This document shows, piece after piece, positions 1 through 64,000 of a DNA stretch of 64,000 nt. The notes beneath the pieces are model-generated. The model ran no database searches. It was not told the origin of the DNA and was given only the letters and a program-made list of their open reading frames with translations. A program made the position numbers and the translations under genes. The DNA comes from Balneolaceae bacterium (GTDB lineage Bacteria; Bacteroidota; Rhodothermia; Balneolales; Balneolaceae), in the NCBI GenBank assembly GCA_017640665.1, contig JAEPQE010000002.1:744001-808000 (forward strand), in the 5' to 3' direction. The first letter of the stretch is position 1, and every line of letters starts with the position of its first letter.

Positions 1-848
1 ACATTCTCCAACTTTTCATGTTGGTATGAAGGCAAGGTTGGGATAAACTGGTTATCTCCGCAATGAAGCTGAGGAGAGTTTTTAATAAAGTCTACCCCTG
101 TAAACGGGGGCATTAACATCTTGAATCGTGATTCAATTACTGTTCCGTCGCTTAGAAAAACTTCTTCTCCGGTCACCTTTTCTACACCTACTGAAGTATG
201 ATAGGTAATGTGAAACATCTCCATGAACTTTTTAAGCATTGCTTCACCCAATGGCATTCCATCAATTCCAAAGTGACCCAGGTAGGGTTCCGGTGTGATC
301 CAGTGTAAATCTACTTTTTTCCGAATTTTTTGATCACGAAGCCACTTTTCGAGGTTGAATAAAAATTCATAGGCCCCACCCATACATCCTGCTCCCTGGG
401 TCGCTCCGATTACAATTGGGCCGGGATTTTCTTTAAACTCTTCGAGTTTTTCTCTGGTTTTCATTGCTCCAACCGGAGTTCCGATATACACATTATGTTC
501 TTTCAGTCCGGGTACTGCATCCATTTGAACTTTCGGTCCCGTTGCTATGATTAAATGATCGTACCTGTATTGTCCGTGTTCTGTGAATACAATCTGAGTT
601 TCGGTATCTACTTTAGTAGCTGTGTCTAAAACAAACTTCACTCCTTTTCTAGCAAGCACTTTTTCTCTTGGAATGGATATTTCATCTACTTCCCTCCTTC
701 CAATAGGAACCCAGATTAGCGATGGTATATAGATGAAGTCAGGGTTTCGGTCTATAAGTGTTACTTCTACTTCTTTACCCAGCTTTCTTTTGATTTCTAA
801 AGCGGCTGTAGAGCCTGCAAAATTACCTCCTACTACCAGAACTTTCAT
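1..848 (-). CDS. NAD(P)/FAD-dependent oxidoreductase, sulfide:quinone oxidoreductase-like (3' end outside window)
   Basis: The reverse strand reads open from an ATG at 848 to the window edge, giving the first ~282 residues; the C-terminus is missing. The start is supported by GGAGG five bases upstream. The N-terminus MKVLVVGGNFAGSTAA is a Rossmann FAD-binding motif, and YDHLIIATGP is the second conserved segment of this flavoprotein family. The segment GATQGAGCMGGAYEFLFNLE resembles sulfide:quinone oxidoreductases, where a cysteine here takes part in sulfide oxidation at the membrane. By family, electrons would pass from sulfide to the quinone pool. It could instead be a type II NADH dehydrogenase-like relative, since the other redox cysteine lies outside the window. 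The gene is divergent from the repair pair and appears unrelated to it. Confidence 0.8.
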   Translation of the reverse strand, partial: MKVLVVGGNFAGSTAALEIKRKLGKEVEVTLIDRNPDFIYIPSLIWVPIGRREVDEISIPREKVLARKGVKFVLDTATKVDTETQIVFTEHGQYRYDHLIIATGPKVQMDAVPGLKEHNVYIGTPVGAMKTREKLEEFKENPGPIVIGATQGAGCMGGAYEFLFNLEKWLRDQKIRKKVDLHWITPEPYLGHFGIDGMPLGEAMLKKFMEMFHITYHTSVGVEKVTGEEVFLSDGTVIESRFKMLMPPFTGVDFIKNSPQLHCGDNQFIPTLPSYQHEKLEN

Positions 849-1010
849 GATTACCTCCATTTTCTGTTATCACTATTACAATGCAAAACTAATATGAAGG
901 AATAATGAATTAGTAACAGGCAGAAATAGAAGTGTGAGTTTCATGAATGCATTCTGGACTTTCGCTTTAGAATAAAGTTAAACTTTTATTTTATTTGAAG
1001 AATTGAATTG

Positions 1011-1032
1011 GACTGACACTATGTTGTCAGTC
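1011..1032. promoter_or_regulatory. Perfect 8-bp inverted repeat in the divergent intergenic region
   Basis: GACTGACA (1011-1018) and TGTCAGTC (1025-1032) form a perfect dyad with a 6-nt spacer. It lies in the 285-bp region between the flavoprotein gene and the exonuclease gene, about 100 bp before the exonuclease start. It could be an operator or an RNA hairpin; nothing ties it to a regulator. The rest of this gap shows no other structure I can support. Confidence 0.4.
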
Positions 1033-1133
1033 ACCTCCTTTATCTTTACCCCAACATTCAATGACCAGCAAGAAATGAGCAACGCACAAATTGGAGATTG
1101 AATGTTCCATGTTAAATATTGTTTATTAAAACT

Positions 1134-2120
1134 ATGGTACGCATACGAAAAGCAGGACATCACGGCATACTTCTTCCCGAATTAAAGATCGGTTTGGATT
1201 ATAGTGGTTCTAAGGCAGAACACTATTTTGTTTCACATGCCCATGCAGATCACATGCCACGAAACCGCAAGCTGACCGTTTATGCGACTCCACCTACTGC
1301 TCGCTTTATGAAGCTCCGTGGTTTTGGAGGGGAAGTCATTGAACTGGAATTTGGTAAACCGCTGGAAACGGAAAATGCCCGTATCACCCTCTACCCTGCC
1401 GGACATATTCTTGGTTCTGCAATGACTTTTGTGGAAAGTGAATTGGGCTCAGTTTTATATACCGGCGATTACCGAACCCCGCCTGCCCCTGCTACCGAAG
1501 GATTTCAACTACCCGAAAATTCCATTGATCAGTTTATTACAGAGGCGACTTTTAGTCTTCCTATCTATAAATGGAAATCGGAAGAAGAATTGTCAGCTCA
1601 AATCCACAACTTCGCATCCACTTCTTTGAAAGAAGGATACACCCCTATATTTACAGCCTATAATCTGGGTAAAGCTCAGGAACTCATGTATATCCTCAAA
1701 GAGCTGAACCATCCTATTCAGATTCATGGAGCCGGTTTCAAGCTTTGTGGCGTGTATGAAGAATTTGGCTTCCCATTAGGAGACTATGAAACCTATAACC
1801 GGGAAACTTGTGAGGGAAAGATTCTGATCACACCCAGCTCGGCCTTAGGTACTGGATTTGCATCCAGTGTAAAAAAGAAGCGCATAGCCTATTGTTCGGG
1901 ATGGGCAGCAAATGAATCACGCCAAACACAGCTCACAGTGGATGAACTCATCCCGATTTCAGATCACCTGGACTTCTTCGAGTTGATTGACCTATGTGAA
2001 AAAATTCAACCCAAAAAAGTATGGATTACCCATACCCCTAATCCAAAGGTTGTCCAGTATTATTTGGATCAACTGGGAATTACTTCGGGGTTTTTGGACT
2101 TGGAAGGAGACGGACAATGA
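1134..2120 (+). CDS. DNA ligase-associated exonuclease, metallo-beta-lactamase fold
   Basis: This 328-residue protein has the metallo-beta-lactamase metal motif SHAHADH at residues 34-40 and later histidines in YPAGHILGSA and ITHTPNP, the arrangement of the beta-CASP-like nucleases related to mRNA 3'-end processing factors. In many bacteria this family (LExo) is encoded beside an ATP-dependent DNA ligase, as here, so it is inferred to process DNA ends before ligation. The ATG at 1134 is chosen; a TTG at 1119 would add five residues and neither has a clear ribosome binding site. The usual third partner, an Lhr-like helicase, is not next to it. The ligase follows after a 240-bp repeat-filled gap. 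Confidence 0.88.
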   Translation: MVRIRKAGHHGILLPELKIGLDYSGSKAEHYFVSHAHADHMPRNRKLTVYATPPTARFMKLRGFGGEVIELEFGKPLETENARITLYPAGHILGSAMTFVESELGSVLYTGDYRTPPAPATEGFQLPENSIDQFITEATFSLPIYKWKSEEELSAQIHNFASTSLKEGYTPIFTAYNLGKAQELMYILKELNHPIQIHGAGFKLCGVYEEFGFPLGDYETYNRETCEGKILITPSSALGTGFASSVKKKRIAYCSGWAANESRQTQLTVDELIPISDHLDFFELIDLCEKIQPKKVWITHTPNPKVVQYYLDQLGITSGFLDLEGDGQ

Positions 2121-2352
2121 ATCAATTAAGAATTATCAATGATTCAATTAAAAGCTTTGTCATTTCGACTGGAGGGAGAAATCTAAAGGGTTTTATTTCA
2201 ATATCTCGTCTTTTAGATGTCTTATGTTCATTCAGCATGACAAAACCTGAATTTATTTTATTATCCAACACACCTCTAAATCCCCTCTCAAGAGGGGACT
2301 TTTGGACTTTGAGCTTTATTCATGAGTACCTCCTCTTGAGAGTTGGACAGGA
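2121..2352. repeat. Composite intergenic repeat between exonuclease and ligase genes
   Basis: Three pieces are visible. GTCATTTCGAC...GAGAAATCT at 2159-2184 and TTCAGCATGACA near 2231-2242 resemble short dispersed repeats that I recall from Bacteroidota-type genomes. A perfect hairpin TCCCCTCT-CA-AGAGGGGA lies at 2281-2298, and CCTCCTCTTGAGAG near 2329-2342 is a partial copy in opposite orientation. An 82-codon open frame runs through it, overlapping the exonuclease stop by 4 nt, but its translation is just these repeats, so it is not called a gene. Confidence 0.6.
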
Positions 2353-2361
2353 GTTATGCCC

Positions 2362-4068
2362 ATGAATACCTTCCACACTCTTGCTCAGTTAGCTCAAAAA
2401 ATTTCCAGTACACGAGGGAACAACGCTAAGATTAAGTTGTGTGTGGAATATTTATCAGGATTAGAATCAGATCGGGATGTTGAGTTGGCGACTCAGTATC
2501 TGAGTGAAGGAGCTTTTTCTTCAGTTTCGGGTAAAAAGGCATCGGTTGGGTATCGTACTATTGCTACCCTTGCCGCAGAGTTCTGCGAAATTGATTATGA
2601 GTTGGTTTTTAAGCCCAGTCGAACCGCAACAGGGAGTTCTTCCGAAACAATTCAGCGATTGTTGGAGAATATCCCGGAGGCAAGAGCTAAGTGGAAAGCT
2701 GAACATCTTACTCTGGAGGAAATCAATGATATTTTCGAGTCACTATATATCACTTCCAAAAGAGATTTAAAGCAACAATTACTTTTAAATGCATGGAAAA
2801 AGATGACACCTCTGGAAGTGAAATATTTCATAAGGATTCTGGGGCAGGGTTCATTGCGAATTGGTTTTGAAACTAAAGGTGTGGAGAGTGCCATTGCTAA
2901 AACCTTTGAAAAAAATTTAGAAACCGTACGGTATGCCAGAATGATTACCGGAAGCGTAGGTAAAACAGCCGTACTTGCTAAACATAATTGCCTTAATGAG
3001 GCTACATTTAAGATGTTTAGTCCCATTTCATTTATGCTGGCTTCTCCCATCGAAAGCAGAGCAGTTAGTGATTTATCAGAATATATTGCTGAGGAAAAGT
3101 TTGATGGGATGCGATGTCAGGCTCATATTTCTGGTGGAAAAGTTGAATTATTTTCCCGAGATCTGAATCATATTACCCCTTCGTTTCCTGACATAATAGA
3201 ATTCTTCTCGAGCCGTGATTTACCCGATACCGTTCTTGATGGTGAGATTTGTGTGTTTAAAGATGATACCATTTTGCCCTTTCAGCTTCTACAAAAAAGA
3301 ATGGGCGTAAAGAAGCCGAGTGAAAAGCTTTTATCTGATTATCCGGTTTTATTTATTACTTATGATCTTTTATTTCTTGATGGGGTCCCGTTATTCGATG
3401 ATTCGTTAATTGTTAGAAGGAAAAAACTCGAAGAACTGGCTAATACATACTCGATCCCCATCACTTCACAAATGGAATTGGAATCTAAAGATGATATGGA
3501 GGATCTGTTCAAACGAGCACTGGCTCATGGGAATGAAGGTCTCATGCTCAAACGAAAGGATTCTAACTATGAATATGGGCAGCGTAAGAAGTCTTGGTTG
3601 AAAGTTAAAAAACCAAGTGGTTCTCTGGATACGGTGATGTTATATGCTCATGCGGGGAGTGGAAAACGTGGCGGGACTTATTCTGACTTCACTCTGGGAA
3701 TCTCAGTAAAAGAAGATGAGCGTTACGAAGAAGAGTTCATCCCTATCGGAAAGGCCTATGGTGGGTATTCTGATAAAGAGCTCAAAAAAATGAACGCACT
3801 GATTAAGGAAATTACCCTTGAGCGTTTTGGCCCTACCCTTCTGTTGAAACCACAATTGGTGATCGAGCTTGAATTCGAGGACATCCAGATAAATAAACGG
3901 ACGAAAGCCAAATTCACCCTTCGCTTCCCACGCTTCAAAACTATTCGGTGGGACTTGTCTTTGAACGATGTGGATACCCTAAAAGATGTAGAACGGATGT
4001 ATAAAGAAAAGTTATCTGAAGAGAGAGAACGTCAGGGTAAAAATCCTTCATTTGTTTTCAAAAATTAG
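2362..4068 (+). CDS. ATP-dependent DNA ligase
   Basis: The protein (568 residues from this start) has the three parts of archaeal-type ATP-dependent ligases: an all-helical DNA-binding N-terminus, an adenylation domain, and a C-terminal OB-fold. The nucleotidyl lysine is in EEKFDGMR, about residue 246, matching motif I (KxDG). DGEICVF, EGLMLKR and SWLKVKK match motifs III, IV and V. It seals nicks using ATP; replication is normally done by NAD-dependent LigA, so a repair role with the upstream exonuclease is inferred. ATG 2362 is preferred over ATG 2356 because GGAG at 2350-2353 sits 8 nt before it but only 2 nt before the earlier one. Confidence 0.93.
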   Translation: MNTFHTLAQLAQKISSTRGNNAKIKLCVEYLSGLESDRDVELATQYLSEGAFSSVSGKKASVGYRTIATLAAEFCEIDYELVFKPSRTATGSSSETIQRLLENIPEARAKWKAEHLTLEEINDIFESLYITSKRDLKQQLLLNAWKKMTPLEVKYFIRILGQGSLRIGFETKGVESAIAKTFEKNLETVRYARMITGSVGKTAVLAKHNCLNEATFKMFSPISFMLASPIESRAVSDLSEYIAEEKFDGMRCQAHISGGKVELFSRDLNHITPSFPDIIEFFSSRDLPDTVLDGEICVFKDDTILPFQLLQKRMGVKKPSEKLLSDYPVLFITYDLLFLDGVPLFDDSLIVRRKKLEELANTYSIPITSQMELESKDDMEDLFKRALAHGNEGLMLKRKDSNYEYGQRKKSWLKVKKPSGSLDTVMLYAHAGSGKRGGTYSDFTLGISVKEDERYEEEFIPIGKAYGGYSDKELKKMNALIKEITLERFGPTLLLKPQLVIELEFEDIQINKRTKAKFTLRFPRFKTIRWDLSLNDVDTLKDVERMYKEKLSEERERQGKNPSFVFKN

Positions 4069-4226
4069 GCGTTCGTTACTGAGAGAATTTAATCGCAATT
4101 TGCATTTACCCAGTGGCACGAATAATGACAACTTTTTAAAGTATTTAACAATTTTCTGGGAGAGCTTAATTAGACATTTAAGTTTGCTCGTGTAACTAAC
4201 CATTTATAAGCTTTGGCTCACTCCAA

Positions 4227-5534
4227 ATGAAATTAAAAAATAACTATTGCATACTCATTTTTTTGGCTGTTCTTTTAGCATGTTCATCCAATGAGAATCA
4301 AAACTCCGGCTCCAGGGGAAATCAGAATAGCGTAATTCCTTCTGTAGAAGCTGTCCAGGCAAGATACGGGTCCCTTCCTCTTGTGGAGAGGTTTAGCGGA
4401 AATGTACGATCGGAAAATCAAGTCCCACTATACCCTCAAATCTCTGCTAAAGTTGAACAGGTATTTGTAGAAAACGGTCAGTATGTAGAAAAAGGGCAAA
4501 CACTTGTTCAATTAGATGCTGAGCAATATCGTCAGCAATTGGTACAGGCAGAAGCCGGATTAAACATTAACAAAGCCAGACTGAAGCAAGCAGAGGCTGG
4601 TCTGGCGGAATTAAAATCCCGCTACAATCGGTCAAAACAGCTTGCAGACAAAGAGCTAAGCAGCGCTGCAGAAATTGAACAACTTGAAGCCGAGCTTATT
4701 TCAGCGGAAGCCAATGTGGAATTAGCGGAAGCACAACTTGCACAATCCGAATCATTAGTAGAAGAGCGAAGAGAACAGCTTTCCAGAACCACCATTAAAG
4801 CCCCAATTTCAGGAACAATAGGGCAACGTAATGCACAGGTTGGGATGCAGGTCTCTCAGAACACTCAGCTTTTTATGATTGGGGATCTTACGAGATTAAG
4901 AGTTGAGATCGTGTTAACTGAAAGCATGTTAAATAAGATTTCAATTGATCAAACTGCCCGCATTATGGTGGAAGATTATGAAGGGAATGATCGGATTATT
5001 GAAGCTAAGCTTTCGAGAATCTCCCCTTTCCTGAACGAAGTTACTCGTAGTACTGAAGCAGAAATTGATGTTGAAAACAAAAACGGCTGGCTGAAACCGG
5101 GAATGTTTGTACCGGTAGATATCCTGTTTGGTGAAAGTGAAAAAGCAACGCTTATTCCGGTCAGTGCCATTTACACCGACCCAACATCTGGAGCACAAGG
5201 AGTATTTATTGCTTCATCTATGGGGTCAGAAATTCAGCCTGTTGAAAGTTCTGAAAATGATGGTAACCCCGATTTACTAACTGAACCGACTCCTGTTCAA
5301 TTTAAACAAATCGATATTCTGGCCCAGGGCAGAATGGAAGTAGGCGTTGGCGGACTTGAAAGTGGTCAATGGGTGGTAACTCTAGGCCAGGATTTGCTAG
5401 GAGAAGGACGTGAGCAAGCACGAGTCAGAACAGTAAGCTGGGATAAAGTGATTGGACTACAGCTACTTCAGCGCGAAGATTTGTTAGAAGACGCGCTTCA
5501 GGAGTCAACCCGTCCTCAGGCATCAACACTCTAA
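4227..5534 (+). CDS. RND efflux periplasmic adaptor (membrane fusion protein), lipoprotein
   Basis: This 435-residue adaptor begins with a lipoprotein signal ending in LLAC, so it is probably anchored by a lipidated cysteine near residue 19. A biotinyl/lipoyl-like segment (VEQVFVENGQYVEKGQTLVQ) is followed by a heptad-rich hairpin at about residues 95-190, the second lipoyl half (TTIKAPISGTIGQR), and a beta-barrel domain. Such proteins bridge an inner-membrane RND pump to an outer-membrane TolC channel. The pump gene follows after 10 nt with a strong ribosome binding site, so the two form an operon. No TolC homologue lies nearby. The C-terminus is longer than usual, with an acidic insertion around residues 330-355. 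Confidence 0.93.
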   Translation: MKLKNNYCILIFLAVLLACSSNENQNSGSRGNQNSVIPSVEAVQARYGSLPLVERFSGNVRSENQVPLYPQISAKVEQVFVENGQYVEKGQTLVQLDAEQYRQQLVQAEAGLNINKARLKQAEAGLAELKSRYNRSKQLADKELSSAAEIEQLEAELISAEANVELAEAQLAQSESLVEERREQLSRTTIKAPISGTIGQRNAQVGMQVSQNTQLFMIGDLTRLRVEIVLTESMLNKISIDQTARIMVEDYEGNDRIIEAKLSRISPFLNEVTRSTEAEIDVENKNGWLKPGMFVPVDILFGESEKATLIPVSAIYTDPTSGAQGVFIASSMGSEIQPVESSENDGNPDLLTEPTPVQFKQIDILAQGRMEVGVGGLESGQWVVTLGQDLLGEGREQARVRTVSWDKVIGLQLLQREDLLEDALQESTRPQASTL

Positions 5535-5544
5535 GGAGATAATC

Positions 5545-8500
5545 ATGGCAATTACAGAAACTTCGATAAAACGTCCCATTGCAACTTCGATGCTCTTTTT
5601 GATCATCATTACTCTTGGAGTGATGGGATTCCGATATTTACCAGTAGATCTACTCCCTCCAATTGAGTATCCACAATTAACAATTTCGACAAACTATGAT
5701 AATGTGGGTCCTGAAGAAATGGAAAACATTATCACTGAACGTATTGAGAACGCTGTTGCCGGAGTACCTGGTGTGGAGCGAGTTCGTTCCAGCTCAAATG
5801 AAGGAAATAGTAGAGTAACCCTCGAATTTGCTCAGGGAGTTAATATAGATGCAGCTGCCAATGATATTCGTGCTGCGCTAGACCGTGTACGCGGAAGTCT
5901 GCCTGTAGAAGCTGATCCTCCCAGAATCTGGAAATTTGACCCCAACAATTTTCCTATTGTGATAATAGGCGCAAACTCAGAGAAAAATCTTGCTGATTTG
6001 ACATTATTGTTGGAACGGGAAGTTATGAAGAGGTTTGAGCAAATAAATGGAGTCGGCTCTATTGATATCTGGGGAGGCATTGATCGCCAGGTAAAAGTGG
6101 ATATTAAGCGAGATCGACTGATTGCCAGTGGCCTCTCTACCCAACAGGTACAACAAGCTATTGCGCGGGAGAATACTAATTCTCCGGGCGGAAACGTAAA
6201 TGAAGGAACATCCAGACTATACATCAGAACACTCGGTGAGTATGAAAATATTGATGAAATCTCGAATACCGTAATTACGACTATTGATGGTAAGCCAATC
6301 CGGGTAAAAGATGTTGCAGATGTTTCTTTTGGGTATGCTGATCTTGATCGATTGGTAACCATCGACAACAAACCTATGGTACGTTTCTTCATACGAAAAC
6401 AAACAGGAGCAAATACTGTTGCTGTTGCTGAGGATGTACGAAAAGAAGTGGATCGAATTAATGCTGAACGAAGCGACTTAGAACTCATCGTTACTCAGGA
6501 TCAAAGTACTTTCATCCAGGATTCTATAAATAATGTTCAAAGCTCTGCAACATGGGGAGCTTTACTTGCCATATTGGTGCTGTACATCTTCTTCAGAAAT
6601 GGATCTTCCACATTTATTATTGCAGTGGCTATTCCTATTTCCATCATTGCAACCTTTGGCTTGCTTTATTTCGGAGGCCTCACACTCAACCAAATGAGTT
6701 TTGGAGGGCTCGCACTAGGTGTTGGTTTAATTGTCGACAATGCCATTGTGGTACTTGAGAATATTATCCGAATGCGTGAAGAAGAAGGCGAAGACCTTGA
6801 AACAAGCGCACTAATCGGAACTAAACAAGTTGCGGGTGCTATTGTTGCGTCTACCCTTACCACCGTGGTAATCTTTTTGCCTGTAGTATTTATGCAAACA
6901 ATCTCAGGACTTCTTTTTAAACAACTGGCATTAGTTGTTGTTTTTGCTCTGTTATGCTCTCTGCTGGTTGCTTTAACGCTAGTACCAATGCTTTCCAGTA
7001 AGTTCCTTACTGTAAGCCCTGCTTCTAAATCAAAGTCAAAGAAAGGCTGGTTTGCCATATTTTTTGAAAAACTGGAACGTCGTTATTCTGTGCTTTTAAG
7101 AAGTGCTCTAAAACACCGATACACTGTTTTTGGAATTACAGCAATTTTAGTAGTAGGAAGCTTCCTGCTTGTTCCGGTGATCCCTGTAGAATTGGCACCT
7201 CAAACTGATGCCGATGAAATCAGTATTGATTTTGAAATGGCTGATGGAACCAACATTGCTGTACAAAATTTGTATCTGAAAGAAGTTGAAAAAATTGTTC
7301 GCGCAAATTTACCTATGGACGATGTCAAAAACTTTACAACAGAAGTCCGCGATGGACGAGCAGAGGTTGAAATTGCTATGGTTCCGGCTTCTGAACGCAG
7401 CCGTAAAACTTCGGACATTGCTGATGATATTCGAAAACAAATTGAAGGCAAAGTTCCGGGTGGCGAGGTTCGTGTACGCGCCCAATCCGGTTTATGGATA
7501 CTGCGCCGTCTATTTGGAAGTGGAGATGGAGATGAGGCTGTTCAAATTCAGTTAAGGGGCTATGAAATTGAAAAATCTTATGAACTCGCCCAGCAAATAA
7601 AACTTAAACTTGAAACCATTCCCGGTGTAGTTGACACTCGTATTGGCCGGAGTGAAGGCCGGCCCGAACAGCGCATCCAATTTGACAGAGAAAAAATAGC
7701 CGATCTTGGGCTGTCAGTAAACCAGGTTGCGAGTGTAATCCAAACTAATATTGGAGGAAGCCAGGCAGGTGCCTACCGTGATGGTGGTGATGAATACCCA
7801 ATCATTGTGCGTCTCCGACCTGAAGACAGACTAAGTGCTCTTGATCTTGACAATATTTCTATCCGCACCCCCGACGGTAGGGTTCTTCCTGTTTCATCTG
7901 TTATTAAAAGAGAAAACGGACGCGGACCAACTGGCATTAGCCGAATTAACGGACAACGAGTAACCAACATTTCAGCCAATCTGGAACCCGGAATTGCGCT
8001 CGGCGATGCAGTAGATATCATTCGGGAAGAACTGCTTGATGTTAACCTTCCAGATGGCTACAGCATTGTGTTCTCTGGAGAATATGAAGAACAGCAGAAA
8101 GCAGCAGCTGACTTCAGGCTTTCCATCCTTCTGGCTCTGGTGCTTATTTACATGGTAATGGCAGGACAATTCGAACGTTTCCTCGATCCATTAGTCGTAA
8201 TGTTCTCAGTACCTTTGGCAACCATTGGCGTGGTCCCAACCCTGCTTCTTACAGGAACTACTTTGAACATTCAAAGCCTGATGGGAATCATCATGTTGAT
8301 TGGTATTGTGGTAAACAACGCAATTGTACTGGTAGACTATATCAATCTAATGCGCCGTGAAAAAGGATTGAATGTTTTTGAAGCTGTTGTTCAGGCAGGA
8401 AAATTAAGACTGCGACCTATTTTGATGACAACTTTAACAACTATTCTGGGACTTCTGCCACTATCATTTGGATTAGGAGCTGGAGCTGAAATTCAAGCTT

Positions 8501-8667
8501 CACTGGCAAGAGTAGTTATTGGAGGATTGACCGCTTCTACACTTATCACCCTGGTGTTTATTCCAGTGGTTTATATTAGTGCAGACGCCGTAATTGAAAA
8601 AGTTAGAACATATAACTGGAATCCGTTTAGCAAAAAGTCTGAGCAAATCGAATTAGCCAAATCATAA
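5545..8667 (+). CDS. RND-family multidrug efflux transporter (AcrB-type, HAE1-like)
   Basis: At 1040 residues this matches the usual length of AcrB-type pumps: twelve membrane segments in two repeats, each with a large periplasmic domain. It starts with ITETSIKRPIATSM, and AAGG... style porter segments such as VNLPDGYSIVFSGEYEEQQK are recognisable. In the fourth membrane helix the relay motif reads LIVDNAIVV, so only the first of AcrB's two aspartates is kept; in helix 10 IVVNNAIVLVDY has asparagine where AcrB has lysine. This pattern is frequent in Bacteroidota-type pumps. It is driven by protons and exports lipophilic compounds, exact substrates unknown. AAGGAGA precedes the start, and a terminator follows. 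Confidence 0.94.
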   Translation: MAITETSIKRPIATSMLFLIIITLGVMGFRYLPVDLLPPIEYPQLTISTNYDNVGPEEMENIITERIENAVAGVPGVERVRSSSNEGNSRVTLEFAQGVNIDAAANDIRAALDRVRGSLPVEADPPRIWKFDPNNFPIVIIGANSEKNLADLTLLLEREVMKRFEQINGVGSIDIWGGIDRQVKVDIKRDRLIASGLSTQQVQQAIARENTNSPGGNVNEGTSRLYIRTLGEYENIDEISNTVITTIDGKPIRVKDVADVSFGYADLDRLVTIDNKPMVRFFIRKQTGANTVAVAEDVRKEVDRINAERSDLELIVTQDQSTFIQDSINNVQSSATWGALLAILVLYIFFRNGSSTFIIAVAIPISIIATFGLLYFGGLTLNQMSFGGLALGVGLIVDNAIVVLENIIRMREEEGEDLETSALIGTKQVAGAIVASTLTTVVIFLPVVFMQTISGLLFKQLALVVVFALLCSLLVALTLVPMLSSKFLTVSPASKSKSKKGWFAIFFEKLERRYSVLLRSALKHRYTVFGITAILVVGSFLLVPVIPVELAPQTDADEISIDFEMADGTNIAVQNLYLKEVEKIVRANLPMDDVKNFTTEVRDGRAEVEIAMVPASERSRKTSDIADDIRKQIEGKVPGGEVRVRAQSGLWILRRLFGSGDGDEAVQIQLRGYEIEKSYELAQQIKLKLETIPGVVDTRIGRSEGRPEQRIQFDREKIADLGLSVNQVASVIQTNIGGSQAGAYRDGGDEYPIIVRLRPEDRLSALDLDNISIRTPDGRVLPVSSVIKRENGRGPTGISRINGQRVTNISANLEPGIALGDAVDIIREELLDVNLPDGYSIVFSGEYEEQQKAAADFRLSILLALVLIYMVMAGQFERFLDPLVVMFSVPLATIGVVPTLLLTGTTLNIQSLMGIIMLIGIVVNNAIVLVDYINLMRREKGLNVFEAVVQAGKLRLRPILMTTLTTILGLLPLSFGLGAGAEIQASLARVVIGGLTASTLITLVFIPVVYISADAVIEKVRTYNWNPFSKKSEQIELAKS

Positions 8668-8690
8668 GCACTTATGATAAGTTTGACCAA

Positions 8691-8719
8691 GCCCGGTTTT
8701 TTGAAACCGGGCTTTTTTT
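8691..8719 (+). terminator. Rho-independent terminator after the RND operon
   Basis: GCCCGGTTT (8691-8699), loop TTTG, and AAACCGGGC (8704-8712) form a perfect 9-bp GC-rich stem followed by seven T residues. It lies 23 nt after the pump stop codon. Confidence 0.93.
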
Positions 8720-8810
8720 ATGCACTACATATCCTCTACAAATTCCTTTGTGGTTTTATTTTTAAATAAATTGATGCACTTTCATACCTATTAACCAAAC
8801 CTTGCTGTAT

Positions 8811-11800
8811 ATGAGAGAGTCCAGAATCTATAGGACATTCGGCTTGCTCGCTTTGTACCTTTTCTTATTATCTACTTCCTCCTTTGCTCAAACTATTTCA
8901 ATTCCCGGTGTAAGCGGTATTGAGTTTGATACAACAGGAGGTGATTATTCCATTTCCATTACAGATAACTTTACCGTTCATGGCATAACAGTAGTTCCTG
9001 GTTCACTTACCATGACCTATTCCGATGCGGATGATTCCTTTGAGCTGGACGGTACCGTAACCGCAAGTTTTGATGGAGAAGAAATTGATGCAGAACTTGA
9101 CTTCTTAGTATCGGATGAAGCACTCCAATCTGTAGCTTTTAATGTTAGCGCAGATTTTACGCTAAAATCCCTCGAACTCTCCCCTTCTGATTTAGGATTT
9201 GAATGGACAGGCGGAAGTAATTTCAGTATTTATGGAGCTTTGACTGCCACCCTTGAGGGTAATGAAATGGAAGTATCTATGGGAGACGCAGATAATCCTG
9301 GAGTAAATATTGAGAATGGAACTATCTCAGGCCTATCAATGTCGGTTACTGGCAGCTTTGATATCAAAACAATTAGTATCTCTCCAGAAGACCTGACATT
9401 TATTTATACATCGGATGATGATCAGTTTGAAATGTATGGGGATGCTACAACAACCATTGACGGCAACGAAATCGATATTGCACTTGGGGATGAAGACGAT
9501 CCAGGATTAATCCTCGATTCCGGAGCACTAACTCACATCAACTTTGGAGTTACCGCCGATTTTGAAATGAAAGGCATCACCATCTCGCCGGATGCATTGA
9601 CTTTAGAATATGACTCCCCAAATACTCAGTTCGAATTTTATGGATCTGTTTCGGTTAAATTTGACGGGGAAGAAGTTGATGCCACATTGGGCGATGCCGA
9701 TGATCCGGGTATTGTATTCGATAATGGAGCAATTACGCACGTTAATTTTGGGCTTACAGCGGATTTTGAAATCAAAAGTCTCGCTGTAATTCCAGACAAT
9801 CTTACTTTTGAATACGACTCAGGAGAGAATCACTTCGAAATGTACGGGAACCTCACTTTTAAAATCGGAAGTGACGAAGTTGAGGCTATTATGGGAGATG
9901 CCGATGACCCGGGGTTGATCTATAAGAACAATTCCATCCAACATGTAAACATTGGAGTAACCGAAGACTTCTCTATGTCTGGGTTGAAGATTAAGACGAC
10001 TGATCTCGGAGCGGAATGGAACAGCGGCAGCGATTATCATATTTATGGAGATGCTGACCTCAGTATAGATAATGAAACGATAGATGTAGACTTTGGCACT
10101 TTCAACGATCCCGGTATTGTGGTAAGAAACGGAAGTCTCCACTCATTTGAAGTGGATGTAAATAGCGACTTGAAATTCGGCAACCTTGAAGTGACTACTA
10201 AAGACGTTGATATCAAATACAGCAGCAGTAAGTTCGAAGTTACAGGTGAAGTTGAAATTGATGAAGTATTCTCACTTTCGGTCACCCTTGGAAGTGGTGA
10301 TCAGGCCGGACTGGAAATTGATGTAAGCGGAAGTGAACCCTCATTCAAAATTGAAGCATTAACTATCGACATTGAACATGCCGACCTTGGTGCTATTGAC
10401 CTCAAGAAATTTGAATTAGCGTTTAATAGCTCAGGTATTACAGAGTCCGAAGTAGATGTGGTGTTTCCCTCCGGAACTGATATTGATGCCATTATTAAAT
10501 TTAAAGGCAATCCTGCTACCATTGATGAAATTTCCATCACCTATACGGCAGATAATCTTGAGGAAGCTTTGGAGCTTTTCGAGGGAATTCAAATAGCGGA
10601 AATGAGTGGGACGGTAGGAAACCTTAGTAACACATCTAACTTATTCATAGACGCCGATATCACTACTATTTTTGGAGGTGGTTTTACGCTTGCCGGTGAA
10701 GATGTCACTTTGCTTGAAATGTATGATGCAGTAAGCATTGATGCCGATGAATTCACCATGAGCGGAGACGTTAATGTTGGAGCCTATAAAAATACTGGTG
10801 GTGACTGGAAAAGCCTGCTCGGAAGCGGCAGCTTCTTTTTAGATGTTGTTTTCCAGAATTTTACGAAAACCGAAACGATAAATATATTCGGGCAAAAGCA
10901 AACTTTTAATGTTACAAAAACGCCATCTGTCTTTGCAGAGGTAAATATTAAAATTCCTTCAGACCCGTTAGTTGAAGCTGAAGCCTTCGCGTATTTGAAC
11001 TCAAATGGAGATTTTGATGCGTTAGTGGATGTAACCTTTTATGTACCCCACTCCATCCCTATTATTGGAGGAGATAAGTTGGGAAGTGTTGATGGTGCCA
11101 TCCGGTATAAGTATAACGACCTGGGCGACAGTTACGCCGCCGGATGGACCAGAATCAAAACATTCTGGCATACCTATCATCTCGGAGCAAAATATAAATT
11201 CAAAAGCCGCAGTATAAGCACCTTCTCAAGCAGCAGCACCATAAGCGACATTGAAAGTGATATAAACAGTGATCTTAACTCAAAGGCCCTTGCAAATAAC
11301 CCTTCTTATGTGAACAGCACCCATATCTTTGAGGTGTATGACGCTCCTGTTTCTCCAAGTATGCTGCTTGTTCAAACCGACTGGGAAAATACCATTGACA
11401 GTGTGCTGATTACCGTAATCGGACCGGAAGGGATTTATGAACTAACCAAGGTAACCACTCTTTCCGATACTAATACAACAACAGTACCAGAATTCAGCTA
11501 CGAAGAGAATATGCAGTGGGTGCTGGACGATACAGCTGCTGTGTTTGTTCTTACCACCCCTTCTGCTTTCAGCGAAGAAGAAATTGCACATGCCACCCTG
11601 CTGGAAGGCCGGTATCAGGTTGTTGTTTCAATGCCATCGGATCAGGCTCCCGACTCGGTATTTATAGATATTCAGGGAATTTACCAGGCCCCAATGATTG
11701 ATCTTGAAGTTTCCAAAAACACAAATGATTACGAGTTAACAACTAATTATTGGTCATTGGTACCTGATTCAAGTCATATTTCTTATTATGTGAACGGTGA

Positions 11801-12296
11801 ATTGATCACCCATGTGGAAGCAGAAAATTTTGATGAATTTGGATACGGTTCTGAAACCTACACCTATTCTCCGGATGTAATTGCTGAGGAAGATACACTA
11901 ATCTTTTACGCACTTATCGACGACAGTTTTAACCCTCCTCAATCATCAAATATAATAGATGATATTATTCACGCCCCCGACTTCTACGGGACCATCTCAT
12001 TTCCTGAGAGTGCCGATTCTCTGAAATCCGGCCTACGAATATTTATTGATGAAGACGTGGATGGCAGCTTCGATGTGGCTTCCACCGGAGGATTGGAATT
12101 GTTCAACGTAACTGGCCAGGATGGAGGATTTGCCATCAACGGGTTGGAAGACGGAACCTACGAAGTCCGTATAGTTCTGCCGCCCGGATACCGGATCATG
12201 GGTGGAACTGATCGGAAATCCCACACCGAAATTACCTTCGATGGAACTCCTATCGAATTAGACATTGAAATTGAAGCTTATTCGGAGATAGAATAA
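8811..12296 (+). CDS. Large secreted repeat protein of unknown function
   Basis: The 1161-residue product opens with a signal peptide (LLALYLFLLSTSSFAQ). ATG 8811 is preferred to an in-frame TTG at 8802. Residues of about 52-520 are seven tandem beta-rich repeats of ~67 residues, each running D-F-x-hydrophobic-K-x-[LI]-x-[IL]-x-P-x-x-L, then [FY]-E-[MF]-Y-G, then a D/E-rich GDADDPG turn. A middle region of ~300 residues is mixed beta structure with a HxY-rich stretch, and the last ~70 residues (FIDEDVDGSFD, then GLEDGTYEVRIVLPPGYRI) resemble a prealbumin or SdrD-B-type beta sandwich. It lacks the NYPNPFNPST sorting tail of its partner, whose start overlaps this stop by 1 nt. An adhesive or structural surface role is a guess; I do not recognise the repeat family. 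Confidence 0.9.
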   Translation: MRESRIYRTFGLLALYLFLLSTSSFAQTISIPGVSGIEFDTTGGDYSISITDNFTVHGITVVPGSLTMTYSDADDSFELDGTVTASFDGEEIDAELDFLVSDEALQSVAFNVSADFTLKSLELSPSDLGFEWTGGSNFSIYGALTATLEGNEMEVSMGDADNPGVNIENGTISGLSMSVTGSFDIKTISISPEDLTFIYTSDDDQFEMYGDATTTIDGNEIDIALGDEDDPGLILDSGALTHINFGVTADFEMKGITISPDALTLEYDSPNTQFEFYGSVSVKFDGEEVDATLGDADDPGIVFDNGAITHVNFGLTADFEIKSLAVIPDNLTFEYDSGENHFEMYGNLTFKIGSDEVEAIMGDADDPGLIYKNNSIQHVNIGVTEDFSMSGLKIKTTDLGAEWNSGSDYHIYGDADLSIDNETIDVDFGTFNDPGIVVRNGSLHSFEVDVNSDLKFGNLEVTTKDVDIKYSSSKFEVTGEVEIDEVFSLSVTLGSGDQAGLEIDVSGSEPSFKIEALTIDIEHADLGAIDLKKFELAFNSSGITESEVDVVFPSGTDIDAIIKFKGNPATIDEISITYTADNLEEALELFEGIQIAEMSGTVGNLSNTSNLFIDADITTIFGGGFTLAGEDVTLLEMYDAVSIDADEFTMSGDVNVGAYKNTGGDWKSLLGSGSFFLDVVFQNFTKTETINIFGQKQTFNVTKTPSVFAEVNIKIPSDPLVEAEAFAYLNSNGDFDALVDVTFYVPHSIPIIGGDKLGSVDGAIRYKYNDLGDSYAAGWTRIKTFWHTYHLGAKYKFKSRSISTFSSSSTISDIESDINSDLNSKALANNPSYVNSTHIFEVYDAPVSPSMLLVQTDWENTIDSVLITVIGPEGIYELTKVTTLSDTNTTTVPEFSYEENMQWVLDDTAAVFVLTTPSAFSEEEIAHATLLEGRYQVVVSMPSDQAPDSVFIDIQGIYQAPMIDLEVSKNTNDYELTTNYWSLVPDSSHISYYVNGELITHVEAENFDEFGYGSETYTYSPDVIAEEDTLIFYALIDDSFNPPQSSNIIDDIIHAPDFYGTISFPESADSLKSGLRIFIDEDVDGSFDVASTGGLELFNVTGQDGGFAINGLEDGTYEVRIVLPPGYRIMGGTDRKSHTEITFDGTPIELDIEIEAYSEIE
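8964..10370 (+). repeat. Seven tandem ~200-bp coding repeats
   Basis: Each unit encodes about 67 residues. Units begin at the D of DNFTVHG, DFTLKSL, SFDIKTI, DFEMKGI, DFEIKSL, DFSMSGL and DLKFGNL. Units 3-5 are the most alike at protein level; unit 1 and unit 7 are the most diverged. DNA identity between units looks low, so the array is old rather than a recent expansion. Confidence 0.85.
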
Positions 12297-13867
12297 TGAA
12301 AAATCTAAAAGAACTAGTTCTGATACTTACGTTTTCATCTATGGTTGTTTCAGGATACGGCCAAAACCTGATTCCGACTGAACAACCTACTGCCGTAGAA
12401 AATCAATTGTTTGGATATGCTATTTCCGTATCGGATTGGAGGGCAGTAGTAAGCGCCCCGCAAAAAGATATTGCAGAAAGTACATCTCTTGGCTCTGCGT
12501 TCTTCTACGAACGAACAGAAACCGGATGGGAAATCAAAACGGAAATTACCCCAACAGGACTCCCTGCTTTTTCCAATTTTGGGATAGCTGCGAAGTTAGC
12601 AGGTAATACTGCTTTGATTAGCTCACTTGGGAGTGAAAGAGGGATTTTAATGGAAGAATCGGTTTTTGTATACGAGCACAATGACACCTCGTGGGTTAAT
12701 ACACAAGTTCTTCGTCCCTCAGATTCTAAACCCGGATTAAGATTCGGCTACTCACTTGACATAGCCGAACATCTGGAATTGGCGATTGTCGGAGCTCATC
12801 AGGCTGATGGAAATGAACCTAAATCAGGAGCTGCTTACCTGTTTGAAAGACAGGAAGGTATTTGGGTTCAAATAGCAAAGCTTGTAGCTGAAGATGGTGA
12901 ACCACATGACTTTTTCGGATATACCGTTTTATTCCTGGATGGAAATCAAATTGCAGTTGGGGCTTATAATGCCACTGGTGCAAATGAAAGAAGCGGAGCT
13001 GTTTATATTTTTGAAAAAGATGAAAATGAAGACTGGATTCAAGCCGCCAAGCTGTTTGACCCAAATGGTTCGTCCAGTGATTTATTCGGGTATACCTTAG
13101 CAACCCAGATTGGCGTACCTATTCCGGTTAAAGCTTCTTCCTTTTACCGTTTTGGAACGCTTTTCATAGGAGCTCCCGGGTCTAACAATGAGAATGGTGT
13201 TCAAACTGGTTCTGTGTATTTCTATGATCAACAGGAAGGAATATGGAATCTGACTTCTGAGTTCTTCGACGAAAGTTCTGAGGCAAATGATCATTTTGGA
13301 ATATCAATAGCTCATAATTCACTATCAGGCTTATTTATTGGTGCAAATAGAACCGGCACTAATAAAGGAAAGATTTATTCCTATGGCTACTATCATGGTG
13401 AGGAAGAAGTAACACCTTTTGCATTCGAAGGGAATACTCCAGAACCCGATATCCAATACTATGGTAGCAGAATCAGTTCGAATAGTAGTGCTGATATCAT
13501 TATTGCGTCGCCCTATTCTTCAGTTAGCGATAAGAACAACTCAGGAGTTGTACAGTTCTACAATACCCCAATCACGCCAAATGAAGAAGAAATAGAAGTT
13601 GTAGAGGAATACATGCTCGAACAAAACTACCCGAATCCATTTAACCCAAGCACCCAAATAAACTATCAGGTTAAAGAAGCAGGGCTTGTAAAGCTCTCTG
13701 TATTCAACCTTCTTGGCCAGGAAGTTCAAACTCTGGTAAATGAGCAGAAAACGAATGGGGCTTACTCTGTTAATTTTGATGCTTCTGCCCTTTCTTCCGG
13801 TTTCTACTTCTACCGTCTGGAAGTAAATGACTTTGTAAGTGTAAAAAAGATGATGCTTATTAAATAA
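12296..13867 (+). CDS. Secreted FG-GAP-like propeller protein with type IX sorting domain
   Basis: The 523-residue protein has a signal peptide (LVLILTFSSMVVSGYGQ) and then repeated blades such as FGYSLDIAEHLELAIVGAHQ, SGAAYLFERQEGIW and FGYTVLFLDGNQIAVGAYNA, the integrin-alpha/FG-GAP pattern in which each blade carries a G-A-x-x-x-x-x-x-G-A-[AV]-Y-[LI]-[FY] strand. The last ~85 residues are a type IX secretion sorting domain, NYPNPFNPSTQINYQVKEAG through VSVKKMMLIK. It should cross the outer membrane by T9SS and stay surface-attached or be released. Its ATG overlaps the stop of the repeat protein (TAATG), so they are translationally coupled and probably act together outside the cell. Confidence 0.9.
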   Translation: MKNLKELVLILTFSSMVVSGYGQNLIPTEQPTAVENQLFGYAISVSDWRAVVSAPQKDIAESTSLGSAFFYERTETGWEIKTEITPTGLPAFSNFGIAAKLAGNTALISSLGSERGILMEESVFVYEHNDTSWVNTQVLRPSDSKPGLRFGYSLDIAEHLELAIVGAHQADGNEPKSGAAYLFERQEGIWVQIAKLVAEDGEPHDFFGYTVLFLDGNQIAVGAYNATGANERSGAVYIFEKDENEDWIQAAKLFDPNGSSSDLFGYTLATQIGVPIPVKASSFYRFGTLFIGAPGSNNENGVQTGSVYFYDQQEGIWNLTSEFFDESSEANDHFGISIAHNSLSGLFIGANRTGTNKGKIYSYGYYHGEEEVTPFAFEGNTPEPDIQYYGSRISSNSSADIIIASPYSSVSDKNNSGVVQFYNTPITPNEEEIEVVEEYMLEQNYPNPFNPSTQINYQVKEAGLVKLSVFNLLGQEVQTLVNEQKTNGAYSVNFDASALSSGFYFYRLEVNDFVSVKKMMLIK

Positions 13868-13881
13868 CCAATTAAGATTGC

Positions 13882-13973
13882 TTCAATTAAAAATTAAGAA
13901 TGGGAATGTGATTGTTTGACCTTATGTTGTGTAAAAGCATTCCTAATTCAAACTTTCTTAATTTTTAATTGAA
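13882..13973. repeat. Perfect 19-bp inverted repeat abutting the glycosylase start
   Basis: TTCAATTAAAAATTAAGAA (13882-13900) is repeated exactly in reverse complement at 13955-13973; the ATG of the next gene starts at 13974. Inner GGAATG and CATTCC could extend the stem. The core ATTAAAAATT recurs in the hairpin at 43012-43057, suggesting a dispersed AT-rich element family. It would put the glycosylase start at the foot of a long RNA stem. Confidence 0.7.
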
Positions 13974-14921
13974 ATGAGTAGCTGGACTCTCAAATCTATT
14001 CCTCCCCACGACTGGTTTCTTTGCCTTGATGTTCAATCTTATTTCGATCATGAACATAACCCTGAATCTATTTTTGAAGAAGGATTCACACGACCTATTC
14101 CGGTTGGCGATCGGGATGTAATTGTTACAGTGTTCTTTAATGGCGACCCGGATACACCTGAATTCAATATCGAAGCTAAAGAATCACTTTCAAAAGAGGA
14201 GATTGCTGAAGCTAACAAAAGCTTATCTAAGATCTTCGGTACCGATATGGATATTCGTCCGCTTTACGATCAGGCTGGGAACGATCCAGTGCTAGGAAGT
14301 AAAATTTCATCTCTTTATGGATTAAAAAGAATGACCCGGGCTAATCTGTTTGAGGATATTCAAAACAGGATCGTGGAAATGCAGATGAATCATAAGCCTA
14401 CTGCAAAAAAAATGATGTACGCGATTCGTGAAGCCTACGGAACGGCGCTGGAACACAGAGGGGGAACATTAGCAGCCTGGCCAAGAGCTCATCAACTGAT
14501 GAAAGCCGATCCTGCAAATATCCGTAAACTCGGTCCTACCCTTCGGAAAGGCCAATACCTGGTTGAATTGGCTAACAATATTGTAGGTGGAAATACAGAT
14601 ATGGATTTTATTTCGAAGTGTGATCCGGTTACTTGCTATAACACACTCACTAACATAAAAGGTGTCGGACCAACAGCTGCTCAGGACTTGATGATGATGA
14701 GAGGCAGAACCGATGCCGTATTCCCAAGCAATATCAAGAAAGGAGAAGAAAAAGGTCTTCGGAGATGGATCATCTGGAGCTATGGAGAAGATCCGAATTC
14801 GACCAGTGAAGAAGAGTTTCAGAACATCATTCAAAACTGGAAAGGATATGAAAGCTCTGCCCTTGAATTCTTGTACGTAAACTGGATTCTGGAAGAAAAG
14901 GAAAAACGGGCTAAATCTTAG
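13974..14921 (+). CDS. HhH-GPD DNA glycosylase, AlkA/3-methyladenine type
   Basis: This 315-residue protein has the helix-hairpin-helix and Gly/Pro/Asp signature of base-excision glycosylases: LTNIKGVGPTAAQDLMMMRG followed by RTDAVFPS, the aspartate of which is the expected catalytic residue, about residue 246. The N-terminal part (PHDWFLCLDVQSYFD, then FNGDPDTPEFNIEAKE) looks like the AlkA/OGG N-terminal fold. It would remove alkylated or otherwise damaged bases from DNA. The missing lysine of OGG/Nth enzymes (the position before Val-Gly-Pro reads Ile-Lys-Gly-Val in the hairpin itself) argues for a monofunctional AlkA-like enzyme. It stands alone, with the inverted repeat immediately upstream. 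Confidence 0.85.
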   Translation: MSSWTLKSIPPHDWFLCLDVQSYFDHEHNPESIFEEGFTRPIPVGDRDVIVTVFFNGDPDTPEFNIEAKESLSKEEIAEANKSLSKIFGTDMDIRPLYDQAGNDPVLGSKISSLYGLKRMTRANLFEDIQNRIVEMQMNHKPTAKKMMYAIREAYGTALEHRGGTLAAWPRAHQLMKADPANIRKLGPTLRKGQYLVELANNIVGGNTDMDFISKCDPVTCYNTLTNIKGVGPTAAQDLMMMRGRTDAVFPSNIKKGEEKGLRRWIIWSYGEDPNSTSEEEFQNIIQNWKGYESSALEFLYVNWILEEKEKRAKS

Positions 14922-14930
14922 AAATACTCC

Positions 14931-15641
14931 TTATTGCTCAACGGACTTATCACGGTTAAATGTGATACTATCTGCTTCGAAAACAAACTCAAAAGGTGTA
15001 GCGAAAACTTCCTTTGGAAATCCTGATAAAGACGTATTGATACTCTCCCCTTCTTTTAATTCTTCGATAGCTGGAATCTCGCTCGCATCGTAGTCATATT
15101 TCACTCCTGTATAAATATTTCTGTATAAAGAGATATGGGCATGACATCCGGTAGAGTTTCCTGTACTTCCTACTAAGCCTAAAATATCGCCTTCATCTAT
15201 TACGTCTCCCGCATATACTTTTGTAGATGTAAAATGGGCTACTCTCAATGCAAAAGTAGTGTCAGCACTTGAATGAATGATTACTTGATTTCCATACGCA
15301 GCATAAACTGCATTGTCCTGTGTTTCAGGGCTTGAGAATAAAACTGTTCCGCTAAAAGGAGCCCGAAATGGTTGCCCTAAACACTCCTCTTTATTCGGCA
15401 AAGAATAATCAAGACCATAGTAGTCAGAGTTCTTATGAGTAGCTACCCCGTGACCACGTGTAACGAACCAACTCTCTGAGGTAACTGCACCTTCAAAAGG
15501 CCACAGAATTTTTGATGGAGCCGGAGGAGTAAATGTGCTCCCACTGTTTATCTCAGGCTCTGTTATTCCCGGTTCATTTGAACAGGCTTGAATAACAAGT
15601 AAGAGTACTCCAAAAAGTAAAATCTTATTGATAGAAAACAC
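14931..15641 (-). CDS. M23-like metallopeptidase lipoprotein
   Basis: Translation from a GTG at 15641 gives 236 residues with a lipoprotein signal ending IQAC at residue 20. The lysostaphin/LytM-like fold is visible: ATHKNSDYYGLDYSLP holds the likely first metal-binding histidine and aspartate, GTVLFSSP and VIHSSAD the core strands, ALRVAHFTS, then GDILGLVGSTGNS and CHAHISLY with the HxH motif. The spacing between first histidine and GLDY is longer than the classic HxxxD, as in a divergent M23 group. If active, it would cut peptidoglycan cross-links from the inner face of the envelope; it could also be an inactive regulator. The gene is convergent with the glycosylase gene, 9 nt apart. Confidence 0.8.
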   Translation of the reverse strand: MFSINKILLFGVLLLVIQACSNEPGITEPEINSGSTFTPPAPSKILWPFEGAVTSESWFVTRGHGVATHKNSDYYGLDYSLPNKEECLGQPFRAPFSGTVLFSSPETQDNAVYAAYGNQVIIHSSADTTFALRVAHFTSTKVYAGDVIDEGDILGLVGSTGNSTGCHAHISLYRNIYTGVKYDYDASEIPAIEELKEGESINTSLSGFPKEVFATPFEFVFEADSITFNRDKSVEQ

Positions 15642-15746
15642 TTCAGAACAATAGGGTACTTAAATATAGTTTGACGTTTAAATATCAATTATCACTGTGA
15701 AAAAGTAAAACTCAAAATTTACTTAGAGCCTTTTCGGATGAAAAAG

Positions 15747-16730
15747 TTACTCCATTTTCCTACCCAGAAATACATGGCTATGACCAGCCAAAATGATATT
15801 TCCGTTAGAAAAGGTGTCTATAAAATCAAAGTAGGGGCCGTATTCCTGAGTTGATTTGGGTTGGATTTCCATAAAAGAAAGCTCATCCCTGTCAGAAATT
15901 TTCAAATCATCTGATGCTAAAAGAAGGAGTTTATTGTCCGGTAGTAATTTGATCTGATCATTGCCATTTTTGATTTTATAGTGCTCCCAATACAGCTCCT
16001 GCCCCATCACTTTATAGATTCGTTCATACTCAGACAAATACAAATTATCGTTCTCATCAATCTCTAAGGAACGAAAAAAGTCGTAGTTCTTATGAATATT
16101 TGTAGAAACTTTAGTCCATGTTTCCCCATTATCAAAAGAGGCATGTAAGCCATCATGCGAAGCAAGGAAAATCCTTCCATCTGAAGTAACTTCAATTTCC
16201 TCAATATGATCGCTTAGCTTGCTGTGGATAAAACTATTTCTGAAACTCTCTCCTGTTTCAAGATCAAGGGTTGTAACTCCATGCTTTCTACCAATGTGTA
16301 ATCGGTTATTCAGATAGGTAATATCCTGCATAATATATCCACCCGTCACTACTTCCCAACTTTGCCCATTATCCTCCGAGACATATATCCAACTTACATC
16401 CCTTCCCCAATCTCCGCCATCTGGTCTATATACATCTCCAATGATATAAAGTTTATTATTAAGCGTTCTGATTCGTACAATATCCGCAGAATCAGGAGTG
16501 CTTAGCCTTTGGAAATCTTCTCCATGATTCGTTGACCTGAATAATTTTTCATCCTGTGCGATGAACAGAATATCATCGGGAGTAATTTCGACTGCGGTAT
16601 TCCATCTATCCCGAAATTGTCCCAGTTCTTCCCATTCATACTCAGGCTTTGGCTTCTCTTCTGATGCATCGAAAAGCCCACATCCTGAGATCGATACAAT
16701 GAAAACTAATAAGAAAATTAGCCCTCTCAT
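15747..16730 (-). CDS. Lipoprotein with BNR/Asp-box beta-propeller
   Basis: The 327-residue product has a lipobox SISGC (C17). The rest is a propeller with repeated Asp-box turns: RSTNHGEDF, VSEDNGQSW and ASFDNGETW, each the S-x-D-x-G-x-[ST]-W type. Such repeats occur in sialidases, Ycf48-like assembly factors and many bacterial surface proteins without enzymatic activity; no sialidase catalytic residues (FRIP or the arginine triad) stand out, so a binding or scaffold role is more likely. It is on the same strand as the M23 gene and 105 nt upstream of it, so an operon is possible. Confidence 0.78.
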   Translation of the reverse strand: MRGLIFLLVFIVSISGCGLFDASEEKPKPEYEWEELGQFRDRWNTAVEITPDDILFIAQDEKLFRSTNHGEDFQRLSTPDSADIVRIRTLNNKLYIIGDVYRPDGGDWGRDVSWIYVSEDNGQSWEVVTGGYIMQDITYLNNRLHIGRKHGVTTLDLETGESFRNSFIHSKLSDHIEEIEVTSDGRIFLASHDGLHASFDNGETWTKVSTNIHKNYDFFRSLEIDENDNLYLSEYERIYKVMGQELYWEHYKIKNGNDQIKLLPDNKLLLLASDDLKISDRDELSFMEIQPKSTQEYGPYFDFIDTFSNGNIILAGHSHVFLGRKME

Positions 16731-16803
16731 ATACTTGACAAATTATTGATGACTACTTCATAAGTAAATCAATAACAATCAAACATGAAAGGCTAAAAAT
16801 ATA

Positions 16804-18111
16804 TCACTCTTCTTTCAGCTTAAATTTCAGGAAGAAGTATCCCAGGAGTCCACTTAATAAAGAACCAACAAAGATTCCCACTTTAGAATACTCAATAAAT
16901 TGAGGATCAGTAAAAGCGAGTCCACCAATAAAAAGTGACATGGTAAATCCAATTCCGGTTAAACATGATATACCGTAAAAGATGGTCCATACATTTTTAT
17001 CTTTTGGAAGTTGAACAAATCCCAGTTTATGCGAAATCCATACCGAAAGCATGATTCCCACCTGCTTTCCTATGAACAGACCAAATAAAATACCCAGGGT
17101 TAAAGTAGAAGAAAATGCAGCCATGGTTTGCTCTGCTGATAGTGCTACTCCTGCATTAGCAAAGGCAAATACCGGCATAATAAAATAGGCCACCCATGGA
17201 TGAAGCTTATGCTCCAGCTTGTGAAGCGGACTTTCAAGCTGCTCTATACTTTCTTCGAGAATATGCATAGCCGTTTCCTCGTCTTCCTCATCCGGGGTCT
17301 CTTCCGCTTCCCTTAGCATATCTACTCCATCTTCAATTTCTTCGAGAACTTTTTCTCTATCTCTGGGAGATGTTGCAGGAACCAAAAAGCCTAATAATAC
17401 TCCTGCTATTGTAGCATGAATACCGGACTTAAGAACGGCCACCCAAAGGATTATACCAAATATGATATAAACTGCAATTGAACGAACATTGGAGAGATTG
17501 AGGGTAATTAAAATTATGAGTGTAATCGCAGAAACTCCCAACGCCATCATGGAGATCTTACTGGTATAAAATAAAGCGATCACTAATACGGCAATCAAAT
17601 CATCTACAACCGCTACGGCGGTAAGGAACACTTTTGCCCAAAGCGGGGCCCGGCTTCCTAATAGTGCCAGTACACCAATAGCGAAAGCAATATCAGTAGC
17701 AATGGCCACGGCCCATCCGTCCATGAATTCGGTACCTGCATTAAAACCAAAAAAGATTAATCCGGGGATAAGCGCTCCGCCAAATGCGGCGATCACAGGC
17801 AGCAAAGCAGATTGTAATGTAGAAAGCTCTCCGAATTTAACCTCTCGTTTAATCTCAAGACCAATCAACAGGAAGAAAACGGCCATTAATCCATCATTGA
17901 TCCAAAGGATTAGAGGTTTTGAAATATCGGCACCATCAAAACCGACAGTGAATTTCATTTCGAACAATTGGATATACCAATCCGACAAAGGTGAATTTGC
18001 CACAATCAGAGCCAGTATTGCGGATACCATCAAAAGAATCCCCGAAAACGATTCTGCTTTTATAAATTCCATCATCGGAGATAAGGGTGTAGAGGATGAA
18101 CTGTTGTTCAT
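16804..18111 (-). CDS. nhaA: Na+/H+ antiporter NhaA
   Basis: The 435-residue protein matches NhaA: MVSAILALIVANSPLSDWY at the first helix, FFLLIGLEIKREVKFGELS, ATDIAFAIGVLALLG, and AVAVVDDLIAVLVIALFYT, whose adjacent aspartates correspond to the Na+/H+-binding pair of helix V. It exchanges cytoplasmic sodium for protons at the inner membrane and is needed under salt or alkaline stress, fitting a marine life. A charged acidic loop of about 50 residues (about 255-300, rich in Glu) lies between helices, longer than in the E. coli protein. It has its own promoter region; see the hairpins upstream. Confidence 0.96.
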   Translation of the reverse strand: MNNSSSSTPLSPMMEFIKAESFSGILLMVSAILALIVANSPLSDWYIQLFEMKFTVGFDGADISKPLILWINDGLMAVFFLLIGLEIKREVKFGELSTLQSALLPVIAAFGGALIPGLIFFGFNAGTEFMDGWAVAIATDIAFAIGVLALLGSRAPLWAKVFLTAVAVVDDLIAVLVIALFYTSKISMMALGVSAITLIILITLNLSNVRSIAVYIIFGIILWVAVLKSGIHATIAGVLLGFLVPATSPRDREKVLEEIEDGVDMLREAEETPDEEDEETAMHILEESIEQLESPLHKLEHKLHPWVAYFIMPVFAFANAGVALSAEQTMAAFSSTLTLGILFGLFIGKQVGIMLSVWISHKLGFVQLPKDKNVWTIFYGISCLTGIGFTMSLFIGGLAFTDPQFIEYSKVGIFVGSLLSGLLGYFFLKFKLKEE

Positions 18112-18140
18112 AATTCTGAATTAAATTTGTTTGGTTGAAA

Positions 18141-18203
18141 TCAGCTAAGCTGAAATTATAAAGATGAGATCGAGAACTAACGTTCCTCAAAATGGTGCTG
18201 AGG
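18141..18203 (-). promoter_or_regulatory. Two small hairpins in the nhaA leader region
   Basis: Upstream of the nhaA start, TCAGC-TAA-GCTGA (18141-18153) is a perfect 5-bp hairpin, and CCTCA (18185-18189) pairs with TGAGG (18199-18203). Cation-responsive RNA leaders precede some nhaA genes in other bacteria, but I cannot match this to a known consensus. The rest of the 248-bp gap up to 18359 holds nothing else I can name. Confidence 0.25.
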
Positions 18204-18359
18204 ACAGCTTAAAACTAAGGGCAAACTAAATACTGAAACAGATCTGTTCCGTTGCCTGATATAATTGGTGATATGTATATTAATTCTTTGCACGAAAATA
18301 GAATACCGGAATTCGATTAAAATAACTGTAAAGGTTTCTTAAAAAGTTCCCGAAATAAA

Positions 18360-19457
18360 TCATGTGATACTCCTTATAATCTGTTTTCGGTAGATATAGA
18401 TTCTCCAAATCATATATAATACCGTTGCGGGAACAATTACCCACAACATGGCAAGCTCTATTGTTGGAACGATGGATGATGATACTGCATCAAGTACCAG
18501 GTAAGTGAGGTAGCTGGAATAATAGAACAAGAAGATAGAACCGTCCATCCGGGTCAGATTAAAACCGGCAATAAAAATAGGAATACAGGCTATACTCACT
18601 GCCACCATAAACGGAAGGTCCAGATTAATCGCTTTTGCAGAAACATCCAGCACATTTGGCGCAATGATGAGGGTTAATCCTAAGGTAAGAAGCACATTAT
18701 AAAGATTACTTCCCAGTACATTAGCAACTGCGATATCAGCATTTCCTTTTCTGGCCGCAGAAAGTGAGGTTGCCACTTCAGGAAGTGAAGTCCCAATGGA
18801 AACAATAGTAAGCCCAATCACCAGTTCTGAAAGCCCGAGTACGGTGGCAATAACTACGGCACTTTCCACCATCCAGTTAGATCCCAATACAATCATGACC
18901 AGACCAATTAACAACATCCCTCCGTTTTTTATATAAAACCAGCTTCCTTTTGCTAACTCGTCCTCTGATTTTTCATACTCAAAAATCTGTTCTGTTTCAT
19001 CTTCTTTACTTTTTTGAATATGGATATATGTATAGATGGAATAGGCAATAAAACCACCTAACAATATCACCCCATCAATAGTTGTGAGCTTGCCATCAAA
19101 AGCCAGAATCATAAGAACAATACTTACTACGATAACAATGGGCACATCAATTTTAATGATTCGACGGGTAATATTAATGGGAGCGATAAGTGAGGTAATC
19201 CCCAAAATCAATAGAATATTCGCCACATTACTTCCAATGATATTTCCCAAAACAAGGTCAGCGCTACCACTTGCAGCTGCTTTTATGCTAATGGCGAGTT
19301 CCGGAGCACCTGTAGCAAAGGCAACTACCGTAAGCCCCATGATTAGGGGAGAAATTCCCCATTTAAGCCCAAAATGATCGACCGCTTTGAGAAATAATTC
19401 TGCGCCAGCAATAAGGGCTACGAGTCCGGCGATGAATAGTGCGATTGTTACGATCAT
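18360..19457 (-). CDS. Calcium/sodium antiporter (CaCA family, YrbG-type)
   Basis: The 365-residue membrane protein has the two inverted alpha-repeats of the cation/Ca2+ exchanger superfamily: VVAFATGAPELAISI with GNIIGSNVANILLILG, and VSIGTSLPEVATSLSA with ANVLGSNLYNVLLTLG. The acidic and asparagine residues in these repeats bind the ions. It uses the sodium gradient to expel calcium (or another divalent ion). About ten membrane segments are predicted by eye. A soluble acidic loop (SKEDETEQIFEYEKSEDE) separates the halves. It runs divergently from the hexosaminidase gene and next to nhaA, another Na+-linked transporter, though they are probably separate units. Confidence 0.92.
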   Translation of the reverse strand: MIVTIALFIAGLVALIAGAELFLKAVDHFGLKWGISPLIMGLTVVAFATGAPELAISIKAAASGSADLVLGNIIGSNVANILLILGITSLIAPINITRRIIKIDVPIVIVVSIVLMILAFDGKLTTIDGVILLGGFIAYSIYTYIHIQKSKEDETEQIFEYEKSEDELAKGSWFYIKNGGMLLIGLVMIVLGSNWMVESAVVIATVLGLSELVIGLTIVSIGTSLPEVATSLSAARKGNADIAVANVLGSNLYNVLLTLGLTLIIAPNVLDVSAKAINLDLPFMVAVSIACIPIFIAGFNLTRMDGSIFLFYYSSYLTYLVLDAVSSSIVPTIELAMLWVIVPATVLYMIWRIYIYRKQIIRSIT

Positions 19458-19590
19458 AAAATTTCTGTCCTTTGATTAGCTCCAAAGATGCGGATTTTTT
19501 GGCTATCAAGTGAAGTATTCACAAAAATTAAAAACAGTCTCTCTAAATTTTTTATGCGACTCATTTTCACTTAGATTCCACATCAAAAAA

Positions 19591-21243
19591 ATGATGAAAA
19601 ACTTTCCTTTAGCAATTGGTCTTGCACTGCTCTTTCTTTCTCCTCTTTCTGCATTTCAGGGAGTTTCTATTATTCCAAAGCCTGTTTCTATAACCCAAAA
19701 TAAAGGGACTTTTACGCTCGAGAAGAAACTCAAAATCTATATCTCCTCAGAAGAAATCAGACAAGAAGCTGAGTTGCTCAATAACCTATTGTTTGTGACC
19801 AATTGGAAAGGTTATCCGATTGAGAGATTAGAAACAACCGCTGATTCAAACTTCATCTTTTTAAAACTCGATTCGAATTTATCATCTGATCATGAAGAGG
19901 CCTATAGCATCAATGTCTCAGAATCAGGAGTAGAAATCTCATCCCAAACCCGGACCGGTATTTTTTATGGAATCCAAAGTCTGCGGCAACTACTCCCACC
20001 CGAAATTGAATATACCGATCCCTCTTTGGTACCCAAAAACATCGTTTGGAAAATCCCCGCCGTTGAAATTAGAGATCACCCACGGTTTGAATACCGGGGA
20101 ATGCATTTAGATGTAGCGCGACATTTCTTCCCAGTTGAATTCGTTAAAAAATACATTGACTTACTCGCGATGTATAAATTCAATCGTTTTCACTGGCATT
20201 TAACCGAAGACCAGGGCTGGCGCATTGAAATCAAAAAGTACCCCAAACTAACCGAAATTGGTGGCTGGCGGGATTCTACTCTGATTGGTAATTATGGCTC
20301 TGGTAGATACGATGGGATTCGGTATGGAGGCTATTATACTCAGCAAGAAATCAAGGAAGTTGTTCAATATGCCACTGAACGACACATTACTATTATCCCT
20401 GAAATAGAAATGCCCGGACATTCTACCGCCGCATTGGCTGCTTACCCCGAGTTTGGTTGCTTTGATAAAGAATATTCAGTTGCTACAACCTGGGGAGTGT
20501 TTGAAGATATCTATTGTCCTTCGGAGGCGACCTTTTCTTTTCTGGAGGATGTATTGGATGAAGTGATCGAGCTTTTCCCCAGTGAATATATTCACATTGG
20601 TGGGGATGAAGCTCCCAAAAAACAATGGGAAGAAAGTTCTATTGCTCAGGAAGTTATCAGGCGAGAAGGTCTTAAAGACGAACATGAACTGCAGAGTTAT
20701 TTCATTGGACGAATCGAGAAATATTTGAATTCCAAAGGGCGACAGATTATAGGTTGGGATGAGATTATGGAAGGTGGTTTAGCTCCTGGAGCAACGGTTA
20801 TGAGCTGGCGTGGGGAATCTGGTGGAATTGAAGCTGCCAAGATGGGCCATGACGTAATTATGACCCCCAATGCCTCCAACTATTTTGATCATTTTCAGGC
20901 TGAACCTACGGATGAGGAACCTATCTCTATAGGAGGCCTGACGACACTTAAAGATGTTTACGAATACGAACCCGTTCCTGAAGAACTAAGCGAGGAAGAA
21001 GCAAAATTTATAATTGGATCACAAGGCAATGTGTGGACAGAATACATGCACTCAGGCGCGAAGGTAGAATACATGGCGTTCCCAAGAGCGATTGCTTTAT
21101 CGGAGGTACTGTGGAGCCCTAAAGATTCTAAAGAATGGATTGAATTTTTAGATTTAAGGCTCACCTCAACGTTCGAAAGATTGAACATTCTTGGAGTAAA
21201 TTATGCCGAGCATTTCGATGTAAAAAGAGCGATCACCCGATAG
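19591..21243 (+). CDS. Beta-N-acetylhexosaminidase, GH20
   Basis: From ATG 19591 the protein has 550 residues and a clean signal peptide (FPLAIGLALLFLSPLSAF); the open frame begins earlier at GTG 19510, but that adds a long charged N-terminus before the signal and is rejected. The GH20 catalytic domain is full length: HLDVARHFFP, FHWHLTEDQGWRIEIKKYPK, and HIGGDEAP with the catalytic Asp339-Glu340 pair that works through the substrate's N-acetyl group. It removes terminal GlcNAc or GalNAc from chitin fragments, glycans or peptidoglycan, in the periplasm or outside. It ends three bases before the convergent permease gene. No other chitin or glycan genes sit beside it. Confidence 0.95.
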   Translation: MMKNFPLAIGLALLFLSPLSAFQGVSIIPKPVSITQNKGTFTLEKKLKIYISSEEIRQEAELLNNLLFVTNWKGYPIERLETTADSNFIFLKLDSNLSSDHEEAYSINVSESGVEISSQTRTGIFYGIQSLRQLLPPEIEYTDPSLVPKNIVWKIPAVEIRDHPRFEYRGMHLDVARHFFPVEFVKKYIDLLAMYKFNRFHWHLTEDQGWRIEIKKYPKLTEIGGWRDSTLIGNYGSGRYDGIRYGGYYTQQEIKEVVQYATERHITIIPEIEMPGHSTAALAAYPEFGCFDKEYSVATTWGVFEDIYCPSEATFSFLEDVLDEVIELFPSEYIHIGGDEAPKKQWEESSIAQEVIRREGLKDEHELQSYFIGRIEKYLNSKGRQIIGWDEIMEGGLAPGATVMSWRGESGGIEAAKMGHDVIMTPNASNYFDHFQAEPTDEEPISIGGLTTLKDVYEYEPVPEELSEEEAKFIIGSQGNVWTEYMHSGAKVEYMAFPRAIALSEVLWSPKDSKEWIEFLDLRLTSTFERLNILGVNYAEHFDVKRAITR

Positions 21244-21246
21244 ATA

Positions 21247-23940
21247 CTATTCACTCCTCAAAGCATCCACTGGTTTTGAAATTGCAGATCTCATCGCCTG
21301 AAAACCAATTGTTATGAATGAAATAAAAAGAATTGTTGCTCCTGCTAGGAAATAAATCCAGATACCCATATCGGTTTTATAGGCAAAAGAACTCAACCAA
21401 TCATTCATTACGAAATACACAACCGGTGCAGCGATACAAAATGAAATGATAATCAGTTTTAAAAAACTAGTGGAAACTAACATCAGAATACTCTGAATTG
21501 AAGCACCTAATATTTTCCTCACACCAATTTCTTTTGTCCGTTGGTTGATGATAAAAGTAGAAAGACCAAACAAACCCAGGCAGGCAATTAGTATAGCAAC
21601 TAATGAGAAATACCAGAATACCTGGCTTAACTGATCTTCAGAACGGTAAAGATTATCAAATTCTTCACTTAAAAAGCTGTATTCGAACACAGATGTAGGT
21701 GCAAACTCTTTCATTTTGGAATCTATGTAATGAAGAACTTCGGGAACATCTTCTGCCTTTGTTCTTACGAATAAATACGAACCCCAACGAGGTTGCAATG
21801 GAATAACCAGTGCTTCAACCTCGGAGTGCATCGACATATAATTGAAATTCTCAGTTACACCTACTATAGGACCGGAATAACTTCCCCAATGTAATATATG
21901 GCCAATAGGTTCTTCCAATCCAAGTTTTTGAACTGCTGCCTCATTAATAATCCATGCATTAGTATCTGTGGGAGCCTGTTTGGAGAAATTACGACCAGCC
22001 ACAAGGTTGACTCCCATCGTAGGAATAAAGTCGTGATCAAGCCCGTCATCTGCAATTCTCACTGTGACATCTTCATCTTCCGCCCTTCCTTCAGGAAGTA
22101 CACTTTCAACACTGAATCGCTTCCCGGGATAATCTCCTGCTACTGAAACGCTAAAAATGGAAGGGTTTCTTAACAGCTCCTGCTTTACAGTTTCAGGGTT
22201 TGCACGTACAGCATCCTCAAACTCACCAAACAACGGAACGTTAATTACTCCTTCTTTATCAAAGCCTAATTGCTCAGTTCTTAAAAAGCTCAGTTGATTG
22301 TATACCACAATAGTTCCGATTATTAAAAACAAGGATATGGCAAACTGGAATACAACAAGTCCTTTCCTCAAAAATGCGTTATTAGTGCTATTGGGAGTAA
22401 TTCCCTTTAGTACCTTAACCGGGGAAAAACCGGACATATAAATGGATGGGTAGATTCCCGAAATAAATCCTGAAAATAATGTTATTCCAACAAAACTAAG
22501 TACCAATGTTGGATCAAGTAGAAACTCCAGTGAGAATGATTTCACAGTTATTTCATTTAGATAAGGTAATAGGAAAATGGTAAGCCCATAAGCTAGTACA
22601 AGAGATATCAGACTCAGTAACATCGATTCTCCTAAAAACTGGAAAGCCAGTTGTTTTCTTCCCGCGCCAAGAGTTTTTCGAATTCCGATTTCACGCATTC
22701 TGTTGCTGGCCCTCGCTGTTGTTAGATTGATAAAATTTGCGCACGCAATCAGAAGAACGAAAACAGCAATTACAGAAAAAATGTATACATACCTCAAATC
22801 GCTGTTTGCCTGATATTCTTTTTCAAGATCTGAAGTAAGGTGAATATCAAAAAGAGGCTGTAAATGCATGGTGGCCAATTCTGAAGGCTTACGATCGGGT
22901 GGGGCAATTCTCGCAAAAAAATTATCCAGGAATCCAGGTAATTTTTGAGCCACTTCTTCAACAGAACTACCTTCTTTTAATAACACATATTCATACATAC
23001 CTGCCCAGGTTATGGAATTCTCAGGATTCCAGTTTGGTCCTGATGTGATCTCCATGAACGTATTCATCGAAAGTAAATAATTGAAAGGTAAGTGGGTATT
23101 TTCAGGCATCTTCTCCAAAACGCCGGTTACATTTAGATGGAAGTCGTCCCAATCTGACATATAAACTGTTTTACCTACTGGGTTTTCATCCCCAAAAAAC
23201 GCCATTGCCATTTCTTCTGATAAAACAACGCTTCTGGGATCTGTTAATGCTGTTTCTGGATTCCCGTATTTCAATGGGTAAGTGAAAACTTCAAAAAATG
23301 TAGAATCAGTATAAACACCTTTAGTTGCTTTGAACTTTTCATTCTCAAATTTTAAAACATTAAAATTTCCACTAATAGGAAAAAACCTGACTCCTTCCTC
23401 TACCTCAGGGATGGCATCTTTTACCGCATTCACTACTGGCGGTCCAATTGCAGCCCAATGGGTTTGATTCCCAGTCTCATACTTTATGGTTAACCGGTAA
23501 ATTCGATCTCCTTTTTCGTGGAACCGATCGTAGCTAAGCTCGTCATTGATAAATAATATGATCAAAAGGCAGGTTGCAATACCAATTGTTAAACCTACAA
23601 GATTTAATGAGGTATAAAACTTATTTCTGGAAATATTCCGTCCTAGGGTTTTAAAATAGTTCCGAAGTAAAGATGGCATCCACTTAGATTCTTCCCAGGA
23701 AGGTTTGGGAATTACTTTTGTAGTACGGACTTTAAATACATCCTCTCCTACCTTGTCTAACTCTCCAAATTTCTGAACGGCTTTATCAAAGGCCTCATCT
23801 TCACTTACCCCTTCTTCAATAAATTTATCAATCAGGTTATATAGATGAGATTCCATTTCCAAAATATCACTTTCCTCGAATGATGGATTTTTACTCAATC
23901 CGTGTTTCCATTTTGCTACTTTTTTTTCCAGAGATGCCAT
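21247..23940 (-). CDS. ABC transporter permease, MacB/FtsX type, with permease-prefix domain
   Basis: The 897-residue protein has an N-terminal soluble prefix (about residues 1-75, helical, typical of permeases paired with PadR regulators), then two copies of a MacB-like periplasmic domain plus FtsX membrane region: GLTIGIATCLLIILFIND, later NLTTARASNRMREIGIRKTL, and near the C-terminus INQRTKEIGVRKILGAS. Both copies end in the [MQ]R-[ET]-I-G-[IV]-R-K-x-L-G-A signature. No ABC ATPase gene is adjacent, so it must pair with one elsewhere. These permeases act as mechanotransmitters or exporters in stress responses rather than importers. The PadR gene lies 13 nt upstream in the same direction. 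Confidence 0.9.
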   Translation of the reverse strand: MASLEKKVAKWKHGLSKNPSFEESDILEMESHLYNLIDKFIEEGVSEDEAFDKAVQKFGELDKVGEDVFKVRTTKVIPKPSWEESKWMPSLLRNYFKTLGRNISRNKFYTSLNLVGLTIGIATCLLIILFINDELSYDRFHEKGDRIYRLTIKYETGNQTHWAAIGPPVVNAVKDAIPEVEEGVRFFPISGNFNVLKFENEKFKATKGVYTDSTFFEVFTYPLKYGNPETALTDPRSVVLSEEMAMAFFGDENPVGKTVYMSDWDDFHLNVTGVLEKMPENTHLPFNYLLSMNTFMEITSGPNWNPENSITWAGMYEYVLLKEGSSVEEVAQKLPGFLDNFFARIAPPDRKPSELATMHLQPLFDIHLTSDLEKEYQANSDLRYVYIFSVIAVFVLLIACANFINLTTARASNRMREIGIRKTLGAGRKQLAFQFLGESMLLSLISLVLAYGLTIFLLPYLNEITVKSFSLEFLLDPTLVLSFVGITLFSGFISGIYPSIYMSGFSPVKVLKGITPNSTNNAFLRKGLVVFQFAISLFLIIGTIVVYNQLSFLRTEQLGFDKEGVINVPLFGEFEDAVRANPETVKQELLRNPSIFSVSVAGDYPGKRFSVESVLPEGRAEDEDVTVRIADDGLDHDFIPTMGVNLVAGRNFSKQAPTDTNAWIINEAAVQKLGLEEPIGHILHWGSYSGPIVGVTENFNYMSMHSEVEALVIPLQPRWGSYLFVRTKAEDVPEVLHYIDSKMKEFAPTSVFEYSFLSEEFDNLYRSEDQLSQVFWYFSLVAILIACLGLFGLSTFIINQRTKEIGVRKILGASIQSILMLVSTSFLKLIIISFCIAAPVVYFVMNDWLSSFAYKTDMGIWIYFLAGATILFISFITIGFQAMRSAISKPVDALRSE

Positions 23941-23953
23941 AATTATCTGATTA

Positions 23954-24292
23954 TTAAGAGACTGAAGGTTTCATATTCCAAACTGTTTGCAATACATCAT
24001 TCACGTTAATCCAATGGGCTTTTTCACGCGCTAATTCTTCTTTTCCTTTTTTAGTTATAGAATAATATTTCCGTGGACGAGCTCCTTCCTGCACTTCCCA
24101 TCTGGACTGAGCTAAACCGTCTTTTTCAAGTTTATAAAGTACCGGGTACAGCATTCCGTCCGACCAATCCAGTACTCCACCTGAGAGTTCTCCTACTTTC
24201 TGGATAATCTCATATCCATAGTTTTCTCCCCAACTCAATATTGTAAGAATTAGTGGTTTAGAAGATGCTGCTACCAATGATTTTGAGATCAT
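23954..24292 (-). CDS. PadR-family transcriptional regulator
   Basis: At 112 residues it is the short PadR form: winged helix with LTILSWGENYGYEIIQKV, GMLYPVLYKLEKDGL as the recognition region, and RKYYSITKKGKEEL as the wing. PadR proteins mostly repress a neighbouring target. Here the neighbour downstream is the permease, likely in the same transcript. A 36-bp dyad starts 6 bp upstream of its start codon and is the obvious binding site, so it probably represses itself and the permease until an inducer arrives. Confidence 0.93.
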   Translation of the reverse strand: MISKSLVAASSKPLILTILSWGENYGYEIIQKVGELSGGVLDWSDGMLYPVLYKLEKDGLAQSRWEVQEGARPRKYYSITKKGKEELAREKAHWINVNDVLQTVWNMKPSVS

Positions 24293-24297
24293 AATAG

Positions 24298-24334
24298 ATA
24301 CTTTGAGTTATTTATACTTTCAACTCAAAGTATA
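24298..24334. promoter_or_regulatory. Probable PadR operator, overlapping dyads with repeated half-sites
   Basis: ATACTTTGAGTT (24298-24309) and AACTCAAAGTAT (24322-24333) are perfect 12-bp inverted arms with a 12-nt spacer. Inside it, TATACTTT (24313-24320) and AAAGTATA (24327-24334) form a second perfect dyad. The half-site ATACTTT thus occurs three times in 36 bp (one inverted). It sits just upstream of the padR start and about 100 bp before the divergent nifJ gene. Confidence 0.72.
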
Positions 24335-24429
24335 TAGACGAACTAAGTATTACAAGGTTTCAAAAAAATTCATCCCAATTTCACATTCCTTAGTTACAGT
24401 ATGTACAGCCTGAATTAATAGAGGAGCTT

Positions 24430-27400
24430 ATGAAACGAGTAATTCGAACCATGGATGGTAACGAAGCGGCTGCACATGTTGCCTTTAAAACAAACGAAGT
24501 AATCGCAATCTACCCTATCACTCCCGCTTCTCCAATGGGCGAATGGACTGATGCCTGGGCAGTTAAGAAAAAGAAAAACCTATGGGGGGATGTTCCAAAA
24601 ATCATAGAAATGCAAAGCGAAGGTGGAGCAGCTGGTACCGTTCATGGTTCATTACAATCTGGTTCACTAACCACTACTTTTACGGCAAGCCAGGGCTTAT
24701 TACTGATGTTACCCAACATGTATAAAATTGCCGGCGAGCTCACCCCTACCGTATTTCATATAGCTGCCCGTTCTCTTGCTACTCAGGCACTTTCTATTTT
24801 TGGTGATCATTCTGATGTTATGGCTGTTCGTTCAGCGGGTTGGGGAATGTTATTCGCCAATAATGTGCAGGAAGTGATGGATTTCTCTCTTATTTCACAG
24901 GCCGCCACTCTTTCTAGCCGAATTCCTTTTCTTCATATTTTTGATGGATTCCGTACTTCTCATGAAATAGCTAAGATTGAAGTTCTGTCTGACTCTGTAA
25001 TTAAGAAAATGATTAACCCTGAAATGGTGAAGGCTCATCGGGATCGAGGAATGAATCCGAACAAACCATTTATCAGAGGTACTGCTCAAAACCCGGATGT
25101 GTTTTTTCAGGCACGTGAGACTACCAATTCTTTTTATAATGATGCCCCGCTCAAGGTTGATAGTTTGATGCAGGAATTTGAAAAACTAACCGGTCGCAGC
25201 TACCATTTATTTGATTATGCAGGAGCTCCCGATGCGGAAAGAGTAATTATTATTATGGGATCAGGAGCAGATACTGTTTCTCAAACCGTTGAGTACCTTT
25301 CCAAACAAGGAGAAAAAGTTGGTGTATTGAAAGTTCGTCTATTCCGACCATTCTCCGTTAAGTACATGATAGAATCTCTACCTGAAACCGTGCGCTCTAT
25401 TGCTGTTCTGGATAGAACTAAGGAACCTGGTGCATTAGGAGAACCTCTTTATCAGGATGTAATAACCGCGTTGATTGAAGATCAAACATCAGAGACGCCA
25501 AAATTTGACCGGATACCAATAATAACCGGTGGTCGTTATGGGCTTTCTTCCAAAGAGTTCACCCCAGCTATGGTTAAATCTGTTTTTGAAGAACTGGAAA
25601 CTGATACTCCAAAAAACCATTTTACGATCGGGATTAATGATGATGTAACAAACACTTCCCTGGATTTTGATCCTGAATTTGATATCGAAACTAAAGATAC
25701 TACTCGCGCTGTATTTTGGGGTTTAGGTTCAGATGGTACCGTAGGTGCAAATAAAAACTCAATCAAAATAATTGGAGAAGAAACTGAGCTGAATGCCCAA
25801 GGATATTTTGTCTACGACTCAAAGAAATCAGGGGCCCGTACTATATCTCACCTTCGTTTTGGAAAAGGAGAAGTAAAACGTCCGTATCTGATCAGGAATG
25901 CCAATTTCGTTGGTGTTCATCAATTCGGATTCCTTCAACGCTACGATACTCTCGAAATGGCTGCTGATAGAGCCACCGTACTACTCAATTCCCCTTTCCC
26001 GGCTGATCAGGTTTGGAAGAAACTACCCAAAAAAGTACAGCAACAAATTCATGAAAAGAATCTGAAGCTTTTTGTGATTGACGGGTATGAAGTAGCAAAA
26101 AAAGCAGGACTAGGTATTCGTATCAATACTGTAATGCAAACCTGTTTCTTTGCAATTTCAGGAGTGCTTCCGAAAAGACAAGCCATAGATAAAATTAAAG
26201 AGTATATAGAGAAAACCTACGGCAAAAGAGGTAAAACCATTGTTAGCATGAATTTTCATGCAGTAGATATGTCGCTTGAGAATCTGTACGAAGTTAACAT
26301 TCCTGATGAAGCTAAATCGCGTATTACAACAGGAACAAAATTTTCCAAAGAATCTCCTGAATTCGTTCAGAAAGTAATTGCAGAAATCATCAATGGCCAG
26401 GGTGATAATTTACCGGTGAGTGCTCTTCCTTGTGACGGAACTTATCCTACAGGTACCACAAAGTGGGAAAAACGCGATATTGCTATGGACATTCCTGTCT
26501 GGAACCCTGATATCTGTATCCAATGTGGAAAATGTGTGGTTGCATGTCCTCACTCTGTAATCCGGGCCAAAGTAGTTGAACCAGCTGCGCTGGAAACTGC
26601 TCCTAATGAATTCAAACACACAAAAGCCCGATTTAAAGAATTCAAAGAACAGGAATATACATTACAGGTATCAGTTGATGACTGTACAGGGTGTTCGATT
26701 TGCGTGGAGGTGTGCCCCGTGAAAGATAAAAGTAATGTGAGTCGAAAAGCATTAAACATGGAACCCAAACTTCCTGTTCAGAAAAACGAACGAGAAAACT
26801 GGGACTTCTTCATCGATTTACCATCAGCTAAAGTAAAAGATCATCCTGAAATCGAATTCAATAAAATCAAAGAAACCCAGTTACTCGATCCCTATTTCGA
26901 ATTTTCGGGAGCATGTGCTGGTTGTGGTGAAACTCCGTACCTGAGTTTACTTACCCGTTTATTTGGCGATCGTATGATTGTAGCAAATGCTACAGGATGT
27001 TCCAGCATTTATGGTGGAAACCTCCCAACTACTCCATGGTGCACCGACAAAGAAGGTAAAGGCCCTGCGTGGAACAATTCTTTATTCGAAGATAATGCCG
27101 AGTTTGGTTTAGGAATGAGACTTGCAGTGGATAAAAAAAGAGAAACTGCTCATAACCTGCTCAAGCAAATGAGAGGAAAAGAAATCCCGGAATCTCTTGC
27201 AGAAGACCTTATACATGCCGACCAAAGTACAGAGCAAGGCATTCAGGAGCAGCAAAAAAGAGTTGATGAATTACTAAAGCGACTCTCTGGAAAAGCTACA
27301 GCCCCAAGTCGACGACTGGAAGAATTTGCTGATGCTCTGGTCAGGAAATCAGTTTGGATTATTGGTGGAGATGGCTGGGCTTACGACATAGGTTTTGGAG

Positions 27401-28014
27401 GGCTTGATCATGTGCTAGCCTCAGGTGAAAATGTAAACGTGCTGGTGATGGACACGGAAGTATACTCCAACACCGGAGGACAGGCATCGAAAGCAACCGG
27501 ACTTGGAGCTATCGCCAAATTTGCGGCTGGAGGAAAACCTACCCCAAAGAAAGATCTGGGAAGTATTATGATGAATTATGGTTATGTATATGTGGCTCAG
27601 GTTGCTATGGGAGCTAATGAAAACCAGGTAATTAAAGCCTTCAAAGAAGCTGAATCCTATGAAGGTCCTTCTATCATCATTGCATACAGCCATTGTATAG
27701 CTCACGGAATCGATATGTCCAAGGGCATGGATCAGCAAAAACTTGCAACCGATTCAGGATATTGGCCTATTTACCGCTATGATCCACGTATTCGGAAGGA
27801 GAATAAAAATCCACTTCAACTGGATTCTAAGCCACCTAAGCTTCCTCTAGCCGATTACATTTATAATGAACAACGGTATAAATTACTGACCCAAACCAAT
27901 CCAGGGAAATCAAGACAGTATCTTGAGGAAGCTCAGAACTGGGTAACTGCACATTGGAAAGGGCTTGAGGAACTTGCTGAAGAGCCTGAAGCACCATCAA
28001 CTGAAACAGAATAG
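24430..28014 (+). CDS. nifJ: Pyruvate:ferredoxin (flavodoxin) oxidoreductase, single chain
   Basis: The 1194-residue length matches homodimeric PFOR. In order: the pyrimidine-binding and substrate domain ([15 protein letters not shown] at the start), the transketolase-C-like and gamma regions, two ferredoxin-type 4Fe-4S motifs ([12 protein letters not shown] and [12 protein letters not shown]), [13 protein letters not shown] with [12 protein letters not shown] for the proximal cluster, and the thiamine diphosphate motif [16 protein letters not shown] followed by VYSNTGGQ. It splits pyruvate to acetyl-CoA and CO2, reducing ferredoxin, in the cytoplasm. GAGGAG lies upstream of the start. The next gene, 8 nt after the stop, is a DHOD-like flavoprotein that commonly accompanies PFOR. 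Confidence 0.97.
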
Positions 28015-28022
28015 GAGATGTC

Positions 28023-29039
28023 ATGGATCTTTCAACACGTTATCTCGGACTTGAACTTAAAAACCCTTTGGTTCCATCTGCCTCTCCTCTTTCTAAGAAT
28101 ATGGATAGCTTGAAGAGACTCGCAGAAGCTGGAGCCGGAGCTATTGTGATGCACTCCTTATTTGAAGAACAGATCAATGCAACCAGTATGGAACTTGATC
28201 ATTTTTTGTCCCACGGGACAGAAAGTTTCGGTGAAGCTCTTAGTTACTTCCCTGACATGGATGAATTTGAAGTAGGTCCGGATTCCTACCTGGAACACAT
28301 CGCCGAGGCAAAAAATTCTATTTCGATACCAGTAATTGGCAGTCTTAACGGGATTTCAAACGGCGGATGGATTAACTATGCCAAGTTAATTGAAGAAGCC
28401 GGTGCAGATGCACTCGAGCTGAATATTTACTATATCCCAACTGATCCGGATCAAACCAGTGCAGAAGTAGAGGCCAATTATCTGGAAGTGATAAAGTCTG
28501 TATGTGAGACTGTAAATATTCCCGTAGCTGTTAAGTTTGGAGCCTCTTTTTCATCCATTCCAAATATGGCTAAACGGATGACTCAACAAGGAGCAAAAGG
28601 ATTGGTTATGTTTAATCGCTTCTACCAACCGGATTTTGATATCAGAGCAATGGAAGTTGTGCCCCACCTTATTCTAAGTAACTCAAGTGAACTTCGACTC
28701 CCCCTTCGGTGGACTGCTATTCTATACAAAAAAATTGCTGCTGATATTGCCATCACAACCGGAATCCATAACGGCACGGATGTAGTAAAAGGAATACTTG
28801 CAGGAGCAAATATCACTATGGTTGCTTCCGAATTGTTATTAAACGGAATCGATCGCATCCCCGAAATACTTTCTGAACTCCAACGCTGGATGGAGGATTA
28901 TGAATATGTATCCGTGAACCAGATGCGAGGAAGTATGAGCCATATCCACACAGCTGAACCCGCCGCATTTGAACGAGCTAACTATATGAAAGTTCTCCAA
29001 TCGCTAAAGCAGGATCCTACCGGCAAATTGTGGTGGTAA
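28023..29039 (+). CDS. Dihydroorotate dehydrogenase-like flavoprotein
   Basis: The 338-residue protein begins [18 protein letters not shown], the FMN-binding barrel start seen in class 1 dihydroorotate dehydrogenases and PreA. It keeps barrel segments such as [20 protein letters not shown] and [16 protein letters not shown], but the family beside PFOR genes is distinct from true PyrD and its substrate is not known. A catalytic cysteine or serine of PyrD is not obvious. Position suggests a redox role linked to pyruvate oxidation. AGGAGA precedes the start. A 220-bp gap follows before the pyrimidine operon; I see no hairpin or operator there. Confidence 0.85.
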
Positions 29040-29259
29040 ATTTGAGAGGCTTAATTCCCTTCAGAAAAGTATGAGAATTAATTACATCATTCTAAGGCTT
29101 CTATTGCTTTTTATTTAAATGGGACTATTTTGTTGAAAATTATTAACAAATTATCCACATTATTGATCTAATTTATCCTCCTGCAAGACATTAAGGTGAA
29201 CAATCTTTTTTCAACTTTACTATTTGCGCAAACTTAGATCACACTAACAGACTTGTAAT

Positions 29260-30729
29260 ATGAGTACAACCGCTACTATACCTACTTCAATTAAAAATTT
29301 CATAAATGGCAGTTTTGAGCAAAGTCATAACGAAACTTCAAATGTAATTAGTCCACTGGACGGATCTGTAATTTCTTCTGTTCCTATGTCTGGTTACAGT
29401 GATCTTGATTTAGCCGTAAACGCGGCTCAAAAAGCTTACCCTGCCTGGTCTTCTAAAACTTTAAAAGAAAGAGTGCAAATCTTTTTCAGATACCGACAGC
29501 TACTGGAAGCCAACATAGAAGAATTAACTAAGTTGGTAACTCTTGAAAACGGAAAGACCTATTCAGAAGCAAAAGCTGAAGTTGAAAAAAGTATCGAGTT
29601 GTGTGAATTCGCAGTTTCTATGCCTCAGATTTTAACTAATGAAGTTCAAGAGGTTAGCAGTGGGGTTGAATGTAGAATTGATAGGAAACCATTAGGAGTG
29701 GTAGCGTCAATATCGCCGTTCAACTTCCCGAATATGGTTCCTCACTGGACAGTTCCTAATGCAATTGTTTTAGGGAACTGCATGATCCTTAAGCCCTCAG
29801 AGATAGTTCCCCTGAGTGCTGTTCGAATGGCAGAGCTTTTAAAAGAAGCCGGTCTGCCTGATGGTGTTTTTAATATTGTACACGGAGGTAAAGAAATTGT
29901 AGAAGCTATATGCGATCATCTCGATATAAAAGCTGTTTCTTTCGTTGGATCAACTAAAGTGGCTAAGATTGTATATAAAAGAGCTACTTCTACTTTAAAA
30001 AGATGTGTTGCACTTGGCGGCGCTAAAAATCACTTGATTGTTCTTCCTGATGCAAATCCTGAAATGACTGCTAATAATGTTGTCGCTTCCATGTCTGGTT
30101 GTGCCGGGCAACGTTGTATGGCTGCCGCAGTTATGGTTGGAGTAGATAAAGTAGATCATATCGTTGAAAGAATGATTAAAGAAGCAAAAAAAATAATACC
30201 TGGCGACACTCTTGGATCTGTAATTTCAAAAGAAGCCAAAGAGCGCATTGAGAATTATATAACAGAAGCTGAAAAGGCAGGTGCTAAAGTCCTTGTCGAT
30301 GGTAGAAATGCCACTGTAAAAGGTAAAGATGAGGGATTCTATGTAGGAGCAACTATTGTGGATTACGTAACCCCAGATATGGATATTGCTAAAGAAGAAG
30401 TATTTGGACCTGTAATTTCAATTATAAGAGCTAAAGATTTAGACGAGGCTTTGACTATTGAAAATAACTCTGGCTATGGAAACGCAGCCGCAGTTTTTAC
30501 ACAAAATGGAGGCTTTGCCAGGAAGGTTATTGAACGAGCAAGTGCTGGCATGATTGGAGTAAATATTGGAGTTCCGGTACCTCGCGAACCTTTCCCTTTT
30601 GGTGGTTGGAATGATTCCAAGTTTGGAGTTTGTGATATAACCGGAAAAAGTTCTATAGAATTTTGGACTCAGAACAAAAAAACTTCTGTAAAATGGAACC
30701 CGGAAGCGCGTACAAACTGGATGAGTTAA
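29260..30729 (+). CDS. mmsA: CoA-acylating (methyl)malonate-semialdehyde dehydrogenase
   Basis: At 489 residues this is a full-length aldehyde dehydrogenase of the MmsA/IolA group: IKNFINGSFEQ start, ASISPFNFPNMVPHWTVPNA with the conserved asparagine, and GCAGQRCMAAAV with the catalytic cysteine at about residue 286. MmsA enzymes turn malonate or methylmalonate semialdehyde plus CoA and NAD+ into acetyl- or propionyl-CoA with CO2 release. In this operon the expected substrate is malonate semialdehyde from beta-alanine. It is the first gene of a run of seven and follows a long leader, so the operon promoter is probably upstream of it. Confidence 0.93.
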   Translation: MSTTATIPTSIKNFINGSFEQSHNETSNVISPLDGSVISSVPMSGYSDLDLAVNAAQKAYPAWSSKTLKERVQIFFRYRQLLEANIEELTKLVTLENGKTYSEAKAEVEKSIELCEFAVSMPQILTNEVQEVSSGVECRIDRKPLGVVASISPFNFPNMVPHWTVPNAIVLGNCMILKPSEIVPLSAVRMAELLKEAGLPDGVFNIVHGGKEIVEAICDHLDIKAVSFVGSTKVAKIVYKRATSTLKRCVALGGAKNHLIVLPDANPEMTANNVVASMSGCAGQRCMAAAVMVGVDKVDHIVERMIKEAKKIIPGDTLGSVISKEAKERIENYITEAEKAGAKVLVDGRNATVKGKDEGFYVGATIVDYVTPDMDIAKEEVFGPVISIIRAKDLDEALTIENNSGYGNAAAVFTQNGGFARKVIERASAGMIGVNIGVPVPREPFPFGGWNDSKFGVCDITGKSSIEFWTQNKKTSVKWNPEARTNWMS

Positions 30730-30761
30730 TATAATTTGAGATAGAATTGGTATTAAGAGAT

Positions 30762-32090
30762 ATGGATCAAATAGTTAAAGACAATTTAGATTACACCTTA
30801 TTCTCATGGGCGAAGCAAGGTGGGCTCAACCCGATCAATGCAAAACGAGCGAGCGGTGTTTATGTGTATGATACTGCTGATAAGAAATACCTGGATTTTT
30901 CCTCGCAGTTGATGAATGTGAATATTGGACATGGAAATCAACGTATTACTGATGCAGTTTCGAAACAGATGAACGAGTTGAGCTATGTTTATCCCGGTAT
31001 GGCGACAGAAATACGAGGTAAGCTTGGTAAGAAAATTGCAGAAATCACTCCCGGTAATCTAACCAAATCCTTCTTTACTCTTGGTGGAGCCGAAGCCGTA
31101 GAGAACGCAATCAAAGTGGCTCGCATGTTTACTGGTCGTCACAAAATTATATCTCATTACCGGTCATATCATGGAGCTACCTATGGGGCTATCTCTGCCG
31201 GAGGTGATCCAAGAAAATTCCCAATTGATAGTCAGGCAGTACCAAACTTTGTTCATGTTGAAAATCCATACTTCTATCGGTGTCCCTGGAATACCTCCTC
31301 AATTGAAGAATGTGGAGAAATGGCTGCTCGGAATATTGAAAATATTATTAAGTACGAAAACCCTGACAGCATAGCTGCTATTTTGATAGAAGGAGAATCA
31401 GGTTCATCTGGTTGTATCAAATATCCTCCCAATTATTGGAAAAGACTTCGGGAAATTTCCGATTCGTACGGGATTCTTCTTATTGATGATGAAACCATGA
31501 GCGGCTTTGGAAGAACCGGGAAAATGTTTGGCATCGATCATTCCGGAGTAACTCCGGATTTAATGTGTATGGCCAAAGGACTTACCTCGGGTTATCTACC
31601 TCTTGGTGCTGTTGTTATAACAGATACCATTGCTAAGCATTTTGATGATAATCCTTTGGTAATCGGTCTTACTTATTCTGCTCATGCCGTTTCATGTGCT
31701 GCTGCTGTTGAGAATATCCAAATTCTTGAAGATGAGAATATGGTAGATAATGCATCAAAGATGGGATCTTACATAGAAAACGAAGTAGAAAAGCTTAAAG
31801 GAAAACACCCTTCCATTGGGGATTTCAGAAATACAGGTTTACTTGGTTGTATCGAACTGGTAAAGAACAGAGATACGAAAGAACCGGTAACTCCCTGGAA
31901 TGCTAAACCGCACGAAATGGAGGCTACCTTACGGATGGCTGCCAAAATTCGGGAATTGGGGATGTTCACCTTTGTTCGCTGGAACTGGATTTTTATAGCA
32001 CCACCGCTTTGTGTTACGACCGATCAAATTGATGAAGGGCTCAAAATCATATCCAAAACAATCTCTATTGCAGACGAATATTATCGATGA
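30762..32090 (+). CDS. Class III aminotransferase, probable beta-alanine aminotransferase
   Basis: The protein (442 residues from ATG 30762, preceded by AAGAGA) is a class III PLP-dependent transaminase: FFTLGGAEAVENAIKVAR, YHGATYGAIS, LIDDETMSGFGRTGKMF, and the PLP lysine in MCMAKGLTSGYLPLGAVV. Class III enzymes include omega-amino acid:pyruvate and beta-alanine transaminases. Between a malonate-semialdehyde dehydrogenase and pyrimidine genes, conversion of beta-alanine to malonate semialdehyde is the natural reading. A TTG at 30747 would add five residues and is less likely. The stop overlaps the next start as ATGA. Confidence 0.9.
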   Translation: MDQIVKDNLDYTLFSWAKQGGLNPINAKRASGVYVYDTADKKYLDFSSQLMNVNIGHGNQRITDAVSKQMNELSYVYPGMATEIRGKLGKKIAEITPGNLTKSFFTLGGAEAVENAIKVARMFTGRHKIISHYRSYHGATYGAISAGGDPRKFPIDSQAVPNFVHVENPYFYRCPWNTSSIEECGEMAARNIENIIKYENPDSIAAILIEGESGSSGCIKYPPNYWKRLREISDSYGILLIDDETMSGFGRTGKMFGIDHSGVTPDLMCMAKGLTSGYLPLGAVVITDTIAKHFDDNPLVIGLTYSAHAVSCAAAVENIQILEDENMVDNASKMGSYIENEVEKLKGKHPSIGDFRNTGLLGCIELVKNRDTKEPVTPWNAKPHEMEATLRMAAKIRELGMFTFVRWNWIFIAPPLCVTTDQIDEGLKIISKTISIADEYYR

Positions 32091-33859
32091 GTGATTTACT
32101 AAAAACCGAAATTATAACACTAAAGGAAGACGTTACTTCCTCAACATTATACAGTGATGAATTAGCTCCTATTTCAGAATCAGGAAGAACCTGGAATACT
32201 TTGCATTTAGCTTCTATTTGGGTGGGAATGGCTGTTTGTATACCTACTTACCTGATGGCTTCGTATATGATCCGTGCTGGTTTGAGTTGGTTTGAAGCTT
32301 TAATCATCATCAGTCTTGCCAATTTGATTATTACTGTCCCAATGATTCTGAATGGTCACGCCGGGGTAAAATATGGAATTCCTTTCCCTGTTCTTGGCCG
32401 GGCATCATTTGGTACAAAAGGCATCCATCTCGCTTCAATTTTAAGAGCCGTTGTTGCCTGCGGTTGGTTTGGGGTTCAAACCTGGATTGGTGGTCTCGCA
32501 ATTTATGCCATTTTTATTGCTCTTACCGGTGGCGATTCCGCTTCAGGTTTTTCTATTGGTAAATTCCTGTCTTTCATCGTTTTTTGGTTTATCAATATTT
32601 ACTTCGTTTGGAAAGGAACAGAAAGCATTAAATGGTTAGAGGAATTTTCTGCGCCCATTCTTTTATTAATTGGGGTTTTTCTCATTGGCTGGGGAGTTAC
32701 AAAAGCTGATGGTTTTGTAATTGTTTTAGAACAAAGCAAGCAACTTCAACATTCTACCGCTCAACTTGAAGAACGAGCCGGACAACTTTACTTGACCATT
32801 GATCCACTTACCGACAAAACAGGATCCACTTTCAAAGCAGATGAATTCCAATTAATCATCAGATCGGACAATGAGGAGTTAGATCAGAACTGGTTACCCA
32901 TCGCTACAAACCTTAATACGAATATTTCTGACCTCGTATCCGTCCGGGAGGTTCAAAGTGGTGAAAAAACCTTAAGTGTTACTTTTCGCAAGCATAATGG
33001 AGAATCGCCCGTACTTTCGAGTGCTGTTGAGTTAACCCTTGCCGAAGCTGGTGACACCCCAATTGTTCAAAAGATTTGGGTCTATATTTTATGGCTTACT
33101 GCAATGGTTGGGTTTTGGGCAACGATGTCACTGAGTATTGCAGACATCACCCGTTTTGCTAAAACTCAGACTTCACAAGTAGCCGGACAATTTATCGGTT
33201 TACCGGGAACCATGATTTTGTATTCTTTTGTAGGGATTTTTGTCACTTGCGCTGCGATCATCAACTTTGATTCTATTCTTATCGGAGAAGACGCTCCGTG
33301 GGATCCCGTTACCCTCCTCTCGATGTTTGAGTCACCTTCCGTTGTGATTGTTTCTCAGATTTTTATGCTTATTGCTACGTTAAGTACAAATATTGCTGCA
33401 AATGTTATTGCCCCTGCAAATGCTTTTTCGAATCTGTTCCCCAAGAAAATCAGCTTCCGTGCCGGTGGTGTAATTACAGGAATTATTGGAATTGTAATTT
33501 GCCCATGGTTATGGCTGGATGATATAAGCAGCCTTTTGATTTTCATAAGTGGACTACTAGGCCCTGTTTTGGGAATAATGCTTGCAGATTATTTCGTAGT
33601 TCGAAAAAAGCATATTTACCTGGCTGAATTATATAAAGATAAAGGTCTTTATTCTTACAAAGGCAGTGGGTTCAATCCTTCGGCTATGATTGCTTTCTCG
33701 GCTGGCACCGGACTTGCCTTAATTGGGTATTGGGTCGAAGCCCTCAACTTTTTCTATTCTCTTTCCTGGTTTACCGGCTTTTTCCTGGCATTTGGACTCT
33801 ACTATTTCCTAATGAAAGGAAAAACCATTGACCCCGAACCTATTGTTGCTAATGTTTAA
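32087..33859 (+). CDS. NCS1-family nucleobase:cation symporter with an inserted domain
   Basis: The 590-residue transporter has clear NCS1 segments: GRTWNTLHLASIWVGMAVC, WFGVQTWIGGLAIY, and FWATMSLSIADITRFAKTQ, expected to import uracil, thymine or a related compound with a cation. About residues 216-325 (32732-33062) form a soluble, beta-rich stretch (for example GQLYLTIDPL, FQLIIRSDN, TLSVTFRKH) between membrane helices 5 and 6 where relatives such as Mhp1 or PucI have a short loop. By helix count this loop faces the periplasm. Position in the operon supports pyrimidine uptake. Whether the extra domain captures substrate or has another role is not known. Confidence 0.92.
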   Translation: MSDLLKTEIITLKEDVTSSTLYSDELAPISESGRTWNTLHLASIWVGMAVCIPTYLMASYMIRAGLSWFEALIIISLANLIITVPMILNGHAGVKYGIPFPVLGRASFGTKGIHLASILRAVVACGWFGVQTWIGGLAIYAIFIALTGGDSASGFSIGKFLSFIVFWFINIYFVWKGTESIKWLEEFSAPILLLIGVFLIGWGVTKADGFVIVLEQSKQLQHSTAQLEERAGQLYLTIDPLTDKTGSTFKADEFQLIIRSDNEELDQNWLPIATNLNTNISDLVSVREVQSGEKTLSVTFRKHNGESPVLSSAVELTLAEAGDTPIVQKIWVYILWLTAMVGFWATMSLSIADITRFAKTQTSQVAGQFIGLPGTMILYSFVGIFVTCAAIINFDSILIGEDAPWDPVTLLSMFESPSVVIVSQIFMLIATLSTNIAANVIAPANAFSNLFPKKISFRAGGVITGIIGIVICPWLWLDDISSLLIFISGLLGPVLGIMLADYFVVRKKHIYLAELYKDKGLYSYKGSGFNPSAMIAFSAGTGLALIGYWVEALNFFYSLSWFTGFFLAFGLYYFLMKGKTIDPEPIVANV

Positions 33860-33870
33860 TTCTGTGTGAT

Positions 33871-35253
33871 ATGTCAGTACTAATTAAAAATGGACGTCTT
33901 GTTAATGCTTCTGAAGATTTCGTTGCCGACCTCTTTGTAGAAAATGAAACCATTTCTGCCATCGGTAAAAATCTTGATTATACTGCTGATAAGATAATCG
34001 ATGCATCTGGAAAGTTGGTTTTTCCTGGCGGAATTGATCCCCATGTTCATCTTGATATGCCTTTTATGGGAACTTTTTCAAGCGACGATTACGAAACAGG
34101 AACCCGGGCCGCTTTGTTTGGGGGAACCACTACAGTTATCGATTTCATTCTTCAAACACAGGGAGATACTTTACGAAATGCACTAACTACCTGGCAAGAA
34201 AAATCAAAAGGAAAAGCAATTGGCGATTACTCCTACCATATGGCTGTTACCGACTTTAACGATGACGTAGCCAAAGAAGTGGTAGAAATGATTGAAGAAG
34301 AAGGGATCACTTCTTTTAAAACATTTATGGCATATAAAGGCGCGCTAATGATTGACGATGGTCAAATGGTTCAACTTATGAAAGTAGTTGAAAAACACGG
34401 CGGATTAGTTACAGTTCATGCTACAAATGGAGATATGATTGATTCACTTATTGCAAAACACCGTGCTGAAGGAAAACTATCCCCCTTATATCACTACTTA
34501 TCGCAACCTGAAGTAACCGAAGCTGAAGCTTCTGCAAGATTCATTGATATGCTCGAGTACACGGGTTGTACTGGTTACATTGTTCACATGACATGTGAAG
34601 GAGCTCTTAATGCGGTTCGCAGGGCAACCTTAAGAAACCAACATCTTTTTGTAGAAACCTGTCCTCAATATTTACTGGTTGATGCTTCTGTTTATGATAA
34701 TGGATTTGAAAGTGCAAAATGGGTCATGAGTCCGCCAATCCGTGAAAAGAAAGATCAGGAAGCGCTCTGGTCCGGGTTAAATCAGGGATTGGTAAATGTC
34801 ATCGGAACAGATCATTGTCCTTTTAATTGGGATCAAAAACTTATGGGAAAAGATGATTTCTCAAAAATCCCGAATGGGCACCCCGCTATTGAACATCGTA
34901 TGGAGCTAATTTTTTCGGAAGGAGTACACAAAGGAAAGATCTCGCTCAACAAATTTGTAGAAGTTACCGCGACCAACCCCGCAAAGATCTTTGGAATGCA
35001 CCCTCGCAAAGGCTCAATCTCAGTAGGCGCTGATGCTGATATCGTAGTCTTCAATCCGAATACAAAACACACACTTTCAGTAAAATCACATCACATGAAT
35101 GTAGACTATTCAAGTTATGAAGGCTGGGAAGTAACCGGGAAAACCGAGACCGTATTAAGAAGAGGTAAAATTGCTATCGAAGATGGTGAATGCCACCTTA
35201 AACCAGGAAGTGGAAAGTTTATCGCACGGGGAAAAACAACCAAAATCCTCTAA
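33871..35253 (+). CDS. hydA: Dihydropyrimidinase
   Basis: The 460-residue enzyme is a cyclic amidohydrolase: FPGGIDPHVHLDMPF gives the first metal-binding HxH, TSFKTFMAYKGALMIDD the lysine expected to be carbamylated (about residue 151), VTVHATNGD and IVHMTCEGA the next histidines, and GTDHCPFN the final aspartate. It hydrolyses dihydrouracil or dihydrothymine to N-carbamoyl-beta-alanine or its methyl analogue; D-hydantoinases are close relatives, but the neighbours favour dihydropyrimidinase. It starts 11 nt after the transporter stop. Confidence 0.95.
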   Translation: MSVLIKNGRLVNASEDFVADLFVENETISAIGKNLDYTADKIIDASGKLVFPGGIDPHVHLDMPFMGTFSSDDYETGTRAALFGGTTTVIDFILQTQGDTLRNALTTWQEKSKGKAIGDYSYHMAVTDFNDDVAKEVVEMIEEEGITSFKTFMAYKGALMIDDGQMVQLMKVVEKHGGLVTVHATNGDMIDSLIAKHRAEGKLSPLYHYLSQPEVTEAEASARFIDMLEYTGCTGYIVHMTCEGALNAVRRATLRNQHLFVETCPQYLLVDASVYDNGFESAKWVMSPPIREKKDQEALWSGLNQGLVNVIGTDHCPFNWDQKLMGKDDFSKIPNGHPAIEHRMELIFSEGVHKGKISLNKFVEVTATNPAKIFGMHPRKGSISVGADADIVVFNPNTKHTLSVKSHHMNVDYSSYEGWEVTGKTETVLRRGKIAIEDGECHLKPGSGKFIARGKTTKIL

Positions 35254-35283
35254 AGAGAATCAGAACAAAAAAAGGAAAAGAAT

Positions 35284-36150
35284 ATGCCACGAATAATTAA
35301 ATCCGGATTAATTCAAGTTAGCCTTCCAATGACTGAAGGTGAAGGCTCCATACAGGAAATTATGAAAGCAATGGAGGAAAAACACATCCCTTATATTGAA
35401 GAAGCAGGTAGAAAAGGTGTCCAGATTCTTTGCATGCAAGAGATTTTCAATACGCCTTATTTCTGTCCGGGTCAGGATAAAGACTGGTATGCTTCTGCTG
35501 AAACGGTTCCCGGACCAACTATTGAACGAATGCAGGAATATGCAAAGAAATATGAGATGGTAATGATTGTTCCTGTCTATGAAAAAGAACAAGCTGGTGT
35601 ATTTTACAATACCGCCGCAGTTATCGATGCTGATGGAAGCTATCTGGGTAAATACCGAAAAAATCACATTCCTCATACTACCGGTTTTTGGGAAAAATTC
35701 TTCTTCAAGCCAGGAAACCTTGGTTATCCGGTTTTTCAAACCAAATATGCAAAAGTAGGAGTCTATATTTGTTATGATCGCCATTTCCCCGATGGTGCTC
35801 GCGTACTTGGTTTAAATGGAGCTGAAATCGTTTACAATCCTTCGGCTACAGTAGCCGGACTATCTCAGTATTTATGGAAATTGGAGCAACCGGCTCATGC
35901 TGCTGCGAATGGATATTTTATGGGCTGTATTAACCGGGTTGGTGAAGAAAAACCTTGGAATCTTGGCCGTTTTTACGGAACCTCATACCATGTTGATCCA
36001 CGAGGTCAGATTATTGATGAAGCTTCAGAATATGATGATGAACTTCTCATCTCTGAGTTTGATTTAGATATGATTGATGAAGTTCGTTCAACTTGGCAGT
36101 TTTTCAGAGACCGACGCCCTGAAACCTATGGAAAACTAACCGAACTTTAA
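35284..36150 (+). CDS. Beta-ureidopropionase (nitrilase superfamily)
   Basis: The 288-residue protein has the nitrilase catalytic triad in context: glutamate in LCMQEIFNTPYF (about residue 49), lysine in YRKNHIPHTTGFWEKFFF, and cysteine in GVYICYDRHFPDGAR (about 162). The long tail VDPRGQIIDEAS and RSTWQFFRDRRPETYGKL match N-carbamoyl-beta-alanine amidohydrolases. It converts carbamoyl-beta-alanine to beta-alanine, CO2 and ammonia, the third step of the pathway, in the cytoplasm. AAGGAAAAG precedes the start. Confidence 0.94.
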   Translation: MPRIIKSGLIQVSLPMTEGEGSIQEIMKAMEEKHIPYIEEAGRKGVQILCMQEIFNTPYFCPGQDKDWYASAETVPGPTIERMQEYAKKYEMVMIVPVYEKEQAGVFYNTAAVIDADGSYLGKYRKNHIPHTTGFWEKFFFKPGNLGYPVFQTKYAKVGVYICYDRHFPDGARVLGLNGAEIVYNPSATVAGLSQYLWKLEQPAHAAANGYFMGCINRVGEEKPWNLGRFYGTSYHVDPRGQIIDEASEYDDELLISEFDLDMIDEVRSTWQFFRDRRPETYGKLTEL

Positions 36151-36174
36151 CCATTAGCCCACTGGTGTTCAATT

Positions 36175-37509
36175 ATGGCCGATTATAAACGACCTGCAAG
36201 TGAAGAAGATTTCCATCAGAATTTTGCTCAGAAAAAGCCTTTAATGAATGATACGGAAGCTTACTTAGAAAGCTCCCGGTGTCTGTTTTGTTTTGATGCT
36301 CCTTGTGTAACTGCTTGTCCAACTGGCATTGACATTCCTCTATTCATAAAGCAGATTAGTTCAGGAAATACAGAGGGAGCAGCAAAAACCATTTTCGATC
36401 AGAACTGGTTTGGAAATGCCTGCGGAAAAGTGTGTCCTACTAAAGTGCTGTGCGAAGGCGCTTGTGTTTATAATCATCAGGATGTTAAGCCTATTGATAT
36501 TGGACGACTCCAAACCTATGCTACAGATAGTGTGATTAGTTCAGGGAAAACACTTTTCAAACCAGGAGCTTCGAATGGTAGAAAAGTAGCCATTATTGGT
36601 GCTGGTCCGGCAGGAATTTCCTGTGCTTGTGAGCTCAGAACATTAGGCTATGAAGTAGATATATTTGAATCTAAAGAAAAACCCTCCGGTTTAACGTTAT
36701 ATGGTACTGCACCTTATAAAATTACCAATGAGGAAGTACTAGCCGAAATTGAGTACTTAGAAAACAGCCTTGGTTTTAATATCCATTATAATTCTACGAT
36801 CTCAACAAAAGAACAAATTGAGGAACTCCAATCTAATTATGACGCCATCTTTTTAGGCGTTGGGTTAGGACCAACAGCGAAGCTAGATATTCCGGGAATC
36901 GATCTTAAAAATGTTGAAGGTGCCGTTGAATTCGTGGAAGAGCTTCGGATGAAGCAACACGAAGTTACTGTTCCCGACCGGGTGATTGTACTTGGCGGAG
37001 GAAATACCGCAATGGATGCTGCTTCGGAAACTTCAAGAATGGGTGCTGAGTCAGTGATTCTTGCCTACCGTCGCTCTAAAGAACAAATGGGTGGATATTC
37101 TTTTGAATATGATCTTGCTGTAAGCGCCGGAGCAAAGGGGCTCTTTAATGTTCAGCCAGTTCGTATTGTTGGAACTGACAAAGTGGAAGGTGTTGAATTT
37201 ATCCGAACCGAACAGAAAAATGGTAAACTTGAATATGTTTCCGGTAGCGAATTTATCCTTGAATGTGAATTGGTGATAAAAGCAACAGGGCAAGCGAAAA
37301 TGGCTCCTTTCTTTGACTTAATTGATGGTCTTGAACTTGATTCGGGCAATCGTGTTATTGTTGATTCAGAAAGCTTCCAGACCACAAATCCATTCTTTTT
37401 TGCTGGTGGAGATTCTGTAAATGGAGGTGCCGAAGTTGTAAATGGTGCCCATGATGGTAAAGCCGCAGCTCATGGTATTGAAGCATGGCTAAACTCGCAA
37501 AATTCATAA
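36175..37509 (+). CDS. preT: NAD(P)-dependent dihydropyrimidine dehydrogenase subunit PreT
   Basis: The 444-residue protein combines an N-terminal ferredoxin-like domain (CLFCFDAPCVTACPTGIDIP and GNACGKVCPTKVLCEGAC) with a GltD-like FAD module (VAIIGAGPAGISCACEL) and an NAD(P) Rossmann fold (VIVLGGGNTAMDAA). PreT takes electrons from NAD(P)H and passes them to PreA, so uracil or thymine is reduced. It matches the N-terminal half of the single-chain eukaryotic enzyme. preA follows after 17 nt. Confidence 0.95.
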   Translation: MADYKRPASEEDFHQNFAQKKPLMNDTEAYLESSRCLFCFDAPCVTACPTGIDIPLFIKQISSGNTEGAAKTIFDQNWFGNACGKVCPTKVLCEGACVYNHQDVKPIDIGRLQTYATDSVISSGKTLFKPGASNGRKVAIIGAGPAGISCACELRTLGYEVDIFESKEKPSGLTLYGTAPYKITNEEVLAEIEYLENSLGFNIHYNSTISTKEQIEELQSNYDAIFLGVGLGPTAKLDIPGIDLKNVEGAVEFVEELRMKQHEVTVPDRVIVLGGGNTAMDAASETSRMGAESVILAYRRSKEQMGGYSFEYDLAVSAGAKGLFNVQPVRIVGTDKVEGVEFIRTEQKNGKLEYVSGSEFILECELVIKATGQAKMAPFFDLIDGLELDSGNRVIVDSESFQTTNPFFFAGGDSVNGGAEVVNGAHDGKAAAHGIEAWLNSQNS

Positions 37510-37526
37510 TCTAATTTTTACATCTC

Positions 37527-38864
37527 ATGGCTGATCTATCAATCAATTTTGCAGGAATAAAAGCTCCGAATCCTTTTTGGCTGGCTTCAGCTCCACCTAC
37601 AAATTCAGGGTATCAAATTATGAAAGCGTTTGAAGCGGGCTGGGGTGGCGCTGTTTGGAAAACTCTCGGCGTTCCCGTTGTGAATGTATCGAGTAGATAT
37701 GGTTCCACAGATTATCGTGGTTCCCGTATGGTTGGCTTCAATAATATTGAGTTGATTTCTGATCGTCCACTTGCTGATAATCTTAAAGAGATCGAAGAAG
37801 TAAAAAAGTACTTCCCAGATCATGCCGTAATTGCTTCCCTCATGGTTGAAAGTAAAGCGGAATGGCATCAAATCATCAAAGATTGCGAGAATGCCGGAGC
37901 CGATGGATTAGAGCTAAATTTTGGATGTCCGCATGGAATGTGTGAACGGGGAATGGGTTCTGCTGTTGGTCAGGAACCTGAGGTGTTAAAAACAATTGTA
38001 GAATGGGTAATGGAAGTTGCCACTGTTCCTGTTATCACAAAACTTTCTCCTAATATTTCCCACATCACCGACCCGGGACTTGCCTCAGTTCAGGGAGGGA
38101 CGGATGCCATTTCTTTAGTAAACACCTTTAAAAGTATCGTCGGAATAAACTTAGATAATTATGCTCCATATCCCGATGTAGGCGGAGCGGGAAGTAATGG
38201 CGGTTATTGTGGACCTGCTGTAAAACCCATTGCTTTGAATATGGTGCGTGAACTGGCCAGTCATCTCCAGATAAAAGGAACTCCTATTAGCGGAATTGGA
38301 GGAATCGAAACCTGGAGAGATGTTGTAGAATATCTTTTATTAGGAGCTTCTTCGGTACAGGTTTGTACTTCGGTTATGCATTATGGCTTTGGAATTGTCC
38401 GGGAAATTGAAGCCGGAGTACTTCAATTCATGGATGACAAAGGGTATGATACGATCTATGATTTTGTTGGAAAAGCTTTACCCAATGTGAAAGAATGGAA
38501 AGACTTAAATTTAAATCACAAAGTCGTTGCCACTATTGACGAAGAAAAGTGTATTGGTTGTGAACTTTGCTATATAGCCTGTGAAGATGGAGCCCATCAA
38601 GCTATTGGTCTCTCCGGTGACCCCGGAAATCGCACCCCATATATAATTGATGATAATTGTGTAGGATGTAATCTTTGCTCGCTTGTTTGCCCCGTTCAGG
38701 ATTGCATAACCATGGATCGAAGAGACGATGGGAAAGCAGAAATCACCTGGGCAGAGCGTATGGCTAACAACGATGTTCCTACAACCTTTAATGACTCTCG
38801 TGCAGGCGGGTTGGGACATTACGTTCCTGAGCCTAGTCTCGCATTAAAAAAGAATCAAAAGTAA
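37527..38864 (+). CDS. preA: Dihydropyrimidine dehydrogenase subunit PreA
   Basis: The 445-residue protein has an FMN barrel (INFAGIKAPNPFWLASAPPT, ELNFGCPHGMCERGMG, which holds a cysteine of the active-site loop) and two C-terminal 4Fe-4S motifs, CIGCELCYIACEDGAH and CVGCNLCSLVCPVQDC. It reduces the 5,6 double bond of uracil or thymine using electrons from PreT. It completes the set of reductive pyrimidine catabolism genes and is the last gene of the run; a convergent gene follows. No transcriptional regulator is encoded in the operon. Confidence 0.96.
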   Translation: MADLSINFAGIKAPNPFWLASAPPTNSGYQIMKAFEAGWGGAVWKTLGVPVVNVSSRYGSTDYRGSRMVGFNNIELISDRPLADNLKEIEEVKKYFPDHAVIASLMVESKAEWHQIIKDCENAGADGLELNFGCPHGMCERGMGSAVGQEPEVLKTIVEWVMEVATVPVITKLSPNISHITDPGLASVQGGTDAISLVNTFKSIVGINLDNYAPYPDVGGAGSNGGYCGPAVKPIALNMVRELASHLQIKGTPISGIGGIETWRDVVEYLLLGASSVQVCTSVMHYGFGIVREIEAGVLQFMDDKGYDTIYDFVGKALPNVKEWKDLNLNHKVVATIDEEKCIGCELCYIACEDGAHQAIGLSGDPGNRTPYIIDDNCVGCNLCSLVCPVQDCITMDRRDDGKAEITWAERMANNDVPTTFNDSRAGGLGHYVPEPSLALKKNQK

Positions 38865-38924
38865 ACTAAAATACAGTTTGACTATTTATCCTTCTGTGGT
38901 TTTTAATCTTTCTTCAGTGTAGAA

Positions 38925-38959
38925 ATAAAAGACCTTACTCAACCGAATGAACGAAGGGT
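38925..38959 (-). terminator. Hairpin terminator of shared-motif family, copy 1
   Basis: On the reverse strand ACC(C)TTCGTTCA and TTGAGTAAGGT form an imperfect stem, followed by a U-rich run (CTTTTATTTCT). It lies 18 nt after the stop of the DUF5777 gene. The 18-nt core TTCGTTCATTCGGTTGAG is shared with copies at 42711 and 50821. Confidence 0.6.
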
Positions 38960-38976
38960 AATAAATACACTCTCTC

Positions 38977-39831
38977 CTACAACCCAAAAACCCGGTTTAC
39001 GTTAAACCCGATACGAAAGTCTCTGGCAAAGAAATCATCGGTTGTCCTAGCGATTAAGTGCTGCTCGGTAAACCAGTTCCCATTCATTATAAACATTTGA
39101 AAAACGTGACCGCCTGTATCAATTTGCCAGGATAATGCCATTGGGTTAAGGGTTCCATTCGTTCTGTCCCCAAATACGCCAAAATACTCGAATGAAAAAG
39201 AGTGCTTTAAACTCACTCTGTATTCCCCACCAAAGCCAACTCCGTAATGAGTGTGTTCAGGATTTTGGTCAACGGTTTCAATTACAACCGTATTGAAATG
39301 TGAAATCATAGGAGCGATCTGGAAACTGAAAGCATCGCTGAATTTTCGGGCTATTGTAATGGACCCAAACATATTAAGCCGTTCCTGAAATGTGTAATCA
39401 AACCGGCGTTCCTGCTGGGTGTTAATTCCCAAATCACCTTTCAAAGAAATTTCTACAGGAGTTTTTCCTGATCTCATTTGTTGAAGTAAGGTATACTTGA
39501 ACCTCAGATCTACATTATCTTCCCTACTAGTTCGACCTATTCCTACCGATAATTTATCCGTAATACCATAGTCGATTCCAAGACGAACTGCAGCTCCCTG
39601 ATCTAATCCCCAGAATTCTTTAACACCAGTACTCACCAAACCAAAATTATGCATAATGGTACTGTTCATATTATTTTTCTGGAGGTTTGAGCTGGTTGAC
39701 ATCGAGATTAAAGACATCGTCAAAAAGACTTCAACAGGCTCATCGGTTACAGTTCGCCGCCGTTCCATTTGCCCAAACGCAGATTCTGATATCAGAAAAA
39801 CAACCAATAAAAGAGCTGCATATTTTTTCAT
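38977..39831 (-). CDS. DUF5777-type outer-membrane beta-barrel protein
   Basis: The 284-residue product has a signal peptide (MKKYAALLLVVFLISESAFG) and alternating-residue beta strands such as AAVRLGIDYGITDKLSVGIG, VEISLKGDLGIN and HYGVGFGGEYRVSLKHSFSF, ending in RDFRIGFNVNRVFGL with the aromatic-hydrophobic terminus of barrel proteins. I place it with the DUF5777 family by overall pattern. It overlaps the YceI gene by 4 nt (ATGA), and a cytochrome c gene lies upstream, a grouping seen in related genomes. Its function is unknown; an outer-membrane channel linked to electron transfer or lipid handling is a guess. Confidence 0.8.
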   Translation of the reverse strand: MKKYAALLLVVFLISESAFGQMERRRTVTDEPVEVFLTMSLISMSTSSNLQKNNMNSTIMHNFGLVSTGVKEFWGLDQGAAVRLGIDYGITDKLSVGIGRTSREDNVDLRFKYTLLQQMRSGKTPVEISLKGDLGINTQQERRFDYTFQERLNMFGSITIARKFSDAFSFQIAPMISHFNTVVIETVDQNPEHTHYGVGFGGEYRVSLKHSFSFEYFGVFGDRTNGTLNPMALSWQIDTGGHVFQMFIMNGNWFTEQHLIARTTDDFFARDFRIGFNVNRVFGL

Positions 39832-40373
39832 GAATCCTCCTTTATGGTCAGCGTAGCATTAAGCTCTATCTCCTGCTCCTGGTCAACCTTGATAAAAAGT
39901 AATTTCGGTGGTTCAATTTCATAGTCCTCCAACAATAAAATCCATCCTGCTTTCAGGGTTATCGTATCTCCATCAGGTGTGAGTTGCCCGTTCACTTTAA
40001 TGTCCTGTTCCTTTCCATGAATTTTGAACACTCCTTCTACCGTAACGTTTTGTGTCTCCTTCAAACCAGAATCAAATTCAGAGGTGATCGTTCCAAAAAA
40101 CTCGGCAAATGGATACTTCTCGGTTTCCAGAGTCAAGCGCATATCTTTATCCCGCTTCCCGTTTCCGGTATCAAGCGTTTCCAGATCGATATAAAAATCC
40201 ACCGTCCTATTTTCCAGATCAATTAGTCCGGTCAGGTTTTCTGACGATCCGGAAAATGTATGTAAAGGTACTTTTGAATGGAAAATCGCTGTGCCTGAAT
40301 CTGTGAAATAGCTTTGCGAATAACCGCTAATGCTAAAAGCGAGACTTAAAATTGCGAATAATACTTTTTTCAT
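39828..40373 (-). CDS. YceI-family periplasmic protein
   Basis: The 181-residue protein has a signal peptide (MKKVLFAILSLAFSISGYSQ) and the YceI lipocalin-like barrel: IFHSKVPLHTFSGSSENLTG, VDFYIDLETLDTGNGKRDKD, YPFAEFFGTI, and VNGQLTPDGDTITL. YceI relatives bind long isoprenoid chains in a closed barrel. It is translationally coupled to the DUF5777 gene and lies 8 nt after the cytochrome gene. The linkage suggests a quinone- or isoprenoid-related step in a periplasmic redox process, but that is inference. Confidence 0.88.
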   Translation of the reverse strand: MKKVLFAILSLAFSISGYSQSYFTDSGTAIFHSKVPLHTFSGSSENLTGLIDLENRTVDFYIDLETLDTGNGKRDKDMRLTLETEKYPFAEFFGTITSEFDSGLKETQNVTVEGVFKIHGKEQDIKVNGQLTPDGDTITLKAGWILLLEDYEIEPPKLLFIKVDQEQEIELNATLTIKEDS

Positions 40374-40381
40374 GATAGAGC

Positions 40382-40789
40382 CTAATTGTTTTTAGCACCT
40401 TCGTTGATCCAGGTACGAATGGTTTGTATTTCTGAGTTTGTAAGTGAGCCTCCCACCGGCATTCTGGAACCATGATCGGGATTGGGTTCAATTTTGTCTA
40501 CTAATCCGCTTCCGTCTGCATTTCCTGCCACTACTAAATTACTCCCATAACTATTGCCTACACTATTCATTAATGCAGAATAAGAGCTAAGACTAACATT
40601 ACCGCTTGACCCATGACAACTGGTACAGCTTCCGTTAAAAATTGGTTGAACGTCATTTGAATAACTCACTTCGCCAGACGGTTCTTCGCCGCCATCATCA
40701 GGACCTGAAATCAGGTTTTCCGTATTATCAGTGCAAGCTAATCCCGAAATAATCAGTAAAAACAACACTACCAGATTTAGATTCTTCAT
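40382..40789 (-). CDS. Monoheme c-type cytochrome lipoprotein
   Basis: The 135-residue product has a lipobox LLIISGLAC (C19), an acidic linker, and one heme motif CTSCH at residues 55-59 in a short cytochrome c domain. A methionine in GSRMPVGG is the probable sixth ligand. The C-terminus TNSEIQTIRTWINEGA is the final helix of these domains. It should carry electrons at the outer face of the inner membrane or inner face of the outer membrane. First gene of a three-gene operon with yceI and the DUF5777 barrel. Confidence 0.93.
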   Translation of the reverse strand: MKNLNLVVLFLLIISGLACTDNTENLISGPDDGGEEPSGEVSYSNDVQPIFNGSCTSCHGSSGNVSLSSYSALMNSVGNSYGSNLVVAGNADGSGLVDKIEPNPDHGSRMPVGGSLTNSEIQTIRTWINEGAKNN

Positions 40790-40964
40790 TTATTTAAACA
40801 CTTTATTATGGTTTCAACAATGGAAAGCGATCCTTGTTTAGTCTTTCTTTCCTAATACCATAATACTCGGTTCCCGGATTATTGGGTTATCAATAAAACG
40901 GTAAACACTTATCTATTTCCGACATTGAGAATCCGACAGACTATAACAAATCCGACATGTGTGT

Positions 40965-42653
40965 TTAGATATGGGCTTCTTGAAATGCCGTAGGAGTCTT
41001 TCCAAATTCTTGTTTAAAGCACTTAGAAAAATAAGAAGGACTGGAAAAACCTGTTTGGTAACATGCTTCTGAGATATTGCTTTTACCCGTTATGATAAGC
41101 TCTTTTGCCCGGTGTAGCCGAACAGATGATATGAGTTGGTTTGGGGTTTTATTCGTCGTTTGTTTCAGTTTTCGCTGAAGTTGACGCTCGCTGAGGCCCA
41201 CATCACGACTTAGCATTTCCACACTGTATGATTCATCTGCAAGATGTTTATCGATGCTTTGCAGCACTCTTTCGAGTAATGACCCCTTTAGCGGAAGTCC
41301 CTCCAGTAATACACTACTTTGATCTGATTCACCAGCAGCTTCATCATTTATGGTATAGAGAGAAGATATTCCTGGAATAGTTTCCTTATCAGGAAGGTAT
41401 TTCGAAAAACTTAAGCCTGCTCCGGATAACAAATTCTTTACTGTTTCTGTAATAATTATCTTGTTGGCCTCCACGCTTTCTAACATCGTATCAAAGTAAG
41501 TCCCAATAGTATCCCCACTGGCAGCAATACTCTCTATGGCTGATTCTTTAATATATACTGCGATACTTAGATTTAATTCAAGCTTAGAGGCCGCCTCCAG
41601 AAGTCCAATTCCTGAGTGCACGGCTTTACTAGGTCCCTCGAAAGCTGCAATAAAGAAATCTTCGGTTATTTCCACAATCTTTCCTCTAAACTGACCAATG
41701 TACTGTCCGATAAGTCCTTTAAAGTTTGAATCAGTAAGACCGGACGAACCAATGTTCCCCCTGATAATTGTAAGCAACTGCTCTTTATAGCTTTCAATAG
41801 GTTTCATGGTAGAGAGGAAATCCTTCATTTCATCAAGGATCTCCTGGGTGTTACCCGCCCAGAAAAGGTGGTCATCTCCTGAGAACTCCACAAATTTTGC
41901 ACCTTCAATCCGATCGGCGATAAACCGACCTTCTTCAATTTTTACGTCAATATCATTAGTCCGTTGTAAAATTAACGTCGGTACTTTAATCGAACCCAGG
42001 ATGTCAATGATATCAACCTGGGTATTCATTTTGGTAAGAACCAGTGCAGCACTTGGGCTCGCACCAGACCGAAAGTAGTTGGCCAGCCATTCCATAAACA
42101 CAGGATCGTCTGCTTTTGAGGGCGCCAAAGATTCCAGTTCCATATCTCCGCCTCCCCAGCTGGATTCAATCATGTCGTACACCTTTTGGCGTTCTTCATC
42201 AGTTGGAGCCCAGGGGTAATTCGGAGAATACCTTCGCTTTGCAAAAATACCAAAAGCGATCAACGCGCTCGTTCTATTCGGGTATGTGGCTGCAAATAAA
42301 GCCGACACAGATCCTCCTTCAGAATGACCGAACAGCACCGCCTTTTCTGAATCTACTGCATCCATTACGGCACGTATATCATCCATACGTTCTTCCAATG
42401 TGGACAAATCCACAACCCGGTCGGAGAGCCCGGTTCCTCTCTTATCAAATAAAATTACCCTTGCGACCTTACCCAGTTCCTCAAAAAATTGAACCAATTC
42501 CGAGCAATCCCACATCAGATCGATATTTGAAACCCACCCCGGTATGTAAACAATATCAACTGGGCCTGACCCAAAAACCTGGTAGGCGATATTTATACGT
42601 CCGCTTTTTGTGTATTGAGTAATAGGTTTCATGATACCTGAATAGTCTTCCAT
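40965..42653 (-). CDS. Alpha/beta hydrolase - decayed cyclase - AraC fusion regulator
   Basis: The 562-residue protein has three parts. Residues ~8-285: an alpha/beta hydrolase with FDKRGTGLSDRV, nucleophile GHSEGGS (Ser111), likely Asp234 and His262; this domain is the one found before class III adenylate cyclases. Residues ~290-420: a sequence aligned in order with such cyclases (FRGKIVEITEDFFIAAFEGP, AVHSGIGLLEAA) but without the metal aspartates: FTDIVGS-like is IIRGNIGSS and TTGDG-like is ITEDF. Residues ~455-560: an AraC DNA-binding domain, LSRDVGLSERQLQRKLKQ and ACYQTGFSSPSYFSKCFKQE. It is probably a one-component regulator in which hydrolase and cyclase-like domains sense a ligand. 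Targets are unknown; it sits upstream of the cytochrome operon on the same strand with 175 nt between them. Confidence 0.85.
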   Translation of the reverse strand: MEDYSGIMKPITQYTKSGRINIAYQVFGSGPVDIVYIPGWVSNIDLMWDCSELVQFFEELGKVARVILFDKRGTGLSDRVVDLSTLEERMDDIRAVMDAVDSEKAVLFGHSEGGSVSALFAATYPNRTSALIAFGIFAKRRYSPNYPWAPTDEERQKVYDMIESSWGGGDMELESLAPSKADDPVFMEWLANYFRSGASPSAALVLTKMNTQVDIIDILGSIKVPTLILQRTNDIDVKIEEGRFIADRIEGAKFVEFSGDDHLFWAGNTQEILDEMKDFLSTMKPIESYKEQLLTIIRGNIGSSGLTDSNFKGLIGQYIGQFRGKIVEITEDFFIAAFEGPSKAVHSGIGLLEAASKLELNLSIAVYIKESAIESIAASGDTIGTYFDTMLESVEANKIIITETVKNLLSGAGLSFSKYLPDKETIPGISSLYTINDEAAGESDQSSVLLEGLPLKGSLLERVLQSIDKHLADESYSVEMLSRDVGLSERQLQRKLKQTTNKTPNQLISSVRLHRAKELIITGKSNISEACYQTGFSSPSYFSKCFKQEFGKTPTAFQEAHI

Positions 42654-42710
42654 GAAGATACATCAACTTTAACTGAAGCGTAAAGAGGAAATTTGGACTT
42701 TTTTTTAAAC

Positions 42711-42742
42711 AAAAACCCTTCGCTCAAACGAATAAACGAGGG
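42711..42742 (-). terminator. Hairpin terminator of shared-motif family, copy 2
   Basis: On the reverse strand CCCTCGTTTA pairs with TTGAGCGAAGGG (one bulged A, two G-U pairs) and is followed by TTTTT. It lies 38 nt after the stop of the small C-terminal-anchor protein gene. The core CTCGTTTATTCGTTTGAG matches the other two copies. Confidence 0.68.
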
Positions 42743-42779
42743 ATAGATTTCTCGGGGGTTTATAGAAGATGATCAACCA

Positions 42780-42980
42780 TCATTCCAGCTCTTCTTCCCT
42801 ATTCTTTTTATCCCGTAGCTTTTTTAGAGCATACGCCCCACCTGCTGCGGCAAGTAATCCCAGTCCGCCATCGATAGGGGCTTGAGAAGGAGCTGTTGGC
42901 AAACCGGGTTGAGCAAAAACAATGGTGGTTGCTATAAAGATGATTGTGAGGGTGATGAGGAGAAAGAGTAGTGTTTTCAT
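42780..42980 (-). CDS. Small PID-type C-terminal anchor protein
   Basis: From ATG 42980 this is 66 residues: a signal-type helix (KTLLFLLITLTIIFIATTIV), a proline-rich spacer, then APIDGGLGLLAAAGGAYALK and a charged tail KKLRDKKNREEELE. The order Pro-Ile-Asp-Gly-Gly, hydrophobic helix, basic cluster is what I recall as a PID-CTERM sorting signal of Bacteroidota-type small proteins, similar in layout to PEP-CTERM. A TTG at 43010 would add ten residues and is not favoured. No sorting enzyme is visible in the window. Function unknown. Confidence 0.7.
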   Translation of the reverse strand: MKTLLFLLITLTIIFIATTIVFAQPGLPTAPSQAPIDGGLGLLAAAGGAYALKKLRDKKNREEELE

Positions 42981-43011
42981 AACTTCTTGAATTAAGAATT
43001 TAGAATTCAAG

Positions 43012-43057
43012 ATTAAAAATTGGGTATTAGCACAGCTAATTTACTCCAATTTTTAAT
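43012..43057. repeat. AT-rich inverted repeat, related to the 13882 element
   Basis: ATTAAAAATTGG (43012-43023) and CCAATTTTTAAT (43046-43057) are perfect 12-bp arms. Nested inside, ATTAGC-ACA-GCTAAT (43026-43040) forms a second perfect hairpin. The element lies between the two reverse-strand genes and shares the ATTAAAAATT core with the element at 13882-13973. Confidence 0.65.
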
Positions 43058-43091
43058 TCTTAATTTTTCATTTTGAATTGCCGGAGGCAGA

Positions 43092-46000
43092 TTATTTAAT
43101 TAAAGTTAGTTTTTTGATAAGCACAGAACTTCCCACCTGAAGCCGATACAAGTATAACCCACTAGCAAGCCGAGAAGCATCAAAGTTAACAGTATATCTT
43201 CCTGCGCTTTTTGGCTCATTCAACAGCTCGACTACTTTTCTCCCCAACAGATCAAATACAACCAGTTGTACATTCGCCTGCTTGGGCACTCCATAACTGA
43301 TAGTTGTACTTGGGTTGAATGGGTTTGGGTAGTTTTGTTGTAACTCAACTGAAGTTGGCAGATTAGAATCTGGTTCGTTGCTTACCGAGGTGTTTGGATT
43401 CAGGACCAATGTGAATCTCGAGCTGCTTTGCTTTGCTTTAAGGACGTTAGGTATCAACACACTGTGTTTTGGTTGGAACTGAGTTTGGGTAGATTCTTCG
43501 CTTTCGTTCTGAGTGTCTTTAGATGTTGCTTCCAGACCAAAACGATACTGCTCAACCTCGCGAAGGTTTATTTCTTCTCCGGTTTTATTGTCGAAGAGAG
43601 TTACAGTCCATTCTTCGGGAAGAGCTTGCAGATTCCACTTCAGCTCAAAATCCCCGGAAAGATTACTACCATCAAAAGCCAAAGGAATGGAAACCTCTTC
43701 TTCCAAATTTATAGGCAGGGCATTGATATCTAGCCCAGTACCATCCGTAAGTTGAGTGAAAAGGCTCAGATAATCCTCATTCAGCGACTGAAGTTTGTAT
43801 GCATCTAATACATCTTTTTCTTTTGAAGCTTGTTTGCTGAACATCATAATGGTCTTAGAACGCATCTCATCGCCAACCAGGGTAAATCGCATTTCCTGTA
43901 CCGGGGCTTGCTTTCGCAGAATCCCACCAATACTTCTTGCTTCATCAGTAAATGTAAGTGATGGCGAAGCTGCATTGGCTTTAACCCAGATACCCTGCCA
44001 GGGTGCAATGTCCCCTCCGCTAAAAGTCCCAGTTGAACCATTCCAGCTCAGGTAATCGCCTGCTCCGGAATTCGCTGAATCGCTCCATACATAAAAAGTA
44101 GCATCGATATTGGAAGAAGTAACTCCTGTAGCTGCATCCCAGTAAATGGTAGCACCATAGGGATTCCCAACCAGATTCCAACCATCATCAGCAGGTGTTC
44201 CGGTATCGGTATAGGAGAGAGAAAGAGCAAGGGTGTCACTGCGTTGCGTGGAATCGGTTAAAATTACCTTAGGGAAACCATCACCGCTACCATCAAAGTC
44301 ATCATCATCGTATACATACATAATAAAACTGGAACCCGCTGCAGGTATATCGGACACATTTGAAATAGAGGCAAAATTTTGTGAAGATTCACTCCATGTA
44401 TAGACGTTGGAAACTCCATTTGAAGGCGAATCAGAACCTGTGAAGCCTTGCGTCCAAAGTGTGTCTAGCAATTCTCCATAGCTTACGTTTGCAACTGGTA
44501 CGGTCAGCATTCTCCAACCTTCATCTCCGGTAATCAAGGTTCCGTTTGGATGATTTTGATCACTCCTGGTTACATCTCCTATAGCAGTGGCATCATTTAA
44601 ATAGGTAGAATTATCGATGAGGGTTGAATCAGATCCTTTATCAAAGGAATAATGCACCAAAAGCTCCCTGCCGCTTTCATAGGGTGGTTGAAACATATTG
44701 TTTTGGATTTCAGTCTCACTTCGTGCCACTTTCCAGATACGAACTTCGTCCATCATCCCATCAAAGTCAGCAGAGGTCCAGTTCAGGCTTCCAATCATCA
44801 CAGAATTTGAATTATTGGTAATGGTTCCTGTTCCGGCTCCGCCCGAAGTAACGTCTTTGCCATTTAAATACACCGAAAGTTGACTGCCGTTATAGGTTAC
44901 AGCCACATGTGTCCAGGTGTTTGAGGAAACATTTTCGGAAGAACTGGCAGCTATTACACCATCCCCTGTTACCAGAACTGCAGTGACATCGTTATTCAGA
45001 TCTATCCACCATCCTGAAGTCGGAGAAACGTGTTTTTCTGCGATTCCTTGTCTTACTGAAGCGTCATCAGATTTAATCCATGCTTCAAAGGTGAACTCAT
45101 CAAGATCATCAAATTCATCAGAATGTGAAATTTCAACGGTATCTCCGGCTCCGTCATAAGTGATGGATTTAAAATTCAGTGCAGGCTGAATATTCAAATG
45201 AACCCCTATTCTTTCGGTCGTGATTGAAATATCTACAACATCCAAATCTCCGTCATTATCTAAATCAGCAACAAAATGCCCTTGGGGGTCTTGAACAGGT
45301 GAAGAGATCGTTTGAGCAGCACTTGCAAAAGATCCACTACGGTTATTTTCGTACCAATTTATTTTGAAGCCATCATCCGACTCGGATACCACATCGGGGT
45401 AACCATCTCCATTCATATCTGCAATAGATATCGTCTTTGCGTTATTAAATGTGGCAATATTTTCTCCCGTAAAATCTGCTTCTGATGTTCCGTCATTTTT
45501 TAATAGTATTAATTTGTCATTATCATCAGATTCTACGGCAACAATGTCTATATCGCCATCCAGATCAACATCTCCTACAGAAATATGGTTTATTCCTCCT
45601 GAGTTATATAGCTTCGTTTGAATTGAAAAGGATCCACTTCCGTCATTTACACACCAAAAAATCCCTTGTGAGCCAGTCAGTATATAATCCAACCAGCCGT
45701 CACCATTTAAATCTGTAACTGTACTTACCTCTGTTGAACCTGAGATGGAATCAAACCCTAAAGAGCCCTGATCGGTAAACGAGTTATTTCCATCATTTAG
45801 AAAAAGCCGGACACTTGAACCTACAAGTGCCACAAAATCTAACGACCCGTTGTTGTTGAAATCTCCATAAGAAATAGTTTTTAAGCTGCCATTTACATCC
45901 AGGGTATCTCCGGCTGCAAAACTGCCATTACCATTGTTTAAATACCAGATGGGATCTGCATTAACCATCTCCACTAAAATATCTACTTCTCCATCGCTGT

Positions 46001-46661
46001 TTATATCAGGAAAATATATTTTGTTGGCAAAGCCTCCTAAACTAAAGGTATCTTGTGAGCCGAAAGTCCCATCTCCATTATTTAGCCTCCAGTACATGGC
46101 AGAATCACTCAAAGTATTGTACACAATGTCTTTGTACCCATCCCCATCGATATCTGCTCCTGTAACAAAGTTTGTACTTCCTGGAGTGGATATCCCTTGC
46201 CTGCCCGAACCATCTCCAAAATTTCCCCCTTTGGTTACAACCTCAAATGTTTGGGCGTACTGATTCTCCTCTGAATCGCTGGCTCGCACAAAGTTCAACG
46301 TGTATTGCCCACCTTTTAAACCCGCGGGTACTAAAAACGTATATTTATTACCTTCTGTAACAGTTGTTGCAACTACAGTGGCAGAATCGCGGCCTTCTGT
46401 TGAAGTAAGGGTCATCGAATTATCACTGGCAGTGGCATCAAAATTAATCCCAACCATGGTAATAGTAGTGCCTGCTTTACCACTTTGAGGATGCACATAA
46501 GTGACTACCGGTGACTGGGCATATATTTCGATGTTGAGCGATGCGCAAAATAGAACAACGAACAACACATATAGTTTTAACAAATGCGTTTGTTTGTGAT
46601 TTGCATCTAAAATTTGTGAGTTTTTTTGTCCGATAAAATAAAAGCAATTCTTGATATCCAT
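43092..46661 (-). CDS. Large secreted protein: IPT/TIG, FG-GAP repeats, LamG domain, type IX sorting tail
   Basis: The product (1189 residues from ATG 46661) starts with a long N-region and hydrophobic signal (LYVLFVVLFCASLNIEIYAQ); a TTG at 46583 would give a more normal signal peptide and may be the true start. Next is an IPT/TIG-like domain (VTYVHPQSGKAGTTITMVG), then FG-GAP/VCBS repeats with calcium-binding turns such as GADIDGDGYKDIVY, VGDVDLDGDIDIVA and VADLDNDGDLDVVD, a concanavalin-like LamG domain (FTFEAWIKSDD to MMDEVRIWKVA), a Fn3-like stretch, and the T9SS tail NYPNPFNPSTTISYGV. It is likely surface-displayed and glycan- or protein-binding. It is divergent from the hybrid regulator at 46772, which may control it. 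Confidence 0.9.
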   Translation of the reverse strand: MDIKNCFYFIGQKNSQILDANHKQTHLLKLYVLFVVLFCASLNIEIYAQSPVVTYVHPQSGKAGTTITMVGINFDATASDNSMTLTSTEGRDSATVVATTVTEGNKYTFLVPAGLKGGQYTLNFVRASDSEENQYAQTFEVVTKGGNFGDGSGRQGISTPGSTNFVTGADIDGDGYKDIVYNTLSDSAMYWRLNNGDGTFGSQDTFSLGGFANKIYFPDINSDGEVDILVEMVNADPIWYLNNGNGSFAAGDTLDVNGSLKTISYGDFNNNGSLDFVALVGSSVRLFLNDGNNSFTDQGSLGFDSISGSTEVSTVTDLNGDGWLDYILTGSQGIFWCVNDGSGSFSIQTKLYNSGGINHISVGDVDLDGDIDIVAVESDDNDKLILLKNDGTSEADFTGENIATFNNAKTISIADMNGDGYPDVVSESDDGFKINWYENNRSGSFASAAQTISSPVQDPQGHFVADLDNDGDLDVVDISITTERIGVHLNIQPALNFKSITYDGAGDTVEISHSDEFDDLDEFTFEAWIKSDDASVRQGIAEKHVSPTSGWWIDLNNDVTAVLVTGDGVIAASSSENVSSNTWTHVAVTYNGSQLSVYLNGKDVTSGGAGTGTITNNSNSVMIGSLNWTSADFDGMMDEVRIWKVARSETEIQNNMFQPPYESGRELLVHYSFDKGSDSTLIDNSTYLNDATAIGDVTRSDQNHPNGTLITGDEGWRMLTVPVANVSYGELLDTLWTQGFTGSDSPSNGVSNVYTWSESSQNFASISNVSDIPAAGSSFIMYVYDDDDFDGSGDGFPKVILTDSTQRSDTLALSLSYTDTGTPADDGWNLVGNPYGATIYWDAATGVTSSNIDATFYVWSDSANSGAGDYLSWNGSTGTFSGGDIAPWQGIWVKANAASPSLTFTDEARSIGGILRKQAPVQEMRFTLVGDEMRSKTIMMFSKQASKEKDVLDAYKLQSLNEDYLSLFTQLTDGTGLDINALPINLEEEVSIPLAFDGSNLSGDFELKWNLQALPEEWTVTLFDNKTGEEINLREVEQYRFGLEATSKDTQNESEESTQTQFQPKHSVLIPNVLKAKQSSSRFTLVLNPNTSVSNEPDSNLPTSVELQQNYPNPFNPSTTISYGVPKQANVQLVVFDLLGRKVVELLNEPKSAGRYTVNFDASRLASGLYLYRLQVGSSVLIKKLTLIK

Positions 46662-46771
46662 TATGAGTGATATTACTTGGTAATTCTTTGCTTGCAGGAT
46701 ATCAAAAACTAACTTGGATACTGTCTCATGATTCTTTAAAATCATCTCAAAGCTTTATCCAGATTGCTCTT

Positions 46772-49700
46772 ATGAAGGCATTAATGCTGCTTATACTTTT
46801 TTCGGGTTTTGTGTTTGGTCAGGACTTACCCTTTAATATTGACTCAGACTCTTCGCATTACCTGGTTCGAAACTTCACCACTGAAAACGGACTGCCTGTA
46901 AACTCTATCAATTCCATCGCTCAGGATTCGGCTGGGTTTCTTTTCTTCTCTACTTTAAACGGACTGGTACGCTTTGATGGCTACGAATTTGAAGTTTTCA
47001 ATTCGGGCAATACCCGGAATATGGCATCAGACAGGATTACCAAAATGACCTATACTCAAGATGACCGGCTTTGGCTTATGACAGAAGCGGGTTTTCTCAT
47101 GGCCTACTTTCAGGGTAAAATTAAAACGTATGATCATTCAAAGATGATTTCAGAACCAATCATACGGCAGGAACTTGACTTGTCGGGAAATCTGTGGGTT
47201 GCATCCAATCAAAAGGTATATCTCTATAACCCGATTAATGACAATTTTACACAAACTATTTCTTTAGACACAGAAGGGACCATTATCACTATAGAACCAA
47301 TCTCTACCGGAGATATACTTATAATGAGTACATTGGGTATTTATCGGTGGCATAATTCTACCCTGAAACTATTGGTAAGTCGTAACAATATTTCATCGCT
47401 TTATGACGGGCTTTTTGATACGGCTTATACTACTCAAGGTCTTTTCTGGATCATGAGTTCGAAAGGTTTTTTTGCATTCGATATTGAAACAGGAAACCTT
47501 CTTTTTCAGGCAGACATTGAAGGAGAGAATGCCTTTGCGTACAGCATTACAGAAATTGATAATGGATACATGGCCTCATCTGCGGGAAATGGATTTCATT
47601 GGGTGGATTCAGAACTCAAAGAGATGACGCCCGTTCTGGATCATTTAAAAATTCCGGATTATGGCCGGCGGCTGCATTATTTTGAAGGAGGTAATGATCA
47701 AATTTTTGTGACTGACAAAGTAATCGTAAATGGTGAGATAATTTTCAATGGCCGTAATACACGTTCCGCATTTGTTGATCGGGACGGCTCAATCTGGCTC
47801 TCTTCCGATACAGATGGGCTATTTCAACTGCGTCAAAGTATTATTCGTAATATTACTTCTGGGGATATTCCGGGTTTTAGAAATGTATACCCTATCGTTC
47901 AAGCTAATGACGATACTGTAATCACAGGCACCATAGAGGATGGAATTTTCTATTTAACCAACAAATCTGCACAACATTGGCATACCGGTAATTCCGGCTT
48001 GCCCAGTAATTTTATTCGCTCTCTATTTTATGGTAAAAATGGCACCCTTTACATCGGATTCTGGACGCTGGGATTGTATTCTTATGATAATGGAACGTTT
48101 ACTCCTATTCTAATCAATTCGAAACGGGGAGTTACAGATATAACCGTAGAGGCAATTCATACATCTGATACCGGAGCAATATTCCTCGGAACTAAGGATT
48201 CGACCTATGTGATTGAACAGGGTGTTGTTAAAACTCTACAGGAAAGAATAGGTTTTCACATTAAAGGGACAAAAGTCATTCGAGAATCGGAGCAAGGAGA
48301 CATGTATTTCGGCACGAACGGTAATGGGCTGATGGTGATAAGAGAAGAAGAAAAATCATTTGTTTTGGATGAGATTTCTGAGCCTAACATTGATCTTATC
48401 AGAGATATTTTTATACAATCACCTGACACATTATGGGTGGCCAGCGAAAACCGGGGATTAAGCCGTCTTGTATTCAACACAAATGGGAAAGTAACATCTT
48501 CGGTAACAGTAAAAAAAACAGACGGGCTTCTTTCAGATGCTCTTCATCGCATCATTGACGATAATAGAGGTACTATTTGGGTTAGCTCAAATGGAGGGAT
48601 TATGGCTTTCCCCCTCAAAGAACTCAATGAATTTGCAGATGGTACTCTCCCCTTTTTACGCGTTGCAGGTTTTACAGAAGATCACGGGATGATAAACCGT
48701 GAAGCAAATGGTGGAGTGGATATGGCTGGAATGCTTCGCTCTGAAAATGAACTTTGGTTTCCGAATCAAAGTGGGACCACCATCTTAGATATCGATAAAT
48801 ATTATCGTTCATCGCAGACTTCAGAAGTCACTTCGCCTATTATCAAATCTATTGCAATTTCCGATTCATTACTTCTGGTTGAATCTTCAAATATTCTGAC
48901 GCTTCCAAAAGGCGAGCGAAATGCAAATATTTCGTTTACGGCTCCAAATTTTGTAAGTCCTGATCGTGTACAATTTAACTACAAGGTAAGTGGTATACAT
49001 GATCGCTGGCAGCCTGCCAATACGTTTCATGAAGCTAATATTACCAACTTAAGTGCCGGGTCTTACCAATTTGATGTGCAAACAATATGGGAGAATGGAC
49101 AGGTTTCTACGTCCTCACTGAATATCATTATTCCTGCTTTTTTTTATGAAACTGCACTGTTTCGGGTCTTTATAATCGGAATGCTTCTCTTTGTCGGTTT
49201 TTCTATATATAAAGTTCGTGTTCGGCATCTTAAAAGAAGAGAAGAAGAACTGGAGGAACGGGTAAAACAACAGACGAAAGAACTGGCGTTGGCAGCCGAG
49301 CAAAAGTCCAGGTTTTTCTCCGGTATAACTCATGAATTGAAAACTCCCATTTCTTTGATAATGGGCCCGATTGATGATTTAATTGAACAAGGTTCAGGTT
49401 ATTCAGAGGAAAAAAGAGAGAAATACCTGTTTATGATGCAACGCAATGTACATCGCCTGAAGAACCTCACAGAACAAATTCTTGAGGTCACCAAACTCAA
49501 TGCTGATGCTATTTATTTACAAATACAGCCGGTACATATTGAATCGTTGACTACTCAAATCGCGGGGCAGTTTCAGTCCTTATTGGATCAAAAAAAGGTG
49601 TCGCTGAGCATAGAATCCGGAACAATCACAGAACCAATTTACATTGATAAAGAGGCCTGGGAACGTATCGTTATCAACCTGATGTCGAATGCTGTAAAGT

Positions 49701-50824
49701 TTTCTCAGGAAGGCAGCAAGATCATTATCTCTTTCCGGGATAAACAGGATAATGTGGAAGTTCGTGTCCGTGATTTTGGAACAGGAATCTCAAAAGATGA
49801 TCAGGGCAAAATTTTTAACTATCTCTATCAAACTAAAAATAACCCGCAAGCAGGAGGAACCGGAATCGGGTTGTTTCTTGTGAAGGGGCTTCTTGAACGC
49901 TTGGGTGGATCCATTGAAGTAAAGTCTGAATTAAATGAGGGAACAGAGTTTGTAGTAACGTTATGCAAAGGAACTTCTCACTTCTCAGAATCGGATTCCA
50001 TTTCTTATGTTGGCGATAGTACAACCCCCATATCTTCTTTCCCCGAAACAACTGCATTACCCAAAACCGGAGAAGCGATTTTTGAAAATGATGAAATTCA
50101 GCTTCCAACTATTCTTCTTGTTGAGGATAATGAAGATTTCAGAGAATACCTGAGTTCTACTCTTAAAGAAAACTATCAAATCATTACTGCTCGTAACGGA
50201 AAAGAAGGACTCTTTGCCTTAGAAAAAAACAACGCTGATCTCATTATTTCTGATATCATGATGCCTGTGATGGGTGGTTTTGAGTTTATTTCCCAAATCA
50301 GAGCTCAGGAAAAATTTCGTACAGTTCCTGTAATATTTCTATCTGCCAAAGATCGTGAAACCGACTTTCGACAAGGACTCTCCACTGGAGCTGATATCTA
50401 TCTTACCAAGCCGATAAAATCATCCAGTCTGCTTGCCCAAATCGAAGCGATTCTTCGTCGCGAAGCAATCTTAAATAATCCGAACTTATTAAGTGAAGAA
50501 CATGAGAATGAACCTGGGTTGGTTTCTGAGGTTCGTGAGATTATATATCGTCAGCTGGCAAACCCGATTTTAAATGTAGATATGCTTGCAGAAAAACTCT
50601 ATATGAGCCGGGCGAAACTATACCGGAACTGGAAGCTGGTAAACGATCAGTCTATTAGTGAGTACATCAAAAAACTCCGGCTCGAAGAAGCTAAAGTGCT
50701 ATTGAAAGAAAATAAATTCAGCATCACTGAGACGGCTCACTCTGTTGGGTTTTCTGACCCGAATTATTTTTCAACCAGCTTTAAAAAAGAATTTGGGTAT
50801 TCACCTTCGGAATTACTTAAATAA
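46772..50824 (+). CDS. Hybrid two-component system regulator (propeller sensor, kinase, receiver, AraC)
   Basis: From ATG 46772, chosen because it starts a clean signal sequence (MKALMLLILFSGFVFG), the protein has 1350 residues. The periplasmic part is two seven-bladed Reg_prop propellers (blades with DRDGSIWLSSDTDGLFQL and DNRGTIWVSSNGG) and a Y_Y_Y domain. One membrane helix (FRVFIIGMLLFVGFSIY) precedes a histidine kinase with FSGITHELKTP (His854), an ATP domain (MSNAVKF, GTGIGLFLVKGLLE), a receiver with LIISDIMMP (Asp1161), and a C-terminal AraC domain (HSVGFSDPNYFSTSFKKEFG). It senses a signal outside and acts directly on DNA. Such regulators usually control glycan-use loci; here no SusC/SusD genes are nearby, but the divergent T9SS protein gene is 110 bp away. 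Confidence 0.94.
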   Translation: MKALMLLILFSGFVFGQDLPFNIDSDSSHYLVRNFTTENGLPVNSINSIAQDSAGFLFFSTLNGLVRFDGYEFEVFNSGNTRNMASDRITKMTYTQDDRLWLMTEAGFLMAYFQGKIKTYDHSKMISEPIIRQELDLSGNLWVASNQKVYLYNPINDNFTQTISLDTEGTIITIEPISTGDILIMSTLGIYRWHNSTLKLLVSRNNISSLYDGLFDTAYTTQGLFWIMSSKGFFAFDIETGNLLFQADIEGENAFAYSITEIDNGYMASSAGNGFHWVDSELKEMTPVLDHLKIPDYGRRLHYFEGGNDQIFVTDKVIVNGEIIFNGRNTRSAFVDRDGSIWLSSDTDGLFQLRQSIIRNITSGDIPGFRNVYPIVQANDDTVITGTIEDGIFYLTNKSAQHWHTGNSGLPSNFIRSLFYGKNGTLYIGFWTLGLYSYDNGTFTPILINSKRGVTDITVEAIHTSDTGAIFLGTKDSTYVIEQGVVKTLQERIGFHIKGTKVIRESEQGDMYFGTNGNGLMVIREEEKSFVLDEISEPNIDLIRDIFIQSPDTLWVASENRGLSRLVFNTNGKVTSSVTVKKTDGLLSDALHRIIDDNRGTIWVSSNGGIMAFPLKELNEFADGTLPFLRVAGFTEDHGMINREANGGVDMAGMLRSENELWFPNQSGTTILDIDKYYRSSQTSEVTSPIIKSIAISDSLLLVESSNILTLPKGERNANISFTAPNFVSPDRVQFNYKVSGIHDRWQPANTFHEANITNLSAGSYQFDVQTIWENGQVSTSSLNIIIPAFFYETALFRVFIIGMLLFVGFSIYKVRVRHLKRREEELEERVKQQTKELALAAEQKSRFFSGITHELKTPISLIMGPIDDLIEQGSGYSEEKREKYLFMMQRNVHRLKNLTEQILEVTKLNADAIYLQIQPVHIESLTTQIAGQFQSLLDQKKVSLSIESGTITEPIYIDKEAWERIVINLMSNAVKFSQEGSKIIISFRDKQDNVEVRVRDFGTGISKDDQGKIFNYLYQTKNNPQAGGTGIGLFLVKGLLERLGGSIEVKSELNEGTEFVVTLCKGTSHFSESDSISYVGDSTTPISSFPETTALPKTGEAIFENDEIQLPTILLVEDNEDFREYLSSTLKENYQIITARNGKEGLFALEKNNADLIISDIMMPVMGGFEFISQIRAQEKFRTVPVIFLSAKDRETDFRQGLSTGADIYLTKPIKSSSLLAQIEAILRREAILNNPNLLSEEHENEPGLVSEVREIIYRQLANPILNVDMLAEKLYMSRAKLYRNWKLVNDQSISEYIKKLRLEEAKVLLKENKFSITETAHSVGFSDPNYFSTSFKKEFGYSPSELLK

Positions 50825-50856
50825 AAAACCCCCGCTCAATTGAATGAACGAGGGTT
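50821..50856 (-). terminator. Hairpin terminator of shared-motif family, copy 3 (after groEL)
   Basis: On the reverse strand AACCCTCGTTCA pairs with TGAGCGGGGGTT over 12 positions (two G-U pairs, loop TTCAAT), followed by TTTTTTAT. It lies 32 nt after the groEL stop and its tail overlaps the last codons of the convergent regulator gene. Core CTCGTTCATTCAATTGAG. Confidence 0.75.
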
Positions 50857-50887
50857 TGATTCTTTTCAGAAAGTTAGGGATATGATC

Positions 50888-52540
50888 TTACATCATTCCT
50901 GGCATTCCGCCTCCCATTCCTCCCATTCCACCCATATCCGGCATTGCTGGTCCGCCAGAATTCTCTTCTGGTTTCTCAGAAATTACCGCTTCGGTGGTTA
51001 GTAATAATCCAGCAACAGATGCTGCATTCTGAAGTGCGTTTCTTGTCACCTTAGTTGGATCGATTACACCAGCTTTGATAAGGTCTTCGTATACTTCAGT
51101 TCGTGCGTTGTAACCAAAAGCACCTTTTCCGTCAAGCACTTTCTGAATTACGATAGCACCTTCAACACCTGCGTTGTTAGCGATGGTTCGAAGTGGAGCT
51201 TCAACCGCTCTGCGAACGATAGCAAATCCAACTTTTTCGTCAGAATTTTCTGGCTTCAGATTGTCAAGCGCAGTTAGAGTTCTTAGTAGTGCAACACCAC
51301 CACCAGGCACGATACCTTCTTCAACAGCAGCACGGGTTGCATGAAGTGCATCTTCCACACGAGCTTTCTTTTCTTTCATTTCAACTTCAGAAGCAGCGCC
51401 GATATATAGTACAGCAACACCACCACTTAGCTTAGCAAGACGCTCCTGCAACTTCTCGCGATCATAATCAGAGGTTGTTGTCTCAATTTGAGATTTGATC
51501 TGATTTACACGGGCTTTTATGTCGTCTTCTTTTCCTGAACCATCAACAACGGTTGTATTGTCTTTGTCGATAGTTACGCGTGCAGCCTGACCTAAGAAAT
51601 CAAGGGTAGCGTTTTCGAGTTTGTATCCGCGCTCTTCAGAAATAACAGTACCACCAGTAAGAATCGCGATGTCTTCCAACATTGCTTTTCTACGATCACC
51701 AAAACCAGGAGCTTTAACAGCTGCGATTTTAAGTGAACCGCGAAGCTTGTTAACTACTAAGGTAGCTAATGCTTCGCCTTCGATATCTTCTGCGATGATC
51801 AATAGAGGTTTACCTGACTGAACTACTTTCTCAAGAATTGGCAGTAGATCTTTCATATTGCTGATCTTCTTGTCGAAAATCAGGATATATGGATCTTCCA
51901 ATTCAGTAGTCATTTTCTCTGAATCAGTCACGAAGTAAGGAGAAAGGTAACCACGATCAAACTGCATACCTTCTACAGTCTCAAGAAAGGTATCAGTTCC
52001 TTTGGCTTCCTCAACAGTGATAACACCGTCTTTTCCAACTTTTTCCATTGCGTCAGCAATCAGGTTGCCAATGAATTCGTCGTTATTGGCTGAAATAGTA
52101 CCAACCTGAGCGATTTCATTTCGATCATCAATCTCTTTGCTGAGTTCTTTTAGTGACTCAACGATAGCATCAACTGCTTTGTCGATTCCTCTTTTTAGAT
52201 CCATCGGATTTGCGCCGGCAGTTACGTTCTTCAGCCCCTGGCTAACAATAGCCTGTGCAAGAACGGTTGCAGTGGTAGTACCATCACCAGCATTATCACT
52301 GGTTCTGGAAGCTACTTCCTTAACCATTTGAGCGCCCATGTTCTCTACTTTATCTGCTAATTCGATTTCTTTTGCAACCGTAACACCATCTTTGGTTACG
52401 TTAGGTGCACCAAATGATTTCTCGATTACAACGTTTCTACCGCGAGGTCCTAAAGTTACTTTTACAGCATCTGCAAGTTTATCAACACCACGCTTTAGAG
52501 CGTCACGTGCTTCCATATCATAATGAACTAACTTTGACAT
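50888..52540 (-). CDS. groEL: Chaperonin GroEL
   Basis: The 550-residue protein is a full-length Gro[22 protein letters not shown] at the N-terminus, [14 protein letters not shown] (ATP site with the conserved Asp), [10 protein letters not shown], and the flexible tail ending [14 protein letters not shown]. It folds proteins in the cytoplasm as a double ring capped by GroES. groES lies 54 nt upstream in the same direction, and a hairpin terminator follows. Confidence 0.99.
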
Positions 52541-52594
52541 AGTTTTTATCTTCTATTTTTAAGTTTTTGATTTAATTTTTTTGAAGGGATCTGG

Positions 52595-52882
52595 TTAAGC
52601 AAGAATGCCTACAACATCAGATTCACGCATAATTAAGAACTCTTCTCCGTCGAGAGTTACTTCTGTACCAGCGTATTTACCGTAAAGAACTTTATCGCCT
52701 TCTTTTACGGACATTTCAATTTTGTTCCCGTTTTCAACTTTTCCTGGTCCTACAGCAACGATAGTTCCTTGCTGTGGTTTTTCTTTTGCCGTATCCGGGA
52801 TATATAATCCAGAACTGGTAACTTCTTCAGCTACGTCCGCTTTTACAAGTACGCGGTCGCCTAAAGGTTTAATGCTAGCCAT
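52595..52882 (-). CDS. groES: Co-chaperonin GroES
   Basis: The 95-residue protein has [17 protein letters not shown], the mobile loop region around [17 protein letters not shown], and [12 protein letters not shown], all typical of GroES. AAGGAGT precedes the start. The upstream 94 bp contain no CIRCE element (TTAGCACTC-N9-GAGTGCTAA), so HrcA control is not indicated here. Confidence 0.98.
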
Positions 52883-52976
52883 AAGTATGACTCCTTTTCT
52901 TTTTGTTAGTTAGTGTTTACAATTTTTCGGGCATCGCCCATTATTTCGATATGCTTAAAGCAAGTACCGTACCAAA

Positions 52977-53750
52977 TCATTCCTGACTGCGAGACTTTTC
53001 TAATTGCTCGGCCAAGTCTGCATAAATGGCAGGCGACCAGTTTTCTGCCCGTTCATCATAGTTAAATCCGTCAGGAAAAAAATCACTCAGTACGGGCTTC
53101 AAAGAATTGCTTAGTTTTTTTCTACGTTGATTGAAAGCCGTTCTTACCACACTTTTCAAGGTTTGATCTGTACAAGGTAAATCAGGTTTATCAAAAGTAA
53201 GCCGGATGACAGAACTCATCACTTTAGGTGGTGGACTGAATGAATTTGGTGAGACATCAAAGAGTAACTCCGGGGTGCTCATGAGTTGAGTTTGAACACT
53301 AAGGATTCCATAATCTTTAGTAGATGGAGATGCCACCAACCGTTGAGCAACTTCTCTTTGCATCATCAGAATTGCTTCTTTGAAATATTGTCGTGATTCG
53401 AGCAGACTAAACAAAATCGGACTGGTGATATAATATGGCAGGTTTCCAATTATAAGCGTATCACCTGAATCTGAAATCAATTCTTCCCAGTTTACTTTCA
53501 GAACATCCTTCTGATGTATGATGAGTCCTTCGAGAGTTTGCACCAATACTTCCACCGCCCGCTGATCTACCTCTATGGCATGGACATCCTTATGTTGCTG
53601 CACCAGCCATTTCGTCAAAGCACCAGTTCCAGGACCTATTTCAATTACCCGATCTCCATCTTTTGCATTTACCGATTTAAGGATTTTTGCGATGATGTTA
53701 TTATCAGTTAAAAAATGCTGACCGAGACTTTTCTTGGTTTTGAAGCTCAA
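52977..53750 (-). CDS. rsmA: 16S rRNA adenine dimethyltransferase RsmA (KsgA)
   Basis: The 257-residue protein has KKSLGQHFLTDNN, the SAM motif VIEIGPGTGALTKWL, IIGNLPYYITSPIL (the NLPY catalytic motif) and a C-terminal helical domain with AFNQRRKKLSNSL. It dimethylates A1518 and A1519 of 16S rRNA late in 30S assembly. The start is a TTG at 53750: an in-frame TAA lies 15 nt upstream and there is no in-frame ATG before KKSLGQHF. It begins 95 nt... downstream of groES on the same strand, so co-transcription is possible. Confidence 0.95.
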   Translation of the reverse strand: MSFKTKKSLGQHFLTDNNIIAKILKSVNAKDGDRVIEIGPGTGALTKWLVQQHKDVHAIEVDQRAVEVLVQTLEGLIIHQKDVLKVNWEELISDSGDTLIIGNLPYYITSPILFSLLESRQYFKEAILMMQREVAQRLVASPSTKDYGILSVQTQLMSTPELLFDVSPNSFSPPPKVMSSVIRLTFDKPDLPCTDQTLKSVVRTAFNQRRKKLSNSLKPVLSDFFPDGFNYDERAENWSPAIYADLAEQLEKSRSQE

Positions 53751-53829
53751 AAGTATCTGAATTTAATTGAGTAGCAAAGGTACAAAGATTGAGAAGAAAG
53801 CATAAACTGTCTCACTTTGGAGGGAGGCC

Positions 53830-53944
53830 GAAATTCACTTGTGAATTTCAGAGGGAGGGTCGACAAGGACAAAAATCTAGCCTTCTTCTATCCTCTCCCT
53901 TACTTACTCAATATTCGCAAGTCTGCCCCTCCTGCGAGGAGGGA
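53830..53944. repeat. Intergenic hairpin cluster between rsmA and the stress protein gene
   Basis: GAAATTCAC-TT-GTGAATTTC (53830-53849) is a perfect 9-bp hairpin, and CCCTCCT-GCG-AGGAGGG (53927-53943) a perfect 7-bp one. The 216-bp gap is otherwise pyrimidine-rich (TCCTCTCCCTTAC). The second hairpin resembles the TCCCCTCT/AGAGGGGA element at 2281-2298, so this is probably another dispersed repeat. Confidence 0.5.
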
Positions 53945-53966
53945 CAGTAACATGGCTTGTTGATAA

Positions 53967-54962
53967 TCAATTTCTCTCCACTTCTTCCTCGTAAAACTGA
54001 GGGCGTACAATCAGCAGTGGTCTCTCGATCAACCGCGAAACATGTTCGGTAGTTGAGCCCATAAATACTCTGGATAGCCCCGTACGTCCATGTGTAGTCA
54101 TTACCACCATATCAGCATGATCATTCGCATATTCTGCTATCTCATGATAGGCAGTAATCCCTTTAATAATGGTGCTTCTTACATCAATAGAAATTGTATG
54201 AGGCTCTTCGGTTGACACAAGTACATCTTCAAAAGGAACTCCTGTACGTTTAAGATGAAGTTCGTACTGCGAATGGTTTAAAAGATAATCAGTAAGCTTG
54301 GTTATCATGCTTTCGTACAAAGGCTGTTCTTCGATCGATGTGGGTACATACGGAATCATATCGTTTCCTGCAGAGTACAATTCAACCACATTAACCAGTT
54401 CGATCTTAGAATCAGTTTCTTTAGCTAATTCGAAAGCTGGTATAACTGCAAAGAAAGAAGATTCTGAGAAATCGACCGGTACAATAATCTTATTAAGATT
54501 TTCGATTTCCATTTCTTCATTTATAGAAAGAACGGGAATCTTACTGTATCGGATAACTTTTTCGGTAGTGCTTCCCATCACATGAATGGAATTATGCTCT
54601 CCCCGGGCAGACATTAATACAAGATCGTACTCACCTTTGTTTGCAAGCTTGGTTATAGCTTCAGAAGGCTTTCGGTCAATTTCAGAAAATAACTTACCAC
54701 GATATTCTTTCTTGATATACTTTTGTGCCAATTGTTCTAATTTTTCATGTGAATTTTCCAGGCATTGTGGGTAAAGATGTTTTTCTATGGAGAATGGTAC
54801 ACCAAGAGGATCCATACTCTCACTGAAATACTTCATCATAGGAATGATATGGATCAGGTCGACCGTGCAACCATATAAATCGACAAGCTCTCCGGCCATT
54901 TTAATCGCTACTTCTGATCGCTCAGAAAAATCAGTTGGTACAAGTATATGATTCACTTTCAT
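53967..54962 (-). CDS. Tandem universal stress protein
   Basis: ATG 54962 is chosen because GGAGG lies 5 nt upstream; earlier in-frame codons add only 15 residues. The 331-residue protein has two UspA domains. Each starts with an [IH]-[IL]-V-P-[TV]-D-F-S strand (NHILVPTDFSERSE, KIIVPVDFSESSF) and ends with an ATP-binding loop: the second, HGRTGLSRVFMGSTTEHVSR, is canonical (G-x2-G-x8-G-S-T), while the first, RGEHNSIHVMGSTTEKV, has Asn in place of the second glycine. Such proteins help survival under starvation, redox or membrane stress. The first domain may bind nucleotide less well. Confidence 0.9.
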   Translation of the reverse strand: MKVNHILVPTDFSERSEVAIKMAGELVDLYGCTVDLIHIIPMMKYFSESMDPLGVPFSIEKHLYPQCLENSHEKLEQLAQKYIKKEYRGKLFSEIDRKPSEAITKLANKGEYDLVLMSARGEHNSIHVMGSTTEKVIRYSKIPVLSINEEMEIENLNKIIVPVDFSESSFFAVIPAFELAKETDSKIELVNVVELYSAGNDMIPYVPTSIEEQPLYESMITKLTDYLLNHSQYELHLKRTGVPFEDVLVSTEEPHTISIDVRSTIIKGITAYHEIAEYANDHADMVVMTTHGRTGLSRVFMGSTTEHVSRLIERPLLIVRPQFYEEEVERN

Positions 54963-55047
54963 GACGACCTCCATGTTTTTATTACTATCTGCACTCCAAT
55001 AGTGCAAAAATTACATGAAGGATTGATGAAGGAGTTAGCAGGAGTAT

Positions 55048-55782
55048 TTACTCATCCCCTAAAATTTCATCAAAAAGGCGCTTTACCTGAAGATCTCCGA
55101 ACCCATAAATGCTTTCGCGCTGGCAAAACTCTCTGAACACAGGACCGAAGTTAGTAGTATCAAACTCACCCATTATTTCCCTCAATACCCGTTTTGGTCT
55201 TCCTTCAGAAGTTTCTGTTGGTCTTCGGTCCAATTGAGCTTTTACTGCTTCCTGTAGAAACGGGTATTTAGGGTAGAGTTGCTCTGAGACTTCAACCAAT
55301 TTCTTTACGTAATCCTTTTGATAAGCGATCCATAATTTTTGAAAAGAATCTAACTCTTCAAGAAGATGTCTGGATTTATATAATTTTTCCAAGCCGGCTT
55401 TGTCATAGGCAGCAAAACCATATCGGGTATGAACCTCCGGCCTTACTAAGAACACCGAATTAGTTTTTTTGAACTCTTGCAGCAGGTGTACAGTAAACCA
55501 AAAATTGACCTGACAGAATAAATCATCTTCAAACCAAAGATTTATTTCGGCATTGTTTGGAATCTGTTCTATCTTTTTAAACTCGGAAACAACTTTATGA
55601 GTGTATTCATCATTCGAAATACCAAGAAACACAGCTCTGACTTTATATAATTCATTCAGAGACTCTTCACGCACAGGTCCGTCAACGAAGCATTCTCTTA
55701 GCACGATTTGTTCACCAGAAATATCTTCAGGAAACTGAGCCTTCAGTGCATCTCCATTTAAAATATGAACCTGCGTTCCCAT
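55048..55782 (-). CDS. DUF1835-type protein
   Basis: The 244-residue protein begins VHILNGDALKAQFPEDISGE and has LRECFVDGPV then NLWFEDDLFCQVNFWFTVHL, the pattern I associate with DUF1835 proteins. Their function is unknown. It is cytoplasmic (no signal or membrane helix). It lies 8 nt after the DUF368 gene on the same strand, so they may be co-transcribed, with pcm upstream. I cannot suggest a reaction. Confidence 0.7.
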   Translation of the reverse strand: MGTQVHILNGDALKAQFPEDISGEQIVLRECFVDGPVREESLNELYKVRAVFLGISNDEYTHKVVSEFKKIEQIPNNAEINLWFEDDLFCQVNFWFTVHLLQEFKKTNSVFLVRPEVHTRYGFAAYDKAGLEKLYKSRHLLEELDSFQKLWIAYQKDYVKKLVEVSEQLYPKYPFLQEAVKAQLDRRPTETSEGRPKRVLREIMGEFDTTNFGPVFREFCQRESIYGFGDLQVKRLFDEILGDE

Positions 55783-55790
55783 GATGCTGG

Positions 55791-56933
55791 TTACTCTCTT
55801 ACTTCTCTCAACCGATCTAATCCCCCTACTAATCCAAGTCCAATAACCATCCCGATAACTCCTCCCCAGACGTTTGGGTTTTCTTCTCCGGTTGAGCCTA
55901 TGCTTCCGGGAATATAAGGCTCGGTATGAATGAGCTTCTTCTTTATGGTCTGAATCTCGATAGTACCCGATGTTGTTTCTTTTCCTAACCGTTCAAACTC
56001 AGGTAGATTTTCTGTGGGATTATTTTGAAGCCCAATCACTCTTTCATCGGTGATACTCACTTCTTCTACTTCTCTTACCTGTTCCACAAATTCCCGATGT
56101 TGATAAGGCCAGATCACAAACAGAGATCCAATCAGAAAACCAATCAATACAGAAATGGTTTGGGAATGAAATTTTCCCAGCAGCCAGGAAAGAAATCGTG
56201 AGAATAGCGCAATGCCAAAAATAGAACCCAGGGTAAAGGGCAAAATATTAACGATGGCCGTCAACGTATCTTCGGTGCCCAGCAAGCTAATATTAGTCAA
56301 CAGAAAATCGTACTTCCGCATAATCAGCAACAAATATGAACCGGAAATACCAGGCAGAATCATAGCACTGATTGCAATCATTCCAGTCAGGAAAACAAAA
56401 GCCGGATGATCAGGGGTATCAGCTGGGACAAGGCTAACAATCCAGAGCCCGAAAGCAATACCGGCAATTAATGAGAATAGCTCTTTGATTGAAAATCTTT
56501 CAAGAGTTTTAATGAGTATGTAAATAGAACCCACAATCAGTCCAAAAAAGAGCCCGTACACAATTTCAGGATGTGTAAACATGTACACCTGTAGTGGCAC
56601 TACTTTGGTGAAGAAAGCCGCAGCACTGAAAATCCCTAAAAATAGAATTCCCAGAAAAAAGAAATGAATCTGCCCAAAAGCAGTTTTCCACTTCAAGGTA
56701 ATCAGGTTCTTAAAAAACGATATATCCGCACTTTTGATCGCGTTGAGTAATCGTTCATAGATACCCAAAATCAAGGCCATGGTTCCTCCGCTCACTCCCG
56801 GAACAATGTCAGCCGAGCCCATCAAAAATCCTTTGATGGCTAAAAATGGAGCTTCTTTTGGAGTTGTTAGGTCTTTGTTTTCCTTTGGGTTTAAATCTTC
56901 AGCCAACTTAGTTATCCCATCCTTTTTCGCCAA
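55791..56933 (-). CDS. DUF368-family (PopT-type) membrane protein, probable undecaprenyl-phosphate translocase
   Basis: The 380-residue protein has two inverted halves with matched re-entrant motifs, ADIVPGVSGGTMALILGIYE (about 41-60) and LPGISGSYLLLIMRKYD (about 193-209), characteristic of DUF368. Members of this family (PopT) recycle undecaprenyl phosphate across the inner membrane for cell wall synthesis. Residues ~277-357 are an added hydrophilic loop rich in Glu before the last helix, making it longer than a typical member. The only start is TTG 56933, which directly follows an in-frame TAA and overlaps the end of pcm by 26 nt. Confidence 0.85.
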   Translation of the reverse strand: MAKKDGITKLAEDLNPKENKDLTTPKEAPFLAIKGFLMGSADIVPGVSGGTMALILGIYERLLNAIKSADISFFKNLITLKWKTAFGQIHFFFLGILFLGIFSAAAFFTKVVPLQVYMFTHPEIVYGLFFGLIVGSIYILIKTLERFSIKELFSLIAGIAFGLWIVSLVPADTPDHPAFVFLTGMIAISAMILPGISGSYLLLIMRKYDFLLTNISLLGTEDTLTAIVNILPFTLGSIFGIALFSRFLSWLLGKFHSQTISVLIGFLIGSLFVIWPYQHREFVEQVREVEEVSITDERVIGLQNNPTENLPEFERLGKETTSGTIEIQTIKKKLIHTEPYIPGSIGSTGEENPNVWGGVIGMVIGLGLVGGLDRLREVRE

Positions 56934-57558
56934 TTAAAGGCACAAATTTAAAATTAGCGAGTTCTTCCTGTTCATACTCCGTTTCTGAAACACGGGTAAT
57001 TTTTAGCATCATCTGTTTCTTATCATCTCCAACCGGAATCACTAACCGACCGCCAATCGTTAATTGATTGATTAAATCCTGGGGGACTACGGGCGCTCCG
57101 GCGGTTACAACAATTCCATCATAAGGTGCATAGGTTGACCAACCTAACGTGCCATCACCTGCTTTTAACATCGCTTTATAACCCTGGGCCCGGAGTGCTT
57201 CCTTTGCCCGATGATAGAGTTCATTATGACGCTCTACACTATAAACGGTAGCTCCCATCTCGCAAAGCACCATACACTGATAACTTGAGCCCGTACCGAT
57301 TTCCAAAATTTTATCTCCGGGTTGAATTTCAAGAAGTTCCGTTTGACGGGCTACTGTATAAGGTTGAGAAATAGTTTGTCCCATTCCTATTGGTAAGGCG
57401 GTATCGTTGTACGCCTTTGAATGAAGCGCAGTATCGATCAAAATATGCCTCGGAATTTTCCCAATGGCCATGAGTACTTTTTCCTCCTGAATCCCTTTCT
57501 CCCGTAGTTCTTCTACCAGTTTTTTACGTGGGCGGGCAAATCGTCGATCGTCAATCAA
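56908..57558 (-). CDS. pcm: Protein-L-isoaspartate O-methyltransferase
   Basis: The 216-residue protein has the Pcm pattern: PRHILIDTALHSKAYNDTAL, GMGQTISQPYTVARQTELL, KILEIGTGSSYQCMVLCEMG for SAM, and YDGIVVTAGAPVVPQDLINQ. It methylates abnormal isoaspartyl residues so that they can be repaired. The start is TTG 57558; an in-frame TAA lies 6 nt upstream, and no ATG is available. It is first in a run with DUF368 and DUF1835 genes. Confidence 0.95.
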   Translation of the reverse strand: MIDDRRFARPRKKLVEELREKGIQEEKVLMAIGKIPRHILIDTALHSKAYNDTALPIGMGQTISQPYTVARQTELLEIQPGDKILEIGTGSSYQCMVLCEMGATVYSVERHNELYHRAKEALRAQGYKAMLKAGDGTLGWSTYAPYDGIVVTAGAPVVPQDLINQLTIGGRLVIPVGDDKKQMMLKITRVSETEYEQEELANFKFVPLIGEKGWDN

Positions 57559-57710
57559 AGTTTAAATTATTGATGTTAAAAGGTGACCAAGTATAGCCAT
57601 TTACGACCAAAATTTGGGTTAATAATTTGTTTATTTAATCCGGTTCTAAATTTCTACATGGTGTAGTAAATAGAATTCCCCTCACCTATCTTCTTGCTAG
57701 TCCTACTGCT

Positions 57711-58454
57711 ATGGAATTTCTGGAATCGACTACATTTAAAGTCTTTATCTACGCACTAATAACTGCATTAGCTACCGGAATAGGTGCGATTCCTTTCTTT
57801 TTTATCAAAAAGATTTCGGATTCTTTTCTGGGTAAAGCGAATGCAATTGCTGCGGGGCTCATGCTTTCAGCCAGCTACAATCTCATTTTTGAGGGATATC
57901 GGGAAGATGAGATAATGACACTTCTTGGGATGATCTCCGGAGTAGCTTTTGTGATTCTGGCCGATAAATGGATGAACAGAACCTTTGATATGGAAGTAAA
58001 GGATTTGGTAGGTGCGGGCAGTAAAAAAATGCTCCTCTTTCTGGGAATTATGACGATTCACTCTTTTGCAGAAGGGGTTAGTGTTGGTGTCTCGTTTGCA
58101 AATACACTGGAATTCGGCGTTTTCATAGCTATCGCAATTGCTGTTCATAATATACCGGAAGGGTTGGCCATCAGTTTAGTGATGGTTCCTAAAGGAACTT
58201 CTCCGATCAAAGCTGTTGGTTGGAGTATTTTTTCCAGCCTTCCTCAACCATTAATGGCTATCCCCGCTTTTCTTTTTGTGGATACCTTCCGGGAATACCT
58301 TCCTCTTGGGTTAGGTCTTGCCGCCGGTGCCATGATATGGATGGTTTTTGCTGAACTGATACCTGAAGCCCTTGAAAAATGTGAAGCGCATAAAATTGGC
58401 TTCTGGGTGACAGTTGCTATTTTAGGAATGAGTGCCTTTCAAGTGTTGATGTAA
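57711..58454 (+). CDS. ZIP-family metal transporter (GufA-like)
   Basis: The 247-residue protein has eight predicted membrane segments and the metal-site helices of ZIP transporters: HSFAEGVSVGVSF (helix IV, H-S-x-x-E-G) and AVHNIPEGLAISLVM (helix V, H-N-I-P-E-G). The final helices carry MVFAELIPEALE. It imports zinc or another divalent metal into the cytoplasm. It stands alone on the forward strand. Confidence 0.93.
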   Translation: MEFLESTTFKVFIYALITALATGIGAIPFFFIKKISDSFLGKANAIAAGLMLSASYNLIFEGYREDEIMTLLGMISGVAFVILADKWMNRTFDMEVKDLVGAGSKKMLLFLGIMTIHSFAEGVSVGVSFANTLEFGVFIAIAIAVHNIPEGLAISLVMVPKGTSPIKAVGWSIFSSLPQPLMAIPAFLFVDTFREYLPLGLGLAAGAMIWMVFAELIPEALEKCEAHKIGFWVTVAILGMSAFQVLM

Positions 58455-58529
58455 ATATTTTTTTACAAGCCAATAGAACTAAAAGCGGTAATTTTTGTTT
58501 TCGGAAAAAAATAAATCTACTAAGACGCT

Positions 58530-59804
58530 TTGCTCAAAAAAATACTTCCTCTTCTTTTATTCCTCATTACAATTTCAACCTCTGCTTTTAGTCAATCCTC
58601 CAACGAAACCATTACGGTATTTTTAGATTGCAGAGGCTGTGATGAACGTTTTATTCAGACTGAAATCGGATTTGTCTCTTTTGTTCGGGATCAGGCTGAT
58701 GCTGAAGTTCATATTTTTATTGTAAGACAATTTACTGGAAGTGGTGGGCAGGAATATACCATTGAATTTATAGGCCAAGGAGAGCTAGACGATCAACAGG
58801 AAATACTCACTTTTGTATCTCCTGAATCAGATACCGAAGAAGAGCGCCGGAATAAACTTGTAAGCCATATTAAATTAGGGCTGGTTGGCTATTTAGTAGA
58901 TACCAATATATTTGGCCGATTATCTGTGTCTTTTGATCAGAATCTAATTATTGAACCAACAGAAGCCCCGGAGAATGACCCCTGGAATAGATGGTTATTT
59001 GAAGTAGGTGGTAATACAAATTTTAATGGTGAAGAGAGTAGAAAATTTCTAAATCTAAACGGATACACAAGAGCCCGAAGAATTACAGAGAATTGGAAAA
59101 CTGATTTCAGGTATCGCCATAATTACAACCGAAGAACTTTTGTAACTACAGAAGAACAGGAAATTGCACCCGGTGATACCGCCGATGTTGAAGTTACAGA
59201 AGTGTTTACAGTAGAAAGTCAGAACTTGTTTGGATTGGTAGCAAAAAGCTTAGGGCCTCACTGGTCGGCAGGTTTTTATACTTCTGTACGTTCTTCTACA
59301 CAAGATAATATTGATTTCCGTTTTGGAATAGCTCCCACCATAGAGTATAGTTTATTCCCCTACTCCGAGTTTACCAGAAGAGAAGTGACTTTCAGATATG
59401 GAATTACGATGGCCGCTCTTAACTACACAGAAACAACCATCTTTGGTGAAACAGAAGAGCTGTTATTTCAACAGGAACTAAATATTAACACAGAATTCAC
59501 CCAGCCATGGGGTGGAATCGAGGGTGGTATAAGCGCAGAAACTTATTTACATGATTTCTCAAAAAATAACCTTCGATTTGATGCCGAAATAAATATGCGG
59601 GTTTTCAGAGGACTCTCTGTATTTATTTCCGGTAGATATTCCCTCATCAATGATCAATTGTCACTTCCTGCGGGAGACTCATCAGATGAAGATGTACTTT
59701 TAAACCTTAGAAACCAAGCTACATCCTACAGTTTCGGAGGTAGCATTGGCTTAGAATTTACTTTTGGTTCAATTTATAACAATGTGATTAATCCAAGGCT
59801 TTAA
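58530..59804 (+). CDS. Uncharacterised outer-membrane beta-barrel protein
   Basis: The 424-residue product starts at TTG 58530 (in-frame TAA 9 nt before, no ATG available) with a signal peptide (LLLFLITISTSAFSQ). Residues ~25-85 are a small alpha/beta domain with two close cysteines (VFLDCRGCDERFIQTEIGFV, then RDQADAEVHIFIVRQ and GGQEYTIEFIG). From residue ~150 the sequence has alternating polar and hydrophobic strands, ending FTFGSIYNNVINPRL, typical of outer-membrane barrels. The pattern recalls an uncharacterised family in several environmental phyla. Function unknown; assembly into the outer membrane is likely. Confidence 0.78.
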   Translation: MLKKILPLLLFLITISTSAFSQSSNETITVFLDCRGCDERFIQTEIGFVSFVRDQADAEVHIFIVRQFTGSGGQEYTIEFIGQGELDDQQEILTFVSPESDTEEERRNKLVSHIKLGLVGYLVDTNIFGRLSVSFDQNLIIEPTEAPENDPWNRWLFEVGGNTNFNGEESRKFLNLNGYTRARRITENWKTDFRYRHNYNRRTFVTTEEQEIAPGDTADVEVTEVFTVESQNLFGLVAKSLGPHWSAGFYTSVRSSTQDNIDFRFGIAPTIEYSLFPYSEFTRREVTFRYGITMAALNYTETTIFGETEELLFQQELNINTEFTQPWGGIEGGISAETYLHDFSKNNLRFDAEINMRVFRGLSVFISGRYSLINDQLSLPAGDSSDEDVLLNLRNQATSYSFGGSIGLEFTFGSIYNNVINPRL

Positions 59805-59806
59805 GG

Positions 59807-60697
59807 TTAGCCAGCCTGGTTTTCAGATAGCATTGTATCTAATTTCTCTCCGCCTCTGATACCAAAATCCAGAGTTCTGATTGGAAATGGAATCATAATA
59901 TCGTTTTCATCAAAGGCTTTTTTAATTGCTACTATTGCTTTACTTCTCGCCCCCCAGAAATCAGGATTTTCTTTAAAATTCACCCAAAATCTAACAACGA
60001 AATTAATTGAGCTACCTCCAAATTCTTCATAGAAAAATTCGACATCCTTATCTGATTTTTCTTGTACTGAGTTAATTGCTTCGATTGCAACATTCTCTAC
60101 TTTTTCAAGATCATCTCCATATGAAACTCCACATTGAAAATCTATTCTTCGTTCGTTGGTTTTGGTAAAATTCATAAATGGGTTTTCGTAAATCTCTTTA
60201 TTAGGGATATAAACAATCTGACCTTGAGGAGTTTTGATCATTGTGTTTCTAAGATTCAATTTCTGAACCGTACCGTAATAGTCATTAGTCTCAATAATAT
60301 CCCCGATACCAAAAGGATGCCTGATTGATAAAAGAATTCCTGAAATGAAATTTGCGGCTATGTCCTGAAAAGCAAAACCAAGAGCCAGGCCTATTATACC
60401 TGCTCCAGCTAAGAGGCTTGTTACCGTACCGTCAAGATTTAAAATGCCAAGAGCTACAAATGTACCGGCGCCCAAAATAGATACCCCAATTACTGTTTGT
60501 GCCAGCCCTACAACAGTTTTATTGCTTGTGGTTTTAAGAAGAATTTTACCTGTATACTTTTTTACTACTTTTGAGATTACATAGAATAAAGTTATAACGA
60601 GTAATGCGATAGCCAGGTTTGGCAGCATTTCAACTGCTGTATTAAGCCATACTTCAAGTTTTTCAGTTACTAATTTATACGCTTCCTGTACTTCCAT
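59807..60697 (-). CDS. mscS: Small-conductance mechanosensitive channel, MscS family
   Basis: The 296-residue protein has three membrane segments and the pore helix GAGIIGLALGFAFQDIAANF, followed by FGIGDIIETNDYYGTVQKLN and the cage domain with VYIPNKEIYENPF. It opens under membrane tension to release solutes in osmotic downshock. It sits alone on the reverse strand, convergent with the outer-membrane protein gene two bases away. Confidence 0.95.
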   Translation of the reverse strand: MEVQEAYKLVTEKLEVWLNTAVEMLPNLAIALLVITLFYVISKVVKKYTGKILLKTTSNKTVVGLAQTVIGVSILGAGTFVALGILNLDGTVTSLLAGAGIIGLALGFAFQDIAANFISGILLSIRHPFGIGDIIETNDYYGTVQKLNLRNTMIKTPQGQIVYIPNKEIYENPFMNFTKTNERRIDFQCGVSYGDDLEKVENVAIEAINSVQEKSDKDVEFFYEEFGGSSINFVVRFWVNFKENPDFWGARSKAIVAIKKAFDENDIMIPFPIRTLDFGIRGGEKLDTMLSENQAG

Positions 60698-60780
60698 AGA
60701 TAATTTTTTCTGATTAATATTACTATTCTGAGGTCCTCAGGGCTTAATTTGTTCCGAAAAATAATAGTATCGAAATTAAT

Positions 60781-60840
60781 ATTTAACCATGCGGTTGAAT
60801 ATTAATTTATCCTTCTCTATACTTAACCAATCAGTTAAAT
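60781..60840. promoter_or_regulatory. Tandem operator of two 20-bp dyads
   Basis: ATTTAACC-ATGC-GGTTGAAT (60781-60800) and ACTTAACC-AATC-AGTTAAAT (60821-60840) are similar imperfect palindromes, consensus ATTTAACCNNNNGGTTAAAT, with centres exactly 40 bp apart. The second ends 5 nt before the ArsR-family start. The spacing of about four helical turns suggests cooperative binding. Confidence 0.72.
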
Positions 60841-60845
60841 ACTTT

Positions 60846-61160
60846 ATGCTTGATTCAACTTTATACGCTTTATCGGATTCTACCCGACGCTCAATTCTGC
60901 TTTCATTAGCAGAAAAAGAACAGACGGTTAATGAAATAGCAAAACCCTATGAAATGTCTTTAGCAGCTGTATCTAAACATTTAAAAGTGTTAGAAAAGGC
61001 GAATTTAATTACAAAAACTAAAGAAGGCAGAACCATAACATGCAAAATGAACTATGGTCCTCTAACCGAAGTAGAAGCTCTAATTAATGAATACAAACAT
61101 TTCTGGGAATCACGTTTAACTGAGCTCCAACAATTTATAGAACAATCAAAAAAGGATTAA
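60846..61160 (+). CDS. ArsR-family transcriptional regulator
   Basis: ATG 60846 gives 104 residues beginning MLDSTLYALSDSTRRSILLSL; an upstream ATG at 60789 would place the first operator dyad inside the gene. The winged helix has VNEIAKPYEMSLAAVSKHLK as the recognition region and NLITKTKEGRTITC as the wing. It lacks the CxC metal motif of metal-sensing ArsR proteins, fitting the SRPBCC-paired subgroup that responds to other signals. It is followed after 3 nt by an SRPBCC gene and probably represses both. Confidence 0.92.
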   Translation: MLDSTLYALSDSTRRSILLSLAEKEQTVNEIAKPYEMSLAAVSKHLKVLEKANLITKTKEGRTITCKMNYGPLTEVEALINEYKHFWESRLTELQQFIEQSKKD

Positions 61161-61163
61161 ATC

Positions 61164-61589
61164 ATGAGCCAATCTAACGAACATGCCCTGGAAGTTTCAA
61201 AAATAATTGATGCTGATAAAGCTTCCATTTTTAAAGCATTGACCGATAATAACATCATGGAAAAGTGGTTTTTTGCAGGTCCTGATGGCTGGAGTGCAAC
61301 TGTGGAAGCAGACGTTAAAACCGGAGGTTCATATAAAATTGACATGCATAGTCAAGAAGAAACATACAGTCATCATGGAGAATACAAAGAAGTAATCGAC
61401 AATGAGAAAATTGTATTTACCTGGAACTCACAGGCAGTATCTGACACAGTGGTAACCATTACATTAACCGATGTTGAAGGAGGTATTGAAGTAAAACTTG
61501 TTCACGACTTTATGCCAAACGAAGAAATGAAGACTAACCATACCAATGGGTGGACTGCTATTCTGGATAGATTAGCGGCGAATATATAG
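61164..61589 (+). CDS. SRPBCC/AHSA1-domain protein
   Basis: The 141-residue protein is an AHSA1-like START-fold protein: VSKIIDADKASIFKALTDNN, MEKWFFAGPDGWSATVEADV and GGSYKIDMHSQEE, ending HTNGWTAILDRLAAN. This fold makes a hydrophobic cavity and often pairs with ArsR-family regulators in one operon. The ligand is not known. It is translationally close to the regulator (3 nt) and is followed by a terminator hairpin. Confidence 0.92.
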   Translation: MSQSNEHALEVSKIIDADKASIFKALTDNNIMEKWFFAGPDGWSATVEADVKTGGSYKIDMHSQEETYSHHGEYKEVIDNEKIVFTWNSQAVSDTVVTITLTDVEGGIEVKLVHDFMPNEEMKTNHTNGWTAILDRLAANI

Positions 61590-61602
61590 CTGTTCTCCTT
61601 TT

Positions 61603-61633
61603 GAATTGAGCCGAACTAAAATCGGTTCAATTC
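61603..61633 (+). terminator. Terminator-like hairpin after the ArsR-SRPBCC operon
   Basis: GAATTGAGCCGA (61603-61614) pairs with TCGGTTCAATTC (61622-61633) over 12 positions with one G-U pair, loop ACTAAAA, then TCACTTTTCT. It begins 13 nt after the SRPBCC stop. Confidence 0.7.
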
Positions 61634-61720
61634 TCACTTTTCTATAACATCGCTTTTTTTCGAACGAAGCTTAATGGATGATTGGTTAACTTTAAGTAAC
61701 AATTAATCAAAAAAATTTTC

Positions 61721-62347
61721 ATGAAAGTTTGGTCATCTATTATTTTAAGTTTCTTTTTAGTGTTATTTATTTCATCGAGTTCTTTCTCACAGTCTGTCCC
61801 TGATTCCCCAACCAAGGTAAATCCGATTTTAGTGAATTCAACAATTCCGGATGTTGCTGTCAAAAATATTGAGGGAGAAACTATTCCCTTAAAAAATATA
61901 GTAGCAGAGAAACCTACTGTACTCATGTTTTATAGAGGTGGCTGGTGTCCTTATTGCAGCCGACACATGGCCGAGCTTCAACAAATTGAAGATCAAATTG
62001 TAGAAATGGGTTACCAGATTCTGGCAGTGAGTGTAGACCGGCCAGAAGTGATAAAAGAAACACTATCTGATATCGAACTTTCCTATACCCTGCTGTCTGA
62101 TAGTCCTGCCGATGTTATGAAAGCCTTTGGCATCGCCTATCGAGTGGATGATAAAACCGTTGAACGATACAAATCCGTTGGTATTGATTTCGAGAAGAAT
62201 ACCGGATACGATCATCATATACTTCCTGCACCAGCTGTATTTATTATTAATCAGGAAGGAATTGTAAAATTCCAGTATGTAAATCCTGACTATAAGCAGC
62301 GGATAAATGGTGATGTATTACTTGCAGCGGCAAAGGCGTATTTGTAG
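61721..62347 (+). CDS. Exported AhpC/TSA-type thioredoxin-fold protein
   Basis: The 208-residue protein has a signal peptide (IILSFFLVLFISSSSFSQ) and a redoxin fold with the active site YRGGWCPYCSRHM (CPYC at about residues 76-79 of the full chain), then VSVDRPEVIKETL and PAPAVFIINQEGIV. The CxxC pair rather than a lone peroxidatic Cys points to a thiol-disulfide or peroxidase role in the periplasm. The substrate is unknown. It is a single gene with its own upstream spacer. Confidence 0.88.
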   Translation: MKVWSSIILSFFLVLFISSSSFSQSVPDSPTKVNPILVNSTIPDVAVKNIEGETIPLKNIVAEKPTVLMFYRGGWCPYCSRHMAELQQIEDQIVEMGYQILAVSVDRPEVIKETLSDIELSYTLLSDSPADVMKAFGIAYRVDDKTVERYKSVGIDFEKNTGYDHHILPAPAVFIINQEGIVKFQYVNPDYKQRINGDVLLAAAKAYL

Positions 62348-62397
62348 TCACTCGCCGGGTGGTCGTTGGTTATTTGTCTTTGTATCTTTGATGCATC

Positions 62398-63510
62398 ATG
62401 ACAGACACATCTATTCCTCAAAAAACCGATTTAAAATCACTCACTAAAGACGAACTACTGGCTTTTTGTAAAGAGCTTGGCTTACCTCGTTTCAGGGCCG
62501 ATCAAATCTTTCAATGGCTGTATCAAAAAGGAGTTTCTTCTTTTGAAGAGATGACAAATCTCTCTAAAGATTTACGTTCAAAACTGGATAAGGTAGCAAC
62601 CATCAATCGAATTACTATTGCGAATCAACAGGAATCCAAAGATGGAACCATCAAGTTTCTGTTCAAGCTCAATGATGAGGATAAGGATTATAAAGTTGAG
62701 GCGGTTATGATCCCAGATTTCTACCCTGATGGTGTTCCCAAACGACTTACTGTTTGTGTTTCTTCCCAGGTCGGATGTGTGTTTGGTTGCTCATTTTGTG
62801 CTACAGGAAAAATGGGGTTCTTCAGAAATCTGAGTCATGGCGAAGTAGTGGATCAGGTTCAATACATCAATTCCTTGACCGAAGAAAAGTACGATAAGAA
62901 GATCACCAACATTGTGTATATGGGGATGGGCGAACCGCTTCATAATTATAAGACGGTGGTTAATTCGGCTTCCATTATTTCTGATCCTTTGAGTATTGAG
63001 CTTTCCCCAAAAAGGATCACAGTTTCTACTGTTGGACTTACCAAACAGATTAAACAACTTGCCGATGATAAAGAACCGTTTAATCTTGCCATTTCACTTC
63101 ATGCCCCTAGTGATGAAAAGCGGGATAAAATCATGCCCATTAATAGCTCTATGAATCTGGATAGTTTGGAGGAAGCCGTTCGGTATTATCATCGAAAAAC
63201 AGAACGTCCGCTCACTTATGAATACCTACTCTTTGATGATTTTAATGACACTTATGACGATGCCAGAAATTTAGCCCAAATTGTTAAATGGGCTCCCAGC
63301 AAGGTTAATATCATTATGTACAACAATGTGGCTGGCGTAGAATTACAACGAGCACGAGAAGAACGATTGGATGCTTTTCTGAAAGCTCTCATCAAAAATG
63401 ATGTAAGAGCAACGGTACGCCGAAGTCGTGGAGATGATATTGATGCAGGATGTGGTCAGCTTGCAATTCGGGAAGGCGCTCCGAAGGGGAAAACAATTGC
63501 TAAGGCGTAA
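62398..63510 (+). CDS. rlmN: 23S rRNA/tRNA A2503/A37 C2-methyltransferase RlmN
   Basis: The 370-residue radical-SAM protein has the iron-sulfur motif CVFGCSFCATGKMGF (CxxxCxxC), GMGEPLHNY, and the resolving and methyl-carrying cysteines near IEL and GCGQLA at the end. It methylates C2 of A2503 in 23S rRNA and A37 in some tRNAs, using two SAM molecules. The length matches the family. Stands alone after the redoxin gene (50 nt). Confidence 0.96.
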   Translation: MTDTSIPQKTDLKSLTKDELLAFCKELGLPRFRADQIFQWLYQKGVSSFEEMTNLSKDLRSKLDKVATINRITIANQQESKDGTIKFLFKLNDEDKDYKVEAVMIPDFYPDGVPKRLTVCVSSQVGCVFGCSFCATGKMGFFRNLSHGEVVDQVQYINSLTEEKYDKKITNIVYMGMGEPLHNYKTVVNSASIISDPLSIELSPKRITVSTVGLTKQIKQLADDKEPFNLAISLHAPSDEKRDKIMPINSSMNLDSLEEAVRYYHRKTERPLTYEYLLFDDFNDTYDDARNLAQIVKWAPSKVNIIMYNNVAGVELQRAREERLDAFLKALIKNDVRATVRRSRGDDIDAGCGQLAIREGAPKGKTIAKA

Positions 63511-63529
63511 TTAGGAATATTGAATATAG

Positions 63530-63576
63530 AATCAGGAATAAGGTTTGATGTGAAATCATAATCCCTATTCCTGATT
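63530..63576. repeat. AT-rich inverted repeat between rlmN and the phosphatase gene
   Basis: AATCAGGAATA (63530-63540) and TATTCCTGATT (63566-63576) are perfect 11-bp arms with a 25-nt loop. It lies between convergent genes and may act as a bidirectional terminator, but lacks a strong T-run. Confidence 0.5.
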
Positions 63577-63609
63577 GAACTATTACAAACTCCCTTAATC
63601 AAAATCCGA

Positions 63610-64000
63610 CTAATCCCAGGAGCCATACATAGCATTAGGCAAAATCAGGATATCTTTTCCTTGCCTTTTCAAAAATGCTTCATAGTTAACATTCTCCTGA
63701 GTCGTTTTAGCAAAGTCTTTGATGTTGTCACCAACCTCCATAACCAGAATAAACTTTGTATTCCAAGAAGATTTTGCTCCAGGAAACTCCGCCCAACAAC
63801 TTTCACCCTCTCCATTTAAAATGTTTTGACGACGTAAATCTTTATCATTTACTATGCCACTTTTCCCAACAGCATCAATGTCTTCTTTCGAACGACCAAT
63901 GAGACAAGTATTTGTACGGGTTATTGGCAACCCTAATTTCTCAAGGTTATTCCAGGTATGTTGATCTAATGTACGATCCCGGTTTGTAATCAAGACAATT
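63610..64000 (-). CDS. HAD-family acid phosphatase, 5'-nucleotidase e(P4)-like (5' end outside window)
   Basis: Only the C-terminal ~130 residues are in the window; the frame stays open to base 64000. IVLITNRDRTLDQHTWNNLE holds the second HAD motif (T-N-R), KDLRRQ a likely motif III lysine region, and VMEVGDNIKDF the final motif with acidic metal ligands, followed by ILPNAMYGSWD, typical of class C/lipoprotein e(P4) phosphatases. These outer-membrane lipoproteins remove phosphate from nucleotides. The signal and first catalytic aspartates lie outside the window. Confidence 0.82.
   Translation of the reverse strand, partial: IVLITNRDRTLDQHTWNNLEKLGLPITRTNTCLIGRSKEDIDAVGKSGIVNDKDLRRQNILNGEGESCWAEFPGAKSSWNTKFILVMEVGDNIKDFAKTTQENVNYEAFLKRQGKDILILPNAMYGSWD

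Follow-up and report, generated by a model that had tools for sequence, protein, structure and literature searches.

A three-domain gene occupies positions 40965–42653 on the minus strand of the window, the whole 64,000-nucleotide stretch of Balneolaceae DNA that was analysed. It is one open frame with an ATG start and encodes a 562-aa protein (P0001) in which an α/β-hydrolase, a class III cyclase-derived middle region and an AraC DNA-binding domain follow one another. Orthologues with the full layout occur in genomes G065, G127 and G108 (79, 72 and 68% identity, respectively). Pfam recognized the two ends of the protein (Abhydrolase_1 at residues 34–262 and HTH_18 at residues 481–559) and returned no cyclase match for the middle. 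The hydrolase domain (residues 1–283; 41805–42653, minus strand) has the fold and the Ser-Asp-His triad of the α/β-hydrolase superfamily, as judged from the Pfam match (3.3e-14), similarity to RsbQ (8.8e-13), Foldseek comparison and conservation of the triad Ser111/Asp234/His262. The pseudo-cyclase domain (residues 285–434; 41352–41801, minus strand), with Asn300 in the first metal column and Asp332 in the second, is assigned from profile, alignment and predicted structure. The AraC-type domain (residues 459–560; 40974–41279, minus strand), already recognized in an earlier note made from the sequence and confirmed here, has the double helix-turn-helix of the AraC/XylS family (HTH_18 1.1e-22, 80.5 bits against a cut-off of 33.6) and also matches the hybrid two-component protein 12aw_A (4.7e-16). 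A model of the full-length protein reached a pLDDT of 81.6 and a pTM of 0.73, with a low-confidence joint at residues 438–457 ahead of the AraC domain.

A predicted operator (40904–40958, minus strand) lies past the regulator's stop codon, ahead of the downstream operon, and consists of an exact site at 40941–40957 followed by two weaker TGTCGGA repeats. Three minus-strand genes behind it are its predicted targets, and their downstream position is shared with other family members: a cytochrome c-like lipoprotein (PSCyt1; 40382–40789) with CxxCH visible in its sequence, a YceI-like protein (39828–40373; Pfam YceI 6e-15) and a DUF5777 membrane beta-barrel (38977–39831; Pfam DUF5777 6.6e-76). Upstream of the regulator, 43092–46745 (minus strand) encodes a secreted-looking 1217-aa protein with FG-GAP-like repeats; beside it, 46667–50824 (plus strand) encodes a 1385-aa protein resembling a hybrid two-component system that has an AraC output of its own.

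Descent and metal site of the middle domain

The earlier note had taken the middle region for a relative of class III cyclases and proposed a profile search and a structure comparison, both of which bear it out. Residues 285–430 of P0001 alone matched the cyclase of Rv1900c (1ybt) at 5e-4, the best among the eight PDB matches listed. A profile of 55 decayed middles, into which no sequence with both metal aspartates was admitted, matched 1ybt at 4.3e-15, Ma1120 and its variants at 2.5e-9 to 6.9e-9 and 3mr7 at 1.3e-3; seven PDB sequences were found at E up to 1, the top six being class III cyclases. Every one of the 50 Foldseek rows listed for the AlphaFold model of the middle (pLDDT 86.7, pTM 0.83) was a class III cyclase, and the model superimposed on the Rv1900c cyclase (1ybu) with a Z of 17.6 and an rmsd of 2.4 over 142 residues. 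The NCBIfam LipJ model (NF058673) was co-linear with residues 9–430 (6.6e-67), at a score of 226.2 bits that falls short of the curated membership cut-off of 800 bits. Pfam cyclase models matched none of the 55 decayed middles. Weak Pfam matches of five of the 55 to ALS_ss_C (best 0.004) were attributed to chance, since the profile, the structure and the co-linear alignment agree on a cyclase. With the class III fold and sequence homology both present, the middle domain is genuinely homologous to class III cyclases.

An active class III cyclase carries two metal-binding aspartates, both of which the earlier note had reported missing. This holds for the first, which is replaced in P0001 by Asn300 (in IIRGN), and fails for the second, since the family alignment places the D of ITEDF, Asp332, in that column. 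Asp332 is not conserved: its column has Asp in 6 of the 68 family members with a decayed cyclase, the G127 and G108 orthologues have no Asp there, and the Gly-Asp-Gly setting around it is lost in P0001. Beyond the first metal site, the alignment also shows a stretch about 12 residues shorter than in L098, a member with both aspartates. At the first column Arg (41 members) and Lys (7 members) are frequent, and because Asp is absent there from all 68 decayed members, the sequence-based conclusion that the cyclase site of P0001 is dead stands. The dead domain is nevertheless still under purifying selection, as are its two neighbours: finite dN/dS estimates among the 25 closest pairs listed were 0.03–0.26 for the middle and 0.02–0.08 for hydrolase and AraC, with synonymous changes often near saturation.

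Family members and order of events

We scanned a collection of genome contigs (84,980 species) with two peptide patterns, both derived from the hydrolase, and examined the best 80 of the 158 relatives found; with only these two patterns and the best 80 taken, the census is incomplete. The survey of the architecture that the earlier note had suggested thus yielded 72 three-domain members including P0001 (L095 and L112 end at a contig end), distributed over Bacteroidota and Balneolota. Sixty-eight are decayed, three (L096, L098 and L103) have both metal aspartates and L100 has the first only; L103, with its aspartates in an altered setting, and L100 were classed as half-decayed. Outside the three-domain group, L116, L117 and L118 are hydrolase-cyclase proteins with metal aspartates and lack AraC, six proteins (L119–L123 and, from G103, L028) join hydrolase to AraC without a middle, and L115 ends at a contig end after the hydrolase. 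Within the window's own family 4 of 92 genomes have the full-layout gene, and in addition there is one fragment cut off by the end of its contig; the gene was not found in the two other genomes of the window's genus. A search for further intermediates with an intact cyclase found none new in 394 genomes of the phylum and 395 of G103's class, an absence that is weak because at most three candidates per genome were scored.

The kinship with hydrolase-cyclase enzymes that the earlier note had supposed is borne out by L096, L098 and L103, which combine AraC with both metal aspartates. Its wider claim, that a protein of cyclase ancestry lost the metal site and came to serve in a transcription regulator, is likewise supported by the cyclase match, the missing first aspartate and the AraC domain. 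The note had named two outcomes that would refute its reading, the lack of a significant cyclase match in the middle and an already characterised AraC-only family of the same layout with another sensor. Neither applied: the cyclase match is significant, and for the AraC proteins without the cyclase that do exist (L028 and L119–L123) no paper was found in the literature searched.

Several other loci deserve mention in their own right. L046 and L048 come from bins labelled Thalassovita and Rickettsiales (Pseudomonadota) and are nested among Bacteroidota in the tree; judging from their placement, the labels are probably wrong and the contigs misassigned. L028 and L036 (G103:C1) are two hydrolase+AraC gene copies with identical protein, about 8.6 kb apart on one chromosome. 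Three Balneolaceae proteins of about 370 aa (L030, L032 and L033) are distant hydrolase fusions with an end that reads as LuxR-like, and all three have Cys for the nucleophile Ser111. Finally, the window's own genome encodes an AraC and class III cyclase fusion in the opposite domain order (L008/L011, G000:C4:273244–274032), with intact-looking FTDIVGY, GDG and NVAAR motifs and a long, TPR-like-looking C-terminal part; among the AraC domains of its own genome, P0001's AraC matches this one second best.

The three-domain proteins form a single clade with 100% SH-aLRT in both trees that we calculated. In the tree of hydrolase plus AraC (middle left out; L095, L112, L115 and the LuxR rows dropped), L096, L098, L100 and L103 are found close to the base, next to the decayed L101, L105, L107 and L108, and 62 decayed rows form a clade at 99%. 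In the hydrolase-only tree the rows with metal aspartates fall inside the decayed set, on branches of weak support, and several losses would follow from this placement. A single loss of the cyclase is compatible with the best tree, where the decayed rows lie on one side of a branch, but the support for it is only 39. The forms themselves make a series, from hydrolase-cyclase (L116–L118) through the same with AraC (L096, L098, L103) and one aspartate (L100) to the 68 decayed members. The simplest reading of this series, not a proven one, is that a hydrolase-cyclase was fused to AraC and that the cyclase decayed afterwards.

The origin of the AraC domain was examined in the same way. Between the short hydrolase+AraC type and the three-domain proteins the AraC domains are 25% identical on average and the hydrolases 61%; against the remaining AraC domains encoded in the genome of the window, the three-domain AraC shows 29% identity. 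In BLAST, P0001's AraC scored 69 bits to another AraC of its own genome and 58 to the short type. For five of the six short-type AraC domains the three-domain AraC was the better match (53–62 versus 45–57 bits). As the scores point both ways and a tree joining both AraC groups was not rejected (p-AU 0.83), two separate AraC fusions are a possibility rather than a settled view.

Direct repeats and the genes behind them

For the motif search we used the gaps of at most 450 bp that separate the regulator's stop codon from a co-oriented next gene, available for 54 members (the next gene being called by a simple rule, ATG and at least 90 aa). These gaps share the motif TGTCGGAAATGTTATAG, directly repeated at intervals of about 21 bp (motif-search consensus aTGTCGGAAaTGTtATAGtctt), with a log-likelihood of 372 compared to 70–85 in three shuffled sets. 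Sites of at least 14 bits were present in 39 of the 54 gaps and absent from 15, with none antisense, counts that are partly circular because the matrix was derived from the very gaps in which sites were counted. For this reason the matrix was retrained with groups left out in turn, covering 29 of the 54 gaps in four hand-picked groups: sites were found in 21 of the 29 gaps, with none antisense and none in shuffles. Spacing is regular, 62 of 68 site pairs (at least 8 bits, within 70 bp) lying 19–22 bp (27), 40–43 bp (23) or 62–64 bp (12) apart.

Sites of at least 14 bits were also counted around the decayed members. The 30 kb downstream contained 70, all of them on the gene strand. The members' own genes (114 kb) contained none, the 500-bp upstream regions (33 kb in all) 3 and the upstream flank (157 kb) another 3; the downstream flank had 18 in 164 kb, three of them on the other strand. 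L105 and L068 have sites farther off than 450 bp. Among the members that retain metal aspartates, L096 (both) and L100 (the first) each have a pair of sites, spaced 41 and 20 bp, respectively, so that the predicted operator also occurs in members with metal aspartates; L103 has no site in 1000 bp downstream, and for L098 only 39 bp of sequence are available there. The hydrolase-cyclase locus L118 has one site in its upstream flank, and the motif was found within 450 bp of none of five hydrolase+AraC loci.

In the window, the exact site (40941–40957, minus strand) stands ahead of the cytochrome c-YceI-DUF5777 operon and is the sole match in 64 kb when up to 3 mismatches are allowed, a tolerance at which chance would give 1.5; the second and third repeats follow at 19 and 14 bp, off the 21-bp phase. 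The exact site occurs once per genome, at the regulator, in three of four Balneolaceae genomes and is absent from G127, whose locus L074 has degenerate sites only. In the genomes of 12 other members, at up to 1 mismatch, nine had a match, and 11 of the 17 matches were at regulator loci by position. Searches for a wider regulon gave nothing above control: 2-mismatch matches in the four Balneolaceae genomes were no commoner than those of a reversed pattern, and the 12 other genomes had 6 matches off the regulator versus 8 in the reversed control. Because the best genome matches sit at the regulator and looser ones at control level, the site distribution suggests a dedicated local regulator.

The repeats are not universal in the family. 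Eleven loci of an Aquimarina-type branch (L067, L069–L072, L077, L078, L080, L083, L093 and L097) have no shared downstream motif (53 versus 49–55) and instead share a different motif, agGTCcACcTATTGTATACg, in the 400 bp upstream (115 versus 47–53). The six hydrolase+AraC gaps yielded a candidate motif of their own (79 versus 39–46), which may be merely orthologous sequence.

Neighbouring gene families were read by cluster, with Pfam run on ten representatives. Same-strand genes of the cytochrome c/lipoprotein, YceI and DUF5777 types lie directly 3' of the regulator in 13 of the 72 members, spread over Balneolaceae, Flammeovirgaceae, Reichenbachiellaceae, Roseivirgaceae, Fulvivirgaceae, Flavobacteriaceae and Saprospiraceae; L104, a fourteenth case, has the set upstream of the regulator. 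Searches that included Pfam found no known role for such operons. Other members are followed by Lipoprotein_15 or Pvc16 genes, among others. Pvc16-cluster genes lie directly downstream of L088, L092 and L094 (Pfam on L094 only) and one gene away in L071 and L072, and at three Pvc16 loci a tail-sheath-looking gene is found two places on. Control of contractile injection systems by the regulator at these loci is possible, to judge from gene order.

A proposed one-component regulator and its relation to known systems

From sequence and models we think it likely that P0001 is a one-component regulator, with a hydrolase-type sensor, a pseudo-cyclase connector and an AraC output acting on adjacent genes. 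The hydrolase, of the RsbQ/KAI2/esterase type, would bind and perhaps slowly cleave a small molecule in the cytoplasm. The pseudo-cyclase, having no metal site, should make no cAMP; most likely it would serve as a folded connector and dimer interface relaying the state of the hydrolase. Conservation suggests that the AraC domain binds DNA. In P0001 it would grip the direct repeats TGTCGG-AA-TGTTATAG, about 21 bp apart past the regulator's own stop codon, and the regulator so bound would control the following operon, in the window that of the cytochrome c, YceI and DUF5777 genes.

The hydrolase triad, which the earlier note had called intact, is kept almost throughout the 72 three-domain members (Ser111 in 72/72, Asp234 in 71/72, His262 in 72/72; all three positions in 71/72), and among decayed members the hydrolase is the most conserved domain, with a mean pairwise identity of 79% compared to 67% for AraC and 40% for the middle. 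Conservation this high would also suit a working enzyme, and P0001 could then be a trigger enzyme, a metabolic hydrolase that reports substrate load through AraC, with catalysis primary and transcription control secondary. We consider this rather unlikely. The downstream genes vary (cytochrome c-YceI, Lipoprotein_15, Pvc16 and others) with no common pathway evident, and retention of the triad is shared by receptors of the hydrolase fold, such as RsbQ and KAI2/D14. Foldseek places P0001's hydrolase near ShHTL1, KAI2-like proteins, RsbQ and esterases, a similarity of fold.

A sensor in the pseudo-cyclase itself, which would hold a nucleotide or cyclic nucleotide in the old pocket without turnover while the hydrolase only tunes the response, would account for the retained fold and for the Arg or Lys that 48 of 68 decayed members have at the first metal position, where it could meet a phosphate. 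In PMC4452763, the Mclx proteins of M. tuberculosis are proposed as ATP- or cAMP-responsive regulators. Against such a role, the middle is the fastest-changing domain, P0001 itself has Asn at that position and the stretch after it is shortened, and we judge a pseudo-cyclase sensor quite improbable.

The repeats might instead serve another regulator, or the regulator's 3' end as a terminator or RNA element, as their frequent start 5–14 bp past the stop codon would allow. This we regard as very unlikely: 39 of the 54 members whose next gene is co-oriented have sites within 450 bp, compared with only one of the 18 others (L096, with no next gene called), additional copies are found at greater distance downstream, for instance in L045 and L062, and Rfam gave no match at 40600–43200. 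Moreover, the half-sites of AraC-type operators (araI1-I2) are repeated directly every 21 bp or so, about two helical turns, and the phasing seen here fits binding of this type. A decaying pseudogene or functionless chance fusion, as patchy presence might hint, is hardly conceivable for 72 three-domain members over Bacteroidota and Balneolota with dN/dS well below 1 in every domain.

Returning to the one-component regulator, a fuller history can be put forward tentatively, as one we would rather doubt than expect in all its parts. A LipJ-like hydrolase-cyclase would have gained AraC and operator while probably still making cAMP (L096 and L098 having two outputs from one sensor), then lost activity, the domain being kept as a dimer switch; the hydrolase would be a KAI2/D14-like receptor of a signal yet to be discovered, perhaps a butenolide- or ester-like one, used across Bacteroidota, and would be wired to varied surface and redox operons by the same repeats. 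Read thus, the family is a series in which an enzyme domain turns into a non-catalytic part of a gene switch, living intermediates included. The predicted operator makes DNA binding directly testable, and a reporter behind the repeats would reveal any inducer and hence the ligand. Members of the family stand ahead of cytochrome c-YceI-DUF5777 operons and, elsewhere, of Pvc16-type genes of contractile injection systems.

RsbQ and KAI2/D14 are receptors built on the hydrolase fold, stand-alone proteins that work through partners. With esterases they are among the nearest solved structures of the P0001 hydrolase, which differs in being fused to its own DNA-binding domain. The literature searched, with most subscription papers outside its reach, contained no account of the hydrolase-pseudo-cyclase-AraC layout, its transitional forms or its operator. 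Already known are hydrolase-cyclase enzymes and, from PMC4452763, the joining of a cyclase domain that lacks canonical residues to a DNA-binding domain. The former are represented by LipJ/Rv1900c (NF058673, bifunctional lipase/adenylate cyclase; structures 1ybt and 1ybu), where hydrolase and class III cyclase follow in the same order as in P0001; P0001 has lost the metal site and added an AraC domain past the end of the 449-position LipJ profile. The latter are the Mclx proteins of Mycobacterium (Rv0386, Rv1358 and Rv2488c), with a cyclase homology domain and LuxR; in Mclx2 and Mclx3 the cyclase homology domain lacks some canonical residues and is joined to the DNA-binding domain (PMC4452763). 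P0001 ends in AraC where Mclx proteins end in a LuxR helix-turn-helix, and in Mclx, as far as the source passages describe them, an AAA/NB-ARC domain may intervene and no hydrolase is named. The DUF2652 cyclase-like proteins, as presented in PMC4886424, are a group distinct from the P0001 family.

Closer at hand, in the same phylum, a homologous N-terminal hydrolase is joined to a DNA-binding domain both in the LuxR type (L030, L032 and L033), which differs from P0001 by its Cys in place of Ser111, and in the hydrolase+AraC type (L028 and L119–L123), which differs in having no middle domain and in the low AraC identity given above. What is new here is the direct-repeat motif that family members share in the gap separating the regulator gene from the next co-oriented gene: it has the period of about 21 bp of AraC-type operators such as araI1-I2, from which it differs in sequence and in comprising up to four repeats.
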